64,000 nt of DNA, from contig NC_017243.1 in NCBI RefSeq assembly GCF_000223215.1, positions 1,860,001 to 1,924,000 on the forward strand, given 5' to 3'. A model generated the notes under the pieces. The model did not search any database. It saw nothing but the letters and a program-made list of their open reading frames with translations, and was not told where the DNA came from. Made by a program: the position numbers and the translations under genes. Shown one piece after another: positions 1 to 64,000 of the stretch (its first letter is position 1; every line of letters starts with the position of its first letter). This DNA comes from Brachyspira intermedia PWS/A. Its GTDB lineage: Bacteria; Spirochaetota; Brachyspiria; Brachyspirales; Brachyspiraceae.

Positions 1-345
1 ACAGGAGAAGTTCAAAAATGCATAAATGATGAAAATATAGAAAGCGGAATAGCTGTTATATTTGTACCGCATACAACTGCAGCTGTTGGAATAAATGAAA
101 ATGCTGATCCTGATGTTGTTTTTGATATGAAGAATGCTTTTAATAAATTAGTACCTCAGCATGATAATTATGAACACAGAGAAGGTAATTCACAGGCTCA
201 TGTATTATCATCTTTGGTAGCCCCTAGTTTGACAGTAATAATAGAAAATAAAAAAATAGTATTAGGTACTTGGCAAGACATATACTTTTTTGAATTCGAT
301 GGTGCTAGAAACAGAAAAGTTTATGTACAGATCATTTCAAAATAA
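1..345 (+). CDS. YjbQ/UPF0047 family protein, 5'-truncated by window edge
   Basis: The reading frame is open from base 1, so the gene starts before the window; 114 residues are visible. The motif VFVPHTTAA-like (here FVPHTTAAVGINENADPDV) and the C-terminal GTWQDIYFFEFDGARNRKV are the hallmark of the YjbQ (UPF0047) family, small trimeric proteins of about 135-140 residues. Some members have been linked to thiamine-phosphate synthase activity, but the physiological role is not settled. The conserved histidines lie in PHTTA and in REGNSQAHVLSSL. About 20-25 N-terminal residues are missing. No neighbour in the window suggests a pathway. Confidence 0.88.
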   Translation, partial: TGEVQKCINDENIESGIAVIFVPHTTAAVGINENADPDVVFDMKNAFNKLVPQHDNYEHREGNSQAHVLSSLVAPSLTVIIENKKIVLGTWQDIYFFEFDGARNRKVYVQIISK

Positions 346-375
346 AAATACATAATACTATAATTTTATTCCTCT

Positions 376-397
376 CTAGTATTTTGGGCTTTACTAG
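376..397 (+). terminator. weak hairpin after the YjbQ gene
   Basis: CTAGTA pairs with TACTAG across a 10-nt loop, 30 nt after the stop codon. The following sequence is T-rich only after an A-run, so this is a weak intrinsic terminator candidate. The rest of the 346-623 gap is AT-rich; a TATAAT at 588-593 is a possible -10 box for galM without a clear -35. Confidence 0.3.
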
Positions 398-623
398 TAA
401 AAAATTTTCTTTTTATAAAGTTAGCAATTGAACCAATTAGCTCTATTATTATTCACATATTTACTCCGTAAGTTTAAATATTTATTTTAAAGTATATAAA
501 TAAAAAAGAAATTGTCAATATACCCTATACAAGTATTAAAAATAAATCAATTTTAAAAATATTTTATATAAAAAAATAAAAATAATGTATAATATATAAA
601 TAAATTACTATAAGGATATTATT

Positions 624-1628
624 ATGTTTAGATCAAAAAAAGAAGATTTCGGAAAAAATTCTTATATCTATACATTGGAAAATGATAAGGGCTTAAAAGT
701 AAAATTGGCAGAAGTTGGAGCAACTATAACAGGAATATTTTTCAAAGACAAAGAAGGAAAAGAAGTAGAAGTGGCATTTGGTTCTGATGATATAGAGTTT
801 TATACAGATAAGGCTAAAAACGGACATATGGGTGCTACAGTAGGAAGAGTGGCTGGAAGAACTTTAGGCGCTAAATTTAAAATAGATGATAAAGAATATA
901 ATATAACAGCAAACAAAGCTCCTGATCATACACATGGAGGGACAAACGGACTTTCTTATGTAATGTACAAGTCAATACAAAAAAAGGACAATGAAGTATT
1001 ATTTTCTTATGTCTCTAAAGACGGAGAAGAAGGATATCCTGGAAATCTTAATTTAATAGTAAAATATACAATTACAGATGAAAATGAAATAATAATAGAC
1101 TATATTGCCACTACAGACAAACCAACTCCTTTAAACGTAATGAATCACTCATATTTTAATTTAAATGGCAGCGGAAATATTAAAGATCATGAAATGTTCA
1201 TAGATGCTAAATACTATCTTGCCGATGAAAATGGTATAACTTCAGGAGAAATATTAAAAACAAAAAATACTCCTTATGATTTCACTTCATTAAAGAAAGT
1301 TGATGATATAATAAAAGCAAAAGACGGCTGTGATAATTGTTTTATTTTTGATGATAATGATATAAATAAACAAAGAGTAAAAATATTATCAAGAAAAACA
1401 AATATAGCTTTAGAAGTATTTACTACTCAGCCTTCTGTATTATTCTATACAGCTAATCATTTCAATAACTTCAAAGTGAGAGATCAAATATTAAATAGAC
1501 ATGAAGCATTCTGTTTAGAAACTCAAAGTCTATCATGTGCATTGAATTTTAATCATTTCCCAAGCATTATACTTTATCCTGACAGAGAATATAATCATAG
1601 AACAATATACAAATTTAGTTTAATATAA
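624..1628 (+). CDS. galM: aldose 1-epimerase (mutarotase)
   Basis: Interconverts the alpha and beta anomers of galactose/glucose, feeding sugar catabolism in the cytoplasm. At 334 residues it has the usual GalM length. Family landmarks are present in order: GATVGRVAGR (about residues 72-81), DHTHGGTNGL with H104, the catalytic-acid His H175 in NHSYFNL, and the catalytic-base Glu E299 in CLETQS. The start ATG follows AAGGAT at 8 nt spacing. It stands alone between a conserved gene and convergent barrel genes, with no galK or galT nearby, so substrate preference cannot be inferred from context. Confidence 0.93.
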   Translation: MFRSKKEDFGKNSYIYTLENDKGLKVKLAEVGATITGIFFKDKEGKEVEVAFGSDDIEFYTDKAKNGHMGATVGRVAGRTLGAKFKIDDKEYNITANKAPDHTHGGTNGLSYVMYKSIQKKDNEVLFSYVSKDGEEGYPGNLNLIVKYTITDENEIIIDYIATTDKPTPLNVMNHSYFNLNGSGNIKDHEMFIDAKYYLADENGITSGEILKTKNTPYDFTSLKKVDDIIKAKDGCDNCFIFDDNDINKQRVKILSRKTNIALEVFTTQPSVLFYTANHFNNFKVRDQILNRHEAFCLETQSLSCALNFNHFPSIILYPDREYNHRTIYKFSLI

Positions 1629-1651
1629 TAAAATTGAATCAAATAAAAAAA

Positions 1652-1679
1652 GAGGGCAATATTGAAAAATAAAGCCCTC
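1652..1679. terminator. bidirectional intrinsic terminator between galM and convergent barrel genes
   Basis: GAGGGC (1652-1657) pairs with GCCCTC (1674-1679). A seven-A run lies to the left, giving a U-tract for the minus-strand barrel operon. A T-rich stretch lies to the right and can serve galM. Its position between convergent genes fits a shared terminator. Confidence 0.8.
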
Positions 1680-1708
1680 ATTATTTTATTAACAGTGTGA
1701 AAAACGAA

Positions 1709-2386
1709 TTATCTACTTAAAAAGTACATACCAATTTGGAAGCCTATATCAAATGAAGCTAAAGAATCCTGATTGATTGTAAAATCTTTGAATATACCAT
1801 TTTTATCTATATCAATAGGGAAATCATAATTAGCATATACACCTAATGACATCATAAATTTTCTATTGATTTTTATAAGAAAATCTGCTGAAACCTTTAT
1901 ATAAGGGATATATGAAGTTGTAAAAGCATCTTGTATATCTCCAAAATCTAATGAATATCTATTTTTACTAAATTCATCTCCTTCTTTAGTATATTTCAAA
2001 GATAATGGTAATTTAATTCCTCCTCCAAAACCTATAGAGAAGAAACCTACATTAAATCTAGGAAATACTCCTATAGAAAAACTTCCAAAATTATAATTTT
2101 CCAATACCCTTTTTCCATTTATAGTATATTTAATTTCATATCTATCCTTACTATATCCTATATCCAAAAGTAAGGCTGCAGATAAGAAATCATCATAACC
2201 CCAAAATACACCTGGCTGAAAAGAGAAGGAATTATCAAAATCCCTAAAATTTGATGTAAATACTTTGCTTCTGTCAGTAGTAGCACTGCTTCCTCCAATA
2301 CGACCTACAAAACCAGCTACAAAATCAGCAGAATAAAGTGCATTAAAAGATAATAATAAGATAAATAATATAAATATCCTTTTCAT
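1709..2386 (-). CDS. outer-membrane beta-barrel protein, paralogue of the adjacent gene
   Basis: A 225-residue exported protein with a signal peptide (KRIFILFILLLSFNALYSAD). Alternating hydrophobic/aromatic strands and a final strand close to the C-terminus (FDIGFQIGMYFLSR) are typical of a small 8-stranded porin-like barrel. It is clearly related to the gene just upstream: both share the DR/NASKVF..FRDFD segment, the NGKR.(T/L)ENY.F segment and the NYDFP segment. The 8-nt gap between the two indicates an operon. A third member of the architecture lies at 41898. Function unknown; surface or outer-membrane location is inferred from composition. Confidence 0.8.
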   Translation of the reverse strand: MKRIFILFILLLSFNALYSADFVAGFVGRIGGSSATTDRSKVFTSNFRDFDNSFSFQPGVFWGYDDFLSAALLLDIGYSKDRYEIKYTINGKRVLENYNFGSFSIGVFPRFNVGFFSIGFGGGIKLPLSLKYTKEGDEFSKNRYSLDFGDIQDAFTTSYIPYIKVSADFLIKINRKFMMSLGVYANYDFPIDIDKNGIFKDFTINQDSLASFDIGFQIGMYFLSR

Positions 2387-2394
2387 AATAACTC

Positions 2395-3078
2395 CTAATA
2401 ATCTCTATTAAAATTAATATTAAGATAATATCCAAATTGAATTCCTATATCAAAAGCACTAATGGAATCTTTATTAACAAATACATTATCCATATAATTA
2501 TTATGCTGGAAGTACAAAGGAAAATCATAATTAACATATACACCTATAAGTAAATAATTAAATATACTAAAATCAAGAGAAAATCTTACATAAGGTATAA
2601 CAGCACTCTCAAATATATCATTCAAATCTCCAAAAGAAAATCTATATCTTCCCCCTATATTATATCCATTTACTCTATATGTAGCCATTCCAGGAATTTT
2701 AACTCCGCCACCTGCCCCTATTGATAAAAATGCAAAATTAAATCTTCCATATCCGCCTACCAAAAAACTATCAAATTGATAATTTTCTGTTACTCTTTTT
2801 CCATTTATATTATATCTGAAATCATATGAATCATGATAATATCCTAAATCAAGAAGTACAGAAAAAGACATAGAAGATGCTACAGGCTGATTAATACCTA
2901 TAGAAAATGCAAACCCAGAATCAAAATCTCTAAATCCAGATGGAAATACTTTTGATGCATTTGTGTTTGCACCGCTAAGACCAAACTGGCTTGTAAATCC
3001 AACTGACAAATTTACAGCTTTCAAGTTAAAAGAAATAACAAGAATAAAAATAATTATTAAAAATATTCTATTTCTCAA
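2395..3078 (-). CDS. outer-membrane beta-barrel protein, first gene of a paralogous pair
   Basis: A 227-residue protein with an N-terminal signal sequence (FLIIIFILVISFNLKAVNL) and the same barrel pattern as its downstream paralogue at 1709-2386. Shared blocks include KVFPSGFRDFDSGFAF, NINGKRVTENYQF, the Gly-rich GAGGGVKIP strand and the C-terminal SAFDIGIQFGYY. The ATG follows an AGGAG-like site. The pair looks like a local duplication that has diverged, mostly in loop segments. Role unknown; the likely location is the outer membrane. Confidence 0.8.
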   Translation of the reverse strand: MRNRIFLIIIFILVISFNLKAVNLSVGFTSQFGLSGANTNASKVFPSGFRDFDSGFAFSIGINQPVASSMSFSVLLDLGYYHDSYDFRYNINGKRVTENYQFDSFLVGGYGRFNFAFLSIGAGGGVKIPGMATYRVNGYNIGGRYRFSFGDLNDIFESAVIPYVRFSLDFSIFNYLLIGVYVNYDFPLYFQHNNYMDNVFVNKDSISAFDIGIQFGYYLNINFNRDY

Positions 3079-3124
3079 TTTAGCTCCTATATATTATCAT
3101 ACATATATATAGTATAGCAAAATG

Positions 3125-4294
3125 TTATATAAAGTCAATAAATAATAATATAATAAAAAATATTATATATATAAAATTATATAAAAACATGAATTTTATG
3201 TATTTTTTCATAATAGAAACAAATATATTATATAAAAAATTAATCATTGCTATTAAATTCAATATAATAAAATAATAGTACGAAAATTGATTAAAAGATA
3301 TATACAATAAAAATATAGAAAATATAATACCAAATACATTTGAAATTATATATATATAATATTCTATTTTATTATGTTCTTTATCTATCCTAAATAGAAA
3401 AATATTCAATATAAAAAATATCATAAATAAAATATATAATAAGAATAAAAATCTAAAATGATTATTATTTATAATATGATATCTAAAAGTCAGTATTATA
3501 ATAACAATAGATAATACAGATACCAAAGGAGTGATAACTCTTGAAACACTTATAGACAATTTAGTATTAACCATTTTATTATATAATAAATATGAAAAAT
3601 AGATTATAAGAGTATTCAATACAGCAAAAACAGATAAAAGTATTTTTAAATTTTTCATATCATTTCTTATTAAAAATCTAAAAATTCTCTTGGCATCTAT
3701 TTTATCATTGAAATATAATACAGCAATTATAGAAAATACTATTAATGAAATTACAAATAATATTAAAAAACTCCATATTATAATTTCAGTAATCATAGTA
3801 TAAAAATCATATAAAGCATTAAACTTTTTTATATCATATCTTATAAAAGATAAACCTGCTATAAAAAGTATAATTAAATTTGCTGATATAAGATTTATTA
3901 TTAAAGAAATGAACGCATATAAATTCTCAAATGGATTGACTAATATATCATAAGGAAGTTTGTATAAATAAAAAGCCATTAAAAAAATCAATACAAATGA
4001 TATTAATATTGATTTCATGCTAATAGGATTAAGTACAAAAAGAAATATAAATATGAAAGATGATAAAGGAATTAAAAAAGAAAAAAATATCCTTATATTA
4101 TAGATAAAACTTTCTATTGCTATACCTTCTAATACTGCTAAATTAGTATTAGAATTTAATTGAGGAATATTAATATTAAAAATATAAGTAACATATATTG
4201 CAGAAACTAGTAATATAAAAGCAATACCTATAGCTATATTAAAATTCCTAATTATATTTTTATAAGCAGATGTATTTACATTATCATTATTCAC
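3125..4294 (-). CDS. polytopic membrane protein of unknown function
   Basis: 389 residues, extremely rich in Ile, Phe, Leu, Tyr and Asn, with about ten predicted transmembrane helices running from around residue 13 to the last residues. No family motif was recognised. The start is a GTG two bases after the stop of the upstream lipoprotein gene with only a weak Shine-Dalgarno, so translation is probably coupled to it. The tight pairing suggests that the lipoprotein and this integral membrane protein act together at the inner membrane/periplasm, but the sequence does not show what they do. Confidence 0.7.
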   Translation of the reverse strand: MNNDNVNTSAYKNIIRNFNIAIGIAFILLVSAIYVTYIFNINIPQLNSNTNLAVLEGIAIESFIYNIRIFFSFLIPLSSFIFIFLFVLNPISMKSILISFVLIFLMAFYLYKLPYDILVNPFENLYAFISLIINLISANLIILFIAGLSFIRYDIKKFNALYDFYTMITEIIIWSFLILFVISLIVFSIIAVLYFNDKIDAKRIFRFLIRNDMKNLKILLSVFAVLNTLIIYFSYLLYNKMVNTKLSISVSRVITPLVSVLSIVIIILTFRYHIINNNHFRFLFLLYILFMIFFILNIFLFRIDKEHNKIEYYIYIISNVFGIIFSIFLLYISFNQFSYYYFIILNLIAMINFLYNIFVSIMKKYIKFMFLYNFIYIIFFIILLFIDFI

Positions 4295-4296
4295 TA

Positions 4297-6273
4297 TTAT
4301 TTATCTATACCCAATATTTTAATCATTTCATTTTCTATTTCTAATATATCTCCATACTTATCCTGAATAGCCTTTGTATATGAACGTTTTTTTTCTAAAA
4401 GCTCTTCTTGTTTATCTTTGGATAATCTTGCAGATTCTTTATCATATTCATCACTCATAAGTTTATCAGCCACTCTTAAAGTTTTATCTGATACTATAGC
4501 TTTATCAGAATCACTTTTTGCTTTATACATATCAAATCCAGCATCTGTTTTCAAAACTCCGTCAGGAACACCATTAACAATTTTTCCTTTCCAAACAACT
4601 CTAGGATTATATTTATATGTTTTGTATGTAAACTCATATACATTTACAACACCATTTTCAGCAAATATATCCTGTGCTGTATTAGCATTAGGATCAATAA
4701 GAAGTATTTTATTTTTACCATCTTCTAAATACATTTTTTGAAAATTATTAAGTCCTTGTTTGCTACTTCCATTTATAGATTTTCCAATGGTGCTTTCCAA
4801 ATTTAATTCCAAATTATCTTTTAAAAGTAAAGTATATGAAGCTATTCCGCTCCTTTCACCCGAATGTTTATAAGTACCTCTAACCATTATTTCATCTTTT
4901 CCATCATTATTTATATCGCATAAGAAGAATTCAGGGTTATATATTGGGAAAGAAAGTATATCATCTAAATATTCCGCATATTTATTTTTATCAAATTTTC
5001 CTTCTAATATAAATTGTGAATTTGTAGCTATATTTTTTAAATCAGTTGTTTTTATAGCAGATATTTTAGCACTCTCCAATTTTGAATCATCTCCAAGATG
5101 GAAATTAAATATTTCTTCTATTTTATAATCAGCATATTTAATATTACCTATAAACATAGGATTCAAATAATATACACCTTGAAGTTTGTTTCCTTTAATT
5201 GAATAAATAAATGTATTTTTATTAAACTCAAGAAAATATAAATCAGCAAAATCTTCATATTTCTGATCTAAAGAAGGATTATATGTATAATAAAAATTTT
5301 CATAATATACAGGCGAAGCCATCTTATCTCTAGTTAAAGTTTTTCCTGTATAAGTTCTAATATATTTATTAATTATGTTTGTATTTACTATATCTCTTGC
5401 CACAGTAAAGTATGATATATTAGAATCATTATTATATATAACAGAAGATAAATTATAATTGTTTTCATTATATATATCTAAATATCCTGTATCCTTTGAG
5501 ATATCACTTAAAAAACCATTTTCATAAGCATCAGCAACTAATTTTTCAGGTCCTAAATCGGAAGGAGCTTCTATTATATAATTTATTAATTTCATTTTAT
5601 TTGAATATATATTATTTATATTATTACCCTCACCTACAATGCCAATCATCATACTTATATTTGTAGAACCTAATTTTTTCCATTCTTTCAAATAATTTTG
5701 CATATCATTAAAATAATATAAAGAATCAGTAGCAAAATGTGATAAAAATAAAGCCAAGTAAATATCTGCATCTTTATTCTTTATACTTAAAAGAAGTTCT
5801 CTAGCCTTTTTTAAAGCTAAATTTTGCTCAACATAATTATACTCAGAAGCATAAGAAAAAACTGAATTATCACTATGCACATTATCACTATAATGATTAT
5901 GATATGTATTAGATATAAAATCTATAGCATATTTTTTTATATCATTATCGCCTACAAGTTTCTTATTGAGGAAATCTTTATTTCTATTTATTATATTGCT
6001 GTACTTGGAATCTTGATAATAACTAATCAAAATATTACTGAAGGCTTCTTTATCAACTCTTATTGATTTATAAACATATTTCATATCAAAAAAAGCATTA
6101 TCATTTTTATAAACAATATCAGAATAATCATTAGTCTGTAAATTATCTGCATTTATATTATTTGTATTGATATCATTTGTATTTAAATTATTATTTATAG
6201 TTTCATTTTTACTGCAGCTTGAAAAAATTAATACATAAAACAAGATAATAATATAAATTATTTTCTTAAACAT
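4297..6273 (-). CDS. large lipoprotein of unknown function, partner of the membrane protein downstream
   Basis: Start placed at the ATG at 6273 because GGGGGA lies 5 nt upstream; an in-frame ATG at 6291 lacks such a site. The 658-residue product begins FKKIIYIIILFYVLIFSSCS, a lipoprotein signal with lipobox FSSC, followed by an Asn/Thr-rich linker of about 30 residues. A region FFLCDINNDGKDEIMVRG near residue 455-475 resembles an FG-GAP/calcium-binding DxNxDGxDE loop, suggesting a propeller-like or ion-binding module. The C-terminus is a Lys/Glu-rich probable coiled coil. Coupled to the membrane protein gene by a 2-nt gap. No defined function. Confidence 0.75.
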   Translation of the reverse strand: MFKKIIYIIILFYVLIFSSCSKNETINNNLNTNDINTNNINADNLQTNDYSDIVYKNDNAFFDMKYVYKSIRVDKEAFSNILISYYQDSKYSNIINRNKDFLNKKLVGDNDIKKYAIDFISNTYHNHYSDNVHSDNSVFSYASEYNYVEQNLALKKARELLLSIKNKDADIYLALFLSHFATDSLYYFNDMQNYLKEWKKLGSTNISMMIGIVGEGNNINNIYSNKMKLINYIIEAPSDLGPEKLVADAYENGFLSDISKDTGYLDIYNENNYNLSSVIYNNDSNISYFTVARDIVNTNIINKYIRTYTGKTLTRDKMASPVYYENFYYTYNPSLDQKYEDFADLYFLEFNKNTFIYSIKGNKLQGVYYLNPMFIGNIKYADYKIEEIFNFHLGDDSKLESAKISAIKTTDLKNIATNSQFILEGKFDKNKYAEYLDDILSFPIYNPEFFLCDINNDGKDEIMVRGTYKHSGERSGIASYTLLLKDNLELNLESTIGKSINGSSKQGLNNFQKMYLEDGKNKILLIDPNANTAQDIFAENGVVNVYEFTYKTYKYNPRVVWKGKIVNGVPDGVLKTDAGFDMYKAKSDSDKAIVSDKTLRVADKLMSDEYDKESARLSKDKQEELLEKKRSYTKAIQDKYGDILEIENEMIKILGIDK

Positions 6274-6573
6274 AATTCCCCCATAATCCATTCCAACAAA
6301 ACATGTTTACCTTTTGTATATTATATATAAAATATCTTTTTTTACAAGCACTATAATCTACACTACTTTTTATACAAATAAAATAAAAAATTGTAATTGA
6401 CTTTTTGTTTTATATTTATACAATTTATAGGTTATAAAAATGTATAATTTTTCATAGTAAATACTTGTATGTAAGTTATTTTAAATATTTTATTATTGAG
6501 CATTTTTATATATAAGTAAGTGAAAATATCTATTTTACTTAGAATATACTTTGACGAATGCATGCAAAAGAGA

Positions 6574-7109
6574 GAGAACAATTTTTATAAGTAATTAAAT
6601 AAAAATTGTGAGCCTATGGCAAGTTTACTTTAGAGAGCCTTTGCTGAAGGCATATAAAACTAGAGAACAATTTTTATAAATAACTAAATAAAAATAGTGA
6701 GCATATTACAAGTTTACTTGGCAGAGCCTTTGCCGAAGGCATATAAAACTAGAAAACAATTTTTATAAATAATTAAATAAAAATTGAGAGCCTCTCGCAA
6801 GTTTACTTTAGAGAGCCTTTGCTGAAGGCATATAAAACTAGAGAACAATTTTTATAAATAACTAAATAAAAATTGTGAGCCTCTCGCAAGTTTACTTTAG
6901 AGAGCCTTTGCTGAAGGCATATAAAACTAGAGAACAATTTTTATAAATAACTAAATAAAAATTGTGAGCCTCTCGCAAGTTTACTTGACAGAGCCTTTGC
7001 CGAAGGCACGCAAAGCGAGCGAACAATTTTTATAAATAACTAAATAAAAATTGTGAGCATATTACAAGTTTACTTGTAATATACTTTTAGCGAACAATTT
7101 TTATAAATA
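6574..7109. repeat. array of 89-bp direct repeats with internal hairpins
   Basis: Unit starts at 6574, 6663, 6752, 6841, 6930 and 7019, spaced exactly 89 bp; a final partial copy begins near 7091. Each unit holds an 11-bp inverted repeat (ACAATTTTTAT / ATAAAAATTGT, 10-nt loop) and a GCCTT-TGCYG-AAGGC hairpin. The sixth unit contains the perfect palindrome ATATTACAAGT-TT-ACTTGTAATAT instead of the CTCTCGC...GAGAG form. There are no unique spacers. The array fills most of the gap between the minus-strand lipoprotein and the plus-strand HAD gene and ends 12 nt before the HAD ribosome-binding site. Confidence 0.92.
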
Positions 7110-7122
7110 ATAGAGGTAATAA

Positions 7123-7893
7123 ATGATTAGTATAATATCAGATATGGACGGAGTTATATACAGAGGCAATAATTTAATAGAAGGTGCAGAAGATTTCATA
7201 AAAATGTTATTGTATAAAAATGTACCTTTTCTATTTTTAACAAATAATGCCGAACAAACTCCTAGAGATTTAAAAAGAAAATTAGAATCATTGGGCGTAA
7301 ACGGATTAGATGAAAAACATTTTTTCACAGCAGCACAGGCAACAGCTATATTCCTACAAAGACAGCTTGCAAACGGTACTGCTTATGTAATAGGAACAGG
7401 CGGACTTGTAAGCGAATTATATAATGTGGGATATAGTATCAATGATGTTAATCCTGATTATGTAGTAGTTGGGAAAACTAATGCCTTTAATTTTGATATG
7501 CTTCAAAAGGCAGTGCATCTTATTAATAAAGGTGCAAAATTTATAGGCTGCAATCCGGATATAGTAGACCCTGCTCCTAATGGAGAATTAATACCTGCAG
7601 TAGGTCCTATACTTGCAGCAATAGAAACAGCTACAGGTAAAAAGCCTTATATTGTAGGTAAGCCGAATCCTATTATGATGTCTATAGCTAAAAATCAAAT
7701 AAATGCACATAGTGAAAATACATTGATGGTTGGCGATAGAATGGATACAGATATATTGGGAGGACTTGGTGCTGGTATGAAAACGGCTTTAGTACTTTCA
7801 GGAGTTACTACAAAAGCAATAATGGAAGAGTTTCCATACAGACCAAATTATATATTTAATTCTGTTGCAGAAATAGATATAGAAAAATTATAA
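7123..7893 (+). CDS. HAD-IIA family phosphatase (NagD-like)
   Basis: A 256-residue cytoplasmic hydrolase of the HAD superfamily, subclass IIA, which dephosphorylates small phosphorylated metabolites (sugar phosphates, p-nitrophenyl phosphate or nucleotides in characterised members). Motif I is SDMDGVIYRG, with nucleophile D7 and general acid D9. Motif II is FLTNNAEQT; the C2 cap follows; motif III is VGKPNP; motif IV is MVGDRMDTDILGG. Length and motif order match NagD. GAGG lies 8 nt before the ATG. The 5' region is the 89-bp repeat array, which may be transcribed as an unusually structured leader. The exact substrate is not predictable. Confidence 0.9.
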   Translation: MISIISDMDGVIYRGNNLIEGAEDFIKMLLYKNVPFLFLTNNAEQTPRDLKRKLESLGVNGLDEKHFFTAAQATAIFLQRQLANGTAYVIGTGGLVSELYNVGYSINDVNPDYVVVGKTNAFNFDMLQKAVHLINKGAKFIGCNPDIVDPAPNGELIPAVGPILAAIETATGKKPYIVGKPNPIMMSIAKNQINAHSENTLMVGDRMDTDILGGLGAGMKTALVLSGVTTKAIMEEFPYRPNYIFNSVAEIDIEKL

Positions 7894-8136
7894 TTTATTA
7901 TTATTGATATCGATAAACTTTTTATTATAATAAAAAATTTTGTTTTACAATACCTATCAGCTAAAATTGATAGACACTCAATTTTTTATTTGTAAATTAT
8001 TTAACAACTAAAATTATTATATATTTGTTTATCGATTAAAAAATTACAATTTATTATTTTAGTATTTGATTTTAAAGCTGTTTAATTTTATTAGACGGCT
8101 TTATTTTTATTTAATAAAAAAATTGGGGATAATTTC

Positions 8137-9273
8137 ATGTCTAATTTATTATTTATTATAATGACTCTTTTATGGCTTTCATTATATGTTTATATACCAT
8201 ATCAGGTTCCTTATTTATCATCTATCAATATAAGTACATCTATGATAGGAATTATTATAGGTGTTTACGGCGGTGCACAAGTGTTTTTAAAATTCACATT
8301 TGGTATTCTTAATGATTATGTAGGCAAATGCAAAGTATTTATATTACTGGCTGGAATTCTCACTTTTCTTGGAGCTATTATAAGATTGTTTAATTTAAAT
8401 GCAGTAGGATTTTTGATGGGCGGAATTTTATGCGGAATATCAGCTTCAATTTGGACAGTATTTATGGTTTTATATGCCTCTTATTTTGATAAAAGCCAAG
8501 AATATAAAGCTACAAGCAAATCTTTAGTTGCAAGTGTATCCGGTATGTTTTTAGCATTTTTAATAGCAGCTTTTTCTTATAATAAATTCGGAATGAAATT
8601 TCTTCTTTATGTAAGTGCTGTTTCAGGAGTATTAGTTTTTATATTGGGTATTTTTCTTCAAGATAGAAAAAGCAGTAAAAAATTATCAATAAAAGGCTTA
8701 TTATCCGTTATCAAAAATAAAAGATTAGTAATATTTTCAGTGCTTGCTATAGTAATGCAGGGAATACAGATGGCAGCTATTGTATCATTCACTTTAAATA
8801 GAATAAAAGAACTTGGCGGAAGTGATCAAAATGTAGGTATGGCATCAATAACAGGTATGTTCTTTGCTATATTAGGAGCCTTTGCCCCAAGCAGAATAAA
8901 AAATGAAAACAATATAAAGAAGTATATACCAATATTTTTTGTTGTTATGGCTTTATACTGTATTACTGTAATATTAAGCGATAATGTATATGTTATAATA
9001 GTCTCTCAAAGTTTTGGAGGTTTTTCTTCAGGAATACTAGCCTCTTTATTAACAAGCGAATCAATAAAAGAAATAGATACAAATAAGAAATCATCAGCAA
9101 TGGGATTTTTCCAATCTACATATTCATTCGGTATTTTTATATTCCCTATAATAACTGGTAAATTAATAGATATGTACTCTATAAATATAGCATACATTGT
9201 ACTTGCTGTAATTTCTTTATTATCTGCTGTAATTTCAATTATTTATTATATGGGAAATAGATATAAAAAATAA
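8137..9273 (+). CDS. major facilitator superfamily transporter
   Basis: A 378-residue inner-membrane protein with about 12 hydrophobic helices. The loop between helices 2 and 3 carries FGILNDYVGKCK, the MFS signature (GxxxDxxGxK/R). A positively charged central loop (LQDRKSSKKLSIKG) divides two six-helix halves. GGGGA precedes the ATG. Substrate unknown. It is followed after 75 nt by a drug/metabolite transporter in the same direction, so the two may form a transport pair, but they have no shared enzyme context. Confidence 0.86.
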   Translation: MSNLLFIIMTLLWLSLYVYIPYQVPYLSSINISTSMIGIIIGVYGGAQVFLKFTFGILNDYVGKCKVFILLAGILTFLGAIIRLFNLNAVGFLMGGILCGISASIWTVFMVLYASYFDKSQEYKATSKSLVASVSGMFLAFLIAAFSYNKFGMKFLLYVSAVSGVLVFILGIFLQDRKSSKKLSIKGLLSVIKNKRLVIFSVLAIVMQGIQMAAIVSFTLNRIKELGGSDQNVGMASITGMFFAILGAFAPSRIKNENNIKKYIPIFFVVMALYCITVILSDNVYVIIVSQSFGGFSSGILASLLTSESIKEIDTNKKSSAMGFFQSTYSFGIFIFPIITGKLIDMYSINIAYIVLAVISLLSAVISIIYYMGNRYKK

Positions 9274-9348
9274 CAAAATAATAAAAAATAATTGCAAAAA
9301 ATAAAATTTATAATAGTATATTTGCATTAAATTTTTACGGATTTTTTT

Positions 9349-10275
9349 ATGTCAGAAAATAGTAAATCAAATAATAATGTAGGTTATATATTCGCAATAC
9401 TAGCAGTTATTATATGGAGCGGTAATTTTGTAGCTGCTAGATTTCTTGTAAACTTAACTCCAATAGAAATTTCTTTTTACAGATGGTTAGTTACTTTTTT
9501 GGTATTAACTCCATTCTGTATAAAAAAACTATTAGAAACTATTAAGTACATAAAAGGAATATGGATACAAGTTATAATACTCTCAATATTAAGTGTTACT
9601 CTGTTTAATACATTTGTATATATGGCAGCACATACGAGTAATGCTACAAATATGTCTTTGCTTGCCACTTTATCTCCTATAGTAATAGCATTAATAAGCA
9701 GAGTTGTATGGAAAACAAAATTAAGTATATATCAAAAAATAGGATTATTAGCTGTAATAATAGGAGTTGTTATTTTAATCACTAAAGGAAGCATAGAAGT
9801 TCTAATGAAACTTCAATTTGCTATAGGTGATTTTTATATGCTAATAGCCGTTATAATATTTTCAATATATACTTTAATTCTAAGAATCAAACCTAAAGAA
9901 ATGCCTCATCATATTTTCTTTTATCTTATGGTTATCATAGGATTTATACCTTTAATGGCGGCAATGATATATTTATATATTTCTAATAATGCTCATGCTT
10001 TAAATATGCAAACAGGATTAATACTTTTATATGTGGGTGTTTTTCCTTCAGCATTAGGATTTATATTTTGGAATATAGCTATTGCTAAAATAGGTGCTAT
10101 AAAAGGAGCTATAATATATGATTCTGTTCCTTTCTTTTCATCTTTAGAGGCTGTTATACTTCTAAATGAGAAATTATTATTATCTCAAGTACTAGGCGGA
10201 ATATTAATACTTATAGGTATAATATACAGCAGCATAGGCGATAAAATAGCAGATAAAATAAAAAATAGAAAATAA
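9349..10275 (+). CDS. EamA/DMT family transporter
   Basis: A 308-residue protein with about ten transmembrane helices arranged as two EamA repeats. The first (residues 10-145) contains ILAVIIWSGNFVAARFLV and FYRWLVTFLVLTP. The second (160-300) contains FPSALGFIFWNIAIAKIGA and LNEKLLLSQVLGGILILIG. These are typical of drug/metabolite exporters such as RhaT/YdcZ-like proteins. Nothing indicates the substrate. The stop codon lies directly before the terminator shared with the convergent DUF2147 gene. Confidence 0.88.
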   Translation: MSENSKSNNNVGYIFAILAVIIWSGNFVAARFLVNLTPIEISFYRWLVTFLVLTPFCIKKLLETIKYIKGIWIQVIILSILSVTLFNTFVYMAAHTSNATNMSLLATLSPIVIALISRVVWKTKLSIYQKIGLLAVIIGVVILITKGSIEVLMKLQFAIGDFYMLIAVIIFSIYTLILRIKPKEMPHHIFFYLMVIIGFIPLMAAMIYLYISNNAHALNMQTGLILLYVGVFPSALGFIFWNIAIAKIGAIKGAIIYDSVPFFSSLEAVILLNEKLLLSQVLGGILILIGIIYSSIGDKIADKIKNRK

Positions 10276-10279
10276 AAAA

Positions 10280-10301
10280 GGGAAACTAATTAAAGCTTCC
10301 C
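10280..10301 (-). terminator. intrinsic terminator of the DUF2147 gene
   Basis: Read on the minus strand, GGGAAGCTTTAATTAGTTTCCC forms a hairpin (GGGAA/TTCCC stem with extended pairing) followed by a U-rich tract TTTTTTATTTTC. It lies 39 nt after the stop of the gene at 10340-10849. Confidence 0.7.
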
Positions 10302-10339
10302 CTACTGTTATAAAAAATAGTTTATACATTTATGAAATA

Positions 10340-10849
10340 TTAATTAAATTTTCTTAATTCAGACTTTTTAAGAGGTGTAAATCTTGATTTTTCAGAATCA
10401 GGAACTCTAGTCCATTTCATAGATTTACCAAGAAGTCCTGCTTTATCAATAGAGCCTCTTAAAACAAGTTTGCCGTCTTTATCTATAGACATTTTACTGT
10501 TATAAGTTTTTCCATCATAAGGATTATATATTTTTCCGCCATTCCATTCTTTTTTATCGAAAACTAATCCCATGATATAAACTAAACCTTTTAATGGAAG
10601 TTTTCTAAGTTCAGGATCAGGATTTTTTTCATCTAAACTATCAGGTCCATTATATGGCTCTTTATAAGCAAAAGAATATCCGTAATATCTTCCATTTTCT
10701 TCATAAATTTCTACTACAGGTATTCTTCCAAGAGAATCTTTTTCAGCATACCATAAGCCTACCACATCATTAGCTTTAACATTTTGAGCATTTAAAACTA
10801 ATACTGAAAGCATTAGTAATGCTGAAACAAATAAAAATTTTTTCTTCAT
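10340..10849 (-). CDS. DUF2147 secreted/periplasmic protein
   Basis: 169 residues with a signal peptide (MKKKFLFVSALLMLSVLVLNAQ). The DUF2147 fold follows: VVGLWYAEKDSLGRIPVVEIYEENG, LKGLVYIMGLVFDKKEW, GGKIYNPYDGKTYNSKM and LVLRGSIDKAGLLGKSMKWTRV. The family is a secreted beta-rich domain without an established biochemical role. The ATG follows AAGGT. A second copy lies at 12027-12527 on the other side of a barrel gene; the C-termini are nearly the same (YTPLNKSELRK versus FTPLKKSELRK), so the pair arose by duplication. Confidence 0.88.
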   Translation of the reverse strand: MKKKFLFVSALLMLSVLVLNAQNVKANDVVGLWYAEKDSLGRIPVVEIYEENGRYYGYSFAYKEPYNGPDSLDEKNPDPELRKLPLKGLVYIMGLVFDKKEWNGGKIYNPYDGKTYNSKMSIDKDGKLVLRGSIDKAGLLGKSMKWTRVPDSEKSRFTPLKKSELRKFN

Positions 10850-10934
10850 GATTTACCTTAATTTGTCAAATACTATTTGTATTATAAAACATAAGTTTTA
10901 GCTTTTAGTAAAATATTTATAGCAATTATTTTAT

Positions 10935-10970
10935 AAAACTTACAAAGAAATGTAAATCTTTGCAAGTTTT
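10935..10970. terminator. hairpin downstream of the frameshifted barrel gene
   Basis: AAAACTTACAAAGA (10935-10948) pairs with TCTTTGCAAGTTTT (10957-10970) with one mismatch and an 8-nt loop. It lies 29 nt past the stop of the minus-strand barrel and ends in a short U-tract, so it probably terminates that gene. Confidence 0.65.
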
Positions 10971-10998
10971 ATAAGTATTCAGTAATTAAATGTATGTA

Positions 10999-11906
10999 TT
11001 AATGAAATTTCCACTCTATACCAGCATCTAACTGTATAACAAACTTATATTGTGCATGCTTTTCAATGAGCCAAGTACCTATTTTAGTGCTGACGAATGG
11101 AGAAAGACTAGGCACACTATTTAAAGCCTTTTTATAAGAATAAGCAGCAAATAAACCTACTCTGTATAAATCTTTGCTAGAAGAAAGCATATGCTCTATT
11201 GTTGTATTGATAGCAAAAGACATACCCCATTCTTTCATGCTGTATCCCAATTTTATATCATGATTGAAATATACATCTTCAGCCTTTACAACTATGGATT
11301 CTCTTGCTAAATAAACATATTCATTTTTGTCTACACCAAAGGCTCTAACATAATTTATATAAGGTGTATATATTAAAGCTATTAAACCAGGTCCTGCAGG
11401 TCCTCCCATTGTAAGTGTAGGAGCGAACTGAACATATATTGTATTTCCTCCCACATACTGCGGTTTTTTATTCATAGGATTAAGCCCTGTAAATGGAGGA
11501 AGTGCATGATTAAATTCTTTGGTATTACCATCAACTAAAACAGGTCTTCCGGGATCGGCAAGTCCTGCCTCATAAGTAAACTTAAATAACATTTTCAATG
11601 CTATTAAAGGCTGAAATTCAACATAAGCTGAAGTTCTTGAAAAGCTGCTGAATTCCTGTTCTATTCCGGCAAGTACATAAGAATCAGCGAAGAAGAAATT
11701 ATTCATCTCTCTAAATAAAGCCTTTTTATAGAATAATTGTCCTTGATATAGAGCCCCAAAGTGATTCCATCTGCCTAAGAAGTGGTTTGAAAAATACCAG
11801 CCTTCATCAGACTTGTCAGTTAAATCTCTTTGAGGCTTTACATCTTCTTGTGCTAATAACGGTATATTTATAATTGTAATGAGTATAATTGCTAATATTT
11901 TTTCAT
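10999..11906 (-). pseudogene. outer-membrane barrel protein with a one-base frameshift after the start codon
   Basis: An open frame encodes an exported barrel protein. Conceptual repair gives a signal peptide (MKKILAIILITIINIPLLAQ), then EDVKPQRDLTDKSDEGWYFSNHFLG, then Tyr/Phe/Gly-rich strands to the C-terminal DAGIEWKFH. The ATG at 11906, with an AGGAGA site 5 nt upstream, is followed by only six A residues and hits a TAG four codons later; seven A would restore the whole frame. The first downstream in-frame ATG (11706) would skip the signal peptide. The gene is therefore a recent pseudogene, a phase-variable OFF copy, rescued by slippage, or a sequencing error. It lies between two DUF2147 paralogues. 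Confidence 0.75.
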
Positions 11907-11971
11907 AATATTCTCCTATTTTTATTTAGTAAACTTTATAATTTCTTCTATATTTATTTTGCATTCTTTCC

Positions 11972-12001
11972 GTCAGTGTACAGCAATTACTATACACTGA
12001 C
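11972..12001. terminator. hairpin after the second DUF2147 gene
   Basis: GTCAGTGTA pairs with TACACTGAC around a 12-nt loop, 26 nt beyond the stop of the minus-strand gene at 12027. No good U-tract follows on the minus strand, so termination is possible but not certain. Confidence 0.5.
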
Positions 12002-12026
12002 TATAATATATTTTTAATTGAGTCTT

Positions 12027-12527
12027 TTAATTGAGTTTTCTTAATTCACTTTTATTTAATGGCGTATATTTAGAAACTTCATTGCTAGGTACTTTCTTCC
12101 AAGTAAGAGTTTTACCAAAAAGTCCTGCACCATCTATAGTAGCTTTTATTTTTAACTCCTGCTTGTTATCTGAAATACTAGCTTTGGCATTATATGTTTT
12201 GCCCTGCTCTGGATTATATATTTTACCGCCTTTCCATTCTCCTTTTGAAAACTCTAAATCATATAAATATACAAGTCCTTTTAAAGGCAAGTTTCTTAAT
12301 TCTGCTTTAGGATTATTAACATCATTTACAGTATCAGTAGAATTCTGATAGGCAAATGAATAAGCATAGTATTTATTATTCTCTTTATATACTTGAACTA
12401 CAGAAACTCTATTTTTTGCATCAGCCTGACTGTACCATAAGCCTACTATATCATCAGCATTTTGTGCGAAAGCAATTATACTTGATATCATTGTAAAAAT
12501 TAATATTGTTATTATTTTATTTTTCAT
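12027..12527 (-). CDS. DUF2147 secreted/periplasmic protein, second copy
   Basis: 166 residues: signal peptide (KNKIITILIFTMISSIIAFA) followed by the DUF2147 domain with VGLWYSQADAKNRVSVVQVY, LKGLVYLYDLEF, GGKIYNPEQGKTYNAK and GAGLFGKTLTWKKV. AAAGGAGA precedes the ATG. It is paralogous to 10340-10849 over the whole length. The arrangement DUF2147, barrel, DUF2147 on one strand suggests an envelope-related role, but each gene has its own downstream hairpin and they are probably separate transcription units. Confidence 0.88.
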   Translation of the reverse strand: MKNKIITILIFTMISSIIAFAQNADDIVGLWYSQADAKNRVSVVQVYKENNKYYAYSFAYQNSTDTVNDVNNPKAELRNLPLKGLVYLYDLEFSKGEWKGGKIYNPEQGKTYNAKASISDNKQELKIKATIDGAGLFGKTLTWKKVPSNEVSKYTPLNKSELRKLN

Positions 12528-12585
12528 TTGTATTTCTCCTTTCTTATTTATATGTTTTTATTTTTTATCATATGTTTTCAATACT

Positions 12586-12621
12586 CACAGTCTTATAATA
12601 TTAAGATAAAATAAGACTGTG
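12586..12621. terminator. long hairpin after the FAD oxidoreductase gene
   Basis: CACAGTCTTAT pairs perfectly with ATAAGACTGTG (11 bp, 14-nt loop), 12 nt past the stop of the gene at 12634. It lacks a strong U-tract on the minus strand but is stable and well placed to end the transcript. Confidence 0.6.
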
Positions 12622-12633
12622 ATATATAAGTTA

Positions 12634-14265
12634 TTACTTAAACAAATTCATCAAAGCAGGAAGCCAGTGATGTATAGTACCCACAGCAGTTCCGAATGCT
12701 GAACAAAGAAGTATTCTCAACACTATATAAGGCTTTATAGGGAATAATATATTTCTTGCTGCTAAATATCCGCTCATTATAGCACCTGTAAATCCGCCGC
12801 CGGGAAATCCCCAAGCACTAGCAAAATGTAAATTCTTAACTGTAGGAGATACTCTCACAGAACGGCTTTTTTTCAAATAACCATCTTGAACAAATCCATA
12901 AGCTGTACCCTCTGGAGTTTTAATATATCTCTTTATTGTTTTTGGTGTAGCAACTTCATAATACTCAATATTATCTCTGAATCCCGGATAATGCTTTTCT
13001 GCTCTGTCTATCAATTTTTCTGCTAATTCTTTCTTTTTAGCTTTATAATCTTCATCGCTTAAATCTTTCCATTCATCTAAATATGAAGGCCCTGTCAATA
13101 CCGCAAATGAACGTTCATCGCCTTCTTCTACAAGTCCGCTATCTATTGTAGAATAATCAACAAATACAAAGTTTCTATCTTCTACTGGTATGTTTCTTTG
13201 TCCTTTAGCATCTTCTTTAAATGGAGTATTCAACATTTTTTCTGTACTTATAAAAGTAGAGTATGCATTGTTAGGATAAAGCTCTGTAAATTTCTTCTTA
13301 AATATTATGTAAACTGTGTATAATGATACAGAGTTTTTAAGTTTATTTATTCTCTTATCCTCATATCCTTTTGGAAGAAGCTCATCATATACCACTTTAG
13401 GTGCAGCATTAGCTATTACATAATCAGCATTCACTGTAACTTCCTCTTTTGCTCTTTTGTCAAAGTAAGTAACACCTTCAGCAATATTTCCTTTAACATT
13501 TATTTTTTTCACTTCTGAAGAAACTCTCACCTCTCCGCCGTTTTCTCTTATTATATCAGCTAAAGCATTTGATAAGTTTTGACTTCCGCCTTTGATAAAA
13601 CAAGCTTGATTATAGTATCCGCCTTGAGCACAAGCATGATAATACCAAGTAAATTCATAAGGATTATCATGATAGTAAGTTATATTAATATTTAATATCC
13701 TTTTTAACTTATCACTTTTTATGATTGAATCCAAAACATTTCCAAGTTTCTTTTGTGTAAATAAATGATATAAATTCATTGGGAATGTTGTTATAGGATA
13801 AAATAAGAAATCAAAAAACTTCAAGTCATAAGGAAGTCTTCTTATCATATACATCATTCTTGAAAGCCCGCCGAAATATTTTTTAATACCGCCTTTCTCC
13901 TCTGGGAATTCTTTTTCTAATGTATTCATAACATTCTGATAGCCTTCAGGTATAACTAAATCTGTAGACTCTGTTTTTATTCTCCAAGTTTGAGGCAATT
14001 TAACAAAATCAACTCTGTCATAAATACCTAATTGTTTTAATATAGGATATTTTCCATCTCTGCTTTTTTTAGCCATATCCATTTCATGAAGACCTACTTC
14101 AAACTTAACATTTTTTCTTTTATATACTGTGGCACATCCGCCAACTATATTGTGACTTTCTAAAACTAAAACTTTCTTTCCTTTTTTTGCTAAATAAGCT
14201 CCTGAAGTTAATCCTCCTAATCCTGAACCTATTATTACTATATCGTATTTGTTATTGTTAGTCAT
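12634..14265 (-). CDS. phytoene-desaturase/retinol-saturase-like FAD oxidoreductase
   Basis: 543 residues. The N-terminal dinucleotide-binding fold has YDIVIIGSGLGGLTSGAYLA (GSGLGG at 13-18) ending in VLVLESHNIVGGC. The C-terminal FAD-binding motif is ASAWGFPGGGFTGAIMSGYLAARN. This layout is that of the CrtI/CrtISO and all-trans-retinol 13,14-reductase-like amine-oxidase superfamily. A hydrophobic C-terminus (IVLRILLCSAFGTAVGTI) may attach it to the membrane. AAAGGAG precedes the ATG. No carotenoid genes are nearby, so the substrate is unknown and a carotenoid role should not be assumed. Confidence 0.85.
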   Translation of the reverse strand: MTNNNKYDIVIIGSGLGGLTSGAYLAKKGKKVLVLESHNIVGGCATVYKRKNVKFEVGLHEMDMAKKSRDGKYPILKQLGIYDRVDFVKLPQTWRIKTESTDLVIPEGYQNVMNTLEKEFPEEKGGIKKYFGGLSRMMYMIRRLPYDLKFFDFLFYPITTFPMNLYHLFTQKKLGNVLDSIIKSDKLKRILNINITYYHDNPYEFTWYYHACAQGGYYNQACFIKGGSQNLSNALADIIRENGGEVRVSSEVKKINVKGNIAEGVTYFDKRAKEEVTVNADYVIANAAPKVVYDELLPKGYEDKRINKLKNSVSLYTVYIIFKKKFTELYPNNAYSTFISTEKMLNTPFKEDAKGQRNIPVEDRNFVFVDYSTIDSGLVEEGDERSFAVLTGPSYLDEWKDLSDEDYKAKKKELAEKLIDRAEKHYPGFRDNIEYYEVATPKTIKRYIKTPEGTAYGFVQDGYLKKSRSVRVSPTVKNLHFASAWGFPGGGFTGAIMSGYLAARNILFPIKPYIVLRILLCSAFGTAVGTIHHWLPALMNLFK

Positions 14266-14499
14266 ATTTATATACTCCTTTATAATTTTTAATAATTGTT
14301 TTTATTTCTAGTTATAAGCGTTTTTCTTTGTTTTCGCTTATATATATAATATAACAAATACAGAGATAAATACAAGCGTTTTTTATAAAAAATGCGTATA
14401 TATAGTTCATTTTTTTTTAGAAAATTTACATTTTTTTAAATAATCGTAGTAAATGTAGTATATATATTTGAATTTTATTAATTTTTTTTACACAAAAAA

Positions 14500-14536
14500 A
14501 TCATAATGTATATAAAATATAATATATACACTATGA
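14500..14536. terminator. bidirectional intrinsic terminator
   Basis: ATCATAATGTATAT pairs with ATATACACTATGAT with little mismatch, flanked by seven A on the left and seven T on the right, an arrangement that works on either strand. It lies 21 nt after the stop of the family lipoprotein at 14558. Confidence 0.85.
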
Positions 14537-14557
14537 TTTTTTTATAAAGATAACAGA

Positions 14558-16360
14558 TTAATTAATTTCAAAAGTATAATGCGTAACAGCCTCATCAGGA
14601 CGGAAATAATCGCTGCCATTGTCTTTAATTATCTTTAACATATCAGCCATAGCCTTATAGTACAAGAAATAATAATCATATTTTTTATAATCTTCCATAG
14701 TTTTTGCAGCCTGAAGTAAAGCATAATATTTCTGTGAAAGATTCAAGGCCGTTTCATATTGAGTATTAAGTTTAAACTGTCTGTCATAATCAACTAAACG
14801 CACTATTTTATTATTAAAAGTAAATAAATCAGCTCCGCCGCTCTCCCAACCTATAGAGGAAGTCGTTTGATTATTAGGCACAACATTAACCCAGTCAGAC
14901 TCTTGTGCTTTATCAGGAGGCACTGAAGATACTTGTAATTGATAATAACCAGACTTTTTAATATGCTCCTCTGTAACGGTGAAATTAGTTTCAAATCTAT
15001 CAACAGTTTCCATAATCTCTTTTATTGGAGGCATAGGATAAGTGCTGTTGAATGTTCTGTAGTATTTGCCGTTTAACTCAGTGTATGAAGGCTCTAAAGG
15101 CGTACCGTCAGGAGGTTCGTATGATAATAAAGGAACTGTATAATTATCTATTGTTTTATATATTTTAAGTTTAGAGAAATCTACATCTTTTTCTTCCTTC
15201 CAATTTATACCGTCTTCTGTTGACCATCTTTTAGTGGCATCTGCAGCAAGTTCAAAAGCATTGCTCCAAAGATTATTATTTTTATTATACTCATAATAAT
15301 GAATATAGAGAGTTTCAAATACATATAATTTATTTTTATAATACCAAATATATGTATCTGATTCTCTTTCTTTGCGTAGAGGAAATTCATGTTCTACCCA
15401 ATTATTATTATCTGAAGTATCTTTATTTACATCAACACTATAATATCTCATTCCAGGATGAAAAAATTTAGGTGCAGAAGGATCTCTGTACCCTTCAGGA
15501 TGTGTATCCATAGGGCTTTCCTGAACGAAAAGAAATAATCTGCCATTAAGATAAAATAGTGATGAAAAAGTTAAACCATGTACACCATATCTTCCCTGTA
15601 TAGTAGGATTATCTTTATTAGGCTGAGGAATATTATAAGTTTTCTTTTCTCTATTTGCCGAGTATGCCCAATTTATAAGACTGTCTGATTCTCTGCTGAT
15701 AAAATCTATAGTATAATTTGAATAGACACCAAAAGGATAGTAAGGATATAAACAAATAACACTATCAAAATTTAGTTTTTCAAATTTTACTTCATATAAA
15801 TCATATCCGTATGCTTTTTGTTCAGGGTTTGATGGTATTAATACTTTATTTGCTTCTATTATCAATTTCTTTGAATTTAGATTAGTCCAATACTCTGCTT
15901 GTTCCAAATTATCGCCTAATTTAAGACTATATATTTTAGTTATTGTTTTTCCGTCTTTCTCTATTCTTAATACTGCACCTTTATTTAATTGTCTAAGCAT
16001 TTTTGTTTCAGGGTTATATTCATATTCATTTGTAGCTAAAACATACCAGTCATTTTTAAACTTAAATCTTCTTCCGTATCCACCGAATACTGTACCGTTT
16101 GGAACTACTTCAGGTTTTACTTCAATAGGTTTCTCTTCAATATCTCCTTCGTCTGGAGGGTCTGGAACTGGTGTTGGGTCTGGGTAGTCTGGTATTTCAG
16201 GCTTCTCATCATCTATGATTGGAAATGCCGTTGGAGGAGGTATATTGTTCGGCCCTAAGAGATTTACCTTTTTACAGGACATTATCAGCACTATTATAAA
16301 AATTAATAAAAGTAGTAAAAAATAAAATTTCTTATTTTTGTTAATAAAATTCTTTTTCAT
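14558..16360 (-). CDS. lipoprotein A of a three-member family, Asp-box propeller-like
   Basis: Start placed at the ATG at 16360, with GAGGG 7 nt upstream; an in-frame TTG at 16408 has no site. The 600-residue protein has a Lys-rich N-terminus, a hydrophobic segment ending in lipobox LIMSC, then LLGPNNIPPPT and a Pro/Asp/Glu-rich linker. The body has repeated (S/T)xxDxxxW strands such as STEDGINWKEE, resembling BNR/Asp-box beta-propeller blades. The C-terminus RPDEAVTHYTF is shared with paralogues at 23143 and 44582. Residues 1-150 and the C-terminal 200 are nearly identical to the 44582 copy, while the middle differs completely. A repeat-containing upstream ORF controls its 5' end. Function unknown; probably surface exposed. 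Confidence 0.85.
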   Translation of the reverse strand: MKKNFINKNKKFYFLLLLLIFIIVLIMSCKKVNLLGPNNIPPPTAFPIIDDEKPEIPDYPDPTPVPDPPDEGDIEEKPIEVKPEVVPNGTVFGGYGRRFKFKNDWYVLATNEYEYNPETKMLRQLNKGAVLRIEKDGKTITKIYSLKLGDNLEQAEYWTNLNSKKLIIEANKVLIPSNPEQKAYGYDLYEVKFEKLNFDSVICLYPYYPFGVYSNYTIDFISRESDSLINWAYSANREKKTYNIPQPNKDNPTIQGRYGVHGLTFSSLFYLNGRLFLFVQESPMDTHPEGYRDPSAPKFFHPGMRYYSVDVNKDTSDNNNWVEHEFPLRKERESDTYIWYYKNKLYVFETLYIHYYEYNKNNNLWSNAFELAADATKRWSTEDGINWKEEKDVDFSKLKIYKTIDNYTVPLLSYEPPDGTPLEPSYTELNGKYYRTFNSTYPMPPIKEIMETVDRFETNFTVTEEHIKKSGYYQLQVSSVPPDKAQESDWVNVVPNNQTTSSIGWESGGADLFTFNNKIVRLVDYDRQFKLNTQYETALNLSQKYYALLQAAKTMEDYKKYDYYFLYYKAMADMLKIIKDNGSDYFRPDEAVTHYTFEIN

Positions 16361-16370
16361 AATATAACCC

Positions 16371-16652
16371 TCAAGTATTATTATACAATTTTTTATTATT
16401 ACTATCAATAAATTTTATTAAAATTTTATATTTATTAATCTTATTTACATTCTTAATGTTATAGAATATTTTGAATAAAATTAGGCAAATTTTTTTTGAT
16501 GATTGATAATCGTATAAAGAATTTATATTATTGGCTTGGCTTGGCTTGGCTTGGCTTGGCTTGGCTTGGCTTGGCTTGGCTTGGCTTGGCTTGGCTTGGC
16601 TTGGCTTGGCTGTGATAGCTAAGCGAGAATTAAAAAATAACAAATCAAACAT
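16371..16652 (-). CDS. leader ORF containing the TTGGC repeat, stopping in the lipoprotein Shine-Dalgarno
   Basis: A 93-codon ORF: MFDLLFFNSRLAIT, then five AKPSQ pentapeptides encoded by the 16-copy pentanucleotide repeat, then an Asn/Lys/Ile-rich tail ending KKLYNNT. Its TGA (16371-16373) overlaps the GAGGG ribosome-binding site (16368-16372) of lipoprotein A, the classical layout for translational coupling. It has no ribosome-binding site of its own; a promoter-like pair puts the transcript start at or next to its ATG. The third locus has an equivalent ORF with 13 repeats. Coding status is inferred from the shared frame, which is set by repeat number. Confidence 0.6.
   Translation of the reverse strand: MFDLLFFNSRLAITAKPSQAKPSQAKPSQAKPSQAKPSQANNINSLYDYQSSKKICLILFKIFYNIKNVNKINKYKILIKFIDSNNKKLYNNT
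16531..16610. repeat. (TTGGC)16 pentanucleotide microsatellite
   Basis: Sixteen uninterrupted TTGGC copies, 80 bp, between the promoter-like element and the lipoprotein A start. The flanks (TGTGATAGCTAAGCGAGAAT on the right, AAATTTTTTTTGAT on the left) are shared with the two other loci. Perfect pentanucleotide tracts of this length are prone to slipped-strand mispairing. Confidence 0.98.
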
Positions 16653-16658
16653 AATTTT

Positions 16659-16686
16659 ATTTTATATTATAATATTATTTTTTCAA
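16659..16686 (-). promoter_or_regulatory. sigma-70-type promoter of lipoprotein A, leaderless geometry
   Basis: TTGAAA (16681-16686), 16-nt spacer, TAAAAT (16659-16664), then 6 nt to the ATG of the leader ORF. The same boxes at the same distance occur in the two paralogous loci. A start 6-7 nt past the -10 box would put +1 at or next to the ATG. Confidence 0.7.
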
Positions 16687-16875
16687 CTTATATTGCATAT
16701 TTTTTGAGAATAATATTATATTAATCAACATAATTTATAAAAGTTATAATTATACAATAATTTTTACTGAAACATTTTATTATAAAAATTAATATTTATA
16801 CTTTAATAATTGATATTTTATTCAAATGATTTATTATATTTGCAATTAAATTTTAATTTTATATAAGGACTTTTT

Positions 16876-17943
16876 ATGAATGATGTTTTAAATTTAATGA
16901 AAGATTTAACTAATGCATTCGGACCTTCAGGTTTTGAAGATGATGTTATAGAAATTATAAAAAAGAATACTTCATTTATAGACAATGAAAGAGATTCAAT
17001 CAATAATTTATATTTAGGGCTTCAAAAAATAGACAGCTCTAAACCTATAGTAGGATTGGATTGTCATATAGATGAAATAGGATTTATGGCAGAACATATA
17101 AATGATAATGGTACAATATCTTTTATACCTTTGGGAGGCTGGCATATACCAAATATAGTATCAAATTCTGTTGTAATAAAATCTTCTTCAGGCGAATATG
17201 TTAAAGGAGTAATAGGCTCAAAACCTCCTCACTTTATGACTGATGAAGATAAAAGACGCTTACCTACTTTGCAAGACATGTATATTGATGTAGGCACTAG
17301 AAGCAAAAAAGAAACTGAAGAGATATTTGGCATACAAATAGGAGATCCTATTGTACCTGATGTTGATTTCAGATATGATGACAGAACTAAAAGCATATGT
17401 GCAAAAGCTATAGATAACAGAGTCGGTGCTTTATGTGTAATAGAAACTTTAAAAGCTTTAAAGGATGAAAAATTAGATGTTAACTTAGTAGGAATGATGA
17501 CAGCTCAGGAAGAAGTTGGTACTAGAGGTGCTGCCGTTGCTGCTAATAAAGTAAAGCCTGATTTAGTTATAGTTTTTGAAGGTTCTCCTGCAGATGATAC
17601 TTTCTACTATGGTGATAGGGCTCATGGTGCTATAGGAAGAGGTTCTCAGCTTAGAGTAATTGACGGCGGTATGATAACAAATCCTAGATTAAATAAATAC
17701 ACAATAGAAATAGCTAAAAAAAATAATTTGGCTCATCAGGTTATAGTTCGTGAAAAAGGTTCTACTAACGGAGCTGTTTATCATAAAACTAATTTAGGTT
17801 CTCCAAGCGTGGTATTGGGTGTTGCAACAAGATATGCACACAGTCATTACTGCTATTGTTCTTATGATGATATAGTTGCTTCTGTAGAAATAGCAAAAGC
17901 ATTGATAAAGACTTTAAACAAAGAGAAAATAAAAGAATTTTAA
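16876..17943 (+). CDS. M42 family metallo-aminopeptidase (FrvX/YsdC-like)
   Basis: 355 residues; a co-catalytic dinuclear-metal aminopeptidase that forms large tetrahedral assemblies in characterised relatives and trims peptides in the cytoplasm. Visible metal and catalytic motifs are GLDCHIDEIGF (His ligand), KAIDNRVGA (bridging Asp), AQEEVGTRG (general-base and ligand Glu pair), VFEGSPADD and the late YAHSHYCYC His. Length fits the family. AAGGA lies 7 nt before the ATG. Divergent from the lipoprotein A transcript; a dispersed repeat element begins within 20 nt of its stop. Confidence 0.92.
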   Translation: MNDVLNLMKDLTNAFGPSGFEDDVIEIIKKNTSFIDNERDSINNLYLGLQKIDSSKPIVGLDCHIDEIGFMAEHINDNGTISFIPLGGWHIPNIVSNSVVIKSSSGEYVKGVIGSKPPHFMTDEDKRRLPTLQDMYIDVGTRSKKETEEIFGIQIGDPIVPDVDFRYDDRTKSICAKAIDNRVGALCVIETLKALKDEKLDVNLVGMMTAQEEVGTRGAAVAANKVKPDLVIVFEGSPADDTFYYGDRAHGAIGRGSQLRVIDGGMITNPRLNKYTIEIAKKNNLAHQVIVREKGSTNGAVYHKTNLGSPSVVLGVATRYAHSHYCYCSYDDIVASVEIAKALIKTLNKEKIKEF

Positions 17944-17955
17944 TAATTAATAAAT

Positions 17956-18402
17956 ATACCTAAACGACTATATTTTGTCAAAAAATAAAGTTATATTTTT
18001 GTTTTTATATATGGGGCTTTGCCCCCGCGAAGCGTACCCGAAGGGTAACCCCAGTTCTTTTACCGACGCTCTGCGTGCCGTAAGAAAGGTACCTTTCGGT
18101 ATTGGTATAAGGCGAAGCCCGCCTCACGAAGTGTGCCTACGGCAGGCGAGAACCATACAAAGTACGCCTACGGCGAAGAACTGCATTTGACGAAGTCCAC
18201 CTTCGCTCTGCGTGCCTGTGGCAAGGTGTAGTCTAAATTTAGGTTATACCATACATTTAATACATATATTTTTAATATAAAGTTCTAAGAATTGCGTTTT
18301 CGTGAAGCGTGCCTATGGCAGCAACTTTTTTGTGCGGCAAAAAAGTTGATAATAATTACATAATGTGTAGTAGTCGGAAAAATGAAATCGTTTCAGTATA
18401 TA
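17956..18402. repeat. dispersed intergenic element, copy loaded with GC-rich palindromes
   Basis: Begins ATACCTAAACGACTATATTT and ends TGAAATCGTTTCAGTATATA. The same ends and much of the core (GGGGCTTTGCCCC hairpin, CCCCAGTTCTTTT, CATACATTTAATACATATAT, AAAAAAGTTGATAATAATTA) recur at 49807-50100. This copy is about 150 bp longer because short GC-rich segments such as CGAAGCGTACCCGAAGGGTA and ACGAAGTGTGCCTACGGCAG occupy several positions. An open frame at 17975-18190 within it is fortuitous. No protein gene was seen between 17944 and 18458. Confidence 0.85.
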
Positions 18403-18410
18403 CAAAATAA

Positions 18411-18444
18411 AAATGGTATTAAGTTTTTAAAACTAATACCATTT
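18411..18444. terminator. bidirectional intrinsic terminator
   Basis: AAATGGTATTA pairs perfectly with TAATACCATTT (11 bp, 12-nt loop), with A-rich sequence on the left and T-rich sequence on the right. It serves the minus-strand gene at 18459 and could also stop read-through from the M42 peptidase. Confidence 0.82.
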
Positions 18445-18458
18445 TTATATTTTAAATT

Positions 18459-18893
18459 TTATAATTTATTTTTTACTATATCCCTAAACTTTGAAACATC
18501 AAACATTCTAGTAGTTTTACTCTTTTCAAGTGAAGCCCTGATTATAAGCATATTGCAATCAAGAAGATTATCATAAACATAATCAGGTTTTAAAACTATA
18601 GAACTTAATCTATTCTCACCAGCTTTACAATCCAAATTATCAGGCAAATCATCATCGAATCTGAAAAATGCTTTATGTTCAGCAAATACAAAATCTTTAC
18701 TATTCCAATCTATTATAATTTCTTTACTATTATTTTCTTTATTAACTTTAACAACTAAATATGTATCCTCGCTCCAAGATGATAATTTGTACGCTAAAAG
18801 TTTATAAGTGATAATGTTTCCGTTTTCTTCTACTTTCCAATCATTTTCTTTTATTTGATAAACATTAGGATCCATAATATCTTTATCATCCAT
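18459..18893 (-). CDS. hypothetical acidic protein
   Basis: 144 residues, without signal peptide or membrane segment, rich in Asp, Asn, Lys and Trp (DWNSKDFVFAEHKAFFRFDDDLPDNLDCK). No family was recognised. It is preceded by AGGAGGT 8 nt before the ATG, a very strong ribosome-binding site, so it is probably a real cytoplasmic protein expressed at a fair level. It lies downstream of the BNR-repeat gene on the same strand with a 72-nt gap and may be cotranscribed with it. Confidence 0.7.
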   Translation of the reverse strand: MDDKDIMDPNVYQIKENDWKVEENGNIITYKLLAYKLSSWSEDTYLVVKVNKENNSKEIIIDWNSKDFVFAEHKAFFRFDDDLPDNLDCKAGENRLSSIVLKPDYVYDNLLDCNMLIIRASLEKSKTTRMFDVSKFRDIVKNKL

Positions 18894-18965
18894 AAATAAA
18901 TACCTCCTGTCAAATCACTATTAATATCAATTATTATATAGTTATATTTACTTTATACAATATTT

Positions 18966-20081
18966 TTAAATTAATGTAAACCTTTTCATATATATTTTTC
19001 TAATTTTATTTTTATCTTTATAACCATAATATACGCATGATATTATACCATTATTTTCAATACACCAAGGATAACCGCAGTCTGTGCTTTTCATATCAGA
19101 ATCTATTATAATTTCTTCATTATTCGCTTTGTAATTAATTTTATCTATATCGAATATATCATCTGCATTATCAAAAACAATGGCTCTCATTCCATAAGGT
19201 TTTAATCTATATCCATAAGTAAGAAGTAATTTTCCATCATTTAAAATAAGAGGATTAAGAGGGTATCCTTTAATATCTGTAAACATAGGTTTTGAAAAAG
19301 TTTTACCTTTATCATTAGAATAGCTTATAGATGTAACTCCGTATTCATTATTTATATGAGTTCTTATAAATGCTATTATATTATTTTTATAATTAAGCAA
19401 AGAAGGTTCAACATATTCTATTCTTGATTTTTTTCCGTTTATCTTTTTAAACTCTGTTTCGCATAAAAAAGTTTTTAACTTCCAATTAATTGAATCTTTA
19501 GAAGATATTATATGACATTGATATTTACAATTATTTTTATTAATATTTTTTTTATAAGCATATATAGGAAGAAGTATTTCATTATTAATTTTGCATATAC
19601 TTCCTCTAACGGCAAAATGCTTCATATTATCAGCTTCTATAATATATGGCTTTGAAAAAGTTTTTCCATTATCATAGCTTATACATATACCTATTCCGCT
19701 TAAAAGTGCTATTGTATTATTATATTCTATAAAAGTATAATCTTTAAATAATTCTTTTTCATTCATAGGATGAAATGTATATCTAAAATAGTATGCCATT
19801 ATAGTTTTATCATCTATTCTAAAAAGCTGTGCATCCTGCTTTGCTGCTTCATCATACTCGCCAAATTCAAATACTTTTTCTACACTATTTTTATTTATAT
19901 TAATAATTGCAAGCATTGCTTTACTTAATGAATGCAGATGCGAATAATTCTTTTTTATTTTTGGAGCAGTTCTAAAACTTACCATACATCTATGATTATC
20001 AAGTTTAATAATGCTAGGAAAAGCTGGGTATAAATTTTCATTTTCAAATATAACATTCTCATTTAAAATATTAATTTTCAT
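18966..20081 (-). CDS. sialidase-like BNR/Asp-box protein
   Basis: 371 residues with the six-bladed sialidase-type propeller pattern. An early arginine in CMVSFRTAPKI may match the arginine triad, and Asp-boxes are present: SYDNGKTFSKPYI (about 145-157) and SNDKGKTFSKPMF (about 252-264), the SxDxGxxF form. Glu in RIEYVEPSLL may be catalytic. No signal peptide is visible, so it would act in the cytoplasm or be released another way. This could be an exo-alpha-sialidase or a related glycosidase or non-enzymatic propeller; the sequence does not decide. No sialic-acid catabolism genes are adjacent. Confidence 0.72.
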   Translation of the reverse strand: MKINILNENVIFENENLYPAFPSIIKLDNHRCMVSFRTAPKIKKNYSHLHSLSKAMLAIININKNSVEKVFEFGEYDEAAKQDAQLFRIDDKTIMAYYFRYTFHPMNEKELFKDYTFIEYNNTIALLSGIGICISYDNGKTFSKPYIIEADNMKHFAVRGSICKINNEILLPIYAYKKNINKNNCKYQCHIISSKDSINWKLKTFLCETEFKKINGKKSRIEYVEPSLLNYKNNIIAFIRTHINNEYGVTSISYSNDKGKTFSKPMFTDIKGYPLNPLILNDGKLLLTYGYRLKPYGMRAIVFDNADDIFDIDKINYKANNEEIIIDSDMKSTDCGYPWCIENNGIISCVYYGYKDKNKIRKIYMKRFTLI

Positions 20082-20125
20082 AAAAATACCTTATCTTTTT
20101 ATAAAATAATTTTCGGTATAAAAAA

Positions 20126-20152
20126 GCCTGCATATATAAAAATATATACAGG
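20126..20152 (-). terminator. intrinsic terminator of the barrel gene at 20185
   Basis: GCCTGCATATAT pairs with ATATATACAGGC. Read on the minus strand it is followed by a TTTTTTAT tract, 32 nt past the stop of the barrel gene. Confidence 0.85.
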
Positions 20153-20184
20153 CCCAAAAAAATATGATAGATAGATATATTAAA

Positions 20185-20955
20185 TTAAAATCTCAATGTT
20201 ATACCAATTCTAGGAAGCAGTAAAGCTCTTATATTAGCAAAAGGTTCATACTGTTTAAAGCTTGCAAGATGAGATATTTCAAACAATGGAGAAGTCCAAG
20301 GTGCAACATAGTAACCTATATCAAATAATGAAATATCTATACCAACTTGTACAGGCCAATTAGCTCCTGTTTTAGGGAATAACTGTATTCTCCATCCAAG
20401 TTCAAGAGACATATAAAAACCGCCATGTGAGTATATATCAGAAATACCTCCTTCTTTTAATGCACTGCCGCTTATAGAAAGTGCTGTACCTCCGAATCTA
20501 GGAGATAAGAAAAATCCGAATGGGGCATTTCTCCAAAAGAAAAATTTCACGTTCAATGACCATGGTACTGTACTAAAACTAACATTATATCTATCCATTT
20601 TTATTTCACCAACTGCAAATCCTATATCAAGCCCAACAGTCATAAAATCAACAGGAGCAAAATCATAGCTGAATCCTAATCCAAAAGCATAATGCTTTAA
20701 TTTTGTATCAACATAAGCTCCAGCATTACCTCCTGTAAAATCATTTATTACATTTTGAAATGTAGGCTCCATTATACCAATACCTATATCGAATAAACCA
20801 GCATACAAAGTAGGCCCAAAGTTAATACCAAATAAACTTCTGCCATGCATATAATCTAAAAATGCATTTCCTGTTGGCTCTCCTATATTTTGTGAAAATA
20901 ATGATGTAGTGCTTAAAGTAAAAATAAGCATTGCTGATAAAATCAACTTCTTCAT
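20185..20955 (-). CDS. outer-membrane protein, predicted beta-barrel
   Basis: 256 residues with a signal peptide (KKLILSAMLIFTLSTTSLFSQ), followed by Gly/Phe/Tyr-rich amphipathic strands and a C-terminal strand ending in ITLRF, where a terminal Phe is the BAM-type outer-membrane signal. Not obviously related to the 225-residue barrel family elsewhere in the window. It has its own terminator and stands alone between a BNR protein and a divergent TPR protein. Function unknown; outer-membrane location is a confident inference. Confidence 0.82.
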   Translation of the reverse strand: MKKLILSAMLIFTLSTTSLFSQNIGEPTGNAFLDYMHGRSLFGINFGPTLYAGLFDIGIGIMEPTFQNVINDFTGGNAGAYVDTKLKHYAFGLGFSYDFAPVDFMTVGLDIGFAVGEIKMDRYNVSFSTVPWSLNVKFFFWRNAPFGFFLSPRFGGTALSISGSALKEGGISDIYSHGGFYMSLELGWRIQLFPKTGANWPVQVGIDISLFDIGYYVAPWTSPLFEISHLASFKQYEPFANIRALLLPRIGITLRF

Positions 20956-21074
20956 AAAAAATCTCCGTTATAAATTTTCATAGTCAATAATATATTAAAT
21001 TACAAAAAAATCAATAATGCATAATATTTTAAATATAAAAATAGTTATATAACATCAAAAAAATTAAATTTTAT

Positions 21075-21103
21075 TTGCATAAATTGTAAATATCTAATAC
21101 ATT
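21075..21103 (+). promoter_or_regulatory. putative promoter of the TPR protein gene
   Basis: TTGCAT (21075-21080), 17-nt spacer, TACATT (21098-21103), 32 nt before the ATG at 21135; TAGGG acts as the ribosome-binding site. Prediction by eye only. Confidence 0.5.
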
Positions 21104-21134
21104 TTAGTAATAAGAATATTTTTAGGGTACTTCT

Positions 21135-22379
21135 ATGAATAAAAAAAACAGAAGAAAAATAAATAATATAAAAAGAAGAAAAAAATATCATAAAAAGAAT
21201 ATAAAAAGTAATAAAATAAAAAACTTACAAGAAAGTATTACAAATAAAGCCAAAGAATATATAAACGAAGAAAATATACAAAAAATAAAAGATACAGCAG
21301 GAAAAGGATTTGAAAAGGCTAAAAATTTCACATCAGAAAATATAGATAAATTTCAAAAATATTTGGATGAACAAAATTTTAAAGGAAAGTTGCAAAACAT
21401 GGCTAATGCTGGAATGGATAAAATAAAAGAGCATTCAAAAAAGAGATATATAAGCAGATTATTCATTTTTTTTCATAAGCATTATATACTTAATTTTTCT
21501 ATTCTATTTATAGTCGCAATATTAGTATTCAGAAATATATACATCAATCATAATAGAGAAATAGAAAAAAGTTTGAATTATTCAATTACAAATTATGCTC
21601 CATCATTAGATAATATTATAATAGCAAAAGAAGATTATTATACTAACACTATAATAAGACAAATATCAAGCAATAAAACATCTACTAATAATATAGTACT
21701 AAAAAGCTCTTCTATTAATGACTTAGAAGCAACATTAAAAAATGTACTCGATAATTATAATAAAAATCTTCAAACTTCATTAAATGAAACTATAAAATCA
21801 TCTAATACTGTTATAAATTTTTGGTTTGCTTTTTTATCTGTAATAATAATAATATTTACTCTTGTAGGAATAATAATAAATAATAGAATAATAAAAACTT
21901 CCAAAAAAAGAATCAATAAATTTAATAGAGAATACAATAAAAAATTAAATACAATGAAAAAACAAGTAATAGAGTTTAAAAAACTAAAAAAAGAAAGTGA
22001 AAACAATTTACAGATAAATAGTCTTTATAATTTAGCAAATACTGCATTCGATAATAAAGATTATAACACTTCTATATCTTATTATGATAAAGTTTTAGAA
22101 TTAAATAATAGTTTTGCACATGCAATATATAACAGAGCAATAGCTTATTATTATGTTAACAATCATACTAAATGTGCATTTGAACTTATAACATTATACA
22201 ATAATAATAAATCAAATGAGATAAAGAATTTAATACTAAAAAACATTATAGAACTTGCCAATAATAATATAGAAATTGCTATTCTATTCTGCGATAATGA
22301 AAATATAGATTATAAATCATTACAGCAGAAAGAAGAAAAGCAATCATTATTTGAAAGGATTAAAAATATTATATCCTAA
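21135..22379 (+). CDS. membrane-anchored TPR protein
   Basis: 414 residues. The first 35 are extremely Lys/Arg/Asn-rich; 40-110 is an amphipathic helical region (KAKNFTSENIDKFQKYLDEQ). There are two transmembrane helices (about 118-137 and 225-247) with an extracytoplasmic segment between them. A coiled coil (250-295) follows, then TPR-like helices (LANTAFDNKDYNTSISYYDKVLELN and FAHAIYNRAIAYYYVNN). This suggests a membrane scaffold for protein-protein interaction. The target is unknown. The stop is directly adjacent to the convergent ogg gene with no room for a terminator. Confidence 0.72.
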   Translation: MNKKNRRKINNIKRRKKYHKKNIKSNKIKNLQESITNKAKEYINEENIQKIKDTAGKGFEKAKNFTSENIDKFQKYLDEQNFKGKLQNMANAGMDKIKEHSKKRYISRLFIFFHKHYILNFSILFIVAILVFRNIYINHNREIEKSLNYSITNYAPSLDNIIIAKEDYYTNTIIRQISSNKTSTNNIVLKSSSINDLEATLKNVLDNYNKNLQTSLNETIKSSNTVINFWFAFLSVIIIIFTLVGIIINNRIIKTSKKRINKFNREYNKKLNTMKKQVIEFKKLKKESENNLQINSLYNLANTAFDNKDYNTSISYYDKVLELNNSFAHAIYNRAIAYYYVNNHTKCAFELITLYNNNKSNEIKNLILKNIIELANNNIEIAILFCDNENIDYKSLQQKEEKQSLFERIKNIIS

Positions 22380-23057
22380 TTATTTAAAAATATCATTAGT
22401 GGCATCATACCAAAATACGAAATCTAAATACTCCATAGGGATTTTTTCGCTTTTTGAATATTCCACTAAATTAGATTCGCATTGAAGATAATTATTTTTT
22501 GTAAGGCTTGTTTTAGGAGTCATACCTTCAGGCAAAATGCTTAATTTATCCATTACACGCATTATATGTCTGTCAAGTATAGCTATCTTTTGTCCGAATC
22601 CTATATTTCTAAGAAAATGGCTAGCCTCTTTAAGTCCGTAGCCTTTAACTTCTTTAGCAAGTTCATTTCTTAATTCTACCATAGTATCATTTTTTAAAGC
22701 TTCATTAATTCTGTCTTTTAATACAAACTTTTCATTTGGGAAATATAATTTTCTAGCAAGCACTATATTTTCAGCTTTCATATTATGAAATCTTACATGC
22801 TTTATTAATATATTAGCTACTTTTTCAGCACTTCCTTTAAAAAGCAGATTATTATTATATAAATCAATTATAGCAGCAGCACCGCTTCTAGCCTTTGTTT
22901 GAGGCGTACATATACAGAATGCCAATTCAGCAAATAATCTTTTATCATTATCCCTTTTAAAAACTCTTTCAAAATATTCAAGTCTTCTTTTCATTCTCTC
23001 ATGAAGTACTTTATCCTTGTATATTCCCATCAAATGTTTAGCGTATTCCTTATCCAT
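22380..23057 (-). CDS. ogg: 8-oxoguanine DNA glycosylase/AP lyase, Ogg2 type
   Basis: 225 residues of the helix-hairpin-helix GPD superfamily, which excise 8-oxoguanine and nick the abasic site in base-excision repair. The HhH-GPD signature runs VKGYGLKEASHFLRNIGFG with catalytic Lys K143, then AILDRHI with catalytic Asp D162. The short single-domain architecture and the C-terminal DFVFWYDATNDIFK match the archaeal-type Ogg2 group rather than bacterial MutY or Nth. No iron-sulfur cysteine cluster is present, as expected for Ogg2. Convergent and abutting with the TPR gene. Confidence 0.88.
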   Translation of the reverse strand: MDKEYAKHLMGIYKDKVLHERMKRRLEYFERVFKRDNDKRLFAELAFCICTPQTKARSGAAAIIDLYNNNLLFKGSAEKVANILIKHVRFHNMKAENIVLARKLYFPNEKFVLKDRINEALKNDTMVELRNELAKEVKGYGLKEASHFLRNIGFGQKIAILDRHIMRVMDKLSILPEGMTPKTSLTKNNYLQCESNLVEYSKSEKIPMEYLDFVFWYDATNDIFK

Positions 23058-23142
23058 AATCAGCCCCTATATTGAATATAAAATCATATAGATGATACTA
23101 TTATATAAATTAAATTTCAATATATACAATATTGCATGCAGA

Positions 23143-24840
23143 TTAATATTTAAACTCCACAGTATAATGCGTAACAGCCTCATCAGGCATAATATACTCT
23201 TTGTAATTCTTCATATAAGCCTCTACTATATCAGCTCTAGCATCATTATACATAGCTTTAAGTATATCTTTACCATAAGGATGAGTTCCGTCTCGGTACA
23301 TTTTAGCTGTTCTTCTAATATCATTAATTACATCAGGATATGATTGAATAGGAGGGCTTTTAAGCATAAGCTCTATTTGATAATAATCTACAAGCTGTAT
23401 TACTTTATTATTAATATTAAGCAATACTTTCTCACCGCCGCTCTGCCATACCATTAAATTATCTGTATAATCTATTGGAGTAATAAGCTTCCAGCTATCA
23501 GATTCATTAGGTTTTTCTCTTGCTGCAAAAAATTGATTCTTACCTGCTCCTTTCAAATGAGTTTCTGAAACAGTAAAATATTCTTCGCCTCTATTATATG
23601 CTGCATCTATTTCTGCATAAGGAGGTTCAGGATAATAATATTCTTTTCCGTCAATATTCCAAGATGAATATATATTATCTGATTTATAATATATACCATT
23701 ATCAAGTTTTATCCAATTAGGTTCTTCAGGAGTTCTTACTCTGTTTTGTAAATATCTATCTAATCCTTTAAAAGGATTATAATAAATAAATTCTGATTTA
23801 TTATAAGCATCTGAATTAGGCTCTAAAGTCCAATTCAAACCATCTGTAGTTGACCATATTCTTTTATCATCGACAAATCTTTCAATTACTATCTCCCATT
23901 TATTAATAGAAGGATTATGTTTATAATAATATCTATCTCCTCCTGTAACATATATCTTATCTTTATCATAACGAATAATAAAACTGTCTCTTTCTCCCCA
24001 AGGAGTATTATCTATTTTTTCCCAATTAGCACCTACAGAAATATCTTTGCTTTTATGTATCCTGTAATAATAATTTTTGCTTACTGTATATGGTCCTAAA
24101 TCTACATTTCTATATCCGGTTGGATTTTGCTCCAAAAAAGTTTCTCTTAACCCCATTAGATATATATAATCTTTAAATTGAAAAAAATCAGATACATTCA
24201 TACCAAATTTACCTTGAAAACTTTCATTAGGATTATTTGGGTTTGGAGAAGGCATTTGATATCGTACATTATTAGTAGAACCATTTGTCTGCCAATTAAG
24301 TAAATCTGATGATGTATAATATATGCTGTCATACAGTATAGAAGTAATAATCAACTCATAATCTACAGGAATATGTAACATAGAGAAACCTCCATATGTA
24401 TAAGGTTCATATATAATTTTATCATTTTCTATTACTGATATATTATATTTTAGTCTGCTAAAAGTATCATAATTAACATTTTTAGCATATACATTTATAT
24501 TGCCGTTATCATCTATTTGAAGAATTATATTTTTATCTATTTGATTTAATGTTTTGCTTTTAGGGTCATAGTTATACATATAGTCAGCTAATATATACCA
24601 TTTGCCTTGATATTTGAATTTCTTACTAAATCCTCCGAATACTTCACCGTTTTTAGCAGGAACTGGGTTTACATCTATATGTCCGGGTATTGTGTCTTCA
24701 GGCAATCTAAAATCAGTTGGAGGCGGTATATTGTTTGGACCTAGTATATTTATCTTCTTACAAGATATCATCAAAACTATAATAAGAATCAATAAAAGAA
24801 GTATCAAATATAATTTTTTATTAATTAAGTTCTTTATCAT
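23143..24840 (-). CDS. lipoprotein B of the three-member family, Asp-box propeller-like
   Basis: 565 residues: IKNLINKKLYLILLLLILII membrane segment, lipobox LMISC, then ILGPNNIPPPTDF as in its paralogues but with a much shorter linker. It has repeated Asp-box-like strands (YTSSDLLNWQT, STTDGLNWTLE) and the C-terminal MPDEAVTHYTVEF. It is more diverged from copies A and C than they are from each other. AGGA lies 7 nt before the ATG; a TGA two codons upstream closes the frame. The upstream repeat ORF is present but ends early here. Role unknown; a surface lipoprotein is likely. Confidence 0.85.
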   Translation of the reverse strand: MIKNLINKKLYLILLLLILIIVLMISCKKINILGPNNIPPPTDFRLPEDTIPGHIDVNPVPAKNGEVFGGFSKKFKYQGKWYILADYMYNYDPKSKTLNQIDKNIILQIDDNGNINVYAKNVNYDTFSRLKYNISVIENDKIIYEPYTYGGFSMLHIPVDYELIITSILYDSIYYTSSDLLNWQTNGSTNNVRYQMPSPNPNNPNESFQGKFGMNVSDFFQFKDYIYLMGLRETFLEQNPTGYRNVDLGPYTVSKNYYYRIHKSKDISVGANWEKIDNTPWGERDSFIIRYDKDKIYVTGGDRYYYKHNPSINKWEIVIERFVDDKRIWSTTDGLNWTLEPNSDAYNKSEFIYYNPFKGLDRYLQNRVRTPEEPNWIKLDNGIYYKSDNIYSSWNIDGKEYYYPEPPYAEIDAAYNRGEEYFTVSETHLKGAGKNQFFAAREKPNESDSWKLITPIDYTDNLMVWQSGGEKVLLNINNKVIQLVDYYQIELMLKSPPIQSYPDVINDIRRTAKMYRDGTHPYGKDILKAMYNDARADIVEAYMKNYKEYIMPDEAVTHYTVEFKY

Positions 24841-24938
24841 ATGTCAATCCTATTATTGCTAAATATAATTGATTGATTGTTTATATATTTGAAAAAATTT
24901 TAGGCAAATTTTTTTTAATGATTGATAATAAACCGAGT

Positions 24939-25058
24939 TCATATTATTGGCTTGGCTTGGCTTGGCTTGGCTTGGCTTGGCTTGGCTTGGCTTGGCTTGG
25001 CTTGGCTTGGCTTGGCTGTGATAGCTAAGCGAGAATGAAAAAATAACAAATCAAACAT
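24939..25058 (-). CDS. leader ORF of lipoprotein B, prematurely closed by its repeat number
   Basis: Begins MFDLLFFHSRLAIT like the leaders of copies A and C. With 14 repeat units it shifts frame on leaving the repeat and meets TGA at 24939-24941, giving 39 codons. With 13 or 16 units it would read N-N-M-N-S-V-Y-Y-Q and on through KKICL, the block seen in the other leaders, and stop at TAG 24859-24861, 8 nt before the lipoprotein ribosome-binding site. Whether it is translated is unproven. Confidence 0.5.
   Translation of the reverse strand: MFDLLFFHSRLAITAKPSQAKPSQAKPSQAKPSQAKPII
24947..25016. repeat. (TTGGC)14 pentanucleotide microsatellite
   Basis: Fourteen perfect TTGGC copies, 70 bp, with the same right flank (TGTGATAGCTAAGCGAGAAT) as copy A and the same AAATTTTTTTTAATGATTGAT-type left flank. 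Copy number differs from the two other loci in the register that matters for the leader ORF. Confidence 0.98.
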
Positions 25059-25064
25059 AATTAC

Positions 25065-25093
25065 ATTTTATAATATAAATATGATTTTTTCAA
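25065..25093 (-). promoter_or_regulatory. sigma-70-type promoter of lipoprotein B, leaderless geometry
   Basis: TTGAAA (25088-25093), 17-nt spacer, TAAAAT (25065-25070), then 6 nt to the leader ATG at 25058. The spacer sequence differs from copies A and C while both boxes and the 6-nt distance are kept, which argues that the boxes are functional. The rest of 25094-25295 is AT-rich with TATAAT boxes at 25262 and 25277 that may serve the plus-strand gene at 25296. Confidence 0.68.
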
Positions 25094-25295
25094 CTTATAT
25101 TTTATATTTTTTGTATATTTAAGAATTAATTATTATATATAATAATATAATTCATATGTTTATAATAACTATAATATTAAATAAATAATATTGATTAATT
25201 GATATATTTAATTTATAATACAAAGATACAGTTTCAATAAAAATTATTAATCATTATTAACTATAATATTATTAACTATAATAAAAGAGAATTTT

Positions 25296-26366
25296 ATGGC
25301 TAAATTATTAATATCAAGCGACTTACATCTTAGCGTTCAGGAAAAAGAATATTCGCTTTCTGTGCTAGATGAGATAATAGAATATGCAAAAGATTATGAT
25401 GCTTTAATGCTTCTTGGAGATACTTTCAATACATTTGAAGATTTGCAGGAATTAAAAGATATATTCTCAAAAAAAATGGAAGATTATCAAAAAGATGTGT
25501 ACCTACTTAAAGGCAATCATGAAAACTTAAAGGCTAAAGGCATAACATTAAGTAAATTAAAATTTCCTGAAAATGTCATAGTGATAGAAGATATAAGTTT
25601 TTTTAATATTGACAACTTGGATATTATAGCATTGCCCTACAGTGAAAAATATATTATAGATAATGACATAAACAAAAAGATAGAAAGTTTAAATGCTGAT
25701 AATAGAATAGTAATAGCTCATGGAATAGTTGAAGGTACATTATGGGCTATAGAGGAAAATGAAGAATCAGCAAGCATACCAATAGATATAATAAAAAAAA
25801 TAGATCCTAACATTGCAATAGTAGGACATATACATAAACAAATGGAAGTTAATATTGAAAATATAGAAATAATATACACAGGTTCTGCAAGAGTTTGGAG
25901 AAGAACTAAATCAGAAATGGGTATAAGAAGATGTTTAGCTATTGACAGTGCCAATAATTCTATTAAAAAAACATTTATAAATATAAAAAATGCCGGAGTA
26001 TATAGAGTATATGAAAGCAATATTTATAATATATCAAATATAGAACAAAAAGCATCAGAATGGGATATAAACGATATTATAGACATAAATATTTATGGAA
26101 TAGCTGAAGATGAAAATGAACTTGATGAAAAGATAAATAATATAAAAAATAAATATTCAAAATATGTAAGGGACTTTAATATAAAAACTTCGGATATATT
26201 TTTACTCGAAAATGCCTATAATGAAAGCATTATAAAAGAGTTTTTATCTATAGCAGATGAATATGAGTTCAATAGTAATAATGAAGAAGATTTGGAAATA
26301 GTTGAACTTGCAAAAAGAATAGGCATAGAAAAACTATATACTGCATTACAAAATAATAAAAGATAA
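25296..26366 (+). CDS. Mre11/SbcD/YhaO-like metallophosphoesterase
   Basis: 356 residues. The calcineurin-like nuclease core has SSDLHLS (D9, H11), LLGDTFN, LLKGNHEN, an IVAHGIVEG motif and GHIHKQ: the ordered metal-binding motifs of Mre11/SbcD nucleases. The C-terminal 130 residues are a probable capping/partner-binding region. The next gene, 33 nt away, is an SMC/Rad50-type ATPase, so the two probably form an SbcCD/YhaON-like complex that processes DNA ends or hairpins. AAGAGA precedes the ATG. It is shorter than SbcD and closer to the YhaO-type layout. Confidence 0.87.
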   Translation: MAKLLISSDLHLSVQEKEYSLSVLDEIIEYAKDYDALMLLGDTFNTFEDLQELKDIFSKKMEDYQKDVYLLKGNHENLKAKGITLSKLKFPENVIVIEDISFFNIDNLDIIALPYSEKYIIDNDINKKIESLNADNRIVIAHGIVEGTLWAIEENEESASIPIDIIKKIDPNIAIVGHIHKQMEVNIENIEIIYTGSARVWRRTKSEMGIRRCLAIDSANNSIKKTFINIKNAGVYRVYESNIYNISNIEQKASEWDINDIIDINIYGIAEDENELDEKINNIKNKYSKYVRDFNIKTSDIFLLENAYNESIIKEFLSIADEYEFNSNNEEDLEIVELAKRIGIEKLYTALQNNKR

Positions 26367-26399
26367 TAATTAAAAATAAATATTAAATGGAAAATTACA

Positions 26400-28562
26400 A
26401 TGATATTAAATTTAAATAAATTCGGAAAGTTTAAAAATAAATCTTTTGAAATATCTGATAATCTCACATTGTTTTACGGAGAAAATGAATCAGGTAAAAC
26501 TACTATATTTGATTCTTTGATGTTGTTATTTTCAGAAAACAAAAAAACTTCATCATTCGCTAAACAAATAAAATTAAGATACGGCGATGATATAGATATA
26601 AATACAGAACCTGAAATAGATGAAAGTATAAAACTTCACCCTCAGTCTTATAATAATTTATATTCAATAAGACAAAGCGAAATAATATTTGAAATGTCCG
26701 ACAGTAAAAAAGATTCCAAAGATTGGGAAAGCGAGATAAAGAAAAAATTATTTGCCTCAGATATAGATGTAGGTAAAATAATATCAGAAATAAAAGCAGA
26801 ACATTCCGGAAAATCTCAAACTGCAATACCGGCACAATTAAAAAATACAAAATACAGAAATGAAGAAATAAAAGAAGAACTTAATGATTTATACAGCAAA
26901 GCTAATACAGAGGTTAATAAAAAAGATAAATTAAAAGAACTTGATGAACTATTAAAAGAAACTAATAGTATATTAAAAGAAAAAATTGATGAATATAATA
27001 AATTAAATGCTTTAAGAGAAGAAAAAAATAAAGCAAAAGAAAAAAATAATTTATTAAATATCAATACAATGATAAATGAATTCAATAAAAAAGATCAGTT
27101 TATAAAAGAAAATATAAATCTTCAAAAAGACCATTCAAAAACAATTAATGATCTAAGCGGAAGAATAGATGCAAGCGAAAATAAAATATCATATTTAAAA
27201 GGAAAAATAGAATCTCTTCAAAAATCTTCAGAAGAAAGAAATAAAACAGACTATCAAAGTATAATGCTTAGAATAGATAAAGCAATAAAAAAAATAGATG
27301 CATTAAAAGAAAAAAATAATAAAATACCAAAGATAGTATTTTTAGCAGCGGTTGTTTTAATATCAGCATTGCTTAGCTTATATTTTAAAAATCCATATTG
27401 GTTTTTAATAATACTTCCTTCTATACCTTTCTTACTTATAAAAGAAGGTAAAAATGATAAGTTTATAAATGATATATTAGACTCACTTCCTGAACTTGAT
27501 ATAGCATCTGATAATTTAGAACTATCTGCTTTAAAAGATATATTACTTAGAGAGTTAGCTAAAATAGAATTGATACTAGAAAAAAATGATGATGAAGAAT
27601 TAGATAATTATAAAAAAGAATTGGAAGAAGCTATAATTAATTTAGAAAATCATCAAAAAGAATTAAATAATTTCTTTAATAAACTCAATGTAAAAAACAA
27701 AGAAAATTATTATGAAATAAAAAGTAATTTTGATAATGTATACAAAAGTACTGAAGAATTATTTAAAAAACTAATGATAGAAGCAAAAAAATTCGGATTC
27801 AAAGATATAAAAACATTAGAAGCTAATTGCAATAGAATATTAAAAGAGCTTGATGAAAAAGGAGTCAATCCTGATGATTTTAATGAAATGGAAATGAAAG
27901 CATTAGAAAATAAATTAAGAGAATTAGAAAGAGAAATCAATTCTATAAAAGAAAATATGAATAAAGTTATATCCAATGCTTCATATATTCAGGGAGAACT
28001 TAACAGCAGCGATGATGTTCATAAAGAAATAATAAATCTTGAGAGTGAATTTGCAGAAAACAATGAAGAGATAAAAAATTTAAACAAAAGAAAAAAAGCA
28101 TTAGAACTTCTTGAAAATATGCTTTCAAAAATAAATAAAAAAAATGATGATATATTCAATTCTCTTTCAAATGATGCAGAACTTCTATATAATCATATAA
28201 CTGGTAAAAGTTTATCCGATAATGGAATTTCAATGTCTGGATTCGATAAAAATAAAATAATGGTAAAAGATAAACAGAATGAAATGAGAAATGTAGAATT
28301 ATTATCTTCAGCCACAAAGGATGCCGTTTATATAGCTATGCGTCTTTCTATACTTTCAAAAATACATGAAACAGGAAGATTAATATTATTAGATGACCCT
28401 TTTATAACTTTCGATAATAACAGAACAAAAGAAGCATTATCATTTATGAGAGAATATTCAAAAAAATATAATATTCCTATAGCAATATTTACTAAAGATG
28501 TATTCATAAGGGATATTATGAAAAATTATAAAGAAGCCATTATACATGAATTATCCAAATAA
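26400..28562 (+). CDS. SMC/Rad50-like ATPase with a membrane hairpin (YhaN-like)
   Basis: 720 residues. The N-terminal ATP-binding half has FYGENESGKTTIFDS (Walker A at 27-34) and a conserved SIRQSEI Q-loop region. Long Lys/Glu coiled coils (about 150-310 and 385-600) are separated by a hydrophobic hairpin, VFLAAVVLISALLSLYF and YWFLIILPSIPFLLI (about 311-347), lying where a zinc hook or hinge would be. The C-terminal half has LLSSATKDAVYIAMRLS (signature-like) and RLILLDDPFITFD (Walker B, about 661). The membrane segment in place of a Zn-hook resembles YhaN-type proteins. Partner of the upstream phosphoesterase. Confidence 0.85.
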   Translation: MILNLNKFGKFKNKSFEISDNLTLFYGENESGKTTIFDSLMLLFSENKKTSSFAKQIKLRYGDDIDINTEPEIDESIKLHPQSYNNLYSIRQSEIIFEMSDSKKDSKDWESEIKKKLFASDIDVGKIISEIKAEHSGKSQTAIPAQLKNTKYRNEEIKEELNDLYSKANTEVNKKDKLKELDELLKETNSILKEKIDEYNKLNALREEKNKAKEKNNLLNINTMINEFNKKDQFIKENINLQKDHSKTINDLSGRIDASENKISYLKGKIESLQKSSEERNKTDYQSIMLRIDKAIKKIDALKEKNNKIPKIVFLAAVVLISALLSLYFKNPYWFLIILPSIPFLLIKEGKNDKFINDILDSLPELDIASDNLELSALKDILLRELAKIELILEKNDDEELDNYKKELEEAIINLENHQKELNNFFNKLNVKNKENYYEIKSNFDNVYKSTEELFKKLMIEAKKFGFKDIKTLEANCNRILKELDEKGVNPDDFNEMEMKALENKLRELEREINSIKENMNKVISNASYIQGELNSSDDVHKEIINLESEFAENNEEIKNLNKRKKALELLENMLSKINKKNDDIFNSLSNDAELLYNHITGKSLSDNGISMSGFDKNKIMVKDKQNEMRNVELLSSATKDAVYIAMRLSILSKIHETGRLILLDDPFITFDNNRTKEALSFMREYSKKYNIPIAIFTKDVFIRDIMKNYKEAIIHELSK

Positions 28563-28646
28563 TATTTATTATCTTTAATAGTATTGTATTTTTATCGATT
28601 TCTTTATAAAATATATATATAATCTTATACAAGTATTGGCGGTATT

Positions 28647-29744
28647 ATGAAAAGAATAGGTATATATATAGACTTAGAAAATGTATCTCATTTAAGCTAT
28701 GAAGTTAATTTTGAACAAATGTTTAATAATATATTTTCTTTTTATAAGAATAATTTAAAAGATAAAGAAATACTTTACTCTATAAAAAAAGCTTATGGGG
28801 ATGCAAAATCCATAAAGAAATATTCTAAAAAACTAAGGGATATGCATATAGATATCATTTATTCTGTGCCTGTTAATAAAGCAAAAAATATGGCTGATAT
28901 GATATCGTCAATAGAGGCATTTGAAGATTTTGTAATAAATAAAAAAATTGATATTGTGATATTTGTAAGCAGAGATGTTGATTATACTGTTGTTATGGAT
29001 AGACTTTCAAGATATGGTGCGATCGTTGGAATAGTTACAGTATTTGATAATGCTAAAAGAAGTATATTTAAAAATTCATGCAATCATATATTCAAAATTG
29101 AGGATTATAAATTAGCAGAAAAGCATGAAAATGAAACTAAGAAAGAAGAAAATAATATAGATAAAATGGAATTTTTAACTTTCTTTTATAATAGAGTACT
29201 AGAAATATATAATATACAAAATACAGAAACAGTAAAGATGTCAATATCAGATATATGCAATAAAATAAATGAAGACTTTAATTTTGAAAAAGGTAAAAGT
29301 GCTATAGAACAAACACAATTCAAAAAAATGAAAAATGTTCTTAAATATTTAAATAATAATGGAATAGAAACTGCAATTAATAATGATGATTTTTATATTA
29401 ATCAAATAAATACATTCAAAAATGTAATGTCTAAAATTTTGAATTTAACCAGCAATGAAATTAGTGAGAAAAATTTTATATTAGCTTTCAAAGAAATAAT
29501 TTCTAATTATGAAGAAAATGCCGTTATTTCTCTTGCTAACACTATGAATGAAATAAATAAAAAATTTAAAATAGGAAATAATTCTAGTGCTGTAAAAAAT
29601 ACAAAATTTAAAAAACCAAGTAAATTTATAGATTATATAATTAAAAAGGATATTCCTATTGAACTTACTAATAAAGGAAACGCTTTCATAATGAAAGATA
29701 AAAATAAAGTGTTGGAAATAATAGAAACAATCTGCAATGAATAA
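28647..29744 (+). CDS. NYN-domain RNase-like protein with two LOTUS/OST-HTH-like C-terminal domains
   Basis: 365 residues. The NYN (PIN-like) nuclease fold (1-155) has an IGIYIDLENVS acidic strand, the KAYGDAKSIK segment, NMADMISSIEAFED and the FVSRDVDYTVVMDRL motif with conserved acidic residues. Two similar helical modules follow (about 175-255 and 265-362), each with an FxxF..I....NK(I) pattern and a KFKK/TQFKKM signature. They look like OST-HTH/LOTUS repeats, which bind RNA in NYN proteins such as LabA/MARF1 relatives. Likely an RNA-cleaving or RNA-binding regulator. It follows the YhaN-like gene by 84 nt and precedes tyrA. Confidence 0.75.
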   Translation: MKRIGIYIDLENVSHLSYEVNFEQMFNNIFSFYKNNLKDKEILYSIKKAYGDAKSIKKYSKKLRDMHIDIIYSVPVNKAKNMADMISSIEAFEDFVINKKIDIVIFVSRDVDYTVVMDRLSRYGAIVGIVTVFDNAKRSIFKNSCNHIFKIEDYKLAEKHENETKKEENNIDKMEFLTFFYNRVLEIYNIQNTETVKMSISDICNKINEDFNFEKGKSAIEQTQFKKMKNVLKYLNNNGIETAINNDDFYINQINTFKNVMSKILNLTSNEISEKNFILAFKEIISNYEENAVISLANTMNEINKKFKIGNNSSAVKNTKFKKPSKFIDYIIKKDIPIELTNKGNAFIMKDKNKVLEIIETICNE

Positions 29745-29778
29745 TAATAAATAATAATGAATAATACAGAGGTATAAT

Positions 29779-30633
29779 ATGTCAAACATAACAGTTATCG
29801 GAATGGGATTGATGGGAGGCTCTTTAATCAAAGCATTAAAACACAGCAATCAAAATTATAATATATACGCCATAGATACAAATAAAGAAAACATAGATTC
29901 AGCTTTAAAAGAAGGTTATATATTAAAAGGATATTCTAATTATGATAATATAAAAGAGTTTATTGAATTATCTGATATTATTATGATATGCACAATCCCC
30001 TCAATAGCAATAGATATTATAAACAAATATAAACACTTAATTGACAATAATAAAATACTATCAGATTTCTGCGGAGTAAAAACTGATATTTTTAATAATA
30101 CAAAAGATAAAAAATATGTAGGACTTCATACTATGGCAGGAAAAGAAAAAGGGGGTTATATTAATTCTTCCGAAACTCTTTTCAAAAACTCAAATGCTAT
30201 AATAGTAAATAATGAAAACGCCAATGAAAATGATATTAATATAATAGAGAAACTCTCAAAAGATATAGGCTGCAATAAAATAACAAAAACAACAGCACAA
30301 AAACATGATGAAATGATAGCTTTTACTAGTCAGCTTATGCATATAGTAGCATGTGGGATCGTTAATCATGATCATTTTTTACCTTCTCTTGGTTTTGAGG
30401 GAAACAGTTTGGGAGATCATACAAGAGTAGGTACAATAGATGCTAATATGTGGAGCGAATTATTTTTGTACAACAGTGATTATTTATATGATAGTTTAGA
30501 TAAATATATAAAATGCTTAGATGATTTTAAAAAGGCATTAAAAGATAAAAACCGCGATGAATTAAAAAAACTTATGCAGCATTCAAATAATACCAAAAAA
30601 GAATGGATTGATATAAAAAATAATAGTTTATAA
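29779..30633 (+). CDS. tyrA: prephenate dehydrogenase
   Basis: 284 residues. Oxidatively decarboxylates prephenate (or arogenate) for tyrosine synthesis. Landmarks: NAD-binding ITVIGMGLMGGSLIKAL at the N-terminus, SDIIMICTIP, DFCGVKTDIF, GLHTMAGKEKGG with the active-site His, AQKHDEMIAFTSQLMHIVA and DHTRVGTIDANMWSELFLYN. No ACT domain, so allosteric feedback of the usual kind is not apparent. AGAGGT precedes the ATG. 34 nt after the NYN gene, so probably cotranscribed, although the functions do not match obviously. Confidence 0.9.
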   Translation: MSNITVIGMGLMGGSLIKALKHSNQNYNIYAIDTNKENIDSALKEGYILKGYSNYDNIKEFIELSDIIMICTIPSIAIDIINKYKHLIDNNKILSDFCGVKTDIFNNTKDKKYVGLHTMAGKEKGGYINSSETLFKNSNAIIVNNENANENDINIIEKLSKDIGCNKITKTTAQKHDEMIAFTSQLMHIVACGIVNHDHFLPSLGFEGNSLGDHTRVGTIDANMWSELFLYNSDYLYDSLDKYIKCLDDFKKALKDKNRDELKKLMQHSNNTKKEWIDIKNNSL

Positions 30634-30707
30634 ATATAAAGAAAAAATCTTTATATTTTTTATAACTTAATATATAATTTAAAATAAATAATTTTTAAGG
30701 AGAACAT

Positions 30708-30911
30708 ATGGAAGTTTCAGATAGAAGCTGGGTTGTTACATTGCTTTTTGCAATATTCCTACCTGTTCATAGATTCTATGTAGGAAAAATAGGAACCGGT
30801 ATATTATACTGGCTCACAGCAGGCGGTTTTGGTATATGGTACATTATAGATATTGTTATGATACTATTAGATCAATTTACTGATAAAGAAGGAAGAAAAT
30901 TAAGAAAATAA
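30708..30911 (+). CDS. TM2 domain protein
   Basis: 67 residues. Two transmembrane helices with the TM2 signature: WVVTLLFAIFLPVHRFYVGK, then GTGILYWLTAGGFGIWYIID and a DQFTDKEGRKL tail. TM2 proteins are small membrane proteins of unclear function, found in many bacteria. AAGGAG lies 6 nt before the ATG. A strong terminator follows directly. Confidence 0.92.
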   Translation: MEVSDRSWVVTLLFAIFLPVHRFYVGKIGTGILYWLTAGGFGIWYIIDIVMILLDQFTDKEGRKLRK

Positions 30912-30922
30912 TAAAATAAAAA

Positions 30923-30945
30923 GGTTAGTATTTTTAGTACTAACC
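30923..30945. terminator. bidirectional intrinsic terminator
   Basis: GGTTAGTA pairs with TACTAACC (7-nt loop) with AAAAA to the left and TTTTTT to the right. Shared by the TM2 gene and the convergent thrB. Confidence 0.9.
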
Positions 30946-30974
30946 TTTTTTAATATTAAATAAATAATTAAAAT

Positions 30975-31913
30975 CTATTTTATTATGACACCTTTTTGAG
31001 GTATATTCAACACTTTTATCTCACAGTCTATTTTCTTTTTATTGAAACTGCTTTTCATAGCTTCAGAAACTTTTTTGATTATCTTTTCATCGTTCTTAAC
31101 AAGAGAAAGTATTGAAGAACCTGCTCCGCTTATTGTAACAGAATATGCACCGGCAGCTTTAGTATTCTTAAATAAATCTTTAAGCCCCGGTATGAATTTA
31201 GCTCTGTAATCCTGATGAAGTTTATCATCTGTAGCAACCTCAAGTAAATCTAATCTATTTGATGATAATGCAGAAGTAAGAAGTGCAGCCCTTGAAATAT
31301 TAAATATAGCATCTTTAAAAGTTATTTCTTTAGGAAGTGCATTTCTAGCAGTTTCAGTGCTTAAATAAAAGTTAGGAATTGCAACTATTGCCTTTAAATC
31401 TTTAGGAGGCTTTATTTTTACATATTTGAAATCTTCATCTTTACGAACTACACCAGAAATAATGCCTCCTAATATTGCAGGCGATACATTATCAGGGTGT
31501 CCTTCAAGCTGAACAGACATATTCAATATATCATCTTCAATAGAAAGTTTATTTCCAAGTATATAATTAGCAGAAAGAAGTCCTCCTATTATAGCTGCAG
31601 AACTGCTTCCAAGTCCGCGTGAAAGAGGTATTCTATTTATACATTTTATTATATATCCTTTATCAGGCTTTGATTTTAATCTTTTGTATACTAATTTCAT
31701 AGCATCGAGTATCATATTATTGTCTTTTGATATCTCGTTTTCACCCTCTCCGCTTATTTCAAATTCTATCTTTTTAGAATTATCATTAGAATATATATGT
31801 ATTTCATTATATAAATCTAAAGCAAGCCCTACACTATCAAATCCGGAACCAATATTTGCAGATGTAGCAGGTATTTTAAAAGTTACAAGTTTTTTATTTT
31901 GAGATTTATTCAT
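30975..31913 (-). CDS. thrB: homoserine kinase
   Basis: About 312 residues of the GHMP kinase family; phosphorylates homoserine for threonine synthesis. Motifs: FKIPATSANIGSGFDSVGLAL, the ATP-binding IPLSRGLGSSSAAIIGGLL, and the C-terminal TISGAGSSILSLV. An ATG at 31919 overlaps the thrC stop as ATGA, but AGGA is only 2 nt from it and 8 nt from the ATG at 31913, so the latter is preferred. Translation is probably coupled to thrC. A complete thrC-thrB pair supplies the last two steps to threonine. Confidence 0.93.
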   Translation of the reverse strand: MNKSQNKKLVTFKIPATSANIGSGFDSVGLALDLYNEIHIYSNDNSKKIEFEISGEGENEISKDNNMILDAMKLVYKRLKSKPDKGYIIKCINRIPLSRGLGSSSAAIIGGLLSANYILGNKLSIEDDILNMSVQLEGHPDNVSPAILGGIISGVVRKDEDFKYVKIKPPKDLKAIVAIPNFYLSTETARNALPKEITFKDAIFNISRAALLTSALSSNRLDLLEVATDDKLHQDYRAKFIPGLKDLFKNTKAAGAYSVTISGAGSSILSLVKNDEKIIKKVSEAMKSSFNKKKIDCEIKVLNIPQKGVIIK

Positions 31914-31915
31914 TA

Positions 31916-32971
31916 TCATATTCCTATAGCTTTTCTTATTTCTTCTATATTGTTGTCAACTTTTATAGGTTCATTGCAGATTTTAATTGCATTATCAGGG
32001 TCTTTAAGTCCGTTTCCTGTTAATACAGACACTACAGTATCACCTTTATTTATCTTTCCAGCTTTACGGCTTTTTATTATACCAGCAAGAGAAGCAGCAG
32101 AAGCAGGCTCAGCAAATACACCTTCTTCCATTGTAAGCATTTTATAAGCCTCTAATATCTCATCATCAGTAACAGAGTCAATAAAACCTTCTGATTCATT
32201 AGCAGCATTAACAGCAAGTTTCCAGCTGGCAGGATTTCCTATTTTTATAGCAGTAGCTAATGTTTGAGGATTCTCTATTATTTTATTTTGTACTATAGCA
32301 GCAGAACCTTCAGCCTCGAAACCTATCATTTTTGGAAGATTATTTATATTTCCATTTTCTTTATATTCTTTGAAGCCCATCCAATATGCAGATATATTAC
32401 CAGCATTTCCAACAGGTATAGCTAAATAATCAGGAGCTTTTCCTAAAACATCACAAATTTCAAATGCGGAAGTTTTTTGTCCCTGAAGTCTGAAAGGATT
32501 GATAGAATTTACCAAAGTAATAGGATATTTATTGGTAATATCAACCACAGCCTTTAGAGCCTCATCAAAATTTCCTTTAATAGCTATAACTTTAGCACCG
32601 TACATTAAAGCCTGAGCTAATTTACCCAAAGCAATATTTCCGTCAGGTATAACCACTATACAATCTATACCGCTTCTAGCAGCATAAGCAGCAGCAGATG
32701 CAGAAGTATTTCCTGTAGAAGCACACATTATAGCTTTAGTATCTCTACCTTCAAGTGCTTTAGCAACAGCCATAACCATACCTCTATCTTTAAAAGAACC
32801 TGTAGGATTAAGTCCGTCATATTTCAAATATAATTCTATGTCTAAATCCCTTCCTATTCTTTCAGCTTTAATTAAAGGGGTGTTTCCTTCATGCAAGGTT
32901 ATTAATGGGGTTTGATGCGTAATAGGTAAATATTTTCTGTATTCTCTTAAAAGTCCTTTCCAAGCTTTCAT
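31916..32971 (-). CDS. thrC: threonine synthase
   Basis: 351 residues, PLP-dependent; converts O-phosphohomoserine to threonine. The PLP lysine is K61 in [11 protein letters not shown]. The phosphate-binding loop is [12 protein letters not shown], and the C-terminal part contains [15 protein letters not shown]. The length fits the short bacterial/archaeal type. AAGGAT precedes the ATG. No attenuator, T-box or leader peptide was seen in the 237 nt upstream, which instead contains the ftsK terminator. Confidence 0.94.
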
Positions 32972-33096
32972 AGTTTTATCCTTTTTAATTTAATTAAAAA
33001 TTATCTTTGATAGTATTTGATATAGAATATAATATAAATCATAATTTTTCAAGTTATTAATTAATATAATAATAATACTTATTTAATAAAAAACAA

Positions 33097-33120
33097 GAGA
33101 ATTAATATTTTTTAATTCTC
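33097..33120. terminator. intrinsic terminator downstream of ftsK
   Basis: GAGAATTAA pairs with TTAATTCTC; minus-strand reading is followed by TTGTTTTTTATT. It lies 88 nt beyond the ftsK stop and insulates thrC from ftsK transcription. Confidence 0.82.
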
Positions 33121-33208
33121 CTGTTTTTAAGATAGGTATAAACATATATATAAATATTTGATAGCTTCTAATTAATTTAATTAATATTCATAATTATTAT
33201 ATAAATAA

Positions 33209-36200
33209 TTATTCATCTAAAGTTATTAAAACCTCCCTAGGCTTGCTGCCGTTTTCTGGTCCTACTATACCTTGACGCTCCATTATCTCTACTATCCTTG
33301 CCGCTCTGTTATATCCTATTTTCAAACGTCTTTGAAGGAATGAAGCACTAGCTTTACCTGTTCTAGCAACCAACTGAACTGCATCCTCCCAAAGCTCTTC
33401 ATCAAGTATATCTTCCTCATCTGTATTTTTATCATCAGCATCACTGCCCTCTAAAGCAGCAATTAAACTCTCATCAAACATAGGCGACATCTGACCTGAT
33501 AAATAATCAACAACTTTTTTAACTTCATTATCAGAAACGAAAGCTCCCTGTACTCTGTCCGGCATTTGACTTCCAGAAGCACAGAATAAAGCATCTCCTT
33601 TACCTAATAACTGTTCGGCACCTGACATATCAATAATGATTCTTGAGTTAGTTTTATTAGGTACTTGGAATGCTATTCTAGTTGGAAGATTAGCCTTTAT
33701 AACTCCAGTAACAACATCAGCAGAAGGTCTTTGTGTAGCTATAATCAAATGTATGCCAACTGCCCTACTCATACCAGCCAAACGTGATATTAAATCTTCC
33801 ACCTCTTTTGAAGCAACAACCATTAAGTTATGAAGCTCGTCTATTACAAGCACTATATATGGGAATAACTCTAAAGGCTCTCCGTTAAATTCTGTTTCAC
33901 CTTCTTTAAGTAATTGTCTTACCTTCTCATTATAAGTTTTAACATTTCTAACGAAGAATCTTTCCATTCTCTCGTATCTCTTTTCCATTATATCTACAAT
34001 GTATCTCAATACTATTGTAGCTTTCTTTTCATCTGAAACTACAGGCGACATCAAATGAGGTATGCCGTTATAAATGGAAAGCTCTACTCTCTTTTTATCA
34101 ACAAATATAAATTTAAGCTCATCAGGTCTAAACTTATATAAAAGTGAAAGTATTATTGTAGATAAACAAACACTTTTACCAGAACCAGTAGTACCGGCAA
34201 CTAATAAGTGAGGAGCTTCTGACATATCGGATACAACATTATTACCATAAATACCTTTTCCAAGCACGAATGGTATATCTAGTTTTGACTGTCTGAAATC
34301 GGTACTTTCCAAAACATCTCTCAAGAAAACTGCATTTCTCACTTTATTAGGTATCTCTATTCCTATAACAGAACGTCCCGGTATAGGAGCTATTATCCTT
34401 ACACTTTCGGAAGCTAAAGCCAAAGCAATATTATCTGTAAGATTTGATATCTTTGAAACTCTTATTCCAGATGCAATTTCAAGTTCATATCTAGTAATAA
34501 CAGGTCCTCTTGATACTCCTGTAACTTTTGCCTCAATATTAAAGTCTAATAAAGTATGCTCAAGCTGCATTGCTGTTTGTTTAATAGACTCCATCATAGC
34601 ACCGTCATTTACAGGTATTGATCTATTTAATAAATCAAAAGGCGGATGCTTATAATGCTTATCAACATATTTAGTATCAAAATTAGACTGTATACGCTCG
34701 CTGTCAAAATTCTTAATTGATTTAGTACCTATAACTGATTTCATAGGCTTTAATGTATCAACTGTTTTTTGAGATTCTATATTTATAAATCCTGCTTCCT
34801 CTTGAGGTGCATTATTTATATGAGTTTCATTATTATCTATTTTTTTATCAGTTTCATTTATTTCCTCTGATTCTTTTAGTATAGGAGTATCAATTATATT
34901 ATTATGATTTTCTATATTATTATCTTCTTTTATACTATTGTCTAAAGCATTATTCAAATTATTATTAGATTCTAATAAGTTTTCATTATTAATATTATTT
35001 TCATGACTTACAATTCTAGTTTTTAATCTTATATCTTCTATATTGGAATCTGCATTATAAAGCTCTTCTTCGTCCAAATCAAACTCATCTATTTTACTGT
35101 CAATATAATTGTTGTTATCATGATTATTATAATTCGGTATATGATCTGCTCTGTTATATTCTCTTTTTGAAGCATATCCCATACCAAATTCAAATGCTTC
35201 TTTTTTCTTCTTACTGCTGTTTATACTGTTTCCAACATTATTTGAAGTCAAAACATATTCTTTTTTTTCTTCTTCTTTTTTAGTTTCTACAATGCTGTCA
35301 ATATTATTATGCACTTCATAAATTTCATTTGATTCAATTTCTTTGTTTCTTTTATTCTCTTCTACTAATCTCTGAAGCTTTTCAAAACTATCTTCTTCTT
35401 CAACATTTTCATTAATATTTGTTTCTTCTTTATTTGTATTATTTATATTAGAATAATCATACATATAATTTTCATAGCTTTCTACACTATTGGCTCTTAT
35501 ATATTGATCTTCAACATTATATTTAGCATAATTATTAAATGAATCATCGTAGGCAGCTCTTTTGAAATCTGACTTTTTTAAATAATTTATATTATAATCG
35601 AGTCCTTCAAATTCATTAAAATCATTATTTTCTGTTTCTTCTAATTCTTCATTTTTTTTTTTATTTATGAAATCATTATAATAATTTCTATAGAACTCAT
35701 CTTCCATTTCCATACTACTATTGCGAACAGGGTGATTTTTATTGGCTTTTTCTTTTCCGAAAACAACTTCTGCCAAAGTAAGTCCCAAATCTTCCTCTCT
35801 ATTTTCCAATGCATTTATATTTATTCCGCCATTAAAATGCATGTTTTTTAATTCATTTGTAAGATTCTCAGCTTCTTTACTAAATGAATCAGTTTTAGTA
35901 AAGAAACTATTTACAGAGTTATTTCTTCTCAATAAATTTTCTCTGTATTTTTTTTCATCAAAACTATAATTATTATTTTCTACTTTTTCTATGAATGGTA
36001 CAGTTTTAAATTCTAATTCTGAAATCTCTTTAGTATCAAATAAAGGAATATAATCTCTAGAGTATGTTTTTTCTTTATTATCAGTCTGAAGAGAAGTTTC
36101 AGTATTTTTAATTGATTTTATTTCTAAATCTTTTATTCCATTAACTACTTTTTGTTCTATATCTTTTATTTTCTCAAAATCAACATTTCTCATCATATTT

Positions 36201-36799
36201 CTGAAATAATTAACTAAATCCATTATAGAAAGTTTAGCAAATATAATAGCAGTTATTACAAGTCCTGCAATTACGATCATAACAGCACCAGTCTTACCGA
36301 ATATTGATACTAAAGAACCTCCTATAAACTCACCCAACATACCGCCCTTATTATAAAAATCTAAACTTCCCAAGAATATATTTAATAGTATGCTAAGAAG
36401 TATCATCAATATAGAAGATGATAGTGCCGATATTAATATTCTGTCAGTGGAGTTCTTTAATATTATATTAACTCCGGCATATATGAAAAATGCAGGTATA
36501 ACATAAGATGCGAATCCAAATGCCAAAAATGAATAGCTTGATATATAAGCACCGAATATACCTAATAAATTTTTAATTTCATTATTGGAGTTTAAATCTT
36601 CCATATTCATGCTAAAATATGAAAGAAGAAGTATACCTGCAAATAAAAGACATAAGAAACCCATTATATCAAAAAAAGGATTTCTATTCTCATATTCTTC
36701 CTGAATATAATCATCGAAATTTTGATTCTCTGATCTCTGTTCAAATTTCTTTTGTTCTGCTCTTTTTTGTATTGTTAATTTTCTTTTAAATAATCCCAT
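33209..36799 (-). CDS. ftsK: DNA translocase FtsK/SpoIIIE
   Basis: 1196 residues; a septal ATP-driven DNA pump for chromosome segregation and dimer resolution. N-terminal membrane domain (about 45-200, four or more helices). A very long Asn/Glu/Lys-rich linker (about 215-700) carries no recognisable domain. The alpha/beta motor (about 720-1110) has [15 protein letters not shown] (Walker A near 868), [14 protein letters not shown] (Walker B near 985) and [21 protein letters not shown]. The C-terminal gamma winged helix has [30 protein letters not shown] and recognises polar sequences. GGAG precedes the ATG. The walker-B region reads DELHNLM where many homologues have DELADLM. Confidence 0.95.
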   Translation of the reverse strand: [1196 protein letters not shown]

Positions 36800-36823
36800 A
36801 ATAAAACTCCAATACCTAATAAA

Positions 36824-37633
36824 TCATACCTGCAAAAAATAGAAGAAAACTGCCATTCCGGCTATAAGACAATAGAATCCGAAATAGAAAAGTTTTCCCT
36901 TCTTCAAAAATGAAAGAAGAAATTTCAATGCTATAATACCAAATACAAATGCTGTAAAGAATCCTACTAAAGCATAAGTAATATCAAAATTAGCAATATC
37001 TTTTATTGATAACAATAAAGCTCCGAATATTGCAGGTAATGATATTAAGAAAGAAAATCTTCCTGCTAAATCTCTATTTAATCCTAAAAATAAAGCGGCA
37101 CTTATAGTCATACCAGATCTTGATATACCCGGAAATATTGCAACTGACTGAGCTAATCCTATTATAAATGCATTCCTATAAGTCATAGTAAATACATCTT
37201 TTAAATCATTGCTGTAAGTATTTTTATCTAATTTTCTAGTGAGAAGAAGTATAGAACCTGTTATAATAAGATTAAGTCCTATTCTTTGTAAATCCAAATT
37301 ACTTAAATATTGTTCTAATAATAAGCCTACTATAGCAACAGGTATAGAAGCTATTATCACCATTAAAGATATTCTAAAGCCTTCGCTATTTTTGCTTGCA
37401 TATTTAACATCTTTAAGTCCTGAAAAGAATCCCACAATGGCATTTATTATATCTTTACGGAATATTAAACATGTAGCTAAGAATGTACCGAAATGAAGTG
37501 CAACTTCAAATGATAATATGTTTTCCGCATGAAAATTTAGAAAATATTCTGTTATTCTTAAATGACCGGAACTCGAAACCGGCAGAAATTCTGTTATAGC
37601 CTGAACAAAACCAAGTATTACAGCTTTTATCAT
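36824..37633 (-). CDS. uppP: undecaprenyl-diphosphatase
   Basis: 269 residues from the ATG at 37633, chosen because GGGGTAG lies 6 nt upstream; an earlier in-frame start at 37693 has no such site. A polytopic inner-membrane enzyme that recycles undecaprenyl pyrophosphate for peptidoglycan synthesis. Signature motifs: QAITEFLPVSSSGHL and FPGISRSGMTISAALFLGL. About eight helices. It lies 24 nt upstream of ftsK on the same strand, so cell-wall lipid recycling and division are probably cotranscribed. Confidence 0.94.
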   Translation of the reverse strand: MIKAVILGFVQAITEFLPVSSSGHLRITEYFLNFHAENILSFEVALHFGTFLATCLIFRKDIINAIVGFFSGLKDVKYASKNSEGFRISLMVIIASIPVAIVGLLLEQYLSNLDLQRIGLNLIITGSILLLTRKLDKNTYSNDLKDVFTMTYRNAFIIGLAQSVAIFPGISRSGMTISAALFLGLNRDLAGRFSFLISLPAIFGALLLSIKDIANFDITYALVGFFTAFVFGIIALKFLLSFLKKGKLFYFGFYCLIAGMAVFFYFLQV

Positions 37634-37754
37634 TAAACTACCCCGTTGTTTACATAATATCTGTATAATTTTCGGATAGTTTAAAAAAAGCAATAGTAAA
37701 AAATTATGTCAACTATATTATGATAATCTAGAATAATGGCTTATAATTAGAACA

Positions 37755-38384
37755 TCACTCCAAAATAGTTTCAACAACCACATTATATTCATTAGAACTA
37801 TAGCTTTCTTCTAGTATATAAGCCTCATTTGTTAATTGTACGGCTCTGTTAACATCTATATCATTGCTTCTCAATATTTTAAATAATGATTCATAAGCCC
37901 TTTTTAAAGCATTTTGAGTAAGCATTTGTTTTGTATAAGCACTAAGATTTCCTGCATCAGGCATTTGTATTGAAGCATTAGCTCTGAAAAATTTATCTTC
38001 TACGCTTCCCTCTTTTTTTAATTTTTGTAATATTGCCAAAGTTCTATTATATACATCTATGTCTTTTACCTTTATCTCAACATAAAAATTATCATCTTTT
38101 TTGTATTCTTTTATATTAGCTATATCCTTATTATCAAAATCTATCAAATTATTATCCTTTAAAGATACTGCTACTATATTAAAATCAGTTCTATTGATTA
38201 TTGATGAAGTTTCCTTGGCTATATAATAGTATATAGAATCTATTGCCTTTGATTTGCTGGCTTCAAAACTTACATCCGTATAAACTTTTGAATAGAAATT
38301 ACCTTTTTGTACATTATTCTTTGAACATGAAATTAAATAAAATAATAATAAAATAATGATAAAATAGAGCTTGTTTTTTTCCAT
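37755..38384 (-). CDS. putative lipoprotein of unknown function
   Basis: 209 residues: MEKNKLYFIIILLLFYLISC signal with lipobox LISC, then a soluble domain rich in Lys, Asn and Ile with RTDFNIVAVSLKDNN and YVEIKVKDIDVYNRTLAILQKL. The segment resembles the LPP20-like/flagellar-assembly lipoprotein fold, but this is only an impression. It is divergent from the lipoprotein at 38473 across an 88-nt region that must hold both promoters. Confidence 0.72.
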   Translation of the reverse strand: MEKNKLYFIIILLLFYLISCSKNNVQKGNFYSKVYTDVSFEASKSKAIDSIYYYIAKETSSIINRTDFNIVAVSLKDNNLIDFDNKDIANIKEYKKDDNFYVEIKVKDIDVYNRTLAILQKLKKEGSVEDKFFRANASIQMPDAGNLSAYTKQMLTQNALKRAYESLFKILRSNDIDVNRAVQLTNEAYILEESYSSNEYNVVVETILE

Positions 38385-38472
38385 AAATTATAATAAATTA
38401 TCCCTTTATAATATTAATTATTTTAACTTTATTATATTAATAATTGTAAAATAAATATATGGAGATTTCATA

Positions 38473-39216
38473 TTGAATATAAAGATATTTATATTGTTAT
38501 TAACTGTATTCATATTTTCATCATGTCAGAAAAAAGAGGATAATTTTTTAGAAGATATGGCTTCTTTAGATAAAGCGTATATGGATACATTATTGATAAT
38601 AAGAGATGTTAATAATCCAAATAGAAAAGAAGCTATAGAAAAATTTATAGTTATATGGAATGATTTTAAAAAACAGTACTATAATTCAAATACAGAAGAT
38701 CCTCAATGGAAAGCAGATTTTGATTCTTTGCAGGATATACTTATAAGATCACATTATTATATATCAAGCAAAGAAGATGAAAGTGCCGGATATTCTATAC
38801 TGCATGATATTAAATATGTACTTTCGGATTTGAGAAAAAGAAATAATGTTAATTGGTTTTTTGACAATTTAAACTCAATATATAAAATAGCATATAGAAT
38901 CGGAGAGCTTTCAAAAATATATGCAGGTTCTAATACTACACTTTCACCCGAAGAGGAAGAAAAATTGATAGTGGTATATTATCTTCTTGATGATGCTGTA
39001 AAAACTACTATATCAGAATTTGACAAAAGTAATATTCATCTTCTTCATCTATCTCAGCAGCAACTTGGAACTTTGAAACATAATATAGAAACCATAGATG
39101 ATTTAGTTAAATCAATAGGAAATGATTTGTTTTCAAAGAAATACAGCAATCTTTCTAATATATCAGAAAACATTTTGAATATATATTTTAACTCACTTCA
39201 GATAATAAGAGGATAA
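38473..39216 (+). CDS. putative lipoprotein, helical
   Basis: 247 residues starting at a TTG, with GGAGA 7 nt upstream and no better start in frame. Signal: NIKIFILLLTVFIFSSCQ with lipobox FSSC. The mature part is predominantly helical, acidic and basic (DEESAGYSILHDIKYVLSDLRKR, LSPEEEEKLIVVYYLLDDAV), and may be a periplasmic four-helix bundle. It is 9 nt upstream of truB, so the two are cotranscribed; the pairing does not explain its role. Confidence 0.75.
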   Translation: MNIKIFILLLTVFIFSSCQKKEDNFLEDMASLDKAYMDTLLIIRDVNNPNRKEAIEKFIVIWNDFKKQYYNSNTEDPQWKADFDSLQDILIRSHYYISSKEDESAGYSILHDIKYVLSDLRKRNNVNWFFDNLNSIYKIAYRIGELSKIYAGSNTTLSPEEEEKLIVVYYLLDDAVKTTISEFDKSNIHLLHLSQQQLGTLKHNIETIDDLVKSIGNDLFSKKYSNLSNISENILNIYFNSLQIIRG

Positions 39217-39225
39217 TTAAATATA

Positions 39226-40113
39226 GTGAAAGGATTTTGTATTTTAAATAAACCAGTGGGCATAACTTCTTTTGATGCCATAAAACAAACAAAAACGATG
39301 TTAAAGCAAAAAGAAAATATATTAGAAAAAAGAGTGGGACATGCAGGCACATTAGATCCTTTTGCTGACGGAGTATTAATATTAGCATTTGGAAGATATA
39401 CTAAATTATTTTTCTTATTCGATGATTTAAATAAAGAATATATAGCATCAGGAATATTCGGAGAAAGCAGAGATACTGATGACATAGAAGGTAATACAAT
39501 AAAAAAATCAGATAATAATAATAAATTAAGTTTTGAAGAATTAGAAAGTATTATAAAAACAAATTTCAAAGGCAATATAAAGCAAAAGCCTCCTATATAT
39601 AGTGCTAAAAAAATAAATGGTAAAAGGGCTTATGATTTAGCTAGAGATAATAAAAGCTTTGAATTAAAAGATGTTGATGTTTGTATAGAAAAAATTGAAT
39701 TATTAGAATATGATTATCCTTATTTCAAAATAAAAACCTCAGTAAGCAAAGGTACTTATATAAGATCAATAATAAGAGATATAGGAGAAATTACAGGAAA
39801 TCTAGCCTACACAAAAGAATTAAAAAGAGTTTCAATAGGAAATTATAATATTGATATGTCATGCAATATTGAAGATATAAATAAAAATAAAATATTATCA
39901 TTCTTCGATATGTTTAAAAAATTCGATAAAACAATAATAGAAGATGAATCAGATATAAAGCAGATATTATGCGGTAATACAAAAACAATAGAAGATATAA
40001 AAATTAATAATAAATATATGGCATTAACAGATAATAAAAATAACCTTCTTGCAATAATAGAAAAAAACTGCACTGATAAAAATAATAAATATGCATTCAT
40101 AGATATTGATTAA
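39226..40113 (+). CDS. truB: tRNA pseudouridine-55 synthase
   Basis: 295 residues from a GTG start preceded by AGAGG. Isomerises U55 in the T-loop of tRNAs. Landmarks: NKPVGITSFDAI, GHAGTLDPFADGVL with catalytic Asp D44, KQKPPIYSAKKINGKRAYDLAR, and YIRSIIRDIGE. A C-terminal extension of about 70 Asn/Lys/Asp-rich residues is poorly conserved and may be a diverged PUA-like domain. 9 nt after the lipoprotein gene. Confidence 0.94.
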   Translation: MKGFCILNKPVGITSFDAIKQTKTMLKQKENILEKRVGHAGTLDPFADGVLILAFGRYTKLFFLFDDLNKEYIASGIFGESRDTDDIEGNTIKKSDNNNKLSFEELESIIKTNFKGNIKQKPPIYSAKKINGKRAYDLARDNKSFELKDVDVCIEKIELLEYDYPYFKIKTSVSKGTYIRSIIRDIGEITGNLAYTKELKRVSIGNYNIDMSCNIEDINKNKILSFFDMFKKFDKTIIEDESDIKQILCGNTKTIEDIKINNKYMALTDNKNNLLAIIEKNCTDKNNKYAFIDID

Positions 40114-40256
40114 ATTTTAATTATAAAAAACAATATTCATATTCCAATAACTTAAAATGAATTAACATAATACAAAATCAACATTTGATTTTTTTTGTAA
40201 TAGGTATATTATATTATTTAATAAAAATTCTATAACAAAGGTTTCTGTCAGCATAT

Positions 40257-40700
40257 ATGAATATATTAGTTATAAACGGCCCTAATACAAATATGTTAGG
40301 AGTAGCTCAAACTAAAATTTTTGGAAATATTACATTAGGCGATATAGAAAATAAGATTAAAGAAGCAGCATTGGGAAGTGCAAAAGTATCATTCTTTCAG
40401 TCAAATCATGAAGGTGCTATTATAGACAGAATACATAGAGCTTATGATGAAAGTATAGACTATATAATAATAAATGCCGGTGCTTATGCTCATACTTCTA
40501 TAGCTATAAGAGATGCTTTTTTAGCAACTAATATACCATTTATAGAAGTGCATATGAGCAATGTTTATGCAAGAGAAGATTTTAGAAGCAAAAGCTATTT
40601 ATCAGATATAGCATTGGGAGTAATTACTGGATTTGGTGATAATAGTTATATATTAGCTTTGGCTCATTTATTATCAGTAGAGAAAAGAAATAATAATTAA
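40257..40700 (+). CDS. aroQ: type II 3-dehydroquinate dehydratase homologue lacking two catalytic residues
   Basis: 147 residues with the AroQ fold throughout: INGPNTNMLG (N10), SNHEGAIIDRIH (E52), INAGAYAHTS (N73, H79), IEVHMSNVYAREDFR (catalytic His H99, R106, R110). However, the lid loop that normally reads R-R-E-P-x-x-Y-G is V-A-Q-T-K-I-F-G. The catalytic Arg position is A17 and the catalytic Tyr position is F22. In characterised enzymes both are essential for proton abstraction in the shikimate pathway. It is therefore uncertain whether this protein is an active dehydratase. No close ribosome-binding site; AAAGG is 16 nt upstream. Confidence 0.85.
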   Translation: MNILVINGPNTNMLGVAQTKIFGNITLGDIENKIKEAALGSAKVSFFQSNHEGAIIDRIHRAYDESIDYIIINAGAYAHTSIAIRDAFLATNIPFIEVHMSNVYAREDFRSKSYLSDIALGVITGFGDNSYILALAHLLSVEKRNNN

Positions 40701-40720
40701 ATATATTACGGAGTTTGAAA

Positions 40721-41836
40721 ATGTGTAAATTAACTTTAACTGAAAGCGGAGAAAATAAAAAATTTAATTATGATGCAAGATTAGAAAGATTATTAAAATT
40801 AACAAATGAAAATCTTCTTATCACTAAAAATGAAAATATATTCTATCTGACAGGGTTTAAAGGCAGTGCTGGCTGGCTTCTTATAAGCAAAGGCAAGAAA
40901 TATTTATTTGTAGATTCAAGATACTGTGAACATGCATCTAAAGTTACTCATAAAACTACTGTTATACTTGTAGCAGGAACTTATCATGATGCTTTAGCTG
41001 AATTCTGTAAAGAAAATAATATCAAAGAAATATACACTGCTAAAAACGGACTTTATCTTTCTGATTATGAAAATATAGTAGCTTCAATGGTTAATAATTC
41101 TATAAAAATAGGAATAAGTAAGGCTGATATAGATACAATAAGAAATATAAAAGAAAAAGAAGAAATAAAAATAATAAAAGATAATCTTAACAGAGCAGAA
41201 AAAGCAATGACTAAAATGTTAGCATTCGTAAAAGAAGGAGTAACTGAACAGGAACTAGCTGCAGAATTAGAATATCAAATGCGTAAGGAAGGCGGAGATA
41301 AAACAGCATTCGATACAATTTTACTTTTCGGAGAAAGAACTTCCCTTCCTCATGGTGTACCTTCTGAAAGAAAATTAAAATTAGGTGACAATATACTTAT
41401 GGACTTTGGATTATCAAGAGATGGATATAAAAGCGATATAACAAGAACTTTCTTCTTCGGAAAAGGAAATAATTTTGAAGAGATGAGTAAAATATATAAT
41501 ATAGTGAGAGAAGCTCATCATAAAGGCATAGAGGCAATACATTCCGGAGTATCAGGTAAAGAAGTAGATAATGCTGCAAGAGAAATAATAAAAAATAATG
41601 GATACGGTCAATATTTTGGTCATGGATTAGGACATAGTGTAGGACTTGAAATACATGAATCTCCTAGACTTTCACCTCTTGTTGATCATGTTTTAGAAGG
41701 CGGCTGTGTAGTTACAGTTGAGCCTGGTATATATGTACCTAATTTAGGAGGTGTGAGAATAGAAAATATGGCAATAGTAACTAAAAACGGAGGAGTTTCT
41801 ATAAATGACACTCCTACAGATTTAATAGTTTTATAA
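40721..41836 (+). CDS. Xaa-Pro aminopeptidase, M24B family
   Basis: 371 residues from the ATG at 40721 (CGGAG 7 nt upstream; an in-frame TTG 6 nt earlier is less likely). N-terminal creatinase-like domain (NIFYLTGFKGSAGWLL); C-terminal pita-bread domain with the dinuclear-metal ligands in LMDFGLSRDGYKSDITRTFF (two Asp), GHGLGHSVGLEIHESP (His), and VVTVEPGIYVPNLGGVRIENMA (Glu, Glu). Releases N-terminal residues before proline in the cytoplasm. 20 nt after aroQ, so probably cotranscribed; ends at a strong terminator. Confidence 0.92.
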   Translation: MCKLTLTESGENKKFNYDARLERLLKLTNENLLITKNENIFYLTGFKGSAGWLLISKGKKYLFVDSRYCEHASKVTHKTTVILVAGTYHDALAEFCKENNIKEIYTAKNGLYLSDYENIVASMVNNSIKIGISKADIDTIRNIKEKEEIKIIKDNLNRAEKAMTKMLAFVKEGVTEQELAAELEYQMRKEGGDKTAFDTILLFGERTSLPHGVPSERKLKLGDNILMDFGLSRDGYKSDITRTFFFGKGNNFEEMSKIYNIVREAHHKGIEAIHSGVSGKEVDNAAREIIKNNGYGQYFGHGLGHSVGLEIHESPRLSPLVDHVLEGGCVVTVEPGIYVPNLGGVRIENMAIVTKNGGVSINDTPTDLIVL

Positions 41837-41856
41837 ATTATAAAAATATAATAAAA

Positions 41857-41884
41857 AAGGCATATAGTTTTTTCTATATGCCTT
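41857..41884. terminator. bidirectional intrinsic terminator
   Basis: AAGGCATATAG pairs perfectly with CTATATGCCTT (11 bp, 6-nt loop); six A residues include the stem's left end. Lies between the convergent peptidase and barrel genes. Confidence 0.88.
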
Positions 41885-41897
41885 AATTGTTTTAAAT

Positions 41898-42572
41898 TTA
41901 TTTATTCAATATATTCGCTCCAAATCTAGGTCCGAATCTATAGCCTATTTGAGCACCTACATCTAAATTTCCATATTTATCACCTGATGAAATACTTGAA
42001 TCTGTTATAGTTTGTCCCCATGCAAAGCCCCAATCATAACCGATATAAAGTCCTATATTCAAAGCATTATTATCATCGAAAAATAAAGAATAATCAAAAG
42101 TACCTTTTATATATGTTCTAGGCTGAATTTTAGTTTCTAGTTTTGAATCTGAACTAGAAGTTTTTATTGAAGAAGTTGAAGCTAGATCAAATTTTACTCC
42201 AGAATTTATACCTATAGAAAATCCTTGTATATTAAATTTAGGATAGAACCCTATATAAATATCATGTACAGAACTTTTAAAATTAGCATCATTATTTTTT
42301 GAATAGCTAAATCCTGTAAAACCATACCCCAAAGAGCCAAGCAAACTCATACCCATATTTTCTTTTATATTGAACATGTATCCTATATTAGCTTCTACTC
42401 CTATTTGAAAATTTCCGTTTGCCTTAAATTTTGAAGCTGGTTCATAAAGTGTTATACCTGCTCCTATAGGTACATTGGCTATTAGCTCGAAGCCTCCAAT
42501 ATTGGCATAAGAAATTTGACTTAAAACAATAAACAAAATACTTATAAATATTATTTTATATGATTTAAACAT
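41898..42572 (-). CDS. outer-membrane beta-barrel protein
   Basis: About 224 residues. Start at the ATG at 42572 because GGAGA is 7 nt upstream; the ATG at 42578 would be only 1 nt from it. Signal peptide (FKSYKIIFISILFIVLSQIS) then Gly/Tyr/Phe-rich strands: GYMFNIKENMGMSLLGSLGYGF, NIGLYIGYDWGFAWG, NLDVGAQIGYRFG. The overall pattern resembles the barrel pair at 1709-3078. It overlaps or abuts the OmpA lipoprotein gene upstream and forms a three-gene envelope operon with it and the barrel at 43187. Confidence 0.8.
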   Translation of the reverse strand: MFKSYKIIFISILFIVLSQISYANIGGFELIANVPIGAGITLYEPASKFKANGNFQIGVEANIGYMFNIKENMGMSLLGSLGYGFTGFSYSKNNDANFKSSVHDIYIGFYPKFNIQGFSIGINSGVKFDLASTSSIKTSSSDSKLETKIQPRTYIKGTFDYSLFFDDNNALNIGLYIGYDWGFAWGQTITDSSISSGDKYGNLDVGAQIGYRFGPRFGANILNK

Positions 42573-42574
42573 AA

Positions 42575-43174
42575 TCATTTCTCCATATAGTTTGACTGAT
42601 TAATAATATTAGTGTAATAATTATTATAGTATTTTTCATAATTGTCAAGATCCATTTCACATTTAAGCGCTATAAAATTAACTCTCCTATTTTTATTAAT
42701 ATCATTAGTATATTTTGGCATTATATCACTATATGGAAAAATTTTAACTCTATTATGAGAAAAGCCTGAAGAAAGTATAACATCTCTTATAACGCTAGCC
42801 CTTCTCTCTGACAATTTTAAATTACGATCTCCTTTACCCTGCCCTATAATATCAGCATGCCCCTCTACAACTAAAATGCAGCTTTTATTATTACTCATAA
42901 AACTTATAATTTCATTCATAACATAAACATAGTCTTCTACATTATAAGGCTTCTCTTCATTCAATCTATAATATATTTCCTTATCTGTATCTATCATCAT
43001 TCCTCTTTCAGTTTCAATCAAATTCATATTACTGCTTATATTAAATTCATAATTGCATGGATCTTTTTGTTCAGTTGGTCTATTCCAAGAAAAATATAAT
43101 CTTCTTTCTGGTATGAAGCAGGCAGTTAAAATAAAAGGAATTAATAAAATAAAAAATATCTTTATATATCTCAT
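42575..43174 (-). CDS. OmpA-domain lipoprotein
   Basis: 199 residues: RYIKIFFILLIPFILTAC signal with lipobox LTAC, a short linker, and a C-terminal OmpA domain (about 80-180) with VVEGHADIIGQGKGDRNLKLSERRASVIRDVI and NRRVNFIAL, the peptidoglycan-binding signature. Such proteins tether the outer membrane to the wall. 12 nt downstream of the 43187 gene and directly before the barrel gene at 41898, so the three probably form one operon. Confidence 0.86.
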   Translation of the reverse strand: MRYIKIFFILLIPFILTACFIPERRLYFSWNRPTEQKDPCNYEFNISSNMNLIETERGMMIDTDKEIYYRLNEEKPYNVEDYVYVMNEIISFMSNNKSCILVVEGHADIIGQGKGDRNLKLSERRASVIRDVILSSGFSHNRVKIFPYSDIMPKYTNDINKNRRVNFIALKCEMDLDNYEKYYNNYYTNIINQSNYMEK

Positions 43175-43186
43175 AACATTACCCTA

Positions 43187-44440
43187 TTAAAACCTTATAT
43201 TTATAGGTATAAAAGAAACTGCAAATTGCTTTGTAAATATACCATACTCTATGGCAAATGACTGATAGAATATATCAAAATGAAAACCAACCCTCATATC
43301 ATAAAGCTGATAAGACATTTTATCTTGAGAATTTGGTACATATAAATCATCAACTGTTATTTTATGTCCAACAATATTTGCATAGCTTCCTATACCATTT
43401 ACTCCAACTTTTGATTCTAGACTTCCATATATAATGTCAGCTCCCACAGAAAAATAAGCAGCTAAATATTGTATAACTGGCACCTTCTCCTGCATTTTAA
43501 ATCCAAATACCAATTTAGGACTTAAAGCAAAAGTTTTCCATTTTGATTCTAAAAAAGCATTTCCATTGAATACTACACCTGTATCAGTTCCGCCATTATA
43601 ACCTAAGTAAAGAGGTACATATACATTTCTGTTATTGGCAGCTAATTTTAAATTTCCTTCATCATAGTTAAAGTCAAATCTTAAATCTCCGAAAAAATAT
43701 TTAGTTCTGAAAAGATAAGCCTTTAATGAAGCACCTACATTCCAGCCAAGCGACTCTATTTCAACATCATTTACAACAGCACCGTAAATCTCTTTAAATC
43801 CTAAAGAAATACCTCCTCTAAGAGTTAAAGCCAAAGGTACAGGTCCAAGATTAACCTGCAAATAAGCATTTATATGAGGTATAGGAAGTATATCCAAAGC
43901 CTTTGCCAATGAATCATAATCATTTTCTCTTTTAGGAGGATTTTGTATATCATTTATATGAAGTAAAGGAACATCGCTGTATAAATTAATTCCAAAACTT
44001 CCTATAGGTGTATGCATAGGTATAAGAAGCCCTGTATTATTTCCGGAAGCTGCATTGAAAGCTGCCTTATTTTTTAAAGCATTAATAACTACTGTAGCTG
44101 TTCCCTGCTGCATATTAGCAACTTCTAAAAATCCTAATGTAGTACCAACTAACAATATAACAGATTCATTTGTTGTAGTGTCCAACACTTTTTCAGGATT
44201 CTGTATTATAGTAAGAATTTCTCCAAATGTAAAACTTTTTATTCCGTCATCGAAAAGCTGATTCATTTGTTTGCTGTCAGTTAAAATATTCAATGTTTCT
44301 TTGGGAATATTATTATACATTCCTGTAGATTCTATATAAGCATTAATAAAAGTTTTATAATCAATAGTCGGAATAATCTGTGAATATAAATTGATGCTTA
44401 TAATAATCATCATAAAAAATATTAAGTATACCTTTTTCAT
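43187..44440 (-). CDS. large outer-membrane barrel protein of unknown function
   Basis: 417 residues with a signal peptide (KKVYLIFFMMIIISINLYSQ). A helical N-terminal region of about 130 residues (YIESTGMYNNIPKETLNILT) is followed by repeated amphipathic strands with Gly and aromatic residues (PLALTLRGGISLGFKEIYG, FGDLRFDFNYDEGNLKL) and a C-terminal FAVSFIPINIRF with terminal Phe. A periplasmic helical domain plus a 12- or 14-strand barrel is a reasonable picture. First gene of the envelope operon with an OmpA lipoprotein and a small barrel. Confidence 0.78.
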   Translation of the reverse strand: MKKVYLIFFMMIIISINLYSQIIPTIDYKTFINAYIESTGMYNNIPKETLNILTDSKQMNQLFDDGIKSFTFGEILTIIQNPEKVLDTTTNESVILLVGTTLGFLEVANMQQGTATVVINALKNKAAFNAASGNNTGLLIPMHTPIGSFGINLYSDVPLLHINDIQNPPKRENDYDSLAKALDILPIPHINAYLQVNLGPVPLALTLRGGISLGFKEIYGAVVNDVEIESLGWNVGASLKAYLFRTKYFFGDLRFDFNYDEGNLKLAANNRNVYVPLYLGYNGGTDTGVVFNGNAFLESKWKTFALSPKLVFGFKMQEKVPVIQYLAAYFSVGADIIYGSLESKVGVNGIGSYANIVGHKITVDDLYVPNSQDKMSYQLYDMRVGFHFDIFYQSFAIEYGIFTKQFAVSFIPINIRF

Positions 44441-44533
44441 AAATAACCCAACAAATAATTAAAAAAAAACAAGTATGAATAAATCCATTAATAAAATCAT
44501 TTTTTATTATATTTTAATATTAATTTAATGCAA

Positions 44534-44580
44534 GCTAATATTAAATTTTATTTAAATAAAAATTATAATTAAATATTAGC
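44534..44580. terminator. long AT hairpin after lipoprotein C
   Basis: GCTAATATT (44534-44542) pairs with AATATTAGC (44572-44580) around a loop that contains a second AT-rich inverted repeat. It lies immediately past the lipoprotein C stop and is a weak terminator candidate. Confidence 0.4.
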
Positions 44581-44581
44581 A

Positions 44582-46447
44582 TTAAAGCTCAAAAGTATAA
44601 TGCGTAACAGCCTCATCAGGACGGAAATAGTCATTGCCTTTATCTTTAATTATCTTTAACATATCAGCCATAGCCTTATAATACAAGAAATAATAATCAT
44701 ACTTTTTGAACTCCGACATAGGAGAGTTTAAAAGCAAATTATAATATTTCTCTGAAAGATTCAAGGCCGTTTCATATTGAGTATTAAGTTTAAACTGTCT
44801 GTCATAATCAACTAAACGCACTATTTTGTTATTGAAAGTAAATAAATCAGCTCCTCCGCTCTCCCAGCCTATAGAAGAAGCTAATTCATTATTAGGCACT
44901 ACATTAACCCAGTCAGACTCTTGTGCTTTATCTGGTGGAACTGAAGAAACTTGTAACTGATAATAACCAGACTTTTTAATATGTTCTTCTGTAACAGTGA
45001 AGTTTGTTTCAAATCTGTCAACAGTTTCCATAATTTCCTTTATTGGTGGCATAGGATAAGTGCTGTTGAAAGTTCTGTAGTATTTACCGTTTAACTCAGT
45101 ATAAGAAGGCTCGAAAGGTGTACCATCAGGTATTTCATAACCAAGCATTTTATTAGTTATATTAATTATACTACCTGACGCAGGATCATATCCTCTTGAA
45201 ATCCCTGCCCCTTTAAGCTTATATTTATCCATAACATCATAAGGTTCCTCTTTCCAATTTATACCATCTTCTGTTGTATATACATTCTTAGGATCATTTC
45301 CATTAACATAATAATTAGTCCATAATTTCCATCTATCATTATAGCCACGTTTTAAATAACTAGATTGAATTTCTGCATACAATTTATTTTCATCATACCA
45401 TATACCATATATTTTCAATCCATTTATCATATGATTTGTAACCCAATTTTTAGCATCAGACATATCTTTTCCCCATTCAATCGTATAATATTCATTTTTA
45501 CTCCAATAAAAATCTTCATCATTAGGCTCTATATAATATGTAAGATATTCATTATAAAAATTAAAATCCAATTTAAATACAAATATTTTACCCTTAAAAT
45601 AAATTATCCTATTTTCAATAGTATTTCCAAATCTTCCTTGAAAACTCGGATTATTAAAATTAGGTTTTGGAAAATCAAATACATTTGAGGAAGAAGCTTT
45701 TTTCCAATTTAATAAATCTGATGAACTTCTGTTACTGTAATGAATTATAAGTTTCTCTACATAACCAAAATTATCGTTAGTAATTTTTTTATAAATATCT
45801 TCTATTTTTTCTCCAGTTTCTTCATCATAACTGTATCCCCAATAATAACCAATATTATTAGGTACATTATCAGGAATTTTATATTGCCAATTTGTTGCCC
45901 AGCCTTGAGACTCTGCTTTTACAGGTATCCTTACTTCTGTATCAGTAATAACGAGTTTCTTTGAATGTAAATTCTTCCAATACTCTGTTTGTTCTAAATC
46001 TCCTGAATTAATGCCGTGTATTTTGGTTATTGTTTTTCCGTCTTTCTCTATTCTTAATACAGCACCTTTATTTAATTGTCTAAGCATTTTTGTTTCTGGG
46101 TTATATTCATATTCATTTGTAGCTAAAACATACCAGTCATTTTTGAATTTGAATCTTCTTCCATATCCGCCGAACACTGTACCGTTTTGAACTACTTCAG
46201 GTTTTACTTCAATAGGCTTTTCTTCAATATCTCCTTCATCTGGAGGATCTGGAACTGGTGTTGGATCTGGGTAATCCGGTATTTCTGGTTTATTATCATC
46301 TATGATTGGAAATTTTGTTGGAGGCGGTATATTGTTAGGCCCTAAGAGATTTACCTTTTTACAGGACATTATCAGCACTATTATTAAAATCAATAAAAGA
46401 AGTAAAAAATAAAATTTCTTATTTTTATTAATAAAATTCTTTTTCAT
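44582..46447 (-). CDS. lipoprotein C of the three-member family, Asp-box propeller-like
   Basis: 621 residues from the ATG at 46447, with GAGGG 7 nt upstream, the same start context as copy A. Signal and lipobox LIMSC, LLGPNNIPPPT and the PDPPDEGDIEEKPIEVKP linker are almost identical to copy A, as is the last third (PSYTELNGKYYRTFNSTYPM to RPDEAVTHYTFEL). The middle, about residues 170-430, is unrelated in detail but again shows Asp-box-like strands (YSNRSSSDLLNWKK, YTTEDGINWKEE). This mosaic of identical ends and a variable centre suggests recombination or gene conversion between copies. Probably surface exposed. Confidence 0.85.
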   Translation of the reverse strand: MKKNFINKNKKFYFLLLLLILIIVLIMSCKKVNLLGPNNIPPPTKFPIIDDNKPEIPDYPDPTPVPDPPDEGDIEEKPIEVKPEVVQNGTVFGGYGRRFKFKNDWYVLATNEYEYNPETKMLRQLNKGAVLRIEKDGKTITKIHGINSGDLEQTEYWKNLHSKKLVITDTEVRIPVKAESQGWATNWQYKIPDNVPNNIGYYWGYSYDEETGEKIEDIYKKITNDNFGYVEKLIIHYSNRSSSDLLNWKKASSSNVFDFPKPNFNNPSFQGRFGNTIENRIIYFKGKIFVFKLDFNFYNEYLTYYIEPNDEDFYWSKNEYYTIEWGKDMSDAKNWVTNHMINGLKIYGIWYDENKLYAEIQSSYLKRGYNDRWKLWTNYYVNGNDPKNVYTTEDGINWKEEPYDVMDKYKLKGAGISRGYDPASGSIINITNKMLGYEIPDGTPFEPSYTELNGKYYRTFNSTYPMPPIKEIMETVDRFETNFTVTEEHIKKSGYYQLQVSSVPPDKAQESDWVNVVPNNELASSIGWESGGADLFTFNNKIVRLVDYDRQFKLNTQYETALNLSEKYYNLLLNSPMSEFKKYDYYFLYYKAMADMLKIIKDKGNDYFRPDEAVTHYTFEL

Positions 46448-46457
46448 AATATAACCC

Positions 46458-46721
46458 TCAAGTATTATTATACAATTTTTTATTATTACTATCAATAAAT
46501 TTTATTAAAATTTTATATTTATTAATATTATTTACATTCTTAATGTTATAGAATATTTTGAATAAAATTAGGCAAATTTTTTTTGATATTTTATAAGAAA
46601 GCGATTTTATATTATTGGCTTGGCTTGGCTTGGCTTGGCTTGGCTTGGCTTGGCTTGGCTTGGCTTGGCTTGGCTTGGCTGTGATACCTAAGCAGAAATC
46701 AAAAAATAACAAATCAAACAT
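46458..46721 (-). CDS. leader ORF of lipoprotein C containing the TTGGC repeat
   Basis: An 87-codon ORF: MFDLLFFDFCLGIT, four AKPSQ pentapeptides, then a tail that keeps KKICLILFKIFYNIKNV and ends KKLYNNT like the copy A leader. The stop TGA lies in the GAGGG ribosome-binding site of lipoprotein C, 11 nt from its ATG exactly as in copy A. It differs from the copy A leader by 15 bp of repeat, so the frame is preserved. No ribosome-binding site; promoter boxes lie directly upstream. Confidence 0.6.
   Translation of the reverse strand: MFDLLFFDFCLGITAKPSQAKPSQAKPSQAKPSQANNIKSLSYKISKKICLILFKIFYNIKNVNNINKYKILIKFIDSNNKKLYNNT
46615..46679. repeat. (TTGGC)13 pentanucleotide microsatellite
   Basis: Thirteen perfect TTGGC copies, 65 bp, within the lipoprotein C leader. 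A plus-strand open frame through the repeat (encoding AWLGL repeats) is fortuitous. Confidence 0.98.
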
Positions 46722-46727
46722 ATTTTC

Positions 46728-46755
46728 ATTTTATATTATAATATTATTTTTTCAA
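46728..46755 (-). promoter_or_regulatory. sigma-70-type promoter of lipoprotein C, leaderless geometry
   Basis: TTGAAA (46750-46755), 16-nt spacer, TAAAAT (46728-46733), then 6 nt to the leader ATG at 46721. It starts 21 nt past the stop of the flavodoxin gene upstream, so lipoprotein C has its own transcription start. Confidence 0.7.
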
Positions 46756-46776
46756 GATGATTTACAAATTAAAATT

Positions 46777-47334
46777 TTATTTATTTTGAAGTTCTTTAAT
46801 CTTATTTTTTATATCAACAACTATTTCCTCAACAGAAGTTTTATTAAGAAAGTCTATTTTTTTACCATAATTGTCTAATAATGCTTTTTCATCTTCTGTT
46901 TTAACAGCTTTAGCAGATATTATTCTCTTAAGCATAAGCATCATCAATGCATGATGAAGTTTTAATTTATCAAAATCTATGCTTCCTCTTAAAAAATAAA
47001 ATTTCATATTTTCTTTTTCATCAGAATGGAAATTTTTATTAACATAATCATTATATAATTCTTTATCTTCAGGATTCCCAAGCCCTACTATCACACAGTA
47101 TAAATTTTTTCTTCCCTTTAATTTCTTATAGAACTTTTTTATGCCCTTAGCTGATGAAAGTTTACCTGCATACAAAGCACCTGCAAAAACTATAAAGTCA
47201 TAAGTATCTAAATTTTGAAAAGTTACATTATCTATACCATAAAGATCACCATGAAGTTTATCGGCTATCCATTTAGCATAAGTTCTTGTAGTTCCGTATT
47301 TACTTTTATAAAGCACAGCAATTTTATTTGACAT
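46777..47334 (-). CDS. flavodoxin-domain protein (HemG-like)
   Basis: 185 residues. The FMN phosphate-binding loop is VLYKSKYGTTRTYAKWIA at the N-terminus; DFIVFAGALYAGKLSSAKGIKKFY is the second FMN-contact region, and the C-terminal half has YFLRGSIDFDKLKLHHALMM. This layout is typical of flavodoxin-like proteins such as protoporphyrinogen oxidase HemG relatives. The redox partner is unknown. It has no operon partner that would fix the role; lipoprotein C follows on the same strand with its own promoter. Confidence 0.85.
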   Translation of the reverse strand: MSNKIAVLYKSKYGTTRTYAKWIADKLHGDLYGIDNVTFQNLDTYDFIVFAGALYAGKLSSAKGIKKFYKKLKGRKNLYCVIVGLGNPEDKELYNDYVNKNFHSDEKENMKFYFLRGSIDFDKLKLHHALMMLMLKRIISAKAVKTEDEKALLDNYGKKIDFLNKTSVEEIVVDIKNKIKELQNK

Positions 47335-47409
47335 AAACTAATCCTATAAAAAATTAATATATTACATTATAGTAAAAATAAAAGACTTTGTCAAAAACTA
47401 TTTTTTATA

Positions 47410-49452
47410 CTAAAGATTAACAGCATAAGATAATACACCATTAACCATCTCTTCCCTCACCTTTCCGCTTTCAACTAATTTTTTTAATAATTCATTTACT
47501 CTGCTCTCATCTTCATTGAAACTAATAGCAATCATATGAACTGTGTCAGGCTGTCTTATTAAAAAATTTATTATATCTTCTTCAGTGATTTTTTTAGTAT
47601 TTCCTTTCGCCTTATCAGATACGCTAGGCACATCTATTTCAATACTGCAGTTTGCTTCAAAATATTTCTTTGCCTTTTCCATTTCTTCATCATTCAATGC
47701 CTTAGCTTTTTCGTTTGAGGTTCTTCTTGTAGCTGTAACAAGCTGTACTCTGTCAGGTTTTATTTTGTTTACTATTTTTATTATATCATCAAGCTCTTCT
47801 TTACTGTCATTTATATCTTTAAGTAAAAATACTTCAAGCCAATACTCACCTTTAAAAACTCTTCTAAACTCTATAAGCCCATTAACCATTTTATCAAAAT
47901 CAATTTCTTTATTAGGCTGATCTATAAGTTTAAAAGTATCTATATTACCGGCATCAAGAGAAGGTATAACTAAATCAGCAATAAGCAAATCAGAACGCAT
48001 TTCCTGTTTATAAAGCAAAGAACCATTTGTTATAATACATACAGGAATATCAGTTATTTGTTTTATTTCATAAATTAACTTTTTTAAATCCTTATAAAGT
48101 GTAGGCTCTCCTGAACCTGCAAATGTTATATAATCAATATTTTTATTATTAAGCAAAGCCTCTTTTAATTCATATATTATTTCATCAACAGAATAATAAT
48201 TAGCAAGATTAGTTTTAGTATTTTCTTCAGAACCTAATTGACAATATATACAATTATAACTGCAAGTCTTATGAGGTATAACATCTATTCCTAAAGAATT
48301 ACCCAACCTTTTTGACACTACTGGGCCGAATACTCTTTTTGTTTTTAACTTTGATTTATTTTTATTTTGATTGAGAAGTAAAGGCTCTTTAGTTTCTTTT
48401 TTAGTGTTATCATATCTTTCTTCATTTGCTTTATAAAATGCATTTGTTACTTTATCAAGAAGTTCACCGTCTAAACTAAATACAGACAAAGCAAATATTT
48501 CAGGCTCTTCATAATGGGTTTCTTTATTATTTTTATATTCTTTTTTTACCGCTTTTTCTATAGCCTTTACTTTTTCTTTTATCTCATCTTTTTCAAGCAT
48601 ATCAGTTTTATTTAGTACGATAATAGACTTTTTCTTTATTAATTCTTTACTATACTGCTTCAATTCATTTCTAAGTTTTTTATAAGTATCAGCTACATCT
48701 TCATCAGTTAAATCTATAACAAAACATAAAGCACCTGTTCTTTCTATATGTCTTAAAAAAGTAAGTCCAAGTCCGGCACCTTCGCTAGCACCTTCTATAA
48801 TTCCCGGAATATCGGCAATAACAAAACTTCTTTCATAATCTAAATAACAAACACCCAAATTCGGAGTAAGTGTAGTAAATGGATATGATGCAATTTTAGG
48901 ATTAGCTCTTGTAAGTCTTGCAAGCAAACTTGATTTACCGGCATTAGGCATTCCAACAAGTCCAATATCAGCAATAAGTTTAACTTCTAATCTTATATTT
49001 AATTTCTCGCCTTCCAAACCATGCTGTGCATAGTCCGGTGCCTGATTAGTAGCTGTAGCATAGAATTTATTTCCTTTTCCGCCTTTTCCGCCTCTAGCAA
49101 CAGTATAGCTTTGTCCGTCCTCTAGTAAATCAGCTAATATATTATTTGTATCTTCATCATAAACAACTGTACCGATAGGAACTCTTATAACAACATCATC
49201 GCCCCTTTTACCGTCGCTTAATCTAGCTCTTCCGGGTTCTCCGTCTCTAGCTCTGAATCTTTTTCTGCTTTTTATTTTACCGAAACTATTTATTCTTGCA
49301 TCTACTCTAACAATAACATCTCCGCCATCTCCGCCGTTTCCACCGTCAGGGCCTCCCATAGGTACATGAGCTTCTCTTCTGAAACTTACGCTTCCAGCTC
49401 CTCCATGTCCTGCTTCTATTTCAAAACTTACTACATCTATAAATTGATCCAT
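47410..49452 (-). CDS. obg: Obg GTPase fused to a radical SAM protein
   Basis: 680 residues in one uninterrupted frame. Residues 1-158: Obg Gly-rich fold (GGPDGGNGGDGGDVIVR). Residues 159-340: Obg GTPase with Walker A GMPNAGKSS (about 165-173), ADIPGIIEGA switch II (about 212) and NKTD (about 282); Obg acts in ribosome assembly and stress control. A Lys-rich linker (about 345-372) follows. Residues 373-600: radical SAM domain with GPVVSKRLGNSLGIDVIP and the 4Fe-4S motif C397-S-Y-N-C401-I-Y-C404, then FAGSGEPTLYKDL and PSLDAGNIDTFKLI. The C-terminus is a winged-helix-like tail. The radical SAM part resembles the stand-alone COG0731 (wyosine/TYW1-related) group. The ATG is preceded by AAGGTAATA. 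Confidence 0.93.
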   Translation of the reverse strand: MDQFIDVVSFEIEAGHGGAGSVSFRREAHVPMGGPDGGNGGDGGDVIVRVDARINSFGKIKSRKRFRARDGEPGRARLSDGKRGDDVVIRVPIGTVVYDEDTNNILADLLEDGQSYTVARGGKGGKGNKFYATATNQAPDYAQHGLEGEKLNIRLEVKLIADIGLVGMPNAGKSSLLARLTRANPKIASYPFTTLTPNLGVCYLDYERSFVIADIPGIIEGASEGAGLGLTFLRHIERTGALCFVIDLTDEDVADTYKKLRNELKQYSKELIKKKSIIVLNKTDMLEKDEIKEKVKAIEKAVKKEYKNNKETHYEEPEIFALSVFSLDGELLDKVTNAFYKANEERYDNTKKETKEPLLLNQNKNKSKLKTKRVFGPVVSKRLGNSLGIDVIPHKTCSYNCIYCQLGSEENTKTNLANYYSVDEIIYELKEALLNNKNIDYITFAGSGEPTLYKDLKKLIYEIKQITDIPVCIITNGSLLYKQEMRSDLLIADLVIPSLDAGNIDTFKLIDQPNKEIDFDKMVNGLIEFRRVFKGEYWLEVFLLKDINDSKEELDDIIKIVNKIKPDRVQLVTATRRTSNEKAKALNDEEMEKAKKYFEANCSIEIDVPSVSDKAKGNTKKITEEDIINFLIRQPDTVHMIAISFNEDESRVNELLKKLVESGKVREEMVNGVLSYAVNL

Positions 49453-49566
49453 TTTATTATTACCTTATTATTATTTGTATATTTAAATTATTTATTTTCA
49501 GACATTTATTATATTATAAAAATATATTTTATCAATGCTATAAATATTGAATAAATAATCTTATAT

Positions 49567-50405
49567 ATACCTAAACAACTATATTTTGTCAATTTTTGAT
49601 TATTTTTGAATGTAATTATAACTTATAAATAATATAAAATATTAACACATAGCGGTAAAATATGTTTTTAAATGTAATGTAAAACCACATATTTGTGCAA
49701 TAATAAGTAATCAGCCGCAAGTATAACGGACGTTTGATAAGAGTAGGCAATACTGTGCGGGAAGGTGCCACAGCTTGTGGTTGACAAACTTAAAAATTTT
49801 CAGTATATACCTAAACAAATACAGTTTGTCAAAAATATAAATTTATTTTTGTTTTTATATCTGGGGCTTTGCCCCATACCCCAGTTCTTTTATTGGTATA
49901 AAAGAACCAAAAGAACTGCATTTTTAGTATAAATATAGGCTATACCATACATTTAATACATATATTTTTAATATAAAGTTCTAGTAATTGCGTTTTTCGC
50001 ATAGCGTATCCGAAGGATAAAAACTTTTTGTGCGGCAAAAAAGTTGATAATAATTATATAATGTGCAGTGGTCGGCAAAATGAAATTGTTTCAGTATATA
50101 CTGAAACAAATATATTTTGTCAAAAATTATTTTATTATTTTTATTATTTGTGGAGACTAGCTCCCACACCCCACTTCTTTTGCGACCTAAGGAAGTGCCT
50201 GTGACTGAAAGGAATACCTTTAGGTATGGTATTGCCACAAAGAAGCTATATCCTCGACAGGCTCGGATACGCTTCACGAAAGGCTACATATAAGACAATT
50301 TTAGTATGATTTAGTACTAATTTTATACCTTGCACTTTTTGCAACTTTTTGCGGCGGGAAAAAGTTGACTAAAAAAATGACAAACTTAAAAATTTTTAGT
50401 ATATA
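49567..50405. repeat. cluster of three dispersed-repeat units in a 1-kb gene-free region
   Basis: Three consecutive units start at about 49567, 49807 and 50101. Each begins with a form of CTRAACAANTANANTTTGTCAA and ends with AGTATATA. The second matches the element at 17956-18402. The first contains an unmatched stretch (49650-49790) with CCACAGCTTGTGG. The third is diverged, with TGGAGACTAGCTCCCACACC and CGGATACGCTTCACGAAAGG. The phrase TGACAAACTTAAAAATTTT occurs near the ends of units one and three. No credible gene was seen between 49453 and 50512; an open frame at 49981-50277 is fortuitous. Confidence 0.82.
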
Positions 50406-50512
50406 CTAAAAGTTTAGTTTATAAAAAATGATTTTTTTAATATTGCCAGACTATTACAAACAATCTATATGCCAAAACTTTTTATACATATATTTGATTA
50501 AATATAAATGCA

Positions 50513-51724
50513 TTATCTTAATTTGATTATGATATCAACTCTTCTATTTTTTCTTCTTCCGTCTGCTGTATCATTAGAAGCTATAGGTTCATCATCAGCA
50601 AAACCTTTATAAGATAATTTATCATGATCAAGATTAGGGAGTATATAATCTGCAACTGATTTTGCTCTTTTTTCAGACAATTGCTGATTATATTCTTTTT
50701 GTCCTGTATTATCAGTATGACCTTCTACTATGATTTCTCTGTCAGGATAAGTTTCTTTGATTGCTTTAATAACATTATCTATAGTATTTTTTGCTTCCGG
50801 TTTTAAAGTATAAGAATCTGTATCAAAAAGAATCTCTCCAAGTCTTAATACTAAACCTTCAGGTACTGTATCTATAGTAACATTATCATCATTATAAAGA
50901 TTATCTTCTAATTTTTTTCTATTATACTCTTCTTCTTCTCTTGTAATAGTATCATAAATTTTATATGTGCTTATAATATTCATTTTGTACTGCAAACTAG
51001 CATAAGACAATTCTCTTCCGTATCCAAATAATATTTGATATCTTTCCTGCTGAGATACAGGAATATTTTTTTCCATATCCCAAAGGAATGTACCATAATT
51101 AAAACCGTATATTCTTTCAGGATAACCTTTTCTTGAAAGTCCAGCCTGAAGCAAATCTTTATCAGTCATAATATGATATTGTATAACAGCATTTCTGCTT
51201 CCGTCATCATTAGTTTCAACATTTGCAAATAAATAATCTGAAGACAAAGCCATTGTCAAATTAGGAGCATTATTTACTTTAACAATTTCTATAGATTCTC
51301 TATTCCATGATTCAGTGAGCTTTACTTCATTATCAGGGAAAGTAGGAACATGTCTTACATTAGGCATAAAATAATTATAAGGAACTTCAAATTTACCATT
51401 CGTATGAATTATAAAATCGCTTGTGTATTCTTCATCAAGATGAAAAACTTTCTCGCCTTTCATCATTCTAAAAATCTTGAATACTCCGCTTACTCTATAT
51501 CCGCCTTTTGGAGCTATCGCAATAACGGTTAAATCAACAATGTTTCTTTCTTTATATGTACTTGTTAATATACCATTCTCATAATATTCTACATCAGCTG
51601 TTTTAACTGATTCTATTCTTTTTCCTTTTTCTAAATTCCAATAAAATTTATGTGTTATTTCAGAATTTAAAACACTAACAATTAAAATAGAAAATATAAA
51701 AACAAATAAACTAATTTTTTTCAT
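50513..51724 (-). CDS. OmpA family protein with a large N-terminal domain
   Basis: 403 residues: signal peptide (KKISLFVFIFSILIVSVLNS) and a roughly 250-residue periplasmic or outer-membrane domain of unrecognised type (KFYWNLEKGKRIESVKTADVEYY). A C-terminal OmpA domain (about 290-400) has ILFDTDSYTLKPEAKNTID, VEGHTDNTGQKEYNQQLSEKRAKSV and GRRKNRRVDIIIKL. The peptidoglycan-binding residues of the HTDNTG loop and the final RR are present. No lipobox. It lies 27 nt downstream of the first chemotaxis receptor gene; cotranscription is possible. Confidence 0.88.
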   Translation of the reverse strand: MKKISLFVFIFSILIVSVLNSEITHKFYWNLEKGKRIESVKTADVEYYENGILTSTYKERNIVDLTVIAIAPKGGYRVSGVFKIFRMMKGEKVFHLDEEYTSDFIIHTNGKFEVPYNYFMPNVRHVPTFPDNEVKLTESWNRESIEIVKVNNAPNLTMALSSDYLFANVETNDDGSRNAVIQYHIMTDKDLLQAGLSRKGYPERIYGFNYGTFLWDMEKNIPVSQQERYQILFGYGRELSYASLQYKMNIISTYKIYDTITREEEEYNRKKLEDNLYNDDNVTIDTVPEGLVLRLGEILFDTDSYTLKPEAKNTIDNVIKAIKETYPDREIIVEGHTDNTGQKEYNQQLSEKRAKSVADYILPNLDHDKLSYKGFADDEPIASNDTADGRRKNRRVDIIIKLR

Positions 51725-51751
51725 AAGATTAATATTTAATAAAATTATTTT

Positions 51752-54603
51752 TTATTTTTTTACTTTAGAAGTTTCTTTCTTTAACTCTTTCAATCTTCTC
51801 TTTTCTTCTTTTAATCTAGCTTTCTCTGCCTTACGTTCTAATTTGATCCTTTTCTTATCTACAACTTTTGTCTTACTCTTTTCTTTTGCTATATCTTCTT
51901 CGGTCTTCTCTGTTTTGAAAGATATTACCAATTTATATAACTGTAGGAAGATATATTGTAATTCCTTTATTCTCTTATCCATTGTTTCCATATTATGGCT
52001 GCTTGTACTGGATAAATTAGATACATTTTCTATGGAATTTACTAATTCCTTCATCTCAGTCTCTGCTGTATTTACTACATTAACTACATCTTCTGCTAAC
52101 TTATCTACACTAGAAATATTCTGACTAACTGCTGAACTCATCTGCATTTGTTTTAAAGATAATTCCTGTACATCTTCTGTAATATTATTCAAGTTGCTGA
52201 TATTCATCAATATCTCACGTCTGCCTATATCTAATTCATCATTAGCTCCGGATATTGTTGCTATCAAATCTGCCAAAGTATTAGAACCTTCTAATATCTT
52301 TTCCATTGACTCTGAACTCTTGAAAGCTAAAGATACTGTATGATCTATTGCTTGTGTTGTCTCTTCAATTATCTCATTAATGATTTTAGAGTTCTCTCCT
52401 GTATCTTCTGCCAATTTTCTTATCTTATCTGCTACTACTGTAAATCCGCGTCCATGCTCACCAGCATGTGCTGCTTCTATAGCTGCGTTCATCGCTAATA
52501 GGTTTGTCTGCTCTGCTATATTATGTATTACCTGTGTAATATTAGTTATCTGCTTAGAATATTCTTTAATGCTTTGTATAGAATCTACTACAGACTCACC
52601 TATATTACTTCCTTCCTGTGCCTCTGTATATAGAATCTTAGCATAGTCATTTGCCTTAGTAGCTCCATGGCTTACTGTTACTATGTTAGCCATCATTTGC
52701 TGTACTGAACTACTAGTCTTAGTTACAGCTTCTGACTGCTGCTTCATCTTATCATTAATATCGTTAATATTTTCTAATAATAACTGTACTGTCTCATTCA
52801 CTGCTGTAAATCTAGTACGCTGCATAAAACTTACTCTAGCAGCATTTGCTGACGATTCTGCTATCTTATTAGAATTGACTAACTCTGTTTCAAATTCTTT
52901 ATAAATTGTATTAAAATCACTGATACTTATACTAATAGAAGCTCTCATATTCTGAATATTACCTGTTAAAGTATAAGCATTATTTTTTACACTTACTATA
53001 ATATTTTTTACTTTATCTAAGAACTTATTAAAAGAATGTACCAATTCACCTGATTCATTATTACTAATAACCGGAAGTCTGATTGTTAAATCTCCTTCTC
53101 CTTCGCTCAAAGACTCTGATACATTCTTAGCAAATACCAAAGTTTTTCTCAAAGAAAGTATCAAAGCTAATATAACTAATAAGAATGCTAATAATCCTAA
53201 ATATATTGCTATAGAAGCTTTTATTATAGTATTTCTAAATAATTGATTTTGATAAGCATTGCTATGCTGCCAAACATTTAGAATATACAAGTTATTAAAT
53301 AAAGGATATTTTATAACCAATGTATCAGAATCATCAAAAGAAATAACATTTACATTTACTATATTATTTCTATAATTAGTACTTTTATTATTTTTTATTT
53401 CTACACCAACTGCACTGCCATCTAAATCTCTTTGAGTGTCGCCTATCAATGAAGGATTATTAGAAGCCTTTATATTATATAAATTATCTGTTAAAAATAT
53501 ATTCAAATTAGTCTTAAATGTATCATCTGATAATACATCTAAATATATAGAACTTCTTACCTCTAAAGTAACAAACCCTACATTTCTATTATTTAATAAA
53601 ATAGGATTATATATATAAAAAGTATCTGCATTTGGAGTTATATCTATAAGAGAATTGGTTTCTGTAGATAGTTTAGTAATATAATTACCTGCTATATTAG
53701 GTCTTGAATTTGTATTAATATTAGCTAAATTATTTACATCATATTTCCAATTTATAGATAAATTATCAATACCATTAGTGTTGATATTAATATTAACATT
53801 TTCTAAATCTCCAAAATATATACCTACAGATGAAATATTATTATCATTAGCATATCTTGTACTTAAATAACTTGATAATAAAGATGTATAAGTATCCAAA
53901 GTATATGTATTTCTATATATTATATTCATATATGCAACTATATTATCAACTACTGTAACATATTTTCCTAGAGAATCTGAAATATTATTAATAAAATCAT
54001 TAGCATAACCTTTCTTTACCATCATATCATATTGTCTGTCATAAATTATTTCAGATCTGTAATGCATACCATTAATTAAAGTAACTATAAATATTACTGT
54101 AGCCATTGATACAGGTAAAAAATTATAAACCATAGGTAAATAATATTCTTTTCCGCCTGTCTTTTTATATAAAGGTCTTACTAATATATTAAAAAATATA
54201 GAAGAAACAGCCATAGCTATACTAATTAAAAATATAACCATTATTAGACGTATGTTTAGTATTTCAAATAATGTAATACTTCCATCTAATATATAAACTG
54301 TATATGAAACAATAGCTACTAAAACTACAGCAATACCAGATTTGACAACATATATTTTTCCTAAAGGTATGGATTTTCCTTTTTCTACTTTGAGACAATC
54401 GAAAAACATACTTACAGCTGTAAATAAAGCTAAAAAAAGTATAAATATATATACATATCCTCTTAATGAACTTGATTGCTGATAAATTGTTTTTAATAGT
54501 ATAGAATATGAACCAACTGAGATAGCGGCCATAATTAAGAATGCTATTGGTATATAAAATTTTAATCTTTTTTTAATTTATCTTCATTTACTTGAAAAAA
54601 CAT
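51752..54603 (-). pseudogene. methyl-accepting chemotaxis protein, frameshifted near its N-terminus
   Basis: A long frame (926 codons from an internal ATG at 54532) encodes a chemotaxis receptor: several N-terminal helices, an extracytoplasmic sensor (about 150-430), a transmembrane helix, HAMP, the signalling hairpin with [23 protein letters not shown], and a Lys/Glu-rich tail. By alignment with the tandem paralogue the real start is the ATG at 54603, giving [12 protein letters not shown]. The poly-A tract at codons 10-12 has seven A after TT, and translation stops at TAA; eight would restore [18 protein letters not shown]. The copy is thus out of frame unless rescued, misread, or started internally, which would lose the first membrane-entry residues. 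Confidence 0.8.
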
Positions 54604-54797
54604 ACTATTCAACCTGTAAAATATTTGGTTACTATCTTAATTTTCGGCATAATAATGTCAATATTTAGAAATAACCATTTAACTTTACAAACTATTTTAT
54701 CTGTTAATATAACATCATTTTATAAAATTTACCAGTAAAAAATATATTTAATAATTAATAAACATATAAAAAGTTATAATATGGTAAAATATAATTT

Positions 54798-57647
54798 TTA
54801 TTTTTTATTTTTAGCATTTTCTTTCTTCAACTCTTTCAATCTTCTCTTTTCTTCTTTTAATCTAGCTTTCTCTGCCTTACGTTCTAATTTAAGCTTTTTC
54901 TTATCTAAAGCTTTTTTATTATTCTCTTTTGCTATATCTTCTTCTGTCTTCTCTGTTTTGAAAGATATTACCAATTTATATAACTGTAGGAAGATATATT
55001 GTAATTCCTTTATTCTCTTATCCATTGTCTCCATATTATTGCTGCTTGTACTGGATAAATTAGATACATTTTCTATGGAATTTACTAATTCCTTCATCTC
55101 AGTCTCTGCTGTATTTACTACATTAACTACATCTTCTGCTAACTTATCTACACTAGAAATATTCTGACTAACTGCTGAACTCATCTGCATTTGTTTTAAA
55201 GATAATTCCTGTACATCTTCTGTAATATTATTCAAGTTGCTGATATTCATCAATATCTCACGTCTGCCTATATCTAATTCATCATTAGCACCAGATATTG
55301 TTGCTATCAAATCTGCCAAAGTATTAGAACCTTCTAATATCTTTCCCATTGACTCTGAACTCTTGAAAGCTAAAGATACTGTATGATCTATTGCTTGTGT
55401 TGTCTCTTCAATTATCTCATTAATGATTTTAGAGTTCTCTCCTGTATCTTCTGCCAATTTTCTTATCTTATCTGCTACTACTGTAAATCCGCGTCCATGC
55501 TCACCAGCATGTGCTGCTTCTATTGCTGCGTTCATCGCTAATAGGTTTGTCTGCTCTGCTATATTATGTATTACCTGTGTAATATTAGTTATCTGCTTAG
55601 AATATTCTTTAATGCTTTGTATAGAACCTACTACAGACTCACCTATATTACTTCCTTCCTGTGCCTCTGTATATAGAATCTTAGCATAGTCATTTGCCTT
55701 AGTAGCTCCATGGCTTACTGTTACTATGTTAGCCATCATTTGCTGTACTGAACTACTAGTCTTAGTTACAGCTTCTGATTGCTGCTTCATCTTATCATTA
55801 ATATCGTTAATATTTTCTAATAATAACTGTACTGTCTCATTCACTGCTGTAAATCTAGTACGCTGCATAAAACTTACTCTAGCAGCATTTGCTGACGATT
55901 CTGCTATTTTATTTGAATTAGACAGCTCTGTTTCAAATTCTTTATAAATTGTATTAAAATCACTGATACTTAAACTAATAGAAGCTCTCATATTCTGAAT
56001 ATTACCTGTTAAAGTATAAGCATTATTTTTTACACTTACTATAATATTTTTTACTTTATCTAAGAACTTATTAAAAGAATGTACCAATTCACCTGATTCA
56101 TTATTACTAATAACCGGAAGTCTGATTGTTAAATCTCCTTCTCCTTCGCTCAAAGACTCTGATACATTTTTAGCAAATACTAAAGTTTTTCTCAAAGAAA
56201 GTATCAAAGCTAATATAACTAATAAGAATGCTAATAATCCTAAATATATTGATATAGAAGATCTTATTATAGTATTTCTAAATAATTGATTTCTATATGC
56301 ACTATTATGCTGCCACATATTTATAACATATAAGTTATTAAATAAAGCATATTTTATAGCTACTGCATTAGTATTCTCAAAAGAAATAACATTCACATCA
56401 ACTATATTATTTCTATAGTTATTATAATTATTATTTTTTATTTCTATACCAATAGCAGTACTATCAAAATCTCTTTGGGTATCGCCTATCAATGAAGGAT
56501 TATTAGAAGCCTTTATACTATATGAATCATCTGTTAAAAATATATTCAAATTATTCTTAAAAGCCTCATCTGATAATACATCTAAATATACAGAACTTCT
56601 TACCTCTACACTAACAAATCCCACATGTCTATTATTTAATAAAATAGGACTATATATATAAAAAGTATTAGCATTTGGAGTTATATCTATAAGAGTATTA
56701 GTTTCTGTGGATAACCTACTAGTATAACTATTTGCTATATTAGGTCTTCCATTTGTTTCAATATTAGCTAAGTCATTAATATCATATTTCCAAATTATGG
56801 ATAATTTATTGATATCATTAGTGTTGATATCAATATTAACATTTTCTAAATCTCCAAAATATATACCTACAGATGAAATATTATTATCATTAGTATATCT
56901 TGTACTTAAATAACTTGATAATAAAGATGTATAAGTATCCAAAGTATATGTATTTCTATATATTATATTCATATATGCAACTATATTATCAGCTACTGTA
57001 ACATATTTTCCTAGAGAATCTGCAATATTATTCGCAAAATCATTAGCATAACCTTTTTTTGTTATTATATCATATTGTCTGTCATAAATTATTTCAGATC
57101 TGTAATGCATACCATTAACAAAAGTAACTATAAATATTACTGTCGCTATAGATATCGGAAGAAAATTATATGCTATAGGAAGATGATATTCTCTTCTTCC
57201 TGTTTTTTTATATAATGGTTTTACTAATATATTAAAACTTGTAGAGGCAATAGACATGGCTACACTAATCAAAAATATAACCATTATTAAACGTATATTA
57301 AGCATCTCAAATATAGATATTTTACCAAGATATATATGAAGACTGTATGAAAAAATAGCTACAAGAACTACTGCCAATCCTGCTTTTATAACATAAATTT
57401 TTCCTATAGCAATAAATTTTCCCTTTTCTAACTTTAAACAATCAAAGTATATACTTATACAAAAAACAGCAATCAATATAAAAATAAATATGTATAAATA
57501 ACTTATTATAGAACTTGATAATTGATAAACTGTTTTTAATAATATTGAAAAAATAGCTACTGAAACAACTCCTGCAAAAATGAATAGAGCAGGCAAATAA
57601 AATTTTAATCTTCTTTTCAGTGTATTTTCATCTGATTTAAATATCAT
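54798..57647 (-). CDS. methyl-accepting chemotaxis protein, intact tandem copy
   Basis: 949 residues. N-terminus [20 protein letters not shown]; five or so helices within the first 180; extracytoplasmic sensor (about 185-450); a helix (about 463-485) followed by HAMP ([14 protein letters not shown]). The signalling domain (about 560-890) has the hairpin tip [23 protein letters not shown] near 702-725 that contacts CheA/CheW. The tail is [20 protein letters not shown]. The last roughly 490 residues are almost identical to the copy at 51752, while the sensor diverges. AGGTT lies 10 nt before the ATG in both copies. Confidence 0.93.
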
Positions 57648-57721
57648 ACTTTGTAACCTACAATTTTATATACTATTAGAATATAGTCGGTAAATATTAT
57701 TATTTATTTAGCAACAATAAA

Positions 57722-60074
<2,353 letters not shown>

Positions 60075-60101
60075 ATTACCCTCCAATAATAAATATTAAA
60101 T

Positions 60102-60883
60102 TTATTTTTTAGCTTCTGGCTCTCTGAAAAGCAAAAGAGAAGGATTATCTTTTATTTTTTCGCTAAATACTCTTAAATTATCAACTATTTGATTAAAATT
60201 AGTATGTAACTGAGGATCTTTCATTATGGCACCTATTGTCCCATTTCCCTGTTCTACATCATTTATAACATAAGATAAATCCCTAGCAATATTATTTATA
60301 TACCCTAAAGTCGCACTTGCATTTGATATCGAATTATTTATGTTAGATTCATTACTAACTATAACACCAGATATCAAATTTATAGTTTGAGCAAGATTAC
60401 TTACAACCGCTGATAATTCTTGAAAATTTAAATCTTTACCTATATCACCTATAGAGCCTAATGTTGTTTCTATACTAAACGGTTCAACACCTTTTACTAT
60501 TGTATTAGGCGCCATACTTGTCATACCGGTAGTATTAATAGCAGGAGGAGATACCATTATGTATTTTTCTCCAAGTCCTAATCCTACTGTTTGTATAGAA
60601 AATTTAGTTCCTACTGGAATTATAACATTTTTATCAGTAATAAATAAAGTTACTCTAATAGTTCCATCCGGATTTATGGCTATTTTTTCAATAAAACCTA
60701 TTTGAATTCCACCGCCTCTATATGAAACCTTACCATTTTCCTGTAAGTCTCCTATAAATACATAGTCTACATATATCCTGTATCCATCACCCTTGAGCTT
60801 TATCTTACCCAATAATATTATAGCCCCTACAAATATAACAAATGTAGCAATAAAAATATACCTAATTTAACTTTATTTTTCAT
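60102..60883 (-). pseudogene. mlaD: MCE-domain lipid-transport protein MlaD, frameshifted in its membrane anchor
   Basis: The MCE domain is clear: YRIYVDYVFIGDLQENGKVSYRGGGIQIGFIEKI, then VGLGLGEKYIMVSPP, followed by a helical C-terminus. MlaD proteins need one N-terminal anchor helix. The ATG at 60883 with AAGGA 7 nt upstream starts MKNKVKLGIF, but a five-T tract then throws the frame and a TAG follows eight codons later. Six T would give GIFFIATFVIFVGAIILLGKIKLKGDG, exactly the expected anchor. As written only an anchorless protein from a TTG at 60812 is possible. It is the partner of the ATPase at 60932 in retrograde phospholipid transport; no MlaE permease is adjacent. Confidence 0.78.
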
Positions 60884-60931
60884 GATTTTTCCTTATCCTA
60901 AAATTATATTTTTTTATATATATGAAATAAT

Positions 60932-61711
60932 TTAATCTTTTGGTCTAATACTCTCTATATCTTCACCCTTTTTAGCTATACTGCTCATAAAGAAGAATTT
61001 CAAATGAGGATTTTCTGTTTCTGCTAAGTGATCAGGATCTCCTCCCTCAATAATCTGACCTTTATACAGCATTACAACTCTGTCTGACATTCTAAATACG
61101 CTAGTCATATCATGAGTAATAACTATACTAGTAACATTAAGAATAGACTGCATTTTTACTATTAAATCATCTATAACCCTAGACATAACAGGATCCAAAC
61201 CTGTTGTAGGTTCATCATAAAGCAGTATTTCAGGGTCCATAGCTATGGCTCTAGCTAGTCCGACACGTTTTTTCATACCACCTGAAAGCTCTGAAGGCAT
61301 TTTATGTTCTATATTAGGCATTCCGACCATTTCAAGAACTTCGGCTACTTTTGCCTTTATTCTTTCTTCAGGAATATCTTTCTTTATTCTTCTGAGTCCA
61401 AAACTTACATTTTCATATACATTTAATGAGTCAAATAAAGCTGCCCCTTGAAACACCATAGCAAACTTTTTTCTAACTTCTGTAAGTTCATTATCAGAAA
61501 TTTTATTAATATCCTGTCCATCTACTATTATACTACCGCTGTCAGGCTGAAGCAATCCCATCAAATGTTTTATAAGTACGCTTTTACCGCATCCCGAATT
61601 ACCTATAACAGATAGAGTTTCTCCTTTGTTAACTTTAAGATTAACCCCATTAAGAACCCTTTGAGCACCAAAACTCTTATACACATCTTTTAATTCTATA
61701 ATATCACTCAT
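60932..61711 (-). CDS. mlaF: ABC transporter ATP-binding protein MlaF
   Basis: 259 residues. Complete ATPase motifs: Walker A GNSGCGKSVL (about 37-46), Q-loop FAMVFQGAALFDSLNVYENVSFGLR (the MlaF-type Q-loop), signature PSELSGGMKKRVGLARAIA, Walker B PEILLYDEPTTGLDP and the switch His in SIVITHDM. Powers MCE-system lipid transport between the membranes. 1 nt downstream of manA and 48 nt before mlaD. The permease subunit mlaE is missing from this cluster and must be elsewhere if the system is active. Confidence 0.93.
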   Translation of the reverse strand: MSDIIELKDVYKSFGAQRVLNGVNLKVNKGETLSVIGNSGCGKSVLIKHLMGLLQPDSGSIIVDGQDINKISDNELTEVRKKFAMVFQGAALFDSLNVYENVSFGLRRIKKDIPEERIKAKVAEVLEMVGMPNIEHKMPSELSGGMKKRVGLARAIAMDPEILLYDEPTTGLDPVMSRVIDDLIVKMQSILNVTSIVITHDMTSVFRMSDRVVMLYKGQIIEGGDPDHLAETENPHLKFFFMSSIAKKGEDIESIRPKD

Positions 61712-61712
61712 A

Positions 61713-62690
61713 TTATAAAGTTACCCTCAACATTTTTATTATATCATCTGTTTTAATAAAATAATTGCCCAAACTAGCTGGAATCAACACTGTTTTACCA
61801 GCATTAAGTTTAATAACGTTATCAGCAATATTTGATTCTATATAACCTTCTCCATCTAAAACCATCATTATTTCAAAACTTTCTCCATTAGTCTTTGAAG
61901 AATAAGATTCATTTATAATATATTCCTCAGCATTAAAATAATCATTAGAAAATACTGTATTAATTTCTAGTTTTTTATCTTTAAAAACATTTTTTTTATC
62001 AGATTTCAAATTAAAAGCATTAATATCTTTTATAACATTAAAAGAATCTTCTATATGAAGTTCTCTAGATTTACCATTTTTATCAACTCTATTCCAATCA
62101 TAAAGCCTATAAGTTACATCACTAGGAGTCTGTATCTCGGCCATAACAACATTCCCTAATATAGAATGTATGCATCCACTAGGTATATAAAATGCATCTC
62201 CTTTTTTTATATCAAAATAATTGAACATATTTTCTATATTTTTACTATTATTCAAAGCATTTTTTAAATCTTCTTTTGAAATATTTTCTTTAAGACCAAT
62301 GAGAAGTTTTGCATCGCCATAAGTTTCCATAACATACCACATTTCATTTTTACCATGTTTGTTATGTTTTTTACTTGCATATTCTTCATCTGGATGAACT
62401 TGTATTGATAATTTATCTTTTGCATCTATAAGTTTCAAAAACAAAGGAAAATAATCGTCTTTACACTTTGTACCCAAAAGTTCAGAAGCATATTCTTTCA
62501 CCAAATATGATAAAGTTTTTCCTTTAAGCTCACCATTAGATACTATATTATTATCATTAGGCAAATCGCAAATTTCCCAGCTTTCACCTATAGTTTTATT
62601 TTTATCAAAAGGTTTCGAATATACTGAAACCAAAGAATTTCCGCCCCAAATGACTTCTTTTGCTATTTCATTAAATTCCAATAAATACAT
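61713..62690 (-). CDS. manA: mannose-6-phosphate isomerase, class I
   Basis: 325 residues. A zinc-dependent cupin interconverting mannose-6-phosphate and fructose-6-phosphate. Landmarks: WGGNSL at the N-terminus, ESWEICDLPND, KLSIQVHPDEEYASKKH (Zn ligands Q/H), GKNEMWYVMET (Glu ligand), FYIPSGCIHSILG (His ligand) and EIQTPSDVTYRLYDWNR. Length and motifs fit the short Firmicute-type ManA. Head of a run that continues into mlaF with one base between, so the two are cotranscribed although functionally unrelated. Confidence 0.93.
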   Translation of the reverse strand: MYLLEFNEIAKEVIWGGNSLVSVYSKPFDKNKTIGESWEICDLPNDNNIVSNGELKGKTLSYLVKEYASELLGTKCKDDYFPLFLKLIDAKDKLSIQVHPDEEYASKKHNKHGKNEMWYVMETYGDAKLLIGLKENISKEDLKNALNNSKNIENMFNYFDIKKGDAFYIPSGCIHSILGNVVMAEIQTPSDVTYRLYDWNRVDKNGKSRELHIEDSFNVIKDINAFNLKSDKKNVFKDKKLEINTVFSNDYFNAEEYIINESYSSKTNGESFEIMMVLDGEGYIESNIADNVIKLNAGKTVLIPASLGNYFIKTDDIIKMLRVTL

Positions 62691-62728
62691 AGTATAATTA
62701 TATAAGATAAAATAAATAATTCAATATA

Positions 62729-63166
62729 CTATAATCCAAAATATTCTTTTATCTCGCTCTCCCCTATAATTTTTACTCCATTATTATAAAGCAAATCAGC
62801 ACATATACCATTACCATTTATAACCATTTTACTAAAAGTTCCATCATATATTTTACCAAAACCGCAGGAAGGACTTCTCTCTTTTAATACCGCTAATTCT
62901 GTTTTATAAAGTTTTGCAAGTTTTAATACTTCATTAGCTCCATTAAGAAAATTTTCTGTTACATCTTCATTATCAATATTTATAACTCTGCCTTTAATAA
63001 TTTCAGCAGGTTTTCTAGGAGTAGAAAGACCTCCGAGCTGTTCGGGGCATACTGGAATTAAGTTATAACCCATAGATATAACTTTTAGAAGCTCATCTGA
63101 TTTATTATCATTGCCGTCATATCTGCATTTCAATCCTAATAAACAGGCACTGACCAACACATTCAT
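62729..63166 (-). CDS. DUF523 family protein
   Basis: 145 residues. The family is recognised by its conserved cysteines and blocks: VSACLLGLKCRYDG at the N-terminus, PVCPEQLGGLSTPR, LKERSPSCGFGKIYDG and NGICADLL. DUF523 proteins have no established biochemical function; the Cys-rich motifs hint at metal or Fe-S binding or a thiol role. GAGAG precedes the ATG. First gene of the minus-strand run into manA. Confidence 0.9.
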   Translation of the reverse strand: MNVLVSACLLGLKCRYDGNDNKSDELLKVISMGYNLIPVCPEQLGGLSTPRKPAEIIKGRVINIDNEDVTENFLNGANEVLKLAKLYKTELAVLKERSPSCGFGKIYDGTFSKMVINGNGICADLLYNNGVKIIGESEIKEYFGL

Positions 63167-63236
63167 AAATTCTCTCTCATAGTTTATCCTAATATTATAT
63201 ACTAAAAATAATTTTATTTGTATAGAAGATAAAAAA

Positions 63237-63442
63237 TTATTTATTTATTTTAAAAATAAATTGCATTAATGCTTCATTAGCATATAAATCTTTTAATTTA
63301 ATAAAAACTTCTATTGCTTTTTTATAATTAAGTAAACATTTTTTACTAGATATAGTAACATACAATTATTTAATTTATCAAACAAATTCATTTTATTTTC
63401 AAATTCTTCATATTCTTCATAGATATCTAATATACTTTTCAT
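63237..63442 (-). pseudogene. possible degraded small gene
   Basis: From an ATG at 63442 the minus strand reads MKSILDIYEEYEEFENKMNL and FDKLNN, then loses the frame. A second frame resumes with YVTISSKKCLLNYKKAIEVF and IKLKDLYANEALMQFIFKINK to a TAA at 63237. Inserting one base near 63365 would join them into about 68 residues with a helical, TPR-like composition. No ribosome-binding site is apparent. Otherwise the 63167-63629 gap holds only the frr promoter. Confidence 0.3.
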
Positions 63443-63560
63443 ATACAGTCATTATATATAAAAATTAATAATATTGAGTTTATATATTTTACATCTTTAT
63501 AAATTATATCAATTATAAAAATGAACAAGCAGAGTAAGAATTTATAAATAAAGAATTAAC

Positions 63561-63589
63561 TTGACAATAGTATTATATTAAATTATAAT
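63561..63589 (+). promoter_or_regulatory. consensus sigma-70 promoter of frr
   Basis: TTGACA (63561-63566), exactly 17 nt, TATAAT (63584-63589): a full match to both consensus boxes. It lies 40 nt before the frr ATG, so the transcript would have a leader of about 33 nt with AAAGAGGA as ribosome-binding site. Confidence 0.9.
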
Positions 63590-63629
63590 CTACTAAATAA
63601 ATTATTTTAAATTAAAGAGGATTTTATCT

Positions 63630-64000
63630 ATGTCAAAAGAATCATATAAAGATAGAATGGAAAAAGCAGTTTCAAGTTTACAAAATGATTTAAAAGGTAT
63701 AAGAACAGGAAGAGCTAATGCTTCTATATTGGACGGAGTAAAAGTAGAGGCTTATGGAAGCAGTATGCCATTAAAACAAGTAGGTAACGTTTCAACACCA
63801 GATTCAAGAACTATTATGATACAGCCATTCGATAAAGGTTTAGTTAGCGACATAGAAAAAGCTATATTAAAAGCTGATTTAGGTTTCAATCCTTTCAATG
63901 ACGGCGGAAACATAAGAATAGTAGTACCAGAACTTACTAAAGAAAGAAGAGAAGAGTTAAAAAAAGGTGTTAGACATAGAGGTGAAGAAGCAAAAATTGC
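63630..64000 (+). CDS. frr: ribosome recycling factor, 3'-truncated by window edge
   Basis: The first 123 of about 185 residues are visible: SYKDRMEKAVSSLQNDLKGI, then RTGRANASILDGVKVEAYG, PLKQVGNVSTPDSRTIMIQP, and RIVVPELTKERREELKKGVRH. This is RRF, which splits post-termination ribosomes together with EF-G. AAAGAGGA lies 8 nt before the ATG, and a perfect consensus promoter lies upstream, so frr here starts its own transcript rather than following pyrH. Confidence 0.96.
   Translation, partial: MSKESYKDRMEKAVSSLQNDLKGIRTGRANASILDGVKVEAYGSSMPLKQVGNVSTPDSRTIMIQPFDKGLVSDIEKAILKADLGFNPFNDGGNIRIVVPELTKERREELKKGVRHRGEEAKI

Follow-up and report, generated by a model that had tools for sequence, protein, structure and literature searches.

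On the minus strand of the window, by which the whole stretch of 64,000 nucleotides of Brachyspira intermedia PWS/A analysed here is meant (NC_017243.1, positions 1,860,001 to 1,924,000), a gene for a putative lipoprotein of 600 aa (lipoprotein A, 14558..16360) is preceded by a leader ORF that traverses a pentanucleotide repeat. In the direction of this strand, the locus consists of a promoter-like pair, the leader ATG at 16652, the repeat array, a TGA and lipoprotein A. The promoter-like pair, TTGAAA-16-TAAAAT (16659..16686), is a 10/12 match with a single mismatch in the -10 box, and it ends 6 nt before the leader ATG. The leader ORF (16371..16652, 93 codons) is in the open (ON) frame at the present 16 copies and stops at the TGA at 16373-16371. 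The array within it (16531..16611) reads (AAGCC)16.2 on the sense strand, which is (TTGGC)16.2 on the forward strand, with a 100% match between copies and no stop codon in any frame. The leader TGA overlaps a Shine-Dalgarno (SD)-like GAGGG (16368..16372) located 7 nt before the lipoprotein ATG at 16360. The first-pass annotation of this DNA had described the promoter-like pair, an ORF from 16652 to 16371 through (TTGGC)16 and a TGA on GAGGG, all of which were confirmed. Locus A combines a perfect non-triplet simple sequence repeat (SSR), placed such that copy number alters the reading frame, with an upstream stop overlapping the downstream SD, as in coupled gene pairs.

Lipoprotein A carries a signal peptide with the lipobox LIMSC, and a lipobox is also present in the two related lipoproteins B and C of the window; their location at the cell surface is a prediction. 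A Pfam search with lipoprotein A returned no family. The AlphaFold model of the protein is beta-rich and of low confidence (pLDDT 67). Several of its fold matches were beta-propellers, but with TM scores of about 0.1-0.2 they were unusable.

The consequences of a change in copy number were followed in an in-silico series. With 3n+1 copies the leader ends at the TGA in the SD, with 3n copies at a TAA directly after the repeat, and with 3n+2 copies at a TAA 8 nt after it (16520..16530), the same result as the frame arithmetic worked out by hand beforehand. The 170-nt tail between array and gene is unusual in this respect, as only 0.8% of its dinucleotide shuffles place the end of the longest frame at most 25 nt from the gene start. 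No SD was found upstream of the leader ATG at locus A or at the three sister loci B, C and D described below; a -10 box lies 6 nt upstream instead. This spacing, together with the absence of a leader SD, indicates that the leader mRNA of locus A is probably leaderless, its start being predicted at the leader ATG or no more than 2 nt from it. An intrinsic terminator was sought between leader and gene at loci A-D and none was found. Hiding of the SD of lipoprotein A in an RNA structure was rejected as a candidate, the folds of the initiation region being ordinary (z about -1; tail fold z -1.05). As the start region is not unusually structured, OFF may mean low rather than zero expression, and initiation uncoupled from the leader may be appreciable in the OFF state.

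Besides that of locus A, three AAGCC arrays occur in B. intermedia PWS/A, each before the gene of a paralogous lipoprotein. Two of these are in the window, both on the minus strand, and the third (D) is at chromosome position 1308889. Array B, (AAGCC)14.2 (24947..25017), has its leader ATG at 25058 and a stop at 24939, and is predicted to be OFF; the lipoprotein behind it (23143..24840) is about 36% identical to A. Array C, (AAGCC)13.2 (46615..46680), lies in a leader (46721-46458) that again ends with a TGA in the SD, and precedes a lipoprotein (44582..46447) that is 67% identical to A. Locus D has the same geometry as A and C, and A, C and D are all predicted to be ON. The leaders of A and B are 87% identical in DNA sequence and their proteins about 36% identical, which would fit a leader that is exchanged, or conserved, separately from the gene behind it. 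A glycan gene cluster elsewhere in the genome (L103; G000:C2:1660001-1680000) contains four ACCAG arrays and one AAGAC array, which, with the four AAGCC arrays before lipoproteins, brings the total for B. intermedia to at least nine. At least three of the ACCAG arrays are located at the 3' ends of genes with a WWIP..KKWR-type terminal motif, and strong terminators follow most arrays of the cluster. The window also contains an 89-bp minisatellite of 5.7 copies with internal inverted repeats (6573-7075), directly upstream of an ORF at 7123-7893.

Arrays of this kind are widespread in the genus. Among 26 Brachyspira genomes, AAGCC arrays were found in 11 and AAGTC arrays in 7, in a census drawn from pattern and homology searches and from selected stretches of sequence. 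When gene families rather than repeats served as the query, AAGAC, AACAC, AACAG, ACCAG, ACAGG, ACAGC, AAATC, AAGC and three heptamers were found before the same kind of gene. In total, Brachyspira relatives yielded dozens more arrays with at least ten other units, mostly before glycan-modifying genes. The products encoded downstream are of surface-glycan types, namely FkbM methyltransferases, GT8 and GT11 glycosyltransferases, radical-SAM proteins and a pyruvyl transferase. The periods are 4, 5 or 7 only, never 3, 6, 9 or 12, and very long arrays occur, such as AAGC x35 (period 4; L109 in G010) and AAATC x46 (L083 in G005). None of the sense-strand units contains a stop codon in any frame; the set of units analysed had left out stop-containing ones by design, but no array in a stop-containing orientation was seen before the glycan genes of the surveyed family. 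Just 5' of most AAGCC arrays genus-wide, a GCTTA/GGCTT motif is present that is partly complementary to the repeat unit (in the window, for example, at 16617-16624).

The pattern TATAAT-N4-9-ATG-N10-40-AAGCC was found in 9 of the 26 Brachyspira genomes; a sample of 221 other spirochaetes yielded no match. Unrelated sequences with other non-triplet units repeat the same layout across Brachyspira. In one case (L104, G007:C1:1430001-1446000) each of four consecutive genes has its own AAGCC leader, with 10.6, 10.8, 11.8 and 13.8 copies and with three near-identical tails. No repeat leader was found before the lipoprotein relatives of B. hampsonii and Brachyspira sp. G79 (L114 and L115), which suggests that leaders are gained or lost as cassettes.

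Three layouts can be distinguished. In layout I (AAGCC/AAGTC), the ATG is 22-47 nt before the array, a TATAAT-like box is mostly 6-9 nt before the ATG and there is almost no SD, so that leaderless leader mRNA is predicted. In layout II (AACAC and the heptamers), the ATG is only 2-6 nt before the array and is sometimes preceded by an SD; the stop of the open frame falls at the base or in the 3' arm of a strong terminator. In layout III (ACCAG), the array occupies the 3' end of an upstream gene and is followed by a terminator, the 3' arm of which holds the open-frame stop in several cases. An intrinsic terminator overlapped by the long frame is present at glycan loci such as L012, L030, L061 and L103. 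At such terminator-bearing sister loci the strong intrinsic terminator lies inside the open frame; the OFF stops are mostly upstream of the hairpin and the ON stops in or beyond it.

The placement of the stops was evaluated after grouping the tails by shared 11-mers into 28 clusters, 20 of which have no strong terminator. In all 20 the longest frame ends at most 25 nt from the gene start, against an expectation of 6.5 under dinucleotide shuffling (Poisson-binomial P about 5e-15), given that gene starts were set by rule (the longest ATG ORF with an SD), that a few starts are ambiguous and that clusters may share deep ancestry. An open frame that ends at the gene start in 20/20 clusters is what translational coupling predicts. 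In the clusters with strong terminators the ON stop is further from the gene start, at 4-64 nt (Mann-Whitney p 0.026). Behind most arrays the OFF stops follow very closely (combined p 0.003).

Copy numbers, and with them the predicted states, vary. Leaders of the AAGCC/AAGTC type that have both a -10 box and an ATG number 30, and 17 of them are predicted to be ON. Orthologous loci, with the same neighbouring genes in different species, differ in copies at B (14.2 v 18.8), C (13.2 v 15.6) and D (11.6 v 14.8). Two duplicated leaders in a single genome have identical flanks and 11.8 v 10.8 copies, by which they are predicted to be OFF and ON, respectively. Another species has only about 2.6 copies, and its leader nevertheless reads without interruption from the ATG to the TGA in the SD. 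One species has a collapsed array, an ATA in place of the ATG and a closed frame, and in another a truncated target gene goes together with a leader frame that ends early. A further leader (L049, G014:C34; 7.6 copies) has apparently been inactivated by a one-base deletion relative to L041. Conservation of the leader peptide was considered and rejected: the tails of A and its counterpart in G017 differ mostly by amino acid replacements, and we therefore do not argue for purifying selection on it. As the peptide is not clearly conserved, the comparative support comes from the openness of the frame.

The reading that we consider probable is that locus A is a phase-variation (contingency) locus in which a repeat-gated leader is coupled to the start of the lipoprotein gene. 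The anatomy and its recurrence were observed directly; from them we infer that the array slips in culture, that the leader is translated and that this translation is coupled to that of the lipoprotein. The promoter would give rise to a transcript starting at, or 1-2 nt from, the leader ATG. Ribosomes would translate the leader, traverse the stop-free (AAGCC)n and then enter one of three frames. With 3n+1 copies the open frame would be kept, termination would take place on the lipoprotein SD and the lipoprotein would be started (ON). With 3n or 3n+2 copies ribosomes would stop 3-8 nt past the array, leaving about 160 nt to the gene, and expression would be off or low. A change in copy number by slipped-strand mispairing would flip the state. 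With no terminator before lipoproteins A-D and a leader ORF that continues as far as the SD, coupling, either by reinitiation or by ribosome delivery, is the most likely step. The earlier proposal that repeat number gates the delivery of ribosomes to the lipoprotein start is supported in part. As far as frame gate and coupling are concerned, the comparison supports it strongly, by the recurrence of the layout across Brachyspira, by the stop positions in 20/20 clusters and by the differences in copy number between orthologues and between duplicates; a promoter-like site close to the gene could, however, make this control partial.

The best surviving alternative, which is nevertheless unlikely, is frame-gated antitermination at lipoprotein A. 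Translation of the leader would then block Rho-dependent termination, and early stops would leave about 160 nt of naked RNA and cause polarity, so that transcription would be controlled by the same repeat gate. Rho is present in the genome, a related antitermination mechanism is most likely in use at those sister loci where the open frame contains a strong terminator, and antitermination is the mode of pil1 of Streptococcus gallolyticus, discussed below. Loci A-D, on the other hand, lack an intrinsic terminator, Rho sites are not predictable here, and antitermination alone does not require an ORF that reaches exactly to the SD. Rho-dependent polarity at lipoproteins A-D is possible as an addition to coupling.

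It is less probable still that lipoprotein A is driven by a promoter of its own and that the repeat leader is a relic or has little effect. The candidate, TTGATA-17-TATAAT, is located inside the leader tail (16380..16408) and is near-consensus: it matches at 11/12 positions with a 17-nt spacer, its predicted start is just before the GAGGG, and none of 200 shuffles did as well. Locus C has exactly this sequence and locus D a nearly identical one. It is, however, absent at B and from most other leaders, a match of at least 10/12 being reached in only 2 of the 28 clusters. A separate promoter would also leave unexplained why the open frame of every leader without a terminator stops at the gene start and why copy number and state vary. 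As judged from its sequence, the site may provide repeat-independent expression of lipoprotein A, bypassing the leader, beside the coupling favoured here.

There is very little to be said for an array acting through the length or composition of the 5' region, by promoter spacing or protein binding, instead of through the frame. A precedent is the bca gene of group B Streptococcus, the expression of which depends on the number of copies of upstream AGATT repeats (Puopolo and Madoff 2003, as cited in PMC7098570). Both systems have five-nucleotide repeats upstream of a surface protein, and the passage on bca in PMC7098570 describes it without a frame-gated leader. In Brachyspira, however, the array is downstream of the -10 box and the predicted transcript start, the units are diverse yet all non-triplet, and the stop positions are structured. 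A neutral variable repeat with a chance ORF, conceivable in AT-rich genomes that yield many short ORFs, was already disfavoured and is barely credible in view of the stop placement (P about 5e-15), the recurrence with unrelated sequences and units, and the position before surface-type genes.

For the genus as a whole, the balance tips in favour of a phase-variation system of modular repeat-gated leaders of two kinds: leaderless coupling, at lipoproteins and some glycan genes, and antitermination, at glycan clusters, in which leaders or 3' gene ends would carry ribosomes over a terminator.

The elements of coupling at locus A are familiar ones. Translationally coupled gene pairs are characterized by a stop/SD or ATGA overlap, and locus A likewise has its upstream stop on the SD of the next gene, where such pairs have it on the SD or the start codon; unlike in ordinary coupled pairs, a mutable repeat determines whether the upstream frame is in register. 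In the coding-repeat contingency genes of Neisseria, Haemophilus and Campylobacter, slippage of a non-triplet SSR shifts the frame of a surface-related product. At locus A the repeat sits in a separate leader ORF instead, and the mature lipoprotein is therefore unchanged.

The closest known system is the pil1/pil3 switch of S. gallolyticus, where a surface operon is preceded by a short leader ORF that contains a pentanucleotide repeat, GCAGA (Danne et al. 2014, PMC3894217). In pil1, copy number modulo 3 sets the end of the leader, and translation to its far end raises expression via antitermination at a terminator (PMC3894217). Common to pil1 and Brachyspira are the non-triplet SSR in a leader ORF and the frame that decides on the length of the leader. 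The Brachyspira glycan loci share with pil1 also the terminator hairpin inside the longer frame, short leaders ending before the hairpin and long ones in or beyond it. Lipoprotein A, in contrast, has no terminator and its leader ORF ends in the SD of the gene; the pil1 leader has a ribosome-binding site, whereas the AAGCC/AAGTC leaders are apparently leaderless; and in Brachyspira dozens of loci are involved, which employ at least ten units and are built in several layouts, in one of which the array is placed at the 3' end of the gene upstream. The description of locus A in the first-pass annotation as an unusual form of contingency locus has to be tempered, because a repeat-gated leader peptide on a surface operon was already proven in S. 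gallolyticus pil1/pil3; what stands of it is that lipoprotein A does without the terminator of that system. S. gallolyticus provides the precedent for gating a leader by a repeat; new in Brachyspira are the proposed coupling, the predicted leaderless starts and the spread over many loci of the genus. In a 2025 review of phase variation the terms leader peptide, attenuation, terminator and gallolyticus are all absent. The full-text literature searched, which does not extend to subscription papers, contained no description of Brachyspira loci that are phase-variable or subject to slipped-strand changes, and what looks like a widespread on/off system is apparently previously undescribed there.

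If the coupling reading is true, repeat-gated coupling would be a second mechanism beside the proven repeat-gated attenuator, and would let a simple repeat switch a gene in a novel manner, with coding sequence and promoter left untouched. With dozens of loci carrying different units, the modulo-3 prediction is directly testable. Brachyspira are important gut spirochaetes of pigs and poultry, in which the lipo-oligosaccharide and lipoproteins of the surface are relevant to typing and immunity. Surface composition would become readable from repeat counts in genome data, and typing and antigen work would have to allow for switching.
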